The notes below the pieces were generated by a model. It was not told the DNA's origin, searched no databases, and saw only the letters and a program-made list of their open reading frames with translations. A program made the translations under genes and the position numbers. Below, one piece after another: positions 1 to 33,770 of a DNA stretch of 33,770 bases. This DNA comes from an uncultured Oscillospiraceae bacterium (GTDB taxonomy: Bacteria; Bacillota; Clostridia; Oscillospirales; Oscillospiraceae): the NCBI GenBank assembly GCA_947632175.1, contig CANROC010000027.1, forward strand, positions 1 to 33,770, read 5' to 3'. The stretch's first letter is position 1. Every line of letters starts with the position of its first letter.

Positions 1-138
1 GGTTATCAGCCCGGAACTGCCGAGGAGCTTGTAACCGAGGTTGAGGAAAATCACTTTTTGTTCATTCAGACCCCGGGGTACTTCGATTGGGCAAACAGGG
101 AATTGAAGAGAAAAAAGCAGAGCGGCAAGAAGAAATAA
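1..138 (+). CDS. C-terminal end of an unidentified protein (5' end outside window)
   Basis: The first reading frame is open from base 1 and ends at a TAA at 136-138, giving 45 residues. The tail is lysine-rich (ending KRKKQSGKKK) and preceded by an acidic stretch and the segment FIQTPGYFDWANREL. The segment reads like a real protein C-terminus, but I do not recognise the family. A hairpin about 30 bases downstream (168-196) could end its transcript. A basic tail of this kind is common in proteins of mobile elements, but that is only a hint. Confidence 0.5.
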   Translation, partial: GYQPGTAEELVTEVEENHFLFIQTPGYFDWANRELKRKKQSGKKK

Positions 139-167
139 GCTGTGCGAGGATAATAATGATAATTTAC

Positions 168-196
168 ACCCCATCGGACTTATTAGACGGTGGGGT
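168..196 (+). terminator. Terminator-like hairpin after the partial gene
   Basis: Nine-base arms (ACCCCATCG and CGGTGGGGT) pair with one G-T wobble around an 11-base loop. The hairpin lies 30 bases after the TAA of the partial gene. Only a weak T-rich stretch follows, so termination is plausible rather than certain. Confidence 0.35.
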
Positions 197-323
197 TCTC
201 CATCAAATTCTGTGTAAAGTACAAATAAGTGCTGAAAACAGAGATGAAAATATTATGGTTAAGAAGATCTGACTAAGGGCAGTCTCCCTGCCAACAGTAT
301 AAAAAATGAAAAAGCCATGTTGT

Positions 324-348
324 CAAGGGCATCGGAGAGCCGCCCTTG
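324..348 (-). terminator. Inverted repeat, possible terminator of the minus-strand remnants
   Basis: CAAGGGC and GCCCTTG are perfect seven-base arms with an 11-base loop. On the minus strand a T-rich stretch (GGCTTTTTCATTTTTT) lies about 10 bases further on. It would close the minus-strand gene group ending at 555. Confidence 0.35.
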
Positions 349-554
349 ATATTCGCGTTGAAAGCTTTATCTGTTCCGGGATCCGATCTCAGGAAAAGAT
401 AGACAGCTATGATCGGCACATTTATTACGCCATCTTCTTTCTTATACTCCCCAAGATTAACCCTGACCGCGATCTCAGGGTTATTTTTTCGCAATATACT
501 TTCCAGCTCTTCGCCTGCAGGTTCAGTTTCGCGCTGACCTCTATGCGAAGGACA

Positions 555-848
555 TTACTCCGTCTGTTTTTTTATCAGTTTAGCCTGCAAAATATTCCTC
601 TGCATAAGTAACTCTCCTACGATTTGATCGTTTGTTGACTGGCTGAAAGGTGTTGATGAAGTAGCAAGTCTTGCAGTGGTAGCTGCTGCTATATCTTTAT
701 CTGTTATCCTTAATTCTTTGATTTTTCTAATTGCTTCATTTCTGTCTAATGATCCATATTTTTGATAATTGATGGTAATACTATCTATTTCTCTTATATC
801 TTTAATCAAGGATACTTTATCAAATTCGTCTTTAATTGAATTACTCAT
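555..848 (-). CDS. Hypothetical 97-residue protein downstream of the AbiEii remnant
   Basis: I chose the ATG at 848 because GGAGAA lies 8 bases upstream; the open frame extends further without a better site. The protein starts MSNSIKDEFDKVSLIKDIRE, is mostly charged and helical, and has a serine/threonine-rich middle. I see no transmembrane segment and no known catalytic motif. It begins 17 bases after the stop of the AbiEii-type remnant and was probably its operon partner, but it does not resemble an AbiEi antitoxin. It may itself be shortened, because the same frame is open again beyond its stop. Confidence 0.5.
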   Translation of the reverse strand: MSNSIKDEFDKVSLIKDIREIDSITINYQKYGSLDRNEAIRKIKELRITDKDIAAATTARLATSSTPFSQSTNDQIVGELLMQRNILQAKLIKKQTE

Positions 849-864
849 ACTGCAATTTCTCCTA

Positions 865-1460
865 TTACATCCATTCTCCATCTGCGGCAGACCATTTTTC
901 AGTAAATTCTTTACTTCCGCCCGCTGATATAAACGGCTTTTCCAAAAATTCTTTAATTGTTTTCAGCACCGTACCAAAATCATCGGTTTTTATATCAATC
1001 TTTCGGCAAAATGCTTTCCACTTCTTTTTCATTTCCGAATCGCTGCCGAAGGCCATAACCTGTTCGAATTGTTCCACAGTAAACTGATGACTGCGATTTT
1101 CAAAGGTCTTTTCCAATGCTTCCGTCAGCGTTGCCCCGTCGAAATCAAACTTGTTTGCAAGATAATAAATATCATAATAGTCTTTCATTCTGCTGGAAAA
1201 CTCCATCAGGGTGAGAACGGCGTCGAGTTTTTCAGCAACAGTGGTTTCCAGCGAATAGGTATTGACCGTCGGGGCATCGAAGTCGTCAAGTTGTGTTGGA
1301 ATTTTTTGTTTTTCTTGCTTGGGTACAATAACATCTCCGACACCGAAATCAATGCTGAAAGGCGTTCTTGTGTTTTTGATTTTTGCAACAAGAGAAGCCT
1401 CAGTATTTCAACATCGTCCTTTGGAAAAGACACTTCTCCGAAGATATTGTCGTCCCAATG
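865..1460 (-). pseudogene. Remnant of AbiEii/AbiGii-type nucleotidyltransferase toxin (C-terminal part)
   Basis: The minus-strand frame open from 1407 to 865 reads TRTPFSIDFGVGDVIVPKQ, then TYSLETTVAEKLDAVL, then SSRMKDYYDIYYLA. This is the characteristic core of AbiEii-family toxins: the (I/F)D(I/F)G.GD segment, the ETxxAEKLxA helix and the R(M/x)KDxYDxY motif. The N-terminal GS-DxD nucleotidyltransferase motif is missing. Upstream of a TGA at 1408-1410 the family-like sequence continues only in another frame (WDDNIFGEVSFPKDDVE), so there is at least one frameshift or deletion. At about 1460 it is joined to a truncated AAA ATPase. AbiEii toxins act with AbiEi antitoxins in abortive infection; none is visible here. 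It is very likely non-functional. Confidence 0.75.
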
Positions 1461-1462
1461 AG

Positions 1463-1823
1463 AACAGGCGCAGATTATGTTATACTCCGGGGCATCTTGA
1501 TGAAAATTCGCTAAGCTCATAAGTACGCGAGGCACTGTCTGAACCTCATCAAAGAATATGAGAGTCTTTTCGGGCACAATTTTGAAGCCGTAGTAAAGCT
1601 CAATTCCCATAATAAGGCGTTCGACATTCAGGTCTCCGGAGAAGAGTTCGGTCATTCGTCTGCTATTTTCGAGATTTATATACACCGTTTCTTTATAATT
1701 CTTGCCGCCAAAATCTCTGATAAGCGTTGTCTTTCCTACTCTGCGTGGTCTCTGAATGATGAGCGGCTTACGGCTGCTCTTGTCCTTCCAACGAAGTAAA
1801 TCTTCTGTAATTACTCTATACAT
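1463..1823 (-). pseudogene. N-terminal fragment of an AAA ATPase (DUF4143-type), fused to the AbiEii remnant
   Basis: The likely start is the ATG at 1823 (MYRVITEDLLRWKD); the frame begins at a TTG at 1838. The fragment has a Walker A region RPRRVGKTT, a conserved INLEN strand and a Walker B region TLIFFDEVQ, as in the archaeal-type ATPases with a C-terminal DUF4143 domain. The first glycine of the usual GPRRVGKT loop is replaced by arginine. Sequence resembling the family stops at APEYNIICACS near 1463, where the full protein would continue with a GS(L)LG motif and about 270 more residues. The frame then runs into AbiEii-like sequence. This is a deletion-fusion pseudogene. Confidence 0.75.
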
Positions 1824-1980
1824 AAAATTTTGTCGCAAAATGGCTCTATAAGCGAGTTTATAAGGATTTACAGGTTAATTTGCCGTCTTATAGGACTGCA
1901 TATACGGAAGTACAAAAAAGAACAGTTGTGGGTGGAGGTGAAAAGCGGCTGACGATGCGGATTTATAGTGATATGATGAG

Positions 1981-2009
1981 AAAGACCGGAGCGGGTTGCT
2001 TCGGCCTTT
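1981..2009 (-). terminator. Hairpin downstream of the symporter remnant
   Basis: AAAGACCG and CGGCCTTT pair with one wobble around a loop of about 13 bases. It lies about 60 bases beyond the symporter stop codon on the minus strand, and U-rich sequence is moderate on both sides. Confidence 0.35.
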
Positions 2010-2067
2010 CTGACAATTTATTTCATTTTTTAGCTTTTATAATCAGCCTTAGCAAAACTCAAATTAC

Positions 2068-2517
2068 TTATTCCTTTTTGCTGACCTTCAATTTTTTGTT
2101 ATTTGAGCCTATTTTTATATAGCTAAACACCACTGTTACCAAAGTTGCCGACAAAATCGCCGCATAAGTTTCGGAAAACTCAGGGTGAATAGGGTATACG
2201 CCTGTTATTCGTTTTACGGCAACCCACGATATTCCGACTACCGCAGTTGCCAACATTCCCATGATCGCTCCTGACGGAGTCGTCTTTTTCCAATAAATAC
2301 CCATTGCAAGAATCACAAATATACTTCCTCGTATACTGTATGCAAAATAGACAATGTCCAAGAGCATGGTGCTGTCGTACAGAAAAGCAGCAATTACCAT
2401 ACATATAATTCCGGAGACCAGGGTTGAAATCTTGGACATTTTAAGGACTTTTTCATCAGAAACATCTTTTTTGAAGAAGCAGACAGGACTGCGTGTTGTG
2501 TCGGCATCCCGTCCACC
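2068..2517 (-). pseudogene. C-terminal fragment of a sodium:solute symporter (SSS family)
   Basis: The frame reads a helix-loop-helix pattern typical of the last transmembrane segments of the SSS (PutP/PanF-like) family: KKDVSDEKVLKMSKISTLVS, a helix, FAYSIRGSIFVILAMGIYWK, GAIMGMLATAVVGISWVAV, and a final helix ending VVFSYIKIGSN. The family has 13-14 segments in about 480-500 residues; only about 150 residues remain. In-frame similarity extends upstream to about DADTT at 2500 and then gives way to the GC-rich end of the next gene. The 5' two thirds are absent from the window. It was probably cut by insertion or deletion at about 2517. Confidence 0.75.
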
Positions 2518-2521
2518 TCCC

Positions 2522-3091
2522 TTACATCTGGGAGATATCGGTCAGGAACGCCTCATACTTCGCGGGATCCAGTTCGCTGACCTTCACCGCTCCATAAGCC
2601 TTCAACAGCTTCCCGATCGCCTCGTTGTTGCTCCGCTTCTTCTTGATCTTGGCGACGATCACCTTCGTGATGTCATCCACCGTTACAGAAGGTGCGGGCT
2701 GGGCTGTCATGGTAGCGGGCTGCTTCTCCGGGGTGGGCTGAACAGTGGTGGCGGGCTTGTCCTGCACAGTGGGCCGAGCCGTGGTGGCGGGAGTGGTATC
2801 GAGCGCAGCCTTCTCGGGCTTCACCGTGATATCCACAGGCGGGGTCTCCACAGGCTTGTCCGCAGCATCCGCATTGGCCACACCATCTGCGTCATCCATC
2901 CGCTTTTCTGCCTGCCACATCAGGTCCAGGGCTTCAGCCACAGCATCCGTCGTCTGCGCGTCATTCACGAAGCTGCGGAGTGCCGCCTCCGAAGCGCCGA
3001 GGCTGTCAAAGATCAGCGACACCCCAAGGAATGTGGTCTTGAGCCCCTGGCTCAGTTTCGCCGGGTCTACCGGCACAAGGTTCTTATCCAT
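2522..3091 (-). CDS. Phage/ICE-type hypothetical protein with low-complexity middle and conserved C-terminal domain
   Basis: This is a 189-residue protein in three parts. The acidic N-terminal region (residues 1-70) is followed by a Pro/Thr/Ala-rich linker (about 75-135, repeated ATTxxPT and PATM units). The C-terminal domain (about 136-189) has the pattern TVDDITKVIVAKIKKKR...IGKLLKAYGAVKVSELDPAKY. That last domain (short helix, a 'L-x-x-x-G-A-x-x-x-S-E-L-D-P' turn, final helix) recurs in small proteins of Firmicutes phages and integrative elements. Its function is unknown to me. It is followed on its 3' side by the cut symporter. It is transcribed with the DUF4406-like gene 11 bases upstream. 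Confidence 0.6.
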   Translation of the reverse strand: MDKNLVPVDPAKLSQGLKTTFLGVSLIFDSLGASEAALRSFVNDAQTTDAVAEALDLMWQAEKRMDDADGVANADAADKPVETPPVDITVKPEKAALDTTPATTARPTVQDKPATTVQPTPEKQPATMTAQPAPSVTVDDITKVIVAKIKKKRSNNEAIGKLLKAYGAVKVSELDPAKYEAFLTDISQM

Positions 3092-3102
3092 TTGTCTCCT
3101 CC

Positions 3103-3804
3103 TTACATATTCATGGCTTCCATCGTCCGCACCAGTTCCTCCGCTATCTCAATCAGCGGACGGAAACCGGCTGCGAAGCTGTCCATACCCTTTTCCTTCC
3201 GGCTGCTGTCCCGGACGGCTTCCCCGTTCGGGGTTTTCCCGGCCGCCTTCACGTCGGGCTTCTCCTCCGCAGGAGCAGCCATGCCATGAGCCGCCTTACC
3301 GGGTGTGATCTTGCCGGGCATCTCCTCATCGATCCCCTCAAGCAGCCGCCCAACGAGTCCGCCGGAATCGCTGCTGAACATGCGGACAGGCATTCCGAGC
3401 CTGGCCGCCAGGCTGATCTCCTCCAGCATCCCCTCCGAGATCTTCGAGGAGAAGCACCACAGCTCATCGCAGTCCTTCAGCAGCTCAAGCCCCAGGTTCC
3501 TGCCGGTGCGGCGCTCTTCCGGGTCATCGTCCTTGAGGAACTGCGTAAAGAACAGGTGGCTGCACACAGGGATGCCGCCGAGGTTGGTGATCATCCGGCA
3601 GGCGTCTTTGGCGTGCTCCAGGTTCCCGGCCAGCTCCTTCTCCGCCTGCTCCGGGTCGCTGGCCGTCGGGCGGAGCGGGGAGCAGACGTAGATGCGCTCC
3701 CTGCGGTCCTTCTGCGCCTCAGCGGCGCGGTTGTCATTCTTGTCCACGATCTGAATCCTCCTATGATTGCCATGCTTCTTGTGATTGTCGTACTTACTTG
3801 TCAT
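3103..3804 (-). CDS. DUF4406-like (nucleoside 2-deoxyribosyltransferase-related) protein
   Basis: The core (roughly residues 40-140) reads RIYVCSPLRP, HAKDACRMITNLGGIPVCSH, FFTQFLKDDDP, GLELLKDCDELWCF and ISEGMLEEISLAARLGMPVR. This is the pattern of the DUF4406/DUF7768 group related to nucleoside 2-deoxyribosyltransferases: a Y(V)xSP start, a helix naming a predicted 'actor', and a SxGMxxE motif. Here it reads SEGMLEE, so the glutamate is kept. These proteins are common in phages and ICEs and may act on nucleosides or nucleotides, but no substrate is known. The N-terminus is very basic. The ATG at 3804 is the best start, although its ribosome binding site is weak. The linker after residue 150 is Ala/Lys/Pro-rich. 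Confidence 0.65.
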   Translation of the reverse strand: MTSKYDNHKKHGNHRRIQIVDKNDNRAAEAQKDRRERIYVCSPLRPTASDPEQAEKELAGNLEHAKDACRMITNLGGIPVCSHLFFTQFLKDDDPEERRTGRNLGLELLKDCDELWCFSSKISEGMLEEISLAARLGMPVRMFSSDSGGLVGRLLEGIDEEMPGKITPGKAAHGMAAPAEEKPDVKAAGKTPNGEAVRDSSRKEKGMDSFAAGFRPLIEIAEELVRTMEAMNM

Positions 3805-4049
3805 TGTTCTGTCCGGCACCGAAACCCGGCCGGATACGACCGGTCCATGCCGCACGCTCTTACTTCCTCTAAGGTCCCATAGCTGATGCCTCCTCTCCGA
3901 CTGGAATGCAGTGATGGATGTCTGATATGGAAAAGCGACTGATACCGTCTACTGCCAGCACCAACCGCTCTGTGGGGAGGCTCCTTGAAAAGCTCCTCTC
4001 ATAAGAAGTCGTGGGAGAGACGGTTTTGCAACCCCCTCTGAAGATTTTT

Positions 4050-4742
4050 TTAGGAAATTTTCTTCAGCCTCTTCAGTGCCTTCTCCAAACGGTGGTCTAC
4101 ACCCTGGCGGGAAATCTTGAGGTTGTCCGCAATTTCCTGCCGGGTCAGCCCATCGCGGTAATACAAAACAAACGCTTCTCTCTGCGTGTCGCTGAGTTTC
4201 TCCAGCATTTCCTGCTGTGTCTCCTTACGGATGTAGGCATCTTCCGGGTTCTCAGCAAATGGGGTATCTCGCCAGGAATACAGGTTATGAAGATAGGTGT
4301 CCTCTTCATCCTCCTGCACCTCAGCCTCATCGCAGTCATACTTCATGTCAGTCCTTTGCCCCCTGCGGTCACCTTTGCGGTTCATCATGTTCTCCTCTAC
4401 CTGGTGGTCGCCGCGGAGCATGACGCCGAAATACCACGGCTGTCCGCCGAGAGCCTCCTCATCCAGGACCGACTTCCCGGTAATGCTCTCCTTCTCCCCG
4501 TCCTTCGGCTGGACGAAGCGGTAAGTGAAATTCAGGCAGTCCTTCAGCCACAGGACCGTCGTGCCGCTGCCGTTCGAGTACACAGCGTAACCATTGGCAT
4601 AGACCTGACAGCCATCCATGTCAGCCACCGGTTCTCCCGCCGTCTCACGGAGCGCCTTGGCAGTAGGCCTCTTCTCCTCCTTTTCCAGTCCTCCAAGGCA
4701 GTTGATCAGTTCCTCCAGGGTCGTGTTCTTCGTAATGTTCAT
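4050..4742 (-). CDS. Sigma-70 region 4 domain protein
   Basis: The start at 4742 is set by GGAGG eight bases upstream. The C-terminal 65 residues read QQEMLEKLSDTQREAFVLYY, RDGLTRQEIADNLKISRQGV and DHRLEKALKRLKK, a standard sigma region 4 helix-turn-helix for -35 element binding. The 230-residue protein lacks a region 2 pattern; its N-terminal 165 residues (with an NGYAVYSNGSG segment and a later acidic stretch) are not recognisable. Proteins like this occur in phages and ICEs as late-gene or transfer regulators. It is transcribed away from the plus-strand operon at 4984, with 240 bases between the two starts. A regulatory link is possible but not shown. Confidence 0.75.
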   Translation of the reverse strand: MNITKNTTLEELINCLGGLEKEEKRPTAKALRETAGEPVADMDGCQVYANGYAVYSNGSGTTVLWLKDCLNFTYRFVQPKDGEKESITGKSVLDEEALGGQPWYFGVMLRGDHQVEENMMNRKGDRRGQRTDMKYDCDEAEVQEDEEDTYLHNLYSWRDTPFAENPEDAYIRKETQQEMLEKLSDTQREAFVLYYRDGLTRQEIADNLKISRQGVDHRLEKALKRLKKIS

Positions 4743-4983
4743 AAAAAATACCTCCGCATTTTCACTCCGCCATCTGGTTTTTTTCACAGATGCGTGCTAT
4801 ACTGGTTTGGATGGGTTTCCCTCTGGTTTCCCTGGGGTTACCCGCCCATTTACGGAGGCTTTATAATAAAGCCCCCAGAAGCCATCTCTGTGCTTCTGAG
4901 GACTACCTTGGACTTCGCCTTACAACCCCGAAACTGTTAGCGGAGTTAGCGAAGTTCGCAAATATAAGAATTGAGGAAAACGA

Positions 4984-5883
4984 ATGCAAAAAGAACCCGT
5001 ACCATATCTCTGCGGCGGCACCTTCTTTGTGTTGCTGACAGAAGTTAAGAGAAAAGGAGCCTCCAGGAGGCAGCTAAAATCAGGTATAAAGAGCCGAACT
5101 AACAATAGGGAGATGCTGGAAGCTCTAATCCAGCTTCTGATGCCATCGTTCCAGCAGCCCCCTTCCGGCAGAACCTTCGAAGGGGATACTTCAGATTACC
5201 GGGCCTGCAAAGTGTCACGCGGGGAGAATCTTCCTTTCGATGATAATTTGGAAATCCAAGCGTTTGATAAAAGGATCAAAACGGAGCACGCTTCTGTCCT
5301 GGCAAGGATGGATGACTTTGTTAACAGCTATCTCTTCACGGAATCTGAAGAACGTATGCGCTGGCTCATCCAGGCACTTCTCACCCTGATTGACAAAGAT
5401 AGCCGCATCACTTCTGATGCTCCGTTTTACCTTTCTGAAGCCCCCATCACGAAAGCTGAACTGCTAAATCTTGAAAAATACTATCTCTCCCCACTGCTGC
5501 TTTCTGTCTGGCATTTTATTGTCATGAATCGCCCCGATAACGAAAAGGGCCGCGGTACCTTTGAGGCGTGGCATGAGCGGGCTGATGAGATGAACGCCAA
5601 ATGGCGGTTTACGGCTGACATTGGAAAGACATATCCAAGGGAAATTGATTTTGAGCTGTTTTATACAAATGAAAAAGAAGCTGAAGAACGTGAAAGCGAA
5701 CCGGATAAAGAAGCCGAGCCTGAAGAACCAACTGTCGAAGTATACGAAGCACCATATTATGATCCCATTACAAAGCAGCAGGTAGTGGGGCAGTTCCATG
5801 TTGAGAATCACGGAAGCGGCATAGCGGCAGGAATCGTTTATGGCGGCATTACAATTGGAGGGAAAAGGAAAGATGGAGAATGA
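4984..5883 (+). CDS. Unknown protein with C-terminal glycine-rich motif (first gene of candidate conflict operon)
   Basis: The ATG at 4984 has GAGGA six bases upstream. The 299-residue protein is not one I recognise. Residues 1-60 are basic. The middle (about 60-215) looks like a soluble helical domain, with SEERMRWLIQALLTLIDKDS and SEAPITKAELLNLEKYYLSP. A Glu-rich linker follows (about 215-245). The extreme C-terminus, residues 271-293, reads FHVENHGSGIAAGIVYGGIT then IGG, a glycine-spaced beta-type motif. Very similar motifs sit at the N-termini of the next two proteins. The last bases overlap the next start by 11, so translation is coupled. The layout (domain, linker, C-terminal short motif) recalls receptor or effector proteins that meet partners through homotypic motifs. 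Confidence 0.65.
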   Translation: MQKEPVPYLCGGTFFVLLTEVKRKGASRRQLKSGIKSRTNNREMLEALIQLLMPSFQQPPSGRTFEGDTSDYRACKVSRGENLPFDDNLEIQAFDKRIKTEHASVLARMDDFVNSYLFTESEERMRWLIQALLTLIDKDSRITSDAPFYLSEAPITKAELLNLEKYYLSPLLLSVWHFIVMNRPDNEKGRGTFEAWHERADEMNAKWRFTADIGKTYPREIDFELFYTNEKEAEERESEPDKEAEPEEPTVEVYEAPYYDPITKQQVVGQFHVENHGSGIAAGIVYGGITIGGKRKDGE

Positions 5884-6442
5884 AATTGACAGGAAAAACG
5901 GTCTTCCAGTCGCAGGCCCCACTTTCAGCGTTTACGCTGAGGGAAACGCGACTGCAGTCGGCTACACGGATTCCATAAACACTACGCTGAATGTGATCTT
6001 CGCGGACGGTAAAAAGAGCAGTGTCAGTTCCAATTACTACAACTTATTGGTAGGATTCGATCCATTCGATAAAGACTATGTGCTGGTTCCAAAAGAACGT
6101 GCGCTGACCGAATACATACAGAATGATATCAAAGCTGAGTTTGGCAGCTGGAGTGCGGAAGCCATAGAGAAAATAAAAAAGCTGCCCGCCATCATCAGCA
6201 TGGAAGCCGATGGAACAGACGAGCAGCAGGCTGTATTTGCGTTCATTAAGAATATAAAGATTCAGGAAAATGGGATCAAGGTTTACTTCCAGAGATACTT
6301 TCCGATTCCCTTTACTGTTCTCCGTGCAAACCAACAGGAACTGGCGCTCCACTTGTTCGAATATACACGGACACACTGGACCATCAAGAATATAGACGTG
6401 GTGGAAGTATTGCAGGATGCGGGAGTCTTTCCGGGAAAGTGA
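5873..6442 (+). CDS. Unknown protein, glycine motif at N-terminus plus HW-type C-terminal domain
   Basis: I place the start at 5873, where GGAGGGAAAAGGAAAG precedes the ATG and the gene overlaps the previous one by 11 bases. The 189-residue protein has the motif FSVYAEGNATAVGYTDSINT at residues 18-37. A segment around YYNLLVGFDPFDKDYVLVPK follows. The C-terminal domain (about 100-185) contains AFIKNIKIQENGIKVYFQ and YTRTHWTIKNIDVVEVLQ. The same kind of C-terminal domain recurs in the following gene (NIKFSF..., EEHWSIRSGNLLQIAANLG), so these two proteins look like diverged paralogues. No catalytic motif or membrane segment is visible. Its function is unknown; the operon points to a complex with its neighbours. 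Confidence 0.65.
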   Translation: MENEIDRKNGLPVAGPTFSVYAEGNATAVGYTDSINTTLNVIFADGKKSSVSSNYYNLLVGFDPFDKDYVLVPKERALTEYIQNDIKAEFGSWSAEAIEKIKKLPAIISMEADGTDEQQAVFAFIKNIKIQENGIKVYFQRYFPIPFTVLRANQQELALHLFEYTRTHWTIKNIDVVEVLQDAGVFPGK

Positions 6443-6449
6443 AGTGCCT

Positions 6450-7133
6450 ATGGATAATATAATCAAAACAACAGGCAGCCCACGGCTTCCATCATCCACA
6501 GAGACAACAGCCGTCCCGGCCAAACCTGCAGGTACTGCATCCGTTAATGTATCTGCATCCGGGGAAGGCATCGCGGTAGGCGCCCTCTATGGAGACATAA
6601 ATTTGAACGCTACGCCGGAAGCACTCGCTGTTGCCTTGAGGATGCTTGGCGTCCAGCAGCCTTCCACCTCCCATGCCGTGGAATGGGCTTCTTTGGACAC
6701 TGACCGATATAATGTATTCGTGATTGAAAATGAAAAATATGACTGTGGTGCTTTCTGTATCGGTCGGCGAGTCGCTTTGAAAAATACATTGCCAAGACAT
6801 AAAGACTATTTCAGACCCCTCACCGGCCCATTGATACAAGAACTGCTGAATATGCCCTGCCTTTTCACAGTCAGGAACTTTAATTACAAGAGCATTCCGA
6901 ACTATTATCCGGCCTTTCTGGGCAAACTTAACAGTGTACAGTGCCAGGGAGAAAACATTAAGTTTTCTTTTTCCTCTTTCGCACAGCTGCGTCAGCAGTT
7001 TATCAACGATAACATCAGATTATTCGGTCTTCTGTCACGCACTGTACGGAACCAGTTAGATGAAGAGCACTGGAGCATTCGTTCTGGAAACCTGCTGCAG
7101 ATAGCCGCAAATTTAGGAATTGAAATTAAATAA
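6450..7133 (+). CDS. Unknown protein, second glycine-motif/HW-domain paralogue
   Basis: The start at 6450 lies 7 bases after the previous stop, with GGGAAAGTGAAG upstream. The 227-residue protein opens with a Ser/Thr/Pro-rich tail. The motif VNVSASGEGIAVGALYGDIN follows at residues 32-51; it matches the C-terminal motif of the first operon protein almost position by position (G-x-G-I-A-x-G-x-x-Y-G-x-I). The central domain has ALRMLGV, EWASLDTDRYNVFVIENEKY and LLNMPCLFTVRNFNYKS. The C-terminal part, SVQCQGENIKFSFSSFAQL then EEHWSIRSGNLLQIAANLGI, parallels the preceding protein. I do not recognise the family. Confidence 0.65.
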   Translation: MDNIIKTTGSPRLPSSTETTAVPAKPAGTASVNVSASGEGIAVGALYGDINLNATPEALAVALRMLGVQQPSTSHAVEWASLDTDRYNVFVIENEKYDCGAFCIGRRVALKNTLPRHKDYFRPLTGPLIQELLNMPCLFTVRNFNYKSIPNYYPAFLGKLNSVQCQGENIKFSFSSFAQLRQQFINDNIRLFGLLSRTVRNQLDEEHWSIRSGNLLQIAANLGIEIK

Positions 7134-7143
7134 GGAGAATGCT

Positions 7144-7335
7144 ATGGCGAATGAAGAATTAAAAGACAAATGGTTCAACATTGAAGACATTGCAGAGTAC
7201 CTGAGCATTACACAGGACACAGCCCGTGCCTGGGTCAGGGACGGAAAACTTCCTGCCTATAAAGTGGGGAAAAGATATAAGTTCAAGCTGTCCGAAGTGG
7301 ATGAGTGGGTACGGGATGGAAAAATAAAGGAGTAA
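7144..7335 (+). CDS. Excisionase-type helix-turn-helix protein
   Basis: This is a 63-residue protein with AAGGAGAA placed correctly before the ATG at 7144. It reads FNIEDIAEYLSITQDTARAW, then VRDGKLPAYKVGKRYKFKLS, then EVDEWVRDGKIKE. That is the complete winged HTH_17/excisionase (MerR-like) fold: helix, helix, the 'K-L-P-A-x-K-x-G-x-x-Y' wing, last helix. Small proteins of this type either control directionality of recombination or regulate a local promoter. Here it sits between unknown genes and the ATPase, with one base between its stop and the ATPase start, so a role in controlling or addressing this operon seems more likely than excision. Confidence 0.85.
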   Translation: MANEELKDKWFNIEDIAEYLSITQDTARAWVRDGKLPAYKVGKRYKFKLSEVDEWVRDGKIKE

Positions 7336-7336
7336 A

Positions 7337-9211
7337 ATGATGGATAGAAAAATCAGGACATGTATCACGGGTATTACAGTCAACGGCCCGACATATAAGA
7401 ATGTAAGCATTGTTCCCTCCATGCTCAATTTCTTTTATGGAAAGAACGGAACCGGAAAATCGACGCTGGCGAGAGCGTTTAAGGACGGCAGTGCCGCTTT
7501 GTCATGGGATGGGGCTCCTTATCCGGAAAGCCAGATACTGGTATATAATGAAGACTTCATAACAAAAAACGTGCAAAGCTATGGTAACATTCCCGGCGTG
7601 TTCACAATATCAGAAGTAAACGCACAGAAGAAACGGGAAATCGATCAGAAAACCGCTGACCGAAAAGCTGCTCTTGACGATATTAAAGCAAATGAAGTTA
7701 CCATCAAAAGTAAAGAGCAGGAAAAGGGCAAGTATTATACAGAATATGTGGAGGATGTATGGCAGGAATCTAAGGAATTCCGTGAAAAATTCCCTCTTGC
7801 GCTCGCATATCTGCGCGATAAAAAGAAGTTTGCGGACAAAGTAGACGGTTTAACCCCCAAGCAAAAACGTTATAATCCTGATGCCCCATTCTTTGATGAG
7901 GAAGATATGCCTGAATATGAGGAAGAAAGCGAAGAAGTACCGATCCCAATAGATGAGATTGAAACGCTTTATCAAACCGTTTACGGAAAAGAGCAGCCCG
8001 AGTTCAGCAAATACCATCTGTTTCCCGTAAAGGAACTGCCTGTACTTCCCACCTCTCTGGCCAATCCAATCATCAGCCGGAGCGATACCGAATTTGCGCG
8101 CTTCATCCGGGCGCTTGGGAACATGGACTGGATCACCCAGGGCCACACAAAGTATCACCATACAGCAGGGAAATGCCCCTATTGCCAGCAGGAAATGCCC
8201 GCAACCTTTGAAGACGATCTCGCTGCGTGCTACGATGAACAGTATAAAGAGGATCTCTCCAGGCTGGATGCTTTTGTAAAACGGTACAAGGATGTGCTGA
8301 ACAGCATATATAAAGAAGCTAATCTGAATATTCAAAATCCGTATCCCACGCCGCTTCTGCAGGAATACAAAAGAATATTTGACCTGTTTATGGAAAAAGC
8401 ACGGGCAAATGTTGCCACGCTTGAAAAGAAACTTGCCACGCCGTCAGAGTATATTGATTTGGAAAACCTGTCTCCGCTCCTTGACGAAATGGCGGATATT
8501 GCGCGTAAAATCAACAGTGAAATCCAAGTGCGCAATGATGTACTGGCAGACATACCTTCCCAGCGCAAAAAATGTTCTGACCTGGTTTGGAAGGCAATCG
8601 TACAGCGCACACAGCTTTTTACAAATACTTACAGGGCCCATATGCGCGATATCCGCGGGAGCATAGTACAAATCCAGACCCAGATTAATGCACAGAAAAA
8701 AGTGGTCAATACCCTTGCCGCTGAAATCACACAGTTAAACAGCGAAACGGTTAACACTACAAAAGCAATGGAAGACATCAACATGGCAATCCGAAGCGCA
8801 GGATTTAAGGGCTTCTTTCTCCGGAAAAAGCCCGGCGCTAAATACGTCTACCAGCTGGTCAGGGAGTACAATGGAAGGCAGGATGTCGTAGAGAAAAACC
8901 TCAGTGAAGGTGAACGGCATTTCATTGCATTCCTCTACTTCTACCACATGGTTATGGGAAGCCAGTCGGACGAGGGTAAGGTAGAAGACAAAATTGTCAT
9001 AATCGATGACCCCGTATCGTCCATGGACAGCAGCTCCCTTTTCATTGTCGCCTCGCTTACCCGTGAGATGATTGCTGTCTGCTATAACAACTATGCGTTG
9101 TTCTGGATATTAGAATATTTTCATATTGAAGCACAAGTTCTGCTCCCGCCTTGCCTGCTCAAATGGTTTAAAGAACGGGCAGCCCCGGTGGCCGAAATCG
9201 TTGTCCGTTAG
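7337..9211 (+). pseudogene. RloC/PrrC-like ABC ATPase, truncated at the 3' end
   Basis: The start at 7337 has AAAGGAG upstream. Walker A is at residues 35-43 (GKNGTGKST). A CPYC pair at 280-283 sits within the coiled-coil middle, like the zinc hook of RloC. The ABC signature LSEGERHF begins at about 522, and Walker B with D-loop, KIVIIDDPVSSMD, is at 552-564. In this AAA_13 (COG4694) family the protein should continue after Walker B with an H-loop (LTHN) and, in RloC/PrrC, a C-terminal anticodon-nuclease region. Here family-like sequence stops at about residue 587 (CYNNYA, near 9100). The last ~37 residues are read antisense through a foreign minus-strand gene. The protein probably cannot complete its ATPase cycle. 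RloC-type proteins act as stress- or phage-triggered nucleases; any such function here is inferred. Confidence 0.75.
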
Positions 9212-9445
9212 CGCCATGCACTTCCCGCCGATGCAGGAGAAGCAGCGGCTTCTTTCACAATCAGGGCAGGACTCCATCGGCTCCTCCCTTTCCCCCGAAA
9301 GCCCCTGTGCGCCGGGCACCGCGCCCTTCAGCGCCTCTTCCAGTTCGTCCGGTTCCTCATCCCCGGTGAGCCGTGGCATTTCTTCCTCTGCCGGCGCCCT
9401 GTTTTTCCCTGCCGCCAGCCAGGCGGCCTTCCGTTTCCCACTCAT
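9110..9445 (-). CDS. Cysteine-rich small protein with zinc-binding pattern
   Basis: I use the ATG at 9445 (MSGKRKAAWLAAGKN), which has GGAAAGG eight bases upstream; an ATG at 9451 is too close to that site. The 111-residue protein has a basic N-terminus, an acidic Glu-rich middle, and a C-terminal cysteine cluster: CPDCERSRCFSCIGGKCMAL then GHRGCPFFKP. The spacing suggests one or two zinc sites. Small proteins with RCFSCxxGKCxAL and CPFxKP recur in Firmicutes mobile elements; no function is known to me. Its last residues (after about 9125) switch to AT-rich sequence and read antisense to the ATPase remnant, so its natural C-terminus may also have been replaced at the junction. Confidence 0.65.
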   Translation of the reverse strand: MSGKRKAAWLAAGKNRAPAEEEMPRLTGDEEPDELEEALKGAVPGAQGLSGEREEPMESCPDCERSRCFSCIGGKCMALTDNDFGHRGCPFFKPFEQARREQNLCFNMKIF

Positions 9446-9482
9446 ATCCATCCTTTCCGGCCCCTGCTGCGGCCTTTTAATG

Positions 9483-9498
9483 GTTAGCCATAGCTAAC
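9483..9498. promoter_or_regulatory. Perfect 16-bp palindrome, operator-like
   Basis: GTTAGC-CATA-GCTAAC is perfectly symmetric outside the four-base centre. It lies about 40 bases upstream of the cysteine-rich gene start on the minus strand and between two convergent or divergent units. It could bind a dimeric regulator; no cognate protein was identified. Confidence 0.35.
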
Positions 9499-9511
9499 TT
9501 ATGGGTAAAAA

Positions 9512-9552
9512 AATAGTCTCCAAGACAGATATACTCTGCCTCAGAGACTATT
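9512..9552 (-). terminator. Long hairpin with T-run on the minus strand
   Basis: AATAGTCTC and GAGACTATT form perfect nine-base arms. Six of the next nine positions also pair, leaving a loop of about five bases. On the minus strand it is followed directly by TTTTTTT, a classic intrinsic terminator for transcripts coming from the right. On the plus strand the following sequence is also T-rich, so it may work in both directions and insulate the candidate RNA gene. Confidence 0.6.
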
Positions 9553-9607
9553 GGTATTATTTTACATTTTAGGCTTGCCGATTCCTTGCCATCTTAATGC
9601 GAAACAG

Positions 9608-9635
9608 TTGACTTTCAGTCCAAAACCGCTATAAT
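9608..9635 (+). promoter_or_regulatory. Near-consensus sigma-70 promoter of the candidate RNA
   Basis: TTGACT at 9608-9613 and TATAAT at 9630-9635 are separated by 16 bases. No ATG with a ribosome binding site follows; transcription would start at about 9642-9644 and enter a structured, non-coding stretch that ends in an intrinsic terminator. Confidence 0.65.
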
Positions 9636-9642
9636 TAGATGC

Positions 9643-9814
9643 AGAGGATAGCGGCAAGACCAGCTATCGTGTGCTCTGAAACGGCTGCTGGGGCGGCTTT
9701 CAGTTCGCCGTGGAGCACTGCCGAGGGTTATGCGTTACCTCACGCCGACTAGATTCCGCTTCGCCGGGTCGAACGAAAACGCTTGGGAGTCTTGTGATTG
9801 CAAGGCTCCCTTTT
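9643..9814 (+). ncRNA. Candidate structured non-coding RNA, about 170 nt, unknown family
   Basis: Bounded by a near-consensus promoter and an intrinsic terminator, this stretch has no credible open reading frame but several stems. GATAGC (9647-9652) pairs with GCTATC (9663-9668). GTGCTC (9671-9676) pairs with GAGCAC (9713-9718), enclosing ACGGC/GCCGT (9681-9685 with 9707-9711). GAGG (9723-9726) pairs with CCTC (9738-9741), or alternatively GCGT with ACGC. I checked it by eye against tmRNA, SRP RNA, RNase P RNA, 6S RNA and common riboswitch signatures and found no match. It is convergent with the Rpn gene, whose stop is about 60 bases beyond the terminator. It could be a trans-acting small RNA or part of an element. 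Confidence 0.55.
9785..9814 (+). terminator. Intrinsic terminator of the candidate RNA
   Basis: GGGAGTCTTG and CAAGGCTCCC pair over ten bases with one wobble around a six-base loop, followed at once by TTTT and CATT. The plus-strand orientation matches the promoter at 9608. Confidence 0.75.
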
Positions 9815-9872
9815 CATTACTGAAGCCTGGCGTCCTCTATTGCTCTTCTTGTTTTGCAACGGAAGGGCGCTC

Positions 9873-10919
9873 TCAAATCATCTTTTTCAAAATGGCTTGA
9901 TCTTCCTTGCTGACCTTCAGCACTTTCATTGCATCATCTACCGTTACCTTAAAAGACTCCATGACATTCTTCACAGCAGAGCATAAAGTTTCCAGTTTGC
10001 TTTCTTGCTTCGTCTTTTCAATAATTCCAGCGCTCAGATTACACATCGTGTCCACCTCCTGGCTTATCGTCTCCGTTACCGCTATGTTGAATTCATTCGG
10101 CAACATCTCTTTCTTTTCTTCTTTGCTTATCGTCTGGGAAAACAGCTTGCTCAGCAGCCGTACCATCGGATTGTCGCTTTTCTCTCCCTTTGCTCCCAGA
10201 CGGATCACCACGATCTTCTCCAGATCATAGTTCTCAGGATCTTCTTTATAATCCCCGTGCCGGCAGCTCTCCTGGAATTGATAATCATTGATGGAGTCCG
10301 CCCTGTCCTCGGCTGTTCCTACACAGATCCATACGGAGACTACCTTCTGGATCTTCTCGTAGTGCTGCCCTGTGAATACCGTTCCCTTTTGTGCGGATAT
10401 CATCCGGGAACCATAGTAGATTCCCCGTTTTGTGATAGGATATCCAGGGGTATCGTTATTTTGGATCTCAACATTGATGATAATCTCTACCAGGGTCCCA
10501 TCCTTCGGCACACGCACTACAAACCGGATGTCATAATATATGCTGCCTTCCCGAATGCTTTTATCCTCTGTGGATGATCCCTCTATCCGTCTGTTGCCGC
10601 TCAGCTTCCCGTTCTCCTCTTCGTCAGCTTCCAGCAGCTCGACCTCTACATCTTCGCTGTCTTCCGGAACCTCGATGTCGGTATGATCCTGCATCACCGC
10701 TATTTTGCTGATCTTCGGCTTTCCCTCTATGTACTTCGGGATCTCCTTCAGCGGCGTATCCGCGAACTCATCCATCGTGTACTTCAGAATATACGCCAGG
10801 ATTGCCTTGTTTGCAACCAGCTTTTTTGCTGTCGCGTCATGCGCCGCGCTTTCGTCTGTCACATTCAGGGTCTGCGCCATGTCATTTTCTATGATCTGTT
10901 TATCTTTATTCTCACCCAT
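9873..10919 (-). CDS. Rpn/PD-(D/E)XK nuclease family transposase-like protein
   Basis: The start at 10919 (MGENKDKQIIEND) has GGAG seven bases upstream; the frame is open further but without a better site. The 348-residue protein has the core IYYDIRFVVRVP followed by EIIINVEIQNNDTPGYPITK and RGIYYGSRMISAQKG. This gives the D...(E)xQ pattern of PD-(D/E)XK nucleases of the recombination-promoting nuclease (Rpn) group, common and repeated in Lachnospiraceae. Its length is normal and all frames are intact. Rpn proteins cleave DNA and promote RecA-independent recombination. The C-terminal half (ESFKVTVDDAMKVLKVSKED) is the usual helical tail. A perfect consensus promoter lies about 90 bases upstream of the start. 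Confidence 0.85.
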   Translation of the reverse strand: MGENKDKQIIENDMAQTLNVTDESAAHDATAKKLVANKAILAYILKYTMDEFADTPLKEIPKYIEGKPKISKIAVMQDHTDIEVPEDSEDVEVELLEADEEENGKLSGNRRIEGSSTEDKSIREGSIYYDIRFVVRVPKDGTLVEIIINVEIQNNDTPGYPITKRGIYYGSRMISAQKGTVFTGQHYEKIQKVVSVWICVGTAEDRADSINDYQFQESCRHGDYKEDPENYDLEKIVVIRLGAKGEKSDNPMVRLLSKLFSQTISKEEKKEMLPNEFNIAVTETISQEVDTMCNLSAGIIEKTKQESKLETLCSAVKNVMESFKVTVDDAMKVLKVSKEDQAILKKMI

Positions 10920-11009
10920 GGCGTATCTCCACTCTTTATCCGACGGTATTCCTGACGCGGAGTTCTGTCTGTTGACCGTCTGTATATTGAAACCTGATAT
11001 CACACTTAC

Positions 11010-11038
11010 ATTATAATCAATTCGCCCCAAAATGTCAA
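11010..11038 (-). promoter_or_regulatory. Perfect consensus sigma-70 promoter of the Rpn gene
   Basis: On the minus strand TTGACA (11033-11038) and TATAAT (11010-11015) are separated by exactly 17 bases. Transcription would start about 80-85 bases before the Rpn start codon. This is an unusually strong promoter for a nuclease of this type. Confidence 0.75.
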
Positions 11039-11167
11039 GCGCAACGCAAAATTGTCAGACAGCTCGCCTGTGATGGCTCGTGATCGCCGAATCCCACTTC
11101 TTTCCGTCTTTTGCAATCCGACAACAGAAATCCCTTACCATATCGTTTCTGACAAACCTGTATGTCA

Positions 11168-12715
11168 TCACATTCCCAGTTCTCGCCTGATCATATCGTC
11201 CAACTTGTATAGGATCTCTATCTTTCCCGGCCCATAGACGTACACCGCCTCTAGGAACCGCTCTTCCATTTCCGGCGTCAGTTTGTCGGTACTCTTTATC
11301 CCATACAAGGCGTCGTCCACAGCCTGGTTCAGTTCCTGGCGTTTCTTCTCCTCCTGACGGAGTTCCATTGTCTCTGATTCAAGCTCCTCTATCTTTTCCT
11401 GGGTCTTATCCTTTCTTTCCAGGTATTCTTCCTTTCCGATGATCCTGTCGGCGTACATCTCATAGAGCTTCAGTTTTTCGTTTTTCAGGTCTTCCAGCCT
11501 TTTGTCTATAAGCGCAAGGCTCTCAGTATCCTCTGTCTTTCCCTTTTTCAGTCCCTTGACCCTTTCGATAACCACTGCCAATGATCCCAGTACGGCGCTC
11601 TCTACTTCGCTTACAGGATACCGCTCTTTCGGACATTCGGTGAACTCTCCCTGCCTGCCCCTGTGCTGGCAGTAAAAGTACTTTCCGCGGCTATTGGATA
11701 TATACGTCATGGCTCTATGGCAGTTCCCGCATCGGACCTTTCCCTTCAGCGGATAAGTTTGAGGATCATTACATTTCTCCCTGTTCCTGCTCACACGAAC
11801 CGCCTGCGCCTTTTCATATTTCTCCCGGCTTATAATTGGCGCATGGTTGTTCTCCAGAGTGATCCACTCATCCTTCGGCTTTCTTCGGACTTTATGGCTG
11901 CCCACTGAGACCGCTTCCAATGTGCCGCCTATCAAAGCTCCGGTATAGGCATAGGTTCCAAGTACGCTCGCCACCATGGCGGATGTCCACCTCCGCTCAT
12001 GCTCCGCCGCGACCGGTTTGCCGTAGAGGTCCATACCATGCGTGCGCTGGTACTCCGCCCTCGTTGGGATATTCCGTTCATTCAACAGGGCCGCTATCGC
12101 GGTTGTATTCTTCCCTTTTCCAGCCTCCTCAAAGATCAGCCGCACGACATCCGCCGCTTCCTGGTCGATCACCCATTCCGTCCCGGCTTTGCGGTAGCCG
12201 TATGGGACGCGGTTTGTCTGCTTCGTCCCATTTTGGTATCTTGTGTAGTTCCCGCTTTTGACTTTCCTTGAGATGTCCCGGCTGTAGAGCGTATTGACCA
12301 GGTTCGTAAGAACACTGTCCAGACTGCCCGCGGGATCCGTTTTGCTGTCATACCCGTCGTTCACGGAGATGAGCCGGATCCCCAGCAGCGGGAATATCTG
12401 CTCGATATAATCGCCCACGGTGATGTAGTTTCTGCCCAGGCGCGAAAAATCCTTGACCAGGATGGCTTGGATCTTCTTTCTCTTCGCGTCCTCGATCATC
12501 CTTTTGAAGGAAGGCCGGTCAAAATTCGTCCCGCTGTAGCCGTCGTCGGCGTACTCGGTGACCGTATCCTGGAATGGATCAAAGAGTTCCTGATGTTCTT
12601 TCAGGTAAACCCGGAGGAGTCTCCTCTGGTTCTCGATGCTGTTGCTCTCATCCTTCCTGTCTCTGCCCAGGTCTCCGTCTGAAACAGACAGCCGCAGATA
12701 TAACGCAAAGTTCAC
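11168..12715 (-). CDS. Large serine recombinase (last of a trio)
   Basis: The start is probably the GTG at 12715, with GGGAGG upstream; it overlaps the preceding stop codon by four bases (GTGA). The 515-residue protein has an intact resolvase domain. The nucleophile is Ser10 in YLRLS, followed by DDGYSGTNFDRPSF and KDFSRLGRNYI. A recombinase domain comes next (VPYGYRK..., AAVVRLIFEEA-type helix). A zinc ribbon follows (VRCGNCHRAM ... FYCQHRG ... EC), then a coiled coil and a C-terminal sheet (ILYKLDDMIRRELGM). Such enzymes integrate and excise elements by a Ser-DNA intermediate. It is translationally coupled to the 585-residue recombinase and shares one operon with the degenerate third member. 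Confidence 0.9.
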   Translation of the reverse strand: MNFALYLRLSVSDGDLGRDRKDESNSIENQRRLLRVYLKEHQELFDPFQDTVTEYADDGYSGTNFDRPSFKRMIEDAKRKKIQAILVKDFSRLGRNYITVGDYIEQIFPLLGIRLISVNDGYDSKTDPAGSLDSVLTNLVNTLYSRDISRKVKSGNYTRYQNGTKQTNRVPYGYRKAGTEWVIDQEAADVVRLIFEEAGKGKNTTAIAALLNERNIPTRAEYQRTHGMDLYGKPVAAEHERRWTSAMVASVLGTYAYTGALIGGTLEAVSVGSHKVRRKPKDEWITLENNHAPIISREKYEKAQAVRVSRNREKCNDPQTYPLKGKVRCGNCHRAMTYISNSRGKYFYCQHRGRQGEFTECPKERYPVSEVESAVLGSLAVVIERVKGLKKGKTEDTESLALIDKRLEDLKNEKLKLYEMYADRIIGKEEYLERKDKTQEKIEELESETMELRQEEKKRQELNQAVDDALYGIKSTDKLTPEMEERFLEAVYVYGPGKIEILYKLDDMIRRELGM

Positions 12716-14469
12716 GGTTCCCTCCCGCTGCATACTTTCCCGGTCACATCCGGAACATCTTCCGCACCGGCTATGAATTCCTTCACAAGAGGGCTTTGTA
12801 ATATGTCCCCGCATTTGAACAGGACTTCCACGGTATCTCCGCCGCTCAGCCGGATGGACCCTACAAGCTCTTTCACCAGTTTCGGATTAAAATCATACTG
12901 CCCTTTCATCGGCTTCAGGTCTTCCGCCGTCCTGCGGCACTCTTCCACCGCTCTTTCCATCTCCGTGAGCGTTCGCTCGAGTCGTTCCGTCTCCGTCAGC
13001 GCCTCCCGTTTTTCCACGTCGGTTTTCTCCTTGAGGGTCAAAAACTCCTCCCGGTCAAGGATCCCCTCCACATAGTCCTCGTACAGCTTCTCCCTGCGCT
13101 CGTCCAGTTCCTGGTTGCGTTTCCTTGCCTCCTGGATCTCGTCCTTTCGTTTCTTTACAGCCGCGCCGCCGTCCTCTGCCTTTGCCTTTCGGATATGCGC
13201 CGCTATGTCCTCCGCCGAACGCGCCAGTTCCCGGATGCGGTCCATCACCGCGATCTTGATGAATTCCTGCGTCACGGAGCTGTTTTTGCACCCGGACACC
13301 CTGCCGTCCGATTGCTTGCAGCGGTACCTCAGGCCGATGACCTCTCCGTACTCGCCCTTTTCCCTATGCCGGTAAAACTGCATCGGCCTGCCGCAGTCCG
13401 CACAGTAGACCATCCGGTAGAAGTAGTCCGGGTATTCCTCATCCAGCCGCTCCCGGCCGCTGTCGATCTTCTCCTGGAACGCGTCCGTTTTATCGTGAAA
13501 TTCCTGGAGCCGCTGAAACTCTTCTTCCGTTATGTAAGGCGTATGCCGGTCCGGGAAGAGCGCCCACTCGTCTCTCGACTGTACCTGGGACGGCTGGCTG
13601 CGGTACTTTGCCTGGCTCGTCTTCCCCAGGCACAGGTATCCGGCGTAGGCCGGGTTGCGGATGATAGCGTCAACGGCGCTGTACGTCCACTTATCGGAGA
13701 CTCTTCCCTGCTTTTCCACCGGCCCGCCGTTTGCGGCTTCCCTGGCCGCCAGCTTTGCCCTGCTCCTTGTCGGCGCGCCGATCAGGTTCAGCCTCTCCAC
13801 GATGACCCGCACCGGCACGCCCGCGAGTCTCCACGCGAAGATCATCCGCACATACGGCTCCGTGGCAGGGTCAATTATCATGTGATCTCCGTCTCTCAGG
13901 TAGCCCATCGGCGGCGCTATCCCGTTGGCGTTCCCGGACTTTTTCGCCATCTCCCACGTCTGTGTGGATTTCTTTGAGAATTCCATTGCGTACATCGTGT
14001 TGACGATGTTCTTGAAGGGAACGATCATCCCTTCCAGATCCCCTTCACGGGCGCTGTCCAGGTTATCCGTGATGGCTATAAAGCGCACATTCAGAAGCGG
14101 CAGGATCCTCTCCAGGTAGTATCCCGTCTCAATGTAGTTCCTGCCAAACCTCGAAAGATCCTTGACTACAATGCACTGGATCTTCCCGCGCTTCACATCC
14201 TCCATCATCCTCCGGAACTCCGGCCGGTCGAAACTTGTGCCGCTCATGCCGTTGTCTACATAGGTATCCGTTAACACCAGATCGTTTTGCCGTGCGATAT
14301 AGTCCACCACAAGGCCAATCTGCGTCTCGATGCTGTCAGAAGTTCCGTACCCGTTATTCTCGCTGGACAGCCTCACATATGCGGCTGTGCGCAGTCTGCT
14401 TTCCTGCTGATCTCGCTTTAGAAGTTCCTCAGACTCTATCCTGCCGTTTCTTCTGCTCTTCCTCGCCAT
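12712..14469 (-). CDS. Large serine recombinase (middle of a trio)
   Basis: GGCGGAGGAG directly precedes the ATG at 14469. The 585-residue protein has an intact catalytic domain: Ser35 in YVRLSSENN, DNGMSGTSFDRPEF, and VVKDLSRFGRNYIETGYYLE. The DNA-binding recombinase domain follows (IAPPMGYLRDGD, then IFAWRLAGVPVRVIVERLN). A zinc ribbon (VYCADCGRPM ... RYRCKQ ... SGC), a long coiled coil (about 430-530) and a C-terminal tail come last. It begins 17 bases after the stop of the 408-residue degenerate relative and overlaps the next recombinase by four bases. All three would be made from one message, as expected for subunits of one machine. Confidence 0.9.
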   Translation of the reverse strand: MARKSRRNGRIESEELLKRDQQESRLRTAAYVRLSSENNGYGTSDSIETQIGLVVDYIARQNDLVLTDTYVDNGMSGTSFDRPEFRRMMEDVKRGKIQCIVVKDLSRFGRNYIETGYYLERILPLLNVRFIAITDNLDSAREGDLEGMIVPFKNIVNTMYAMEFSKKSTQTWEMAKKSGNANGIAPPMGYLRDGDHMIIDPATEPYVRMIFAWRLAGVPVRVIVERLNLIGAPTRSRAKLAAREAANGGPVEKQGRVSDKWTYSAVDAIIRNPAYAGYLCLGKTSQAKYRSQPSQVQSRDEWALFPDRHTPYITEEEFQRLQEFHDKTDAFQEKIDSGRERLDEEYPDYFYRMVYCADCGRPMQFYRHREKGEYGEVIGLRYRCKQSDGRVSGCKNSSVTQEFIKIAVMDRIRELARSAEDIAAHIRKAKAEDGGAAVKKRKDEIQEARKRNQELDERREKLYEDYVEGILDREEFLTLKEKTDVEKREALTETERLERTLTEMERAVEECRRTAEDLKPMKGQYDFNPKLVKELVGSIRLSGGDTVEVLFKCGDILQSPLVKEFIAGAEDVPDVTGKVCSGREP

Positions 14470-14486
14470 CTCCTCCGCCTTCCATC

Positions 14487-15713
14487 TTACGCTTGTTCTT
14501 CCTGCGGGTCAAGGCCCTTCAGCAGAAGATCCCTCCAATAGGTCTCCCTCAGCCCGCCGCGCTTTGCGGAGTAATACATGCTTTTGCGGGTCCCGTCCCA
14601 GGAGGTGTACAGCTTCAGCCAGGGATTGTCCGCGCTTGCCGCCAGCGGGATATTCTTCTCCGCCGCGGTGCATTCCGTCAGGACAGCCTCCGTCTCCCGG
14701 ATCTTCCTGTCCAACTCCTCCGACAGACGCTTAAGCTCTCTTCTGGTGAGTTCTGTATCCGCATCCCGGCATCTTTGATACGCCTCCATCTTAGCCGCGT
14801 GTGCATTGGCTATGCTCATGGCGGCATTCTGAGCTTCTTTCCGGGTTCTCTCCATGAGCCGTTCCCGAACGTCCTCATCCTTTTGGATGCGCTCCGCAGT
14901 CCTGGCAGCAAGCCTGTGCTCTTTCTTCAGGAGCGCCAGGATCTCACCCTCATCCGGCTCGCTGTCAATTGCGGCCGCCGCGACAGGATTTCGTTCCGGA
15001 AACCTTCTCTGGACTTCATCAAACATATTCGGTTCGATGATCGGCCCGTATTTTTCGTCTATGTACATCCTGTCCCGCAGGATCTGCCGGATCAGCTGCC
15101 TATACCACGGGCAGTTCCCTGTCGGAGACGGGATCTCTTCCTCTTCCAGCGTCCTGATGATCTTCTCAGGACCTACGCCATCCAGGCGCATGCGGAAAAT
15201 CCTGCGGACTGTCTCCGCCTCGGCTTCGTCAACCACCATCACGCCGTCCTCTTTTCTGAAGCCGTATGTTGGGCGTCTCCCGCCGGGCGACGCCAGCGCG
15301 GCGTTCCTTTCTGCTTTTTTACAGCCCAGGAGCTTGTAATGCGCGGCCTTAAAGTATGATTCCACTTCGTCCACGGTCTTTCCACGGCTGGTAAAGCCGT
15401 CCGAAACGGCGGTGAAGTGGATCCCCGCGGGAAAGAACGTGCCCAGAAGCACATACTTTGCCGCCGTGACGTCGCGTCCCGCTGCAAAAACCGAATCGAT
15501 CAGCACATGATCGAACCGCCGTCTCGCTCCGTCCTCCAAAAGCCGCGTGAACCCATCGCTTGCCGTGTGGGTCTCTTCCGCGTCCGTATAGGATTTCGTT
15601 ATCTCAATGCCGTGAGAAGCGGCGTATTTCAGGATCTTCTCTTCCCGTTCCGCCAGGGACATCTCGTCCCCCGGCATGCAGGAGAGCGCTCTTATGTAGG
15701 TTACCGCTTCCAT
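14487..15713 (-). CDS. Degenerate serine recombinase-like protein (first of a trio)
   Basis: The start at 15713 has GAGGTGA upstream. The 408-residue protein follows the layout of a large serine recombinase but with an altered catalytic core. It opens YIRALSC, so serine stands at R+3 (Ser11) instead of the usual R-x-S. The DxxxSGxxxxRP motif is replaced by TDAEETHTASDGFTRLL. The D(R)LxR motif reads IDSVFAAGRDVTAAKY. The recombinase domain (PTYGFRKEDGVMVV, EAETVRRIFRMRLDGVGPEK) is recognisable, but the zinc-ribbon cysteines are missing. The coiled coil is present. The reading frame is intact and GC-rich like its partners, so it is probably a maintained, non-catalytic subunit that helps its two active relatives bind DNA. 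Confidence 0.75.
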   Translation of the reverse strand: MEAVTYIRALSCMPGDEMSLAEREEKILKYAASHGIEITKSYTDAEETHTASDGFTRLLEDGARRRFDHVLIDSVFAAGRDVTAAKYVLLGTFFPAGIHFTAVSDGFTSRGKTVDEVESYFKAAHYKLLGCKKAERNAALASPGGRRPTYGFRKEDGVMVVDEAEAETVRRIFRMRLDGVGPEKIIRTLEEEEIPSPTGNCPWYRQLIRQILRDRMYIDEKYGPIIEPNMFDEVQRRFPERNPVAAAAIDSEPDEGEILALLKKEHRLAARTAERIQKDEDVRERLMERTRKEAQNAAMSIANAHAAKMEAYQRCRDADTELTRRELKRLSEELDRKIRETEAVLTECTAAEKNIPLAASADNPWLKLYTSWDGTRKSMYYSAKRGGLRETYWRDLLLKGLDPQEEQA

Positions 15714-15838
15714 CTTTCACCTCGTCCCTGGCGCCATCTGTGACGGCATTCCCGGTCGAAATGCCCGCCTGCTTTTCTTTATCCGCTAATACCATTGTAC
15801 TCATCCTTAGCCACATAGCAAGCGGTTTCAAAGAATTT

Positions 15839-15870
15839 TCACCTGTTTTTCAGGAAATTCTGCCAGGTGA
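15839..15870. repeat. Inverted repeat in the gap before the recombinase trio
   Basis: TCACCTG and CAGGTGA are perfect seven-base arms around 18 bases. There is no T-run on either side, so a protein-binding site is as likely as an RNA hairpin. It lies about 125 bases upstream of the first trio gene. Confidence 0.4.
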
Positions 15871-15883
15871 CTCACGATGAGTA

Positions 15884-15922
15884 CCGTCGGTGCCATCCCC
15901 GGTGTCCCGTCAGCGCCATCCC
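15884..15922. repeat. Direct repeat pair upstream of the recombinase trio
   Basis: CCGTCGGTGCCATCCC (15884-15899) and CCGTCAGCGCCATCCC (15907-15922) match at 14 of 16 positions with a 23-base period, about two helical turns. They lie in the 285-base untranslated gap upstream of the trio, next to the inverted repeat at 15839, and could be regulatory binding sites. Confidence 0.4.
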
Positions 15923-15998
15923 AGGCTTCTTGTATTTTCATCCCCGATGTGATATACTATTCCCCTCAGATGAACCGGGCATCTTTTACGGACATTTT

Positions 15999-16559
15999 TT
16001 ATTGGTCACAAATCACCGGCCGCACTTCCCGGTCTCCATTCCTATCCTCTGGCTCACGCGTAATGATCCCCAGCTGCAGAAAAACAGGGTAAAGATAGCT
16101 TGCGCCGAACGTGCCGATCTTTTTCGGGCCGGACACACAGCCTTCCGCCGCCTGCACTTCCTTCGCACGGCGATAGGACAGGAACACGGTCGCCATGGTG
16201 ACGGACTTTTCTTTCCGAGCAATGAACATCTCTCCGCCCCGGATCGTATATGTAAACTCCATGCCTTTGCTGGTCCGGAAGACCGTTCCTTGGCGCGCTG
16301 TCAGTTCCTCCCACAGCTTCATTTCCTCCGGCGTATATGGTTTGGCCGTTCTTTGCGGTTCTGCGCTCTCTACCGTATCTGTCGCGGGGACTGCATACTT
16401 TTCCCGCAGTCTTTCGTCGCGCAGTTGGCACCGGTTCATATCCTCGGGAACCTTTCCCGCAAGGATCCCGGTAAGAGCTTCCGTCTCTGATTCGCAGCCA
16501 TCGTTTCGGTTTGTTGGGACGTTCAGTCTGTCTGCATCCATATCCCTCACAGCTTCCAT
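15999..16559 (-). CDS. Conserved hypothetical protein of recombinase operons
   Basis: I take the ATG at 16559 (MEAVRDMDADRLN), which overlaps the preceding gene by 13 bases and has AAAGGA directly before it; a second ATG at 16541 is also possible. The 186-residue protein has a polar N-terminal half. Its folded C-terminal half reads YTPEEMKLWEELTARQGTVF, FTYTIRGGEMFIARKEKSVT, MATVFLSYRRAKEVQ and GTFGASYLYPVFLQLGI. I know this second part only as a conserved hypothetical domain in clostridial mobile elements, where it sits near serine recombinases; its function is unknown. It has no catalytic or membrane signature. Confidence 0.6.
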   Translation of the reverse strand: MEAVRDMDADRLNVPTNRNDGCESETEALTGILAGKVPEDMNRCQLRDERLREKYAVPATDTVESAEPQRTAKPYTPEEMKLWEELTARQGTVFRTSKGMEFTYTIRGGEMFIARKEKSVTMATVFLSYRRAKEVQAAEGCVSGPKKIGTFGASYLYPVFLQLGIITREPEDRNGDREVRPVICDQ

Positions 16560-17005
16560 TCCTTTGTGCAGTACCACTCCGTGAGCGGTTTCTTCTCACA
16601 CAGCCCGGCTACCTCGAGCGATTCCTGTACCCCGCAGAGATCGCATACGGTCACGTTCGCGTACCGGCTGAGCGCGTGCCTGCGAAAGCTCTCCAGCTCC
16701 GCTCCGCATCTCGGGCAGTGCCCTTTTTCGGCTGTCTCCTGAAGCTTTCCCAGCCAGTTCAGCGATACCTTGATCTCTTCCTCCGACGCCACGCGGTGCG
16801 CTTTGTCCACCGGATACGCAAGGGACAAGGAACTCCCACAGTCCCAGATCGCCATTACACTTCCTACATCGTCCACTCCCCTGCATACGCCCTGCGTTCC
16901 TGCTGGGATCTTTGTATACGGGTCGTCCAGTTTGTCACAGACGATCCTGCACCCTTTCGGGAACTCTTTGCGCAGACGCTCTATCGTTTCCTGATCCGCA
17001 AACAT
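16547..17005 (-). CDS. DUF4314 protein with zinc ribbon
   Basis: AGGGAGGTCAGG precedes the ATG at 17005. The N-terminal domain (about residues 15-70) reads VCDKLDDPYTKIPAGTQGVC, RGVDDVGSVMAIWDCGSSL and LAYPVDK, the typical DUF4314 beta-barrel pattern ('DDPYT-x-(I/L)-P-x-G-T-x-G'). The C-terminal part has a CPRCG...CDLCG four-cysteine knuckle and a later CEKK/WYC pair. DUF4314 proteins are common in integrative elements and plasmids of Firmicutes. The fold suggests nucleic acid or protein binding, but no function is established. The gene lies 36 bases downstream of the interrupted recombinase. Confidence 0.8.
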   Translation of the reverse strand: MFADQETIERLRKEFPKGCRIVCDKLDDPYTKIPAGTQGVCRGVDDVGSVMAIWDCGSSLSLAYPVDKAHRVASEEEIKVSLNWLGKLQETAEKGHCPRCGAELESFRRHALSRYANVTVCDLCGVQESLEVAGLCEKKPLTEWYCTKEWKL

Positions 17006-17041
17006 GACCTGACCTCCCTATTGCTTTCTTATTTGCAGACG

Positions 17042-19453
17042 TCATCCCGCCATCTCATTTCTGAGATAGGCGATTGTGTTCTCCGCCGTCTCCCGGCTGG
17101 GGATATCCAGCCCCAGCGTCCAGCCGTAGGGAACGGATTTGGATCGTGTTCCTTTCCACGGCGGTCTTTCCCGGAAGGAACCGACCAGCTCTCCGAAGCT
17201 GTCCGCCCAGTCTGACGGGTAGATCGTAAAGCTGCTCTTTCGGATCACCGCCATGCCTTTCAGATAATGCCACCCTTCCCTGGGCGACAGCCCCGTCCGG
17301 ATCATCTGGCGGATATATTCCGGGTCGAACCTCTTTTCTCCCAGGTCCGCAAGGCTGATCTCTCCGTTGGTCTTCTCCAGCAGTTCGTCATAGTAGATCG
17401 CTCTGCTCCGGGAGAGCTTCTTCGCCGCCGTCGCCATGGGGCCGTCCCCCAGTTCAAAATCGTCGAGATTCGGCATTTTGTTGTAATTCTTCGGGATATT
17501 CCCTCCCCGAAGCGCCTGCCTCGCTTCCTGGCTGGTCATATCCTCCGTGTCCATATCTTCCGCAATATCTTTTTTGGCCGGAACGATGATGATAGGCTCC
17601 TCCAGGCTGAAGACCAGTACGGTCTCGTCCCCAAGGTCTTCTTTCGTTCCGATGAAGCGGTATTTATAATCCCCGTTCCACTTCATGTTGTCATAAACCG
17701 CTCCGGACAGTCCCCTGCTGGCGCAGCGGCGCATGGAGATATACCCTTCCCTGTCACGGATCCATCGGAGTGTGCCAGGCGTATTCTCCTTTGCGGCGCG
17801 CACGAACAGCAGCCGCTCGATCGGATTATATACGATCTCCACCTCCTGCAGCGTCTCCTGATCGCCGTCCAGCTTCCGGAAACATGATTTGCTGAAGGTG
17901 ATCCCCCGGCTGTCCAGCGTGACATACGGCTTATCCCGGTAGGAAAAGAGCTGGGCTCTTGCAACCTCACAGGCTGCAAGACCGCCACATTGCGTACTGC
18001 GGGTCTCCAGTCTGTTCCTGTCCCGGTATTCCTCTACCAGGGCGGAGAAGCCGTCCTGAGCCTTCTCGGGCTCCGGCAGCGTCTCCGGCGCTTCCTTATC
18101 CGGGAACAGCTCGTAATCGTCCGAATCGATGGCATACTGGTGGCTGAACTCGCCGGCCGACACAGGCTGGCTGACCGTTTCAGTTATCTCTTCGGACGGA
18201 TGGTCGCGCTCCTGGATCGCCTGAAGCGTTTCCTCCTCCGCTCCGTTCGCCCTCAGCGCGGCGCGGTTATAGTCCTCCGCGCCAAACCCCAGCCAGTTTG
18301 GAACGGTCAGCACGGAACCGGACAACGGGCCCTCCTCGAAGATCTCCAAGACAGGCAGCCCCTTATCCCAGCCGCCTTTGTTCGCGCGGATCAGGCGCTG
18401 GGTCAGCAGGAAATCTTCTCTGGATACGATCCCGAGGTGCTGGTCCGTGGCGTAGTATTGCGGCAGCACGTTGTCGTTGCGTTTGGATCGGTGGTCCAGA
18501 TAATTGGGCGTCCAGGTCTTCTGGGCTAATACGTCCCCGCATCTGCGCTCATTCTTCAAAACAGACATGACCGTACCGGCGCTCCACTTCACCTCTCCCT
18601 CTTTCCGGATGCTTCCGTCAAGATTGTGCCTTGTGTGCGTCTTCCTGCCCAGGCTGACCAAGATCTCGGCGATCTCCTTCGGCTGGTACCCAGCGAGGTA
18701 CAGCATGAAGATCAGCTGCACCGTCACCGCCTCTTCCTCGTTGACGGTGATCTCATTCACGCCGGAGCGGTCGTAGCCCAAAAGATCCGGCTTCATGAAG
18801 TTGCCCTGGCTGAACCGCTGCTTATACGAAGCCAGCATCGCTTCGCTCTTCTTATGGCTCTCCTCCTGCGCCACAAGGCTCAGCACCTGCAGGGTGAAGT
18901 CCACGCTCTTATCCAACGTGAACATGTTCTCCGTCTCGAACAGGATCCCTACCTGCCGCGGAAGTCCTCTCAGCTCATAGATGATGTTCATGCAGTCCAT
19001 GAGGTTGCGGCTCAGGCGGGAGAGGTTCTTGACCACGATGATGTCAAACTTGCCCTGTCTCGCGTCTTCCAGCATCCGCAAAAGGCCGACCCGCTTGCTG
19101 GTGCTGGTGGCGGACAGGCCCTCGTCGGAATACAGGCCCACGAGTCTCCATTCCGGTCTCTGTCTCACCATCTTCAGGTAATAGCTCTTTTGCAGTTCAA
19201 ACGAGCTGACCTGGGAGATCCCATCGGTAGAGACGCAGCATTAGACCACCACGCGCTTGCGCTGGCGGGGATCGGTCAGACTATGCTGCTGTCTTACCGG
19301 GATCACCGTGATCTTGCTCATGTCCAGTTCCCGGTTATATCTCTCACGCACATCGTCTTTTCCTGTCAGTTGAGGGCGCTTTTCTTTTTCCCTGCCGGTG
19401 ACAGGGCGAAGACCTTCGTTCAGTCTTCCGGACCGCTTTTCGGTTTCTTCCAT
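17042..19453 (-). pseudogene. Very large serine recombinase interrupted by an in-frame stop at its catalytic motif
   Basis: A single frame runs from the ATG at 19453 (AGGGAGG upstream) to 17042, with one TAA at 19241-19243. Before the stop it reads MSKITVIPVRQQHSL...RQRKRVVV; after it CCVSTDGISQVSSFELQKSY, then LVGLYSDEGLSATSTSKR and KNLSRLSRNLMDCMN. In relatives this junction reads RVAAYCRVSTDG, so the tyrosine codon became TAA and the arginine two residues before the catalytic serine became cysteine. The rest of the resolvase and recombinase domains and a long C-terminal extension (about 430 residues) are open. That extension contains YVTLDSRGITFSKSCFRKLD, a domain shared with the two accessory genes upstream. 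A restart at the ATG at 19171 would give a protein without the nucleophile. Confidence 0.85.
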
Positions 19454-19558
19454 CCCTGTGCGCCCTCCCTTCTGCACATGATCTCGCCGGGATACGATTC
19501 GGCTTAAGCCGCGGATATTTCGTTACTCAGGATAACGAATCCAGAATGATTGCCGAAT

Positions 19559-19930
19559 TCATCTCGTCCCCTCATACTGAATCTTCCGGTACTCCCGCAG
19601 GTCGATATACACCGTCTTCCCGTCCGCAAGGAGCTCGCCGGAATACCACAGCGAATCTGAGTCCGGTTCCACTCCGATCACGCCAGACAGGTATATCAAA
19701 AACGCCTTCGCGTTGATATAACAGGTCTCCGCTCGGCTGTCCTCTTCATCGGAATAATACAGCCTGAACGCGTCCCTGCCCCTCTCGCAGCTCTGGATAA
19801 ACAGCTGCTTCTTTTCCTCATTGATCAGCAGATGGATATACTCCGGCTTCCCAAGGTCATGGATCGTCTTCTGGCGGATATGTATCCTGTTGTCCCGGAA
19901 GTAGATGGAGACGCAAGTCTCACTGCTCAT
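19559..19930 (-). CDS. Recombinase-operon accessory protein (short member of a shared domain family)
   Basis: The ATG at 19930 overlaps the previous stop by four bases (ATGA). The 123-residue protein reads CVSIYFRDNRIHIRQKTIHD, then EYIHLLINEEKKQLFIQSCE, a segment INAKAFLIYLSGVIG, and YIDLREYRKI. This is the same order of elements as in the larger upstream protein and in the C-terminal extension of the long recombinase: strand pair, 'Y(I)xxLIN...kxLxIx(P/S)C', helix, final strand. It is probably a DNA- or protein-binding module of the recombination machine; its precise role is unknown to me. Confidence 0.6.
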   Translation of the reverse strand: MSSETCVSIYFRDNRIHIRQKTIHDLGKPEYIHLLINEEKKQLFIQSCERGRDAFRLYYSDEEDSRAETCYINAKAFLIYLSGVIGVEPDSDSLWYSGELLADGKTVYIDLREYRKIQYEGTR

Positions 19931-20727
19931 GGGGCTCCTCCGATCCGAAGCTGCTCCGCTCCGATAGGCGGCGAGTCAGCTACCTTAGGTTCGTCCAATC
20001 CGGTGAAATCTCTCATGCTGACCGCTTCATCCAGCACATCGATCCGGATCCTCTGCACATGCTCTTCGATTGGTGTGCCGAAGGCATCCTCCTGCCAGCT
20101 GTCCGGATATTTTGCTTTCCTTCGGGGCGTCTTCGGCTTTTCTCCGCATTCCGCACTTGACGTGGCTTCTCGCTCCGCATCCGCAGCCTTGATGCTCTCC
20201 AGCTGTTCGCCCAGATCTTCATCGGTCACGCCAGCCGATCTGCGCGCTTTCGCCGTTAAGGTATAACGCTCGTATTCTTCCAGCTCAAACACTAAGAGGA
20301 CTTCTCCTTCATCGTCCTCCCTCAGCGCCGGCGTTCCGCAGATCTTATAGTAATATCCCTTGTTCCAGCCCATCATCCGATACAGACGGGTGCAGAAATC
20401 CCTTCCCGTGAGCTTCCTGCCGCGCCTGACACCATCCTTGTTATTGCACCAGCGCTGCGCATCCCGGTCGTCCTGACCGCACGGGCGCACGATGAGCCAC
20501 CGCTTTTGGCGGTTGATGAGGATATTGATGTAGTCGCACCCCTCCATCTTCTGGACGCAGCTGTTATTGAACTGTATCCCGTCAGGGCGGACTGTCAGGA
20601 TGATCTCCTTGATATGCGACATGAACTGCCGCCGGACTACCTCCGAGCCTTCCAGACTCACCCTGGGAAGCGCGTCCTTCGGCATCCCCAGCGCCTGGGT
20701 ATTCACTTTTGTTTGATCGCTCATCAT
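19927..20727 (-). CDS. Recombinase-operon accessory protein (integrase-associated domain)
   Basis: I choose the ATG at 20727 (second ATG at 20724), with GGAAGGGG upstream. The 266-residue protein contains IILTVRPDGIQFNNSCVQKM, YINILINRQKRWLIVRPCGQ, DDRDAQRWCNNKDGVRRGRK, FCTRLYRMMGWNKGYYYKIC and EVLLVFELEEYERYT. The C-terminal 110 residues are charged and probably extended. This domain order recurs beside or fused to large serine recombinases in Clostridia, where it is often only labelled hypothetical or integrase-associated. It starts the operon that continues into the short relative and the long recombinase. No catalytic motif is visible. Confidence 0.65.
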   Translation of the reverse strand: MMSDQTKVNTQALGMPKDALPRVSLEGSEVVRRQFMSHIKEIILTVRPDGIQFNNSCVQKMEGCDYINILINRQKRWLIVRPCGQDDRDAQRWCNNKDGVRRGRKLTGRDFCTRLYRMMGWNKGYYYKICGTPALREDDEGEVLLVFELEEYERYTLTAKARRSAGVTDEDLGEQLESIKAADAEREATSSAECGEKPKTPRRKAKYPDSWQEDAFGTPIEEHVQRIRIDVLDEAVSMRDFTGLDEPKVADSPPIGAEQLRIGGAP

Positions 20728-20769
20728 AGGTCCCCTTCCATACCGTTTGGCTTTTGCTGAATGGTTATT

Positions 20770-20934
20770 TTACGGTTTCGCTGCTGTGCTCCCGTTTTGA
20801 CAGCTCTCCAATGCCTGGACCAGGCGCTGATAATACTCCGCCGCCATACAAACCAGATCATGATGGTCTCTCCCCCGTACCACGACCGGATTGCCATATC
20901 TGATTCTTCTAAGAAAGTTAGTGATTCTTTCTTC
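20770..20934 (-). pseudogene. Phd/YefM-like fragment without a start codon
   Basis: Between an in-frame TAA (20935-20937) and the stop (20770-20772) the minus strand encodes 54 residues: ITNFLRRIRYGNPVVVRGRD, then HDLVCMAAEYYQRLVQALES. The order 'helix - xRYGxPVVV - loop - (M)xxEYYxRL' is the pattern of Phd/YefM-type antitoxin DNA-binding domains. No ATG or GTG lies in front of the conserved part. The fragment starts exactly where GC-rich sequence meets AT-rich sequence, so its 5' end seems to have been lost. A competing 72-residue frame (20724-20942) overlaps it, has an ATG and overlaps the next start by four bases, but its composition looks less protein-like. Confidence 0.45.
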
Positions 20935-20938
20935 TTAG
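20909..20938. repeat. Inverted repeat at a composition border
   Basis: CTAAGAAAG (20909-20917) and CTTTCTTCTTAG (20927-20938) form a hairpin with a short bulge, and GATTCTT is also repeated directly. It coincides with the border between the GC-rich recombinase operon and AT-rich DNA, so it may mark an element end. Confidence 0.4.
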
Positions 20939-21184
20939 GCAAAAAATCAAAACATTGGATATATGTCTACTAAGATAACTAACAAACTCATCCAACTTCC
21001 ATTGGGGGTCTCTATTGACAAGATTGTTGACCGACCTCAAAGCTCTCGGCCTCCACCTGGCTTTCCAAGCCTCAGGAGAAAGTCTTAGATTTCAGAAAGG
21101 TTCACATTGGATAGCCAAATATGCTCATTCATTTTAATTTCATTTCCAAAAACAGTCTGCACAATATTATTCCGATATATTTAC
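20939..21184. other. Non-coding gap between recombinase operon and polysaccharide operon
   Basis: Together with the flanking hairpins this is a stretch of over 300 bases without a supported gene. A 42-codon plus-strand frame starting at 20963 has no ribosome binding site. I see no tRNA-like or attachment-site-like pair of repeats within the window. Confidence 0.4.
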
Positions 21185-21240
21185 TATAAAAGTTAGGATT
21201 GCGGAAGTGCAAGGTACGAAGCAATCCGCAAACTTTTATA
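21185..21240 (-). terminator. Strong hairpin at the end of the polysaccharide operon
   Basis: TATAAAAGTT and AACTTTTATA are perfect ten-base outer arms; GGATTGC and GCAATCC extend the stem after a small bulge, leaving a loop of about 19 bases. It lies 34 bases beyond the stop of the last operon gene. The stem's own AT-rich base supplies U residues. It is the likely operon terminator and could serve both strands. Confidence 0.6.
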
Positions 21241-21273
21241 CGCAGTGGTGTCCTGGTGGATATGTAGGTTTAG

Positions 21274-22506
21274 TTAAAGTGTGCAAGTACCTTTATGGTT
21301 ATATCGACACTCAGATACGTCACAAAGTTCTACCCCCCGGTGAGTTGGACGAACCATCGCATGTTTTATCTTTTTTGCCATACATAAAATAGCATTATCA
21401 TTCATAGCTGTATCAACAGATTCCTTAAAACCACTGCGATCAATTCTACGAAAAAACTTTTCCCTACTTTTGTGCATTTGTGTTGGCTCTCTTAATTGTG
21501 CATTTGTTTTAACTGCCCATTCAATGCTCATTTTCCTTAGGTCCATCTGATGACGTAACTTTTCAAAAAGGCATTTTCCTTTTTCTGTATTGAGCAACAT
21601 TAAGGAAACGCCTTCCAATGATTGCCACTCAGGATACACTTCCTCTATATGCCATGCGTCACCAATTGTTATATCCGAAACACGTTGTGGGCGTGCAAAT
21701 GCACAGGAACCACATGATGGTCTATAAAAGAGTCTGCCATAGTATCCTCTCAGGAAAGGATCATTTGTCGCATCCAAGATCACTGATTCACCCTGCGGTG
21801 ATTTAAGCTCTGCACTCCTTGAATTTATTTTTCCGCAATATGGAATCTTATTTTTGAATCGGAAACTATAACTGCAAAAATCCTCATTGCTACCAATCAT
21901 TTCTTCAATATATCTATCAAAAATATATTGGTTAGGCGCTCCATGACAAATAATGTCAACTACAATCAAAGCATCCATGCTTACTTTTTTTGTTTCCAAG
22001 AATGAAATCAATGCTGCACATTGGCAGGGAGTCCCGGAGAAACAGACTTTTTCATTTCTTCTAAGATTGTCTTCTACTCTTGAAAAAACATGATTGGTGT
22101 CGCTTAAGACATACTTCGATTTTCGGAATCGCTTACATTCTTCTTCTGTATTTGCCGAATCATGAATAACTTTAAAGTTTTCATCCCAACGAACTCCGTA
22201 AAAAATGTAGTGTTCTGATAATAGCGTTTTATATATGGCGGTATATACTCCACCGGAAGAACTGTTTAAAAGCACTTCGTCCGACACATGACGTCCAACC
22301 CATACCTCAGTTTGATCTTTATCATGAAAGAGAGGTTTTCCATACGGACAAGTCTTTTCGCACAAGTGACAATTAATACATTCCTGGTAATTCACAAATG
22401 GATAAAAAAAGTGTTCGCTATCCTCTGCTATAGAAACGCAATTTTTAGGACACACCTCAGCGCATGCTTTACATCCATAACATTCATTTTTATAACCACT
22501 ATTCAA
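21274..22506 (-). CDS. Ferredoxin / coenzyme F420 hydrogenase-dehydrogenase beta-subunit family protein of polysaccharide operons
   Basis: The first codon is a TTG at 22506; no ATG precedes the conserved start. The 410-residue protein opens with two 4Fe-4S motifs, ECYGCKACAEVCPKNC and ECINCHLCEKTCPYGKP. Next come the FrhB-type N-terminal motif SSSGGVYTAIYKTLL, the central FSGTPCQCAAL, CHGAPNQYIFDRYI and SFRFKNKIPYCGK, and a late CGSCAFARPQRVSDITIGDAW. This group is found in capsule and exopolysaccharide clusters, usually beside a polysaccharide pyruvyl transferase (CsaB/WcaK type). None is present here. The reaction is unproven; reduction or dehydrogenation of a sugar or lipid-linked precursor at the membrane is a reasonable guess. 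Confidence 0.8.
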   Translation of the reverse strand: MNSGYKNECYGCKACAEVCPKNCVSIAEDSEHFFYPFVNYQECINCHLCEKTCPYGKPLFHDKDQTEVWVGRHVSDEVLLNSSSGGVYTAIYKTLLSEHYIFYGVRWDENFKVIHDSANTEEECKRFRKSKYVLSDTNHVFSRVEDNLRRNEKVCFSGTPCQCAALISFLETKKVSMDALIVVDIICHGAPNQYIFDRYIEEMIGSNEDFCSYSFRFKNKIPYCGKINSRSAELKSPQGESVILDATNDPFLRGYYGRLFYRPSCGSCAFARPQRVSDITIGDAWHIEEVYPEWQSLEGVSLMLLNTEKGKCLFEKLRHQMDLRKMSIEWAVKTNAQLREPTQMHKSREKFFRRIDRSGFKESVDTAMNDNAILCMAKKIKHAMVRPTHRGVELCDVSECRYNHKGTCTL

Positions 22507-22529
22507 ATATATCCGCTTGCCCCCAAATA

Positions 22530-24059
22530 TTATTCGCTTTTATTTCTAAGATTTTTTAAAGAATTCATCAATTCACTGAATATAGTGGTACGTCCAAAAA
22601 CTACCAACATGATTCCATTGAAGATTATAGTAACGATTCCAGCGCGGCACAAAACCCCTAGCCATCCGCCAAGATTTACAAATCCTAATATCCAATTACA
22701 CAATAATCCAATAAATATGATAAGTAACAAATACTTTACATAATTAGCATAATACAATATCGGATTCTTACGAAAACTATTGCGGTAAATTAGCACAGGA
22801 TCAACAATACCCGTAGTTATAATTCTCGATATCGGTGTTGCAATAAATATACCTGCAAGTCCAATCCACTTACACAGCAAAACAGATAAACCTATATTTA
22901 TAATTGCTGCAGCAGCGGCCGAATACTTGCCCTGAACGAAGTATCCCAGCGTAGTTCGATAAGTATAAGCTGCATTGTGCACCCCTTTAACAAAAAATTC
23001 CGCAACAATAGCACTTACAGCAAGTGTACCAAGTTGATACTCCCTACCAATCCAAGCTTCAATAAAAGGATTAAAAACAGTAATAAGTCCAACTGAAGCA
23101 TAGCCGTAAATCCATACAGATATAAAAAATATCTTCTGAAAAACTTCATATTGCTTTTTATCTTGTTCCGAGGCATTCAGGTTTCCGACGCTGGCGGTAA
23201 ATGCATCCGTAATTTTGCCAAGTATTGTAGTGACTGCGTTAATGATTAAAACATAGTTAGATACGAGTCCAACTTCGGTAACTCCGATCATGGCAGATAT
23301 TAAAATATTATCTGTTCCATTTAAAATTACAGAGCCAAACTTATAAACAGCAAGCGCTTGTACATTTCTGAAAATTCTTTTAGATTCTTCTTTTGCAAGA
23401 GGTGCCGCTTTATCTTTGAGGAATGTGTAAAGCCTGTTTGCTATAGCCGATGCTATAATATTTTCGACAACTGTAAAGCTAATTTGAATGATCAAATATA
23501 TCACAAAATTATGCGTCAAGCATAAAAACGTAGTCTGTGCTACAATTTGGGTAATATGCACTCCTTCCGTTAAAAGTAGAATAATGTAATTCTTCTGATC
23601 CGCAATAATAATGGATTTTTTGTACACAAAAAAATAGGAAGAAACAGTATTCAGCAGGAAAAGCAAATACAAAATAGAAATGTTTTCCGAAACACGAGGG
23701 GCCTCTTTAATCACATAATGCAAAAAAGGAGTAATGAGCATACCAACAGCAGCAATCACAAATCCTATCGTTCGATATGCCTTTTTATATAGCTGCATAA
23801 GCGAGGCAAGTTTTTCTTTATCTCGAGTTGCTAACGGTTTATACATACTGAATACAATAGCATTTCCAATGCCTAATTCAGCAAAAGATAGGATCGTCAG
23901 TATATTTGTAAATAATCCGTTTACTCCCAGATAATCTGCGCCAAGTATGCGAATGAGTACAGTTCTTGATATAAAATTTGCAATCAGGCTCACAAATTGA
24001 CAAATTAAGCCCGCAATCATATTAATCGAAACATTCGCGGTTCTTGATCGTTGATTCAT
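22530..24059 (-). CDS. wzx: Wzx-type polysaccharide flippase (MOP superfamily)
   Basis: This is a 509-residue protein with about 12-14 hydrophobic helices. The N-terminus reads NMIAGLICQFVSLIANFISR then TVLIRILGADYLGVNGLFTN, the typical first helix pair and 'LGxxxxGxxxL' loop of oligosaccharide flippases. FGSVILNGTDNILISAMIG in the middle is also diagnostic. It would move undecaprenyl-diphosphate-linked repeat units across the membrane for Wzy to polymerise. It overlaps the cytidylyltransferase by four bases and is followed 23 bases later by the ferredoxin-like gene. AT-rich codon use matches the rest of the operon. Confidence 0.9.
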   Translation of the reverse strand: MNQRSRTANVSINMIAGLICQFVSLIANFISRTVLIRILGADYLGVNGLFTNILTILSFAELGIGNAIVFSMYKPLATRDKEKLASLMQLYKKAYRTIGFVIAAVGMLITPFLHYVIKEAPRVSENISILYLLFLLNTVSSYFFVYKKSIIIADQKNYIILLLTEGVHITQIVAQTTFLCLTHNFVIYLIIQISFTVVENIIASAIANRLYTFLKDKAAPLAKEESKRIFRNVQALAVYKFGSVILNGTDNILISAMIGVTEVGLVSNYVLIINAVTTILGKITDAFTASVGNLNASEQDKKQYEVFQKIFFISVWIYGYASVGLITVFNPFIEAWIGREYQLGTLAVSAIVAEFFVKGVHNAAYTYRTTLGYFVQGKYSAAAAAIINIGLSVLLCKWIGLAGIFIATPISRIITTGIVDPVLIYRNSFRKNPILYYANYVKYLLLIIFIGLLCNWILGFVNLGGWLGVLCRAGIVTIIFNGIMLVVFGRTTIFSELMNSLKNLRNKSE

Positions 24060-24493
24060 TCTTGCTTTATCTCCTCCATGTTACTTAACTTCTGAGCCAA
24101 AAAAGTAGACGATGTCCCATCTGTATGCGGAAGAAAAACCATATCACAGCCAACAGCTCTCAATGACCTTTCAACATTTATATATAAATCAGAGCCTTTC
24201 CAATCATCCCCATGAAAGATCGCATTGAAATGCAGCTGTTCCCATGCTTCCAACTTATTCATACTAGTCTGGGGAACTACTTTGTCAACAAATCGAATTG
24301 CCTCTACAATAGCTACTCTTTCCGAATACGGAATAACAGGACGCTTATGCTTGTAGCTTTCCACCAATTCGTCCGTGCTCACCCCAACAATTAGAAATTC
24401 GCATTGTTCTTTAGCTCTACGCAAAATGTTTAAATGGCCAATATGGAACAGATCGAACACCCCTGTCGTATAACCAATTCTGTATTTCTTCAT
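24056..24493 (-). CDS. Cytidylyltransferase (TagD/GCT-like)
   Basis: This is a 145-residue, full-length protein of the nucleotidyltransferase alpha/beta phosphodiesterase family. It has GVFDLFHIGHLNILRRAKEQ with the HxGH motif at residues 17-20, VGVSTDELVESYKHKRPVIP, and the family helix YSERVAIVEAIRFVD. The late motif is TDGTSSTFL in place of the RTxGISTT of glycerol-3-phosphate cytidylyltransferases. It probably makes a CDP-activated alcohol or polyol, such as CDP-glycerol or a related CDP compound. Next to LicD this suggests that the polysaccharide receives a phospho-substituent. It starts 21 bases after LicD and overlaps Wzx by four bases. Confidence 0.8.
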   Translation of the reverse strand: MKKYRIGYTTGVFDLFHIGHLNILRRAKEQCEFLIVGVSTDELVESYKHKRPVIPYSERVAIVEAIRFVDKVVPQTSMNKLEAWEQLHFNAIFHGDDWKGSDLYINVERSLRAVGCDMVFLPHTDGTSSTFLAQKLSNMEEIKQE

Positions 24494-24514
24494 AGCAAAA
24501 ACCTTCCTCTTTTA

Positions 24515-25375
24515 TTACCAGTCGATGCTCTCCTCAATTGATACTTTGTTATCATTATTTGACGTTGGCTCAAAAACAGCACCGTCGCTAAATACGACTT
24601 TAGAAGGATAATGGGTTCTCCTCTTTTCAATGGGGGGAAGTTCCATATACTTAGGACCGAAATTACTTCGTAAATCAGTATCGTAATCGTCTGGCGCGAT
24701 ATACATGCGATTTTCAAATTGTATTGGAATTCCATCTCCATATACCGTTTTAGGTTGTGTCTTGCGTTCAACAGAGTAATTTGAAGCAAAGTTTGTATAA
24801 TATAGCTTCCCTTTGTTATTTGAGCCACATATGGTCAGATTTAAAGCCTTCATCAAAAATGTACACGAAAAAATGTGTGCTATAATTTTCTTTATTCCCC
24901 TCAATGTGCCAAGATTTTGTTTCTCATCAATCATCTTCCTTATCTTTTGAGAAATCGTTTTTCTAAATGAGAGACTTCTCATGTTCCCATCAGAATCATC
25001 AAGTGGAAATATATCTACAAAAATGCCATTGGAAATAACATTGTTTTGCATATTTGTTTCTGTAAAAACAGTTCCCACTTTGCAAACTTTAGAATGAAGT
25101 AAGGTGTATTTTGAATTAGGCTCTATTTTCTTAACTACATATTTATCAGGAAGATGCCCTTCACAAATCTCAAAAAAACGATTATAATCGTTTCTCGGCA
25201 TCGCAATGTCCAAATCATCATCCCAAGGTATAAACCCTTTATGCCTAACTGCTCCAAGCAGGCTTCCACCGGTAAGATAGTATTTCAAGTGATTTTCTAT
25301 ACACATTGCATGGATAACATCCATAATCTCAAGTATTTCACCGTGAATTTTTAATAGATATTCGTTATCTGTCAT
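24515..25375 (-). CDS. LicD-family phosphotransferase
   Basis: I prefer the ATG at 25375 (MTDNEYLLKIHGEILEIMDV), which has GGAG 11 bases upstream, over the ATG at 25399, which has none. The 286-residue protein has the LicD/fukutin core TGGSLLGAVRHKGFIPWDDD and LDIAMPRNDY (residues 35-63), then FVDIFPLDD. LicD proteins use CDP-choline or similar CDP-alcohols to attach phosphodiesters to cell-surface glycans; the metal-binding WDDDLDIA segment is intact. The neighbouring cytidylyltransferase would supply the donor. The C-terminal part (QFENRMYIAPDDYDTDLRSN, FGPKYMELPP) is typical of the family. Confidence 0.88.
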   Translation of the reverse strand: MTDNEYLLKIHGEILEIMDVIHAMCIENHLKYYLTGGSLLGAVRHKGFIPWDDDLDIAMPRNDYNRFFEICEGHLPDKYVVKKIEPNSKYTLLHSKVCKVGTVFTETNMQNNVISNGIFVDIFPLDDSDGNMRSLSFRKTISQKIRKMIDEKQNLGTLRGIKKIIAHIFSCTFLMKALNLTICGSNNKGKLYYTNFASNYSVERKTQPKTVYGDGIPIQFENRMYIAPDDYDTDLRSNFGPKYMELPPIEKRRTHYPSKVVFSDGAVFEPTSNNDNKVSIEESIDW

Positions 25376-25460
25376 GTTGCTCAGCTCTCCATTTTTCATC
25401 TTATTTCTGTGTCTATAGACTTGAAATAATCATACGATTCGAATTATTTCCATGATACTC

Positions 25461-26678
25461 TTACAATCTACTCTTCCTAATCCGACCGGTCGAAAAAGAT
25501 GAATATACTTCATCATGTTCAACGGCACATCTCTGCTGGTCTATGCAATTAGTTTGCTTCTTTTCCATGGGTGCCGCCATACATATTGCAACTAAAAAGA
25601 AGAAATATGCATTAAACGATATTTCTACGAGAGCTGCAACGAAAAAGGTCAATACAAACGGCCACACATGTTCTTTATAAAAATATGACTCACCGCATTT
25701 ATGGCTTCTCACAAATGCAAACAGCAGAACAATAACAAATGGTATCATTCCAATTACGCCAACAGAGGAGATAATATTCAAAAATCCATTCTGTGTATTA
25801 AGATAGCCTAGAGTAGATTCAATCAATGTATTATTATATCCTTTTCCCAGCATCAAATTGTTGCCTAGCAAAACAAAGAAAGTATTATAGATTTCAGTCC
25901 GACCTGTCAAATTCAAATTTCTGTTCAGTACTTTTTCGATGATATATGAAAATGCACCAGTCGAAAGCAAACTATTATATAGTATAAGAAATACATTTGA
26001 ACCTATTATCAATGCGGCAATTGGAATAGGCCTATATATTATTGTCTTATTTACATCGAAGTATATCAATATAAATAAGACGGCTAAGCTGAACATAGCT
26101 GTTGAGCAATCTGTCATATATGAAATGAATAACTGTACAGATATCAGCGCAATTAATTGCCACTTCTTTACTTTCTTAACAATCATAAATTGAAAGATCC
26201 AAAACACGAAAAGATAAAAGACAGTAAATTTGCTGCCAATAAAGTAATTGGCTTGCCCTAATGCATTTTGCGTAATCCCCTCTCGGAAAATAAATATACT
26301 CGCAGTGTTAATAACTAAATATGCCGATGACATCGGAAACATATTCTTCATTTCTGCAATTAGCTGACGATTTCTGAAATAGTAAAACATACTTATTATA
26401 CCAATTGAATAAACCGTCGCTGCCATCAAATTCCTAATATTTCCTTGTAAGTAGGTAGAATATAACAATACTAAAAAGTAAACCCAAACAAAGCCATATC
26501 GGTATTCGGTATGTTTCAGAAAGAGACCTTTAGCTATGACATAGCCACAAATTGCAATTTTAAACAAGTTAAACCATATTGAATATGTATCTATAACGAC
26601 CGCCGGAGGGAACCAGGCAATAATTAATAGCCAGGAAATCAATTGGCTTTTTCGCAATATCAATCTATTTGGATGCAT
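25461..26678 (-). CDS. wzy: Wzy-type polysaccharide polymerase
   Basis: This is a 405-residue protein with about 10-11 hydrophobic helices and one long extracellular loop (about residues 245-300) containing NLTGRTEIYNTFFVLLGNN then LMLGKGYNNT. This loop matches the O-antigen polymerase/ligase pattern (R-x-x-I-Y/W, G-x-G). Sequence is poorly conserved in this group, so the call rests on topology, that loop and position in the operon. The C-terminal 40 residues are polar and include a Cys pair. It would join lipid-linked repeat units on the outer face of the membrane. Confidence 0.8.
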   Translation of the reverse strand: MHPNRLILRKSQLISWLLIIAWFPPAVVIDTYSIWFNLFKIAICGYVIAKGLFLKHTEYRYGFVWVYFLVLLYSTYLQGNIRNLMAATVYSIGIISMFYYFRNRQLIAEMKNMFPMSSAYLVINTASIFIFREGITQNALGQANYFIGSKFTVFYLFVFWIFQFMIVKKVKKWQLIALISVQLFISYMTDCSTAMFSLAVLFILIYFDVNKTIIYRPIPIAALIIGSNVFLILYNSLLSTGAFSYIIEKVLNRNLNLTGRTEIYNTFFVLLGNNLMLGKGYNNTLIESTLGYLNTQNGFLNIISSVGVIGMIPFVIVLLFAFVRSHKCGESYFYKEHVWPFVLTFFVAALVEISFNAYFFFLVAICMAAPMEKKQTNCIDQQRCAVEHDEVYSSFSTGRIRKSRL

Positions 26679-26696
26679 TTTCCATGTACCCTCCTT

Positions 26697-27875
26697 TTAC
26701 GAGATTCTACCAACAACTTCATTTAATTTGTACGCAAAGGAATCCAAAGTAAAATATTTTTCATAAGTCAATCTGGCATTTTTACCTATCATGTCCAAAT
26801 CGAATTTTCCATTGGCAACGGCTTCCAATATATCTACAAGTTCACTTGGTTTGCTAATATCGTACATAAATCCATTTACTCCATTTTCAATGTAATCTGT
26901 ATGTCCGGTGCATGAACTGCTTATAATGATTTTGCCAAACATCATTCCTTCTGTAAGAACCACAGGCAAGGGATCGTCCAAAGAACAGCATAACACTATA
27001 TCAGTATCGTAATATAGTTTTGATATTTCCGTCCTGGAAACCTCCTCAATATGGCACATATCTTTTTCCACATTTTTTATTGCCGTTAAAAAGTCCTTAT
27101 AATATTTATCATCATAAGACAGCGGTTTGCCAACAATGGATATATAATATTTCGCTCTGGTTTCTTCGCTAAGCGAATTAAAAATTTCAATAAATTCAGT
27201 TTGATTTTTACGCTCACATATGTTTCCAATGATTGCAATCTTAAATTTGTCCTTCCCTTTATTTGTCCTCATAGTATTGGGCTGTATTGCTATATCAGAG
27301 CAGCCATAGTTAAGTATTTCACACGAATAATTGAGCCCTTCTTCAGCTATTGCTTTCGCTGTCCATGAGCTAACACAGAATACATGGACATTCCCAGGAA
27401 GCTCTCTTGGGAGATTACTTCGAACATTATTTATATATGTTTTCCCTTCATGCAGCCACCAAATAATTTGGGTCTCTGTGTTTCCAAAAAAACGAATCCA
27501 GTCATAATTCACGATAGTATTGACTATTACAAATCGAAACGAAAGCCTTGTCAAAACCTTTTTAGCCTGATTTTTCAAGGATGGAATTACTATGATTTCG
27601 CATCCCTTCTTTTTCGCTTCAGCAATAATAGGCCCCGTATATTCTGTTAAAATGACAGGATGCAGGCCATTTTTCTTTAATACTTTAGCGGCCTCTAAGA
27701 GCACAAGCGGAGCACCACTTAAAGTTGACCCATTTGAGATCAGCAGGCATTGGTTTCTATCATTCTTTAAACTTACTAGCTTCATTAGGGACTTGCAAGA
27801 CACGCAATAATTCCTTACCCATCTCAATATATCTTTAATGTAGGAAAACATATATTTTAGTTCCTTTCCTTTCAA
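26697..27875 (-). CDS. Glycosyltransferase family 4
   Basis: This is a 392-residue GT-B protein. The N-terminal domain has CLLISNGSTLSGAPLVLLEA AKVLKKNG; the C-terminal donor-binding domain has KFKIAIIGNICERKNQTEFI and ends PLPVVLTEGMMFGKIIISSS then CTGHTDYIENGVNGFMYD, the EGM...G(x)...ENGxNG pattern of GT4 enzymes. It probably adds one sugar of the repeat unit from a nucleotide-sugar donor. The start overlaps the WbsX gene stop by four bases. Two further helices at the N-terminus before residue 40 may attach it to the membrane surface. Confidence 0.88.
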   Translation of the reverse strand: MKGKELKYMFSYIKDILRWVRNYCVSCKSLMKLVSLKNDRNQCLLISNGSTLSGAPLVLLEAAKVLKKNGLHPVILTEYTGPIIAEAKKKGCEIIVIPSLKNQAKKVLTRLSFRFVIVNTIVNYDWIRFFGNTETQIIWWLHEGKTYINNVRSNLPRELPGNVHVFCVSSWTAKAIAEEGLNYSCEILNYGCSDIAIQPNTMRTNKGKDKFKIAIIGNICERKNQTEFIEIFNSLSEETRAKYYISIVGKPLSYDDKYYKDFLTAIKNVEKDMCHIEEVSRTEISKLYYDTDIVLCCSLDDPLPVVLTEGMMFGKIIISSSCTGHTDYIENGVNGFMYDISKPSELVDILEAVANGKFDLDMIGKNARLTYEKYFTLDSFAYKLNEVVGRIS

Positions 27876-29020
27876 TACAGCAAGTGTTTTAATGCCATGA
27901 GCTTCCCATTACCATATCTTAAATCAGGCTCCATATATGCTCCTTCGCCCCATTCGTTCCATGAATTCAAAAATATAATCCTATGCTCTGGGCTCTTGTC
28001 CTTTACGCATGCCAAAGCTTTCTCAACAGCCTTTTCAAAGGTCTTTGGCGTATTATTGTAATATATAATTGCTTTCCTTCCCGATCTAGGAGAGCGATCC
28101 CATCCTGCTAATAGTTGAGGGTATACATCTTCTCTTCTATCTGACGGGGAATAAAAATTATCAATAATCTTGCTGTAATCGTATCGATCCAATATCATCC
28201 CTGGAGCTAATTTTCTTCCAAGAGCAAATAGTATTTTCCTGATTTTTCCACCTGTTTTGAGCTCTGCATACTTCTGATCTGTGGTTCCAACTGCGTCAAA
28301 TCCCGTGTCCTTGATGTCCGATACATTGTCATCTACAGCTTTATCTATATTGTGAATATTCTCCTTAGTTATCTCAGGCATCGAATCTATGATACCCACA
28401 AAATGAAATCCCGGCAGCCCATTTTCTTTTGCCAGTTCATTCCATAGATTCATAAACTGCCGAGGGTGAGGCATAGAACGTGGAACTAAAATGCAGAATA
28501 ACAATTTCCCGTCTACCTTTATATATCTGCTGTCTCTAAATGCATCCAAAAGGCGATAGAAATGATTAATATCATCTTCCTGTCCGGGAAATTCCTGCTT
28601 AAAAATAATAACATCCTTCGAAATAGCGTTCTTTTTCTCCCATGTTTTTGTCGTCCAATCGTGCAATGCCCATCCAAGGCAAAACGGGAAGTTGGGCTCT
28701 CCACGTTTAACGACCTCGTCAAATGGCATTTCAAGGACTTCTTTTCCGTTTCCAAACCAGTAATGCCAATAGCAAAAGCCCTCAATGCCAGCTTCTTTTG
28801 CCATTTCCGCCTGAGCAAGCCGCACTTCGGGTAGTCTCAGGTCATAAAAGCCGAGATCCGCTGGAATCCTAGGCTGATAATGACCATGAAACAACGGTTT
28901 TGCTTTTGCAACATTTGTCCATTCGGTGAAGCCTTTTCCCCAATACTTATCATTTTCTTTAATAGGGTGATACTGAGGTAAATATAATGCAATCACCCGT
29001 GCCTTTTTTTCCTGCCCCAT
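27872..29020 (-). CDS. WbsX-type (GH99-like) polysaccharide biosynthesis protein
   Basis: This is a 382-residue protein with the hallmarks of the WbsX family: VIALYLPQYHPIKENDKYWG, GFTEWTNVAKAKPLFHGHYQ, PADLGFYDLR, GIEGFCYWHYWFGNGKEVLE, FPFCLGWALHDWT, IIFLNSWNEWGEGAYMEPD. The last motif carries the acidic residues that in GH99 relatives form the active site. WbsX proteins are found in O-antigen and capsule clusters. They are thought to act as transferases or to trim mannose-like or rhamnan chains; the exact reaction is not established. GGAGGAT precedes the start. Length and motifs are complete. Confidence 0.88.
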   Translation of the reverse strand: MGQEKKARVIALYLPQYHPIKENDKYWGKGFTEWTNVAKAKPLFHGHYQPRIPADLGFYDLRLPEVRLAQAEMAKEAGIEGFCYWHYWFGNGKEVLEMPFDEVVKRGEPNFPFCLGWALHDWTTKTWEKKNAISKDVIIFKQEFPGQEDDINHFYRLLDAFRDSRYIKVDGKLLFCILVPRSMPHPRQFMNLWNELAKENGLPGFHFVGIIDSMPEITKENIHNIDKAVDDNVSDIKDTGFDAVGTTDQKYAELKTGGKIRKILFALGRKLAPGMILDRYDYSKIIDNFYSPSDRREDVYPQLLAGWDRSPRSGRKAIIYYNNTPKTFEKAVEKALACVKDKSPEHRIIFLNSWNEWGEGAYMEPDLRYGNGKLMALKHLLY

Positions 29021-29048
29021 TTATGTATCCTCCTACTAATCAAAATGC

Positions 29049-29615
29049 TTAATCATTAACCTTTTCCCATCTCTTCGTCTTTGAATTATACCTTCTAATT
29101 ATTCGAGCGGGCATCCCAGCCGCAACACAATAATCTGGAACATCCCTTGTGACCACCGCATTTGCTCCTATGACGCAGTTCTTGCCGATATGAACGTCAC
29201 CGATGATTGCCACATGCGTTCCAATCCAACTACCCTGACCGATTTTCAGTTCGTCATGTCCGTTTTTTCTAATGAATCTTGCCCCCTGCTCCATGATCGG
29301 CACATTGGGATTGTCGAATACATGATCTGAAGAACAAATATAATTGTCAGGTCCAAACAAAACATCCGACTCAATAATAACCTCACCGGCTATCCTGTTT
29401 CTCGTTCCTATATCACATCTGTCGCCAATCACCATTTTCTTTCCTGCGAACAGATCGACATCGGGTCTTATCTGGACATCCTTACCTAACTTAATGTTTT
29501 TACCATTGACAACATGGACATGTCTTCCAATGTATACCCCCCCCCGGTTGGAAATCCTCTTTATTTTACATCTCATCCAACCGAGAGTCTGCTTTACCAA
29601 TGTGTTGACATACAT
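29049..29615 (-). CDS. Hexapeptide-repeat acyltransferase with a G9 coding tract (copy 2)
   Basis: This is a 188-residue left-handed beta-helix acyltransferase: GVYIGRHVHVVNGKNIKLGK, DVQIRPDVDLFAGKKMVIGD, RCDIGTRNRIAG, GSWIGTHVAIIGDVHIGKNC, VIGANAVVTRDVPDYCVAAG, MPARIIRRY. It probably acetylates the polysaccharide, using acetyl-CoA. The protein's 24th-26th codons (CGG GGG GGG G) form a run of nine G on the coding strand, an obvious slippage site; the present length is in frame (ON). Its start overlaps the upstream glycosyltransferase by 22 bases. It is a paralogue of the protein at 30636-31253, with identical DNA for about 45 bases around the tract. Confidence 0.85.
   Translation of the reverse strand: MYVNTLVKQTLGWMRCKIKRISNRGGVYIGRHVHVVNGKNIKLGKDVQIRPDVDLFAGKKMVIGDRCDIGTRNRIAGEVIIESDVLFGPDNYICSSDHVFDNPNVPIMEQGARFIRKNGHDELKIGQGSWIGTHVAIIGDVHIGKNCVIGANAVVTRDVPDYCVAAGMPARIIRRYNSKTKRWEKVND
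29537..29545 (-). repeat. Homopolymer G9 tract near the 5' end of an acyltransferase gene
   Basis: Nine C on the plus strand (nine G on the coding strand) lie about 70 bases into the gene. Gain or loss of one base would shift the frame before all hexapeptide repeats. This is the form of a contingency locus. Confidence 0.7.
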
Positions 29616-30691
29616 GCCATCTGCCCCCTGACCTCTTTATAGTATTTTTCGATTTCTGCCGCCATTGTTTTTTCATTGCAGATTTCTTTGATAAAACGTC
29701 TGCCGTTTTCGCCAATGCGATCAGCTAAAGATTGATCCTTCAGCAGCTTTGTCATCACCTGGGATAAGTCCTCTGTGATTCCCGGTTCATACATGATTGC
29801 GTTCTTTCCATCTTCGATATAGTCGATTAAGCTCGGCACTCTGGCAGCGATCACGCACTTACCCAGGGCCATCTGCTGCATAAGCGTCATCTGACCGTAT
29901 GAGTAATTGAATGACTTTAGCGGAAGCACGCAGAATCTCGCATTAGCAATTTGGCTAATAACTTCCTTGATCGGAACAAAGGGAATCTGCTCCACATTTT
30001 TAATAGACCGATATTGGTCATCGACATGGCCCACCAGCCTAAGCTTAACATCCGTGTCCACATTGGAATACGCTTTGATGACGGTATCCCAATCCCGCTT
30101 GCTATAGCCGACGCAAAGGATGTAATCGTCGCTTTCTTGGCCTGTAGGCTGATTTGACGCCTTATCAAAGAAATCCACGTCTGTTCCGAAGCGTATGAAA
30201 CGGCTCTTCTCTTCTACCCATGGGAAGAACCGATGATAATAGTCCTTTTGTGTGCTCGTGTGATATATGATTCCGTCAATGGATTTGCTGGCACACTGCA
30301 TCAGTTTCAATGCCACCCCCTGCTCTGCAGCACTGTTAAAAGAGCCGATATCAAATACAATATGTTTTGCCTTTGTGTGGAAGAGTCTGCGCCACAGACT
30401 TAGGACAACACCACTCTGCATCCCATGTGAAACAATCAGATCATATTTGCGCAGCTTCGGAATCGCCCGTAGTGTCTGCCACACATAAAAGCGAAGTTTT
30501 TCCTTTTCAAAATGCTCCAGCCAGGGGAAAGAGCTGACGTCGATAACGTCTACATCCGGTATATTTTCAAAATAGCGATAGAACCAGTACGGTGTCTGTC
30601 GATTATCAACATAATAATCGGGCGGTTGTTTATCTTCAGGGATTTCCCTGCAATAAGTCACCTTCCAGTTTACCAGCATCAGTATTTTCAT
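29594..30691 (-). CDS. Glycosyltransferase family 4
   Basis: This is a 365-residue GT-B glycosyltransferase. The N-terminal domain includes YDLIVSHGMQSGVVLSLWRR. The C-terminal domain reads YILCVGYSKRDWDTVIKAYS, LRLVGHVDD, IANARFCVLPLKSFNYSYGQ, TLMQQMALGKCVIAARVPSL and IDYIEDGKNAIMYEPG, typical of GT4 donor binding. GGAAGGAAGC precedes its ATG, which lies inside the end of the upstream acyltransferase (56-base overlap). It is expected to add a sugar to the lipid-linked repeat unit on the cytoplasmic side. Confidence 0.88.
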   Translation of the reverse strand: MKILMLVNWKVTYCREIPEDKQPPDYYVDNRQTPYWFYRYFENIPDVDVIDVSSFPWLEHFEKEKLRFYVWQTLRAIPKLRKYDLIVSHGMQSGVVLSLWRRLFHTKAKHIVFDIGSFNSAAEQGVALKLMQCASKSIDGIIYHTSTQKDYYHRFFPWVEEKSRFIRFGTDVDFFDKASNQPTGQESDDYILCVGYSKRDWDTVIKAYSNVDTDVKLRLVGHVDDQYRSIKNVEQIPFVPIKEVISQIANARFCVLPLKSFNYSYGQMTLMQQMALGKCVIAARVPSLIDYIEDGKNAIMYEPGITEDLSQVMTKLLKDQSLADRIGENGRRFIKEICNEKTMAAEIEKYYKEVRGQMACMSTHW

Positions 30692-31253
30692 TTCTGCTTC
30701 CTTCCCATCGTTGACTTGATAGATTGTATCGCCTTACGATTCTGGCAGGTACACCTACTGCAACGCAATAATCCGGAATATCCTTCGTGACAACAGCGTT
30801 TGCGCCAATTACGCAGTGCTTTCCGATATGCACATCGCCGATGATTGCCACATGCGTCCCTATCCAGCTTCCCTCTCCAATTTGAAGCTCTTCGTGACCA
30901 TTGTTCCGAATTGAGTATGTTCCCTGATCCATGACCGGCTTTAAAATATCCTCATAGCAATGATCCTCAGAACTTAAATAGTTGTCCGGTCCTAACAACA
31001 CATTATTCTCCAAAATTACATTTCCCGTTATTCTGTTTCTCGTACCTATATCGCATCTGTCTCCGATTACCATTCTCTTTCCCACAAACAAATCAACATC
31101 AGGTCTGATTTGGATATCCTTGCCTAGCACAATTCTTTTACCATTAACAACATGGACATGTCTTCCAATGTATACCCCCCCCCGGGGGATTTTTACACCG
31201 GTTCGAAGACATTGCAGTGCCCCGAGAAGTTTCTTTATCTGATTTTTTATCAT
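30636..31253 (-). CDS. Hexapeptide-repeat acyltransferase with a G9 coding tract (copy 1)
   Basis: This 205-residue left-handed beta-helix protein is very similar to the 188-residue copy: GVYIGRHVHVVNGKRIVLGK, DIQIRPDVDLFVGKRMVIGD, RCDIGTRNRITG, GSWIGTHVAIIGDVHIGKHC, VIGANAVVTKDIPDY. It carries the same G9 run just before GVYIG, here directly preceded by C5. Its C-terminus is about 17 residues longer than the other copy and runs 56 bases into the next gene, as if the original stop had been lost. It is probably an O- or N-acetyltransferase for a sugar of the polysaccharide. Confidence 0.85.
   Translation of the reverse strand: MIKNQIKKLLGALQCLRTGVKIPRGGVYIGRHVHVVNGKRIVLGKDIQIRPDVDLFVGKRMVIGDRCDIGTRNRITGNVILENNVLLGPDNYLSSEDHCYEDILKPVMDQGTYSIRNNGHEELQIGEGSWIGTHVAIIGDVHIGKHCVIGANAVVTKDIPDYCVAVGVPARIVRRYNLSSQRWEGSRNENTDAGKLEGDLLQGNP
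31175..31183 (-). repeat. Homopolymer G9 tract (second copy)
   Basis: Nine C on the plus strand followed by five G. On the coding strand the order is C5G9, at the same codons as in the paralogue. It is in frame at present. Confidence 0.7.
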
Positions 31254-31266
31254 GTGATTTCTTCCT

Positions 31267-31815
31267 TTATGCCTGGTAAATTCTCAGAAGCTTTTCAGTA
31301 TAAAGCGCCACCGTGTCAAACTCAACATTCTTGCAATTCTCAGTATAGGTTTTCACACGATCTCTGTTCATCCACAGATTCGTAATGCACTCAGACAGTT
31401 CTTCTGTATCCCCGCTTTTAAACAGTTCGCCATTCACTTTGTCATCGATCAACTCCGGTATGCCTCCTATATTCGCACCTAACACAGGGGTGCCGAGCCT
31501 CATGCTTTCTATAACTGAAAACGGACAATTCTCATACCACTCAGAAGGATACACGCTTAATAGAGCATCTTTTATTAATACAGTTTTTATCCGCACTCCT
31601 TTATATTCCGTTAATTTTTCACCATCAAACTCCCTGCCGCACACATGATGCCCGCTACGGTTGTAGCAGGTTACCTTGTGCCCAAGCTGAACCATGCGAG
31701 TGCTGAGTTCCTCAACAACGACCTCAATTCCTCCCTCACCGCAGGCAGGCACCCGTTTGTGACCAATCACAGCAACTGCTAATGGTTTTTCTATTTTTTC
31801 ATCTTTCAAGGTCAC
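31267..31815 (-). pseudogene. Glycosyltransferase family 4 gene with an in-frame internal deletion
   Basis: The GTG at 31815 with GAGGGAG upstream is the likely start. The N-terminal part is normal for a GT4 enzyme: VAVIGHKRVPACGEGGIEVV, VEELSTRMVQLGHKVTCYNR, EYKGVRIKTV. The text then jumps directly to the last third: LLSVYPSEWYENCPFSVIES, MRLGTPVLGANIGGIPELID. Full-length relatives have about 200 residues between these blocks, including most of the linker and the donor-binding start. The protein has about 180 residues instead of about 400. The reading frame is preserved, but no active GT-B fold is expected. It is the first gene of the polysaccharide operon. Confidence 0.75.
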
Positions 31816-32176
31816 GCACTCCCTCAGTAGTAAAATTCTTCCTAAACGTAAAATGGTGGTGAGAAACAAATCTTAAGGTCACGAATAAAGTGTTCTGTAA
31901 CCTGCATACTAAAAAATATAAGAGGCACGCAACGCCTCAATCATTTCTTTCTCCGCATCGCTAATTTAAAACTTAATTATGAGGCTGGCCTTGTCTTGCC
32001 TCAGCAAACAGGATCAGCCCGGTACATCAGGGTCAAGGGGCGTTATCGCAGATTTAAGCATTTTATATAAAAGCAGCAGGGCGAGCAGAAGTAAATTATG
32101 TGCAATATGCTGTGCTAAATTTAGTGCCTAATATCACTCTGTCCCCTCCTAATATCCCGTGTAGCACTAAATACTC
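31816..32176 (-). other. Leader region of the polysaccharide operon with a terminator-like hairpin
   Basis: No gene is supported over this stretch. On the minus strand GAGGC-gttgcgt-GCCTC (31922-31938) is followed by TTATATTTTTT, a terminator-like element about 90 bases before the first operon gene; it could work as an attenuator. The short frame ending in it (SDAEKEMIEALRASYIF) looks like the tail of a lost gene. I found no convincing promoter and no JUMPstart/ops sequence. Confidence 0.4.
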
Positions 32177-32224
32177 AAAAAAAATAGAGCCACCAAACCC
32201 TATAATTAAAGGATCTGGCGGCTC
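32177..32224 (-). terminator. Strong intrinsic terminator of the recombinase/40-residue ORF unit
   Basis: GAGCCACC (32187-32194) and GGCGGCTC (32217-32224) pair with one wobble, with additional pairing in the loop. On the minus strand the stem is followed by TATTTTTTTT. It ends the transcript that contains the recombinase and the small coupled ORF. Confidence 0.8.
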
Positions 32225-32247
32225 ATTTCCATTCAGCCCCAACTCGG

Positions 32248-32370
32248 TTACTTTCCCTGCCATGCAGGCTTGCTTTCAACTCGCTTATCCTCAGCCATTT
32301 GAAATCCAGCCTGCATGGCGCCCGCTAAGACTCCGTCCATCATACGTCCCGCTAAGGCTCCGTCCATCAT
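32248..32370 (-). CDS. Small 40-residue protein coupled to the recombinase, with internal repeat
   Basis: On the minus strand an ATG (32370-32368) overlaps the recombinase TGA by four bases (ATGA). The frame encodes 40 residues: MMDGALAGRMMDGVLAGAMQ, AGFQMAEDKRVESKPAWQGK. A terminator starts 24 bases after its stop. The tandem unit MMDG(A/V)LAG comes from a 27-base direct repeat. Position and coupling suggest a genuine small gene, possibly a recombination directionality factor or a recombinase partner, but there is no similarity I can name. Confidence 0.5.
   Translation of the reverse strand: MMDGALAGRMMDGVLAGAMQAGFQMAEDKRVESKPAWQGK
32259..32319. repeat. Perfect 12-bp inverted repeat inside the small ORF
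   Basis: GCCATGCAGGCT (32259-32270) and AGCCTGCATGGC (32308-32319) are perfect inverted arms 37 bases apart; inside them TTTCAA and TTTGAAA give a second inverted pair. The arms could be a binding site for a dimeric protein such as the adjacent recombinase, or form an RNA hairpin. Confidence 0.5.
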
Positions 32371-32374
32371 GTGT
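32321..32374. repeat. Tandem 27-bp direct repeat across the recombinase stop
   Basis: Two 27-base units beginning CCCGCTAAG (32321 and 32348) match at 24 of 27 positions. They span the recombinase stop and the start of the small coupled ORF and code for its repeated N-terminal unit. Confidence 0.65.
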
Positions 32375-33707
32375 TCAGACCCGGCTCAAGTTCGCATTCT
32401 TCTATGGCTTCCTGAATGGCGTCCTCAAATTTGAAAACTACCTCGACATGCTCCTGATCAATGACATAGACCGCTTTCAGCATCTCTGTGGCCATTTTAC
32501 GGGTGAGCGTCTGCAATTCCCTCGCAGCTTGTCCAGCTGCCTTCACGAGCATCAGTTTATCCGTAACCTCTTTCTGGTGTTCTTCTTTTGCCTCGATATC
32601 TGCGATCTTTTTTTCAAGTTCCTCCAGCTCGGCCGAAAGCATATCCTTTTCAGATATGAACTGTTCCCTCGACAAAAGCCCGTCTGCATACTCCTCATAT
32701 GCCCTGATCTTCCTCGCTTTTATTTTCTTTACCCTGTCTCTGTATGCGCTGAGAGTATTCTTTACTTTTCCCGTTTCCCTCTTTTTCAGAAGGCCGTCAC
32801 ACAAACTGCCCATTTGCTGGATACTTACCAGCACTACCCTTTCCAGCCAATCATACGAATAGTTCTCCTCGCTGCAGCCGCTTTTCCTTACCTGCCTCCA
32901 TCCGCAGTGTATAGTATCTCCGTAAGCGCCATAATTAATCAGCATCGATCTCCGACAATTCCCACACCGTGCGATCCCTTTCAGTGCAAATTTTCTTTCT
33001 GCTCTATACCCTTTCTGCGTTTGGTAGCGGATCGCCAGCTGCGCCTGTTGGAATGTTTCCTCACTGATGATTGGTTCATGGGCGTTTTCTGTTTTATACA
33101 GTTCTTTATCGGGGACATTCCTGATCTGTCTCCCGCCAAGAATCACGGTTTCCTGCTTTCCCTGCACAAGTGTTCCCATATAAGATTCATTCCGCAGAAT
33201 TCTCCATACCATTGATGCGTTCCATAAAAGTTTATCTTCCGGCGCAATGGTCTGCTTTGGGCCACTCCACCGTCCCACGCCTCTCAAGTAAGCACAAGGT
33301 GTCGGAATACCTTCATGGTTCAGTTTTTCGGCAATTGCGCTCGTAGCATGGCCCTTTGCCGCTTCCTCAAAAATCAGCCGTATAATTTCAGCCGCCCCCT
33401 CGTCAATGATCCAGCCCTCTTTGATGTCATCACATACATATCCGAATGGGGTTCTCTTACTGGTCAGGATTCCCTTCGACCACTTTACCCTGTGTGCGGC
33501 TCGCTCCTTTTTTGCACAGTCTTTTACATACAGGGTATTGATGAGGTTTTGCAGGGCTATTGAAAAGTCGATGCCTTCCGATACCCCCGTATCAAAATTC
33601 TCATTAACAGCTATAAGGCGTATACCGAGCAGTGGGAATATCTGCTCCACATAGTCCCCGACCTCGATGTAATTTCTGCCCAGTCTGCTCATATCTTCTT
33701 GTGTCAA
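32367..33707 (-). pseudogene. Large serine recombinase, 5' end missing
   Basis: The frame begins within the resolvase domain: DMSRLGRNYIEVGDYVEQIF, then IAVNENFDTGV, the recombinase domain TPFGYVCDDIKEGWIIDEGA, a zinc ribbon (IARCGNCRRSM ... IHCGW ... SGC), coiled coil and C-terminal strand VEVVFKFEDAI. The first ~80 residues with the catalytic R-x-S and the SGxxxxRP motif are absent. Upstream, at about 33700, the frame continues into unrelated AT-rich sequence (FRKKFQNFFSSYLTQE). The recombinase is therefore interrupted by an insertion or deletion close to the window edge and cannot be catalytic as it stands. It resembles, but is not a copy of, the recombinase at 11168-12715. Confidence 0.75.
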
Positions 33708-33770
33708 GTAGGAACTAAAAAAATTTTGAAATTTTTTGCGAAAAGTCCACGGTAGCTTTCTTGCCCCGTG
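33708..33770. other. Unrelated sequence joined to the broken recombinase
   Basis: From about 33706 the sequence is AT-rich (AACTAAAAAAATTTTGAAAT) and no longer matches a recombinase. It may be the end of an insertion sequence that continues outside the window; no terminal repeat can be confirmed from one side. Confidence 0.35.

Follow-up and report, generated by a model that had tools for sequence, protein, structure and literature searches.

Matched C-terminal and N-terminal motifs in neighbouring proteins encoded beside an AAA_13 (RloC-like) ATPase in phages and Bacillota

In the available text of two sources on BASS pairs, one protein ends in a short motif and its genomic neighbour begins with a matching one, the usual effector is sometimes replaced by other domains, and some of the motifs are RHIM- or BASS3-like (PMC7889193, PMC8086366). 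The first two features are shared by the operon family described here, and some of its motifs bear a modest resemblance to RHIM or BASS3. BASS pairs consist of a bacterial NLR and a Bell effector, whereas the main system of this study has no NLR and combines an AAA_13 ATPase with proteins B and C instead; a Bell domain was not recognised in it. Some of the systems examined also possess a motif-bearing paralogue pair, B and C, unlike BASS. The distribution differs as well: as far as described in the text available, BASS occur mainly in filamentous actinobacteria and cyanobacteria, whereas the present system was seen in phages and Bacillota. The accessible part of a review on the subject asks whether bacterial signalling amyloids also act in pathways that do not depend on NLRs (PMC7889193). 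The second group of described relatives is formed by the RloC/PrrC anticodon nucleases. These share with the ATPase of our operon the AAA_13 fold, the zinc-hook CXXC and the Arg-x3-Glu of the catalytic triad. They differ in that the third catalytic His is uncertain in our family, and that the ATPase is accompanied here by A and B, two partners that bear assembly tags.

The window analysed is the whole stretch of 33,770 nucleotides of contig CANROC010000027.1 (assembly GCA_947632175.1) from an uncultured Oscillospiraceae bacterium. The features of its operon are listed in Table 1. The start of B was set by hand at an ATG inside the end of A (5840 in the list of open reading frames), which gives an overlap of 11 bases between the two genes; in the searches, B was analysed as 5876-6439. 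The starts of C and of the HTH gene were also picked by hand (6417 and 7120, respectively, in the list). B and C are paralogues with a common C-terminal HW[ST]IK signature.

Table 1. Genes and motif segments of the operon in the window.
Feature	Coordinates	Strand	Remarks
Protein A (299 aa)	4984-5883	+	LCGGTF-type N-terminal domain; C-terminal motif; acidic linker judged by eye
Motif at the C-terminus of A	5794-5853	+	Located by hand; in frame
Protein B	5873-6442	+	N-terminal motif, then domain with HW[ST]IK signature
Motif at the N-terminus of B	5924-5983	+	Located by hand; in frame; weak in the window copy
Protein C	6450-7133	+	Paralogue of B; N-terminal motif
Motif at the N-terminus of C	6543-6602	+	Located by hand; in frame
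HTH_17 / excisionase-type DNA-binding protein	7144-7335	+	HTH_17 2.7e-16 (Pfam); TIGR01764 9.6e-16 (NCBIfam)
AAA_13 (RloC-like) ABC ATPase	7337-9211	+	AAA_13 1.5e-88, profile 17-562 of 713; PDC-S06 470 bits

Proteins A, B, and C belong to no Pfam family, the one match of B (E = 0.087) being under the cut-off, and to no NCBIfam family at the thresholds used. An ABC-3C CTD or middle-component domain was likewise not found in them by Pfam. In PHROGs, no family was obtained for A and C, and B matched one weak family of unknown function (0.0074). PADLOC contained no convincing model for these proteins: B and C were without a match, and the only match of A was unconvincing (E = 0.02). Sequence searches of solved structures revealed nothing credible for A or B and nothing for the ATPase.

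The preliminary description of this locus had stated that the three neighbouring proteins carry the same motif. Each pair of segments was examined by local alignment scores (BLOSUM62), with one segment shuffled 5000 times. The segments of A and C scored 46, a value equalled by none of the 5000 shuffles, so that this part of the statement holds. The segment of B was weak in the window, with scores of 32 in comparison to C (equalled by 472/5000 shuffles) and 24 in comparison to A (1533/5000, i.e. not significant). Thus, the motif is common to A and C beyond chance, and window B alone is not significant. The window B segment lacks the Y-G-x-I half of the motif. The B heads of its relatives retain the core AEGDGIAVGY..., and in two related loci (L025 and L026) the common motif is visible by eye in all three proteins. 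As to the occurrence of similar motifs in adjacent products, which characterises BASS pairs, this was found over 44 systems (see below). In the window, A and C form such a motif pair, but B lies between them.

The operon recurs in phages and Bacillota. It consists of A, of B or B and C, often of an HTH gene, and of the AAA_13/RloC-like ATPase. Relatives of at least one operon gene were present in four genome loci, three viral loci, phage records including those of Streptococcus phages Javan105, Javan102, Javan108, and Javan112 and of Ca. Heliusvirales phages, as well as in one Lactococcus plasmid; in one genome locus (L006), which is masked in part, most of B and C is missing. Alignment searches recovered 30 viral loci with B and 75 viral loci with the ATPase. 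Of these 75 loci, recovered with the ATPase as the only query, 67 contained B, 59 contained A, and four contained two B-type genes. Co-occurrence of motif-bearing pairs with an AAA_13 ATPase elsewhere, as proposed previously, is therefore confirmed. The HTH gene was located just before the ATPase gene in 38 of 67 systems, as judged by profile.

In bacterial genomes, the operon is rare. B was detected in 5 of 398 genomes of the phylum and in 3 of 300 genomes of the family, the genome under study included in both cases; one of the latter three is a B-FRG fusion. A was detected in 3 of 391 genomes of the class, i.e. in the genome under study, as a NACHT fusion (L019), and as a weak match (L020). 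With a larger A profile, matches were obtained in 13 of 398 genomes of the phylum, again including our own, and many of these represent other architectures. The operon neighbourhoods were also surveyed for a third motif-bearing partner by comparing A tails with both ends of the open reading frames outside the A-B stretch. The sole match with a score of at least 44 was doubtful (score 49, opposite strand, L037).

For the analysis of pairing between the tail of A and the head of B, we used 113 loci with B (contig repeats included), 95 of which have A adjoining B. Dereplication at less than 70% identity of B resulted in 45 systems; 44 were tested, since B of L031 has no N-terminus. The last 45 residues of A were compared with the first 95 residues of B and the assignment was permuted 20,000 times. 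Open reading frames were taken from the earliest start, which adds extra residues to some B heads. The mean score shared between the A tail and B head of one system was 54.2 versus 28.7 for other pairs, and none of the 20,000 permutations was as high. The own pair ranked first in 19 and among the top three in 31 of the 44 systems; among those with B proteins of at most 35% identity, it ranked first in 14 of 16. Own-pair scores of at least 45 were shared in 34 of 44 systems. The own pair was 10th or lower in five systems: the window (14th), L004, L029, L041, and L088. C is present in six of the systems, and in just two of these was the own A-C pair the best of its row.

The motif itself varies from system to system. 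The types include NYGT, QIG, FNFNVTGNNNSF with INLPGDGNTLIAHA, IYNIEH, and IAxGxxYG. Thus, tail and head match within systems while the motif differs between them, and the earlier idea of a single pattern is retained only in the sense of a within-system match, not as one fixed sequence. This co-variation over 44 systems supports the earlier suggestion that a homotypic assembly motif operates in a system of conflict or signalling whose genes adjoin that of an RloC-like ATPase.

These segments are short and rich in G and N, and B and C are paralogues, as would be expected if the tails were of low complexity and had no partner specificity, or if one segment had recently been duplicated into the neighbouring gene. 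Such an origin is highly improbable. Chance or composition was rejected by the permutation test and by two controls, in which no excess of own pairs was recorded for the linker of A (13,795/20,000) and the N-terminus of A (6318/20,000); the control with the C-terminus of B was borderline (22.2 versus 21.2; 1122/20,000). Recent duplication of the segment was rejected on the basis of codon identity. The 34 pairs with scores of 45 or more have 392 sites with identical residues; the same codon was used at 196 of these, in comparison to 181.2 sites expected from codon usage. This proximity to the expectation indicates that the match between tail and head does not result from recent copying of DNA and is kept at the protein level. 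Contact of the tail with the head is strongly suggested.

Several systems do not contain A and possess a different first gene, designated here A'. The N-terminal domain of A' displays no detectable relationship to that of A (best E = 0.28 with all filters off). Six of eight A' tails scored 42-58 with the B head of their own system, while other heads averaged 26-33. The A' tails of L010 and L113 were no better than average with their own head (29 and 30). Ranked among 52 heads, the own heads of the eight tails took positions 1, 2, 3, 5, 8, 5, 19, and 16; the eight include close relatives and are not all independent. A second type of N-terminal domain therefore carries the same kind of tail as A. 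In Terrisporobacter and Erysipelothrix phage loci, A' precedes a helicase gene, no B is annotated in the stretch examined, and A' ends in a different domain that lacks the motif. A motif common to A' and the helicase of these phages was considered and rejected as unconvincing; the best scores anywhere in the helicase were 32 and 30.

The domains of A and B were also identified in fused forms. The B domain occupies the N-terminus of TIR proteins (L049 and, by record annotation, L133) and of FRG proteins (L045, L050, L158 and, by annotation, L132). All six fused B domains examined lack the head, and their YNF or YNL start lies inside the first five or six residues. In five of them, the alignment to the profile opens at residue 2; in L132 it opens at residue 22, although the first residues of this protein still correspond to the same MFNFLV start. 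For operon B, a median of 68 residues precedes the domain (40 measured; starts before residue 36 uncounted). One locus (L048) encodes a lone B domain with neither a head nor a fused partner in frame. The B domain was present in 107 plasmid records; among the matches listed (40 of 107), most carry a TIR annotation and one an FRG annotation.

The A domain was revealed at the N-terminus of NACHT proteins (L019, L146, and L155), which are NLR-like proteins of the NACHT/STAND type and are absent from the operon of the window. An A-type domain was also located at the N-terminus of ABC-3C CTD11 proteins of other genomes (L147, L148, L150, L152, L153, and L020), with partial matches at E values of 1e-8 to 1e-11. 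In L019, A is fused to NACHT and SNaCT14. A NACHT and SNaCT14 protein that is identical to L019 in 222 of 500 positions is encoded in L160 directly after a separate A. The tail of this A and the head of the NACHT protein match along an ungapped stretch of 24 residues with a score of 46 (7/5000 shuffles), and the other windows of the first 496 residues of the NACHT protein score at most 20. The value of 46 was reached by one of 44 other A tails and by one of 44 other B heads. Thus, the A domain meets one type of NACHT protein either by fusion or via a matched tail and head. The genes of L160 are arranged as in known amyloid signalling pairs. An NLR in the position of a receptor, as typical for BASS, was found only in this side case and not in the main system.

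Likeness to known amyloid motifs was assessed with a published peptide of BASS3, for which aggregation in experiments is recorded in the available text of PMC8086366, and 400 shuffles for each comparison. The mean scores were 21.3 for A tails versus 17.4 for shuffles and 21.9 for B heads versus 18.0 for shuffles, and no shuffle was as high in either case (0/400). The controls, i.e. the linker of A (104/400) and the C-terminus of B (89/400), displayed no excess. A second published peptide gave a weaker result with A tails (15/400) and B heads (57/400). The resemblance to BASS3 can be measured but is modest, and suggests kinship with this class of motifs rather than proven membership in a family. 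The core tetrad of RHIM is given as (V/I)-Q-(V/I/L/C)-G in the accessible text of PMC9444067. Scanning with the pattern [VI]Q[VIL]G revealed a strict tetrad in four of the 44 A tails, where shuffles gave 0.36 on average and three at most, and in one of the 44 B heads; the tetrad is absent from the A, B, and C segments of the window.

The same observations could be accounted for by docking of a non-amyloid kind, in which the tail of A and the head of B would form a closed stoichiometric beta-zipper or small beta-solenoid that is constantly present and involves neither a polymer nor templating. This arrangement explains the co-variation, the headless fused B domains and the tail on both A and A' equally well, and would agree with the rarity of strict RHIM tetrads among A tails. 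It is nevertheless unlikely, given that tail and head are alike and not complementary, as in homotypic stacking, that scores are elevated with the BASS3 peptide, and that the NACHT locus is arranged like known amyloid signalling pairs. We rather favour, as the probable explanation, a homotypic motif, probably of amyloid type, which joins the proteins of an ATPase-based and probably anti-phage conflict system with no need of an NLR.

In the mechanism we propose for this homotypic motif, the ABC ATPase would be the likely sensor or switch, a role assigned by analogy. Once the ATPase is triggered, the N-terminal motif of the adaptor B, and of its paralogue C where present, would nucleate an ordered beta-type, probably amyloid, assembly. 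A or A', with the same motif at the C-terminus, would be templated onto the assembly of B and C. The recruited N-terminal domain of A or A' would thereby be concentrated and switched on. The way the genes are arranged, the fusions and the label of the ATPase as a defence candidate point to the amyloid nature of the contact and to this order of events. The same three lines of evidence suggest that A may be toxic or blocking and that the system may function in phage defence.

Whether these operons represent a more general scheme appears evenly balanced. It would be an NLR-independent amyloid-type relay of bacteria and phages, leading from an ATPase via a tagged adaptor to exchangeable effectors, with a private motif in each system against cross-talk. 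With the A domain also present in NLR-like and ABC-3C proteins, one tag logic would tie together three conflict machineries. The family of A, B, and the ATPase offers a concrete candidate answer to the question on NLR-independent signalling amyloids raised in PMC7889193. If the proposal is correct, an ATPase that is now on the list of phage defence candidates would gain partners, and phages would be shown to carry such relays. With dozens of natural pairs that match and are diverse in sequence, the specificity of tail and head becomes directly testable with short peptides. Among the titles and initial parts of abstracts of the matches listed from the open-access literature, we found no description of this operon or of such motif pairing with an AAA_13 ATPase.

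The S entries of PADLOC are single genes. The window ATPase matches one of the models of PDC-S06, a PADLOC phage defence candidate. PDC-S06 is mentioned in at least four papers; in the available part of one of them, PMC11514479, it is just an entry in a table. The likeness of the window ATPase to its relatives ends near position 9094, after CYNNY and before the H-loop and the C-terminal domain, as judged by eye. A search of the rest of the genome for the missing end, performed without a positive control, found nothing. Because of the absent C-terminal part, the local copy is probably inactive; intact copies are present in the relatives.

In an RloC-type operon, the ATPase itself would be the effector, a tRNase, which A and B or C would silence or sense, and the motif would just hold the silencing complex together. 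This possibility appears somewhat unlikely. It agrees with the AAA_13 fold, with the zinc-hook CXXC cysteines, which are invariant in an alignment of 10 rows, and with one phage record, in which the ATPase is annotated as RloC. The triad of RloC is Arg-X3-Glu-X36-52-His in the accessible text of PMC2610378, and its first two positions are occupied in 66 of 74 (Arg) and 63 of 74 (Glu) members of the ATPase family. The third residue is unclear, and A domains occur in NACHT and CTD11 proteins too, both of which argue against this explanation. Of 73 family members, 34 have a His at the published spacing, but this spacing was kept by just one of four other AAA_13 proteins used as controls. For that reason, the ATPase was classified neither as a proven anticodon nuclease nor as a dead one. 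The region of the triad is missing from the window copy. A near-invariant His is located at X79-90 in 72 of 74 members of the ATPase family.

Past about position 9094 of the window, over 9095-9211, the frame of the RloC-like (AAA_13) ATPase encodes sequence unrelated to the ATPases of relatives, as judged from translations compared by eye. From its sequence, this copy of the operon looks to be disrupted by insertion or deletion. Among the downstream serine-recombinase-type ORFs, three of the four encode both Resolvase and Recombinase domains and one the Recombinase domain alone.

Features at the window and at related loci
Feature	Locus	Coordinates	Strand	Remarks
Sigma-70 region-4 gene and DUF7768 gene	window	3103-3855 and 4050-4787	-	ahead of A; sigma-70 gene divergent
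113-aa ORF	window	9110-9451	reverse	overlaps end of ATPase frame
PDDEXK_2 transposase-type ORF	window	9873-11030		adjoins serine-recombinase-type ORFs
Four serine-recombinase-type ORFs	window	11168-19171	-	Resolvase/Recombinase domains
A, B and small downstream gene retained	L017 (Lactococcus plasmid pUCCL628C)	5266-6927
A', helicase and small gene	L137 (Terrisporobacter phage)	4501-8368
A', helicase and small gene	L138 (Erysipelothrix phage)	4501-8364

On the strand of these genes in plasmid pUCCL628C, the gene listing shows no ATPase and a profile search detected none. The tags of its A (C-terminal motif) and B (N-terminal motif) proteins are matched and of the IYNIE type, and a recombinase gene follows this stretch. 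Near relatives of the ATPase occur at two loci (L064 and L111), where B is missing upstream and different genes precede.

The B domain bears the signature YNLF ... HWxIK, and in no scanned protein did a Pfam family match the domain itself; a plasmid search with it returned 107 records. This domain also heads TIR proteins (L049 and L133) and FRG proteins (L045, L050, L132, and L158).

In the two phage loci, A', a first gene found in some systems lacking A, adjoins a helicase of 918-930 aa. The small gene of the Terrisporobacter phage locus is annotated as a repressor. These A'-helicase loci possibly represent a separate, undescribed system.

The sigma-70/DUF7768 neighbourhood is possibly a single cargo hotspot common to different systems. 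Look-alikes of these two genes, recognized by eye only, lie at the corresponding place in several relatives (L003, L004, L006, L008, and L009). In Terrisporobacter phage TPDSL_ph1 (L137), an annotated sigma factor gene is located near the A'-helicase operon, on the opposite strand.
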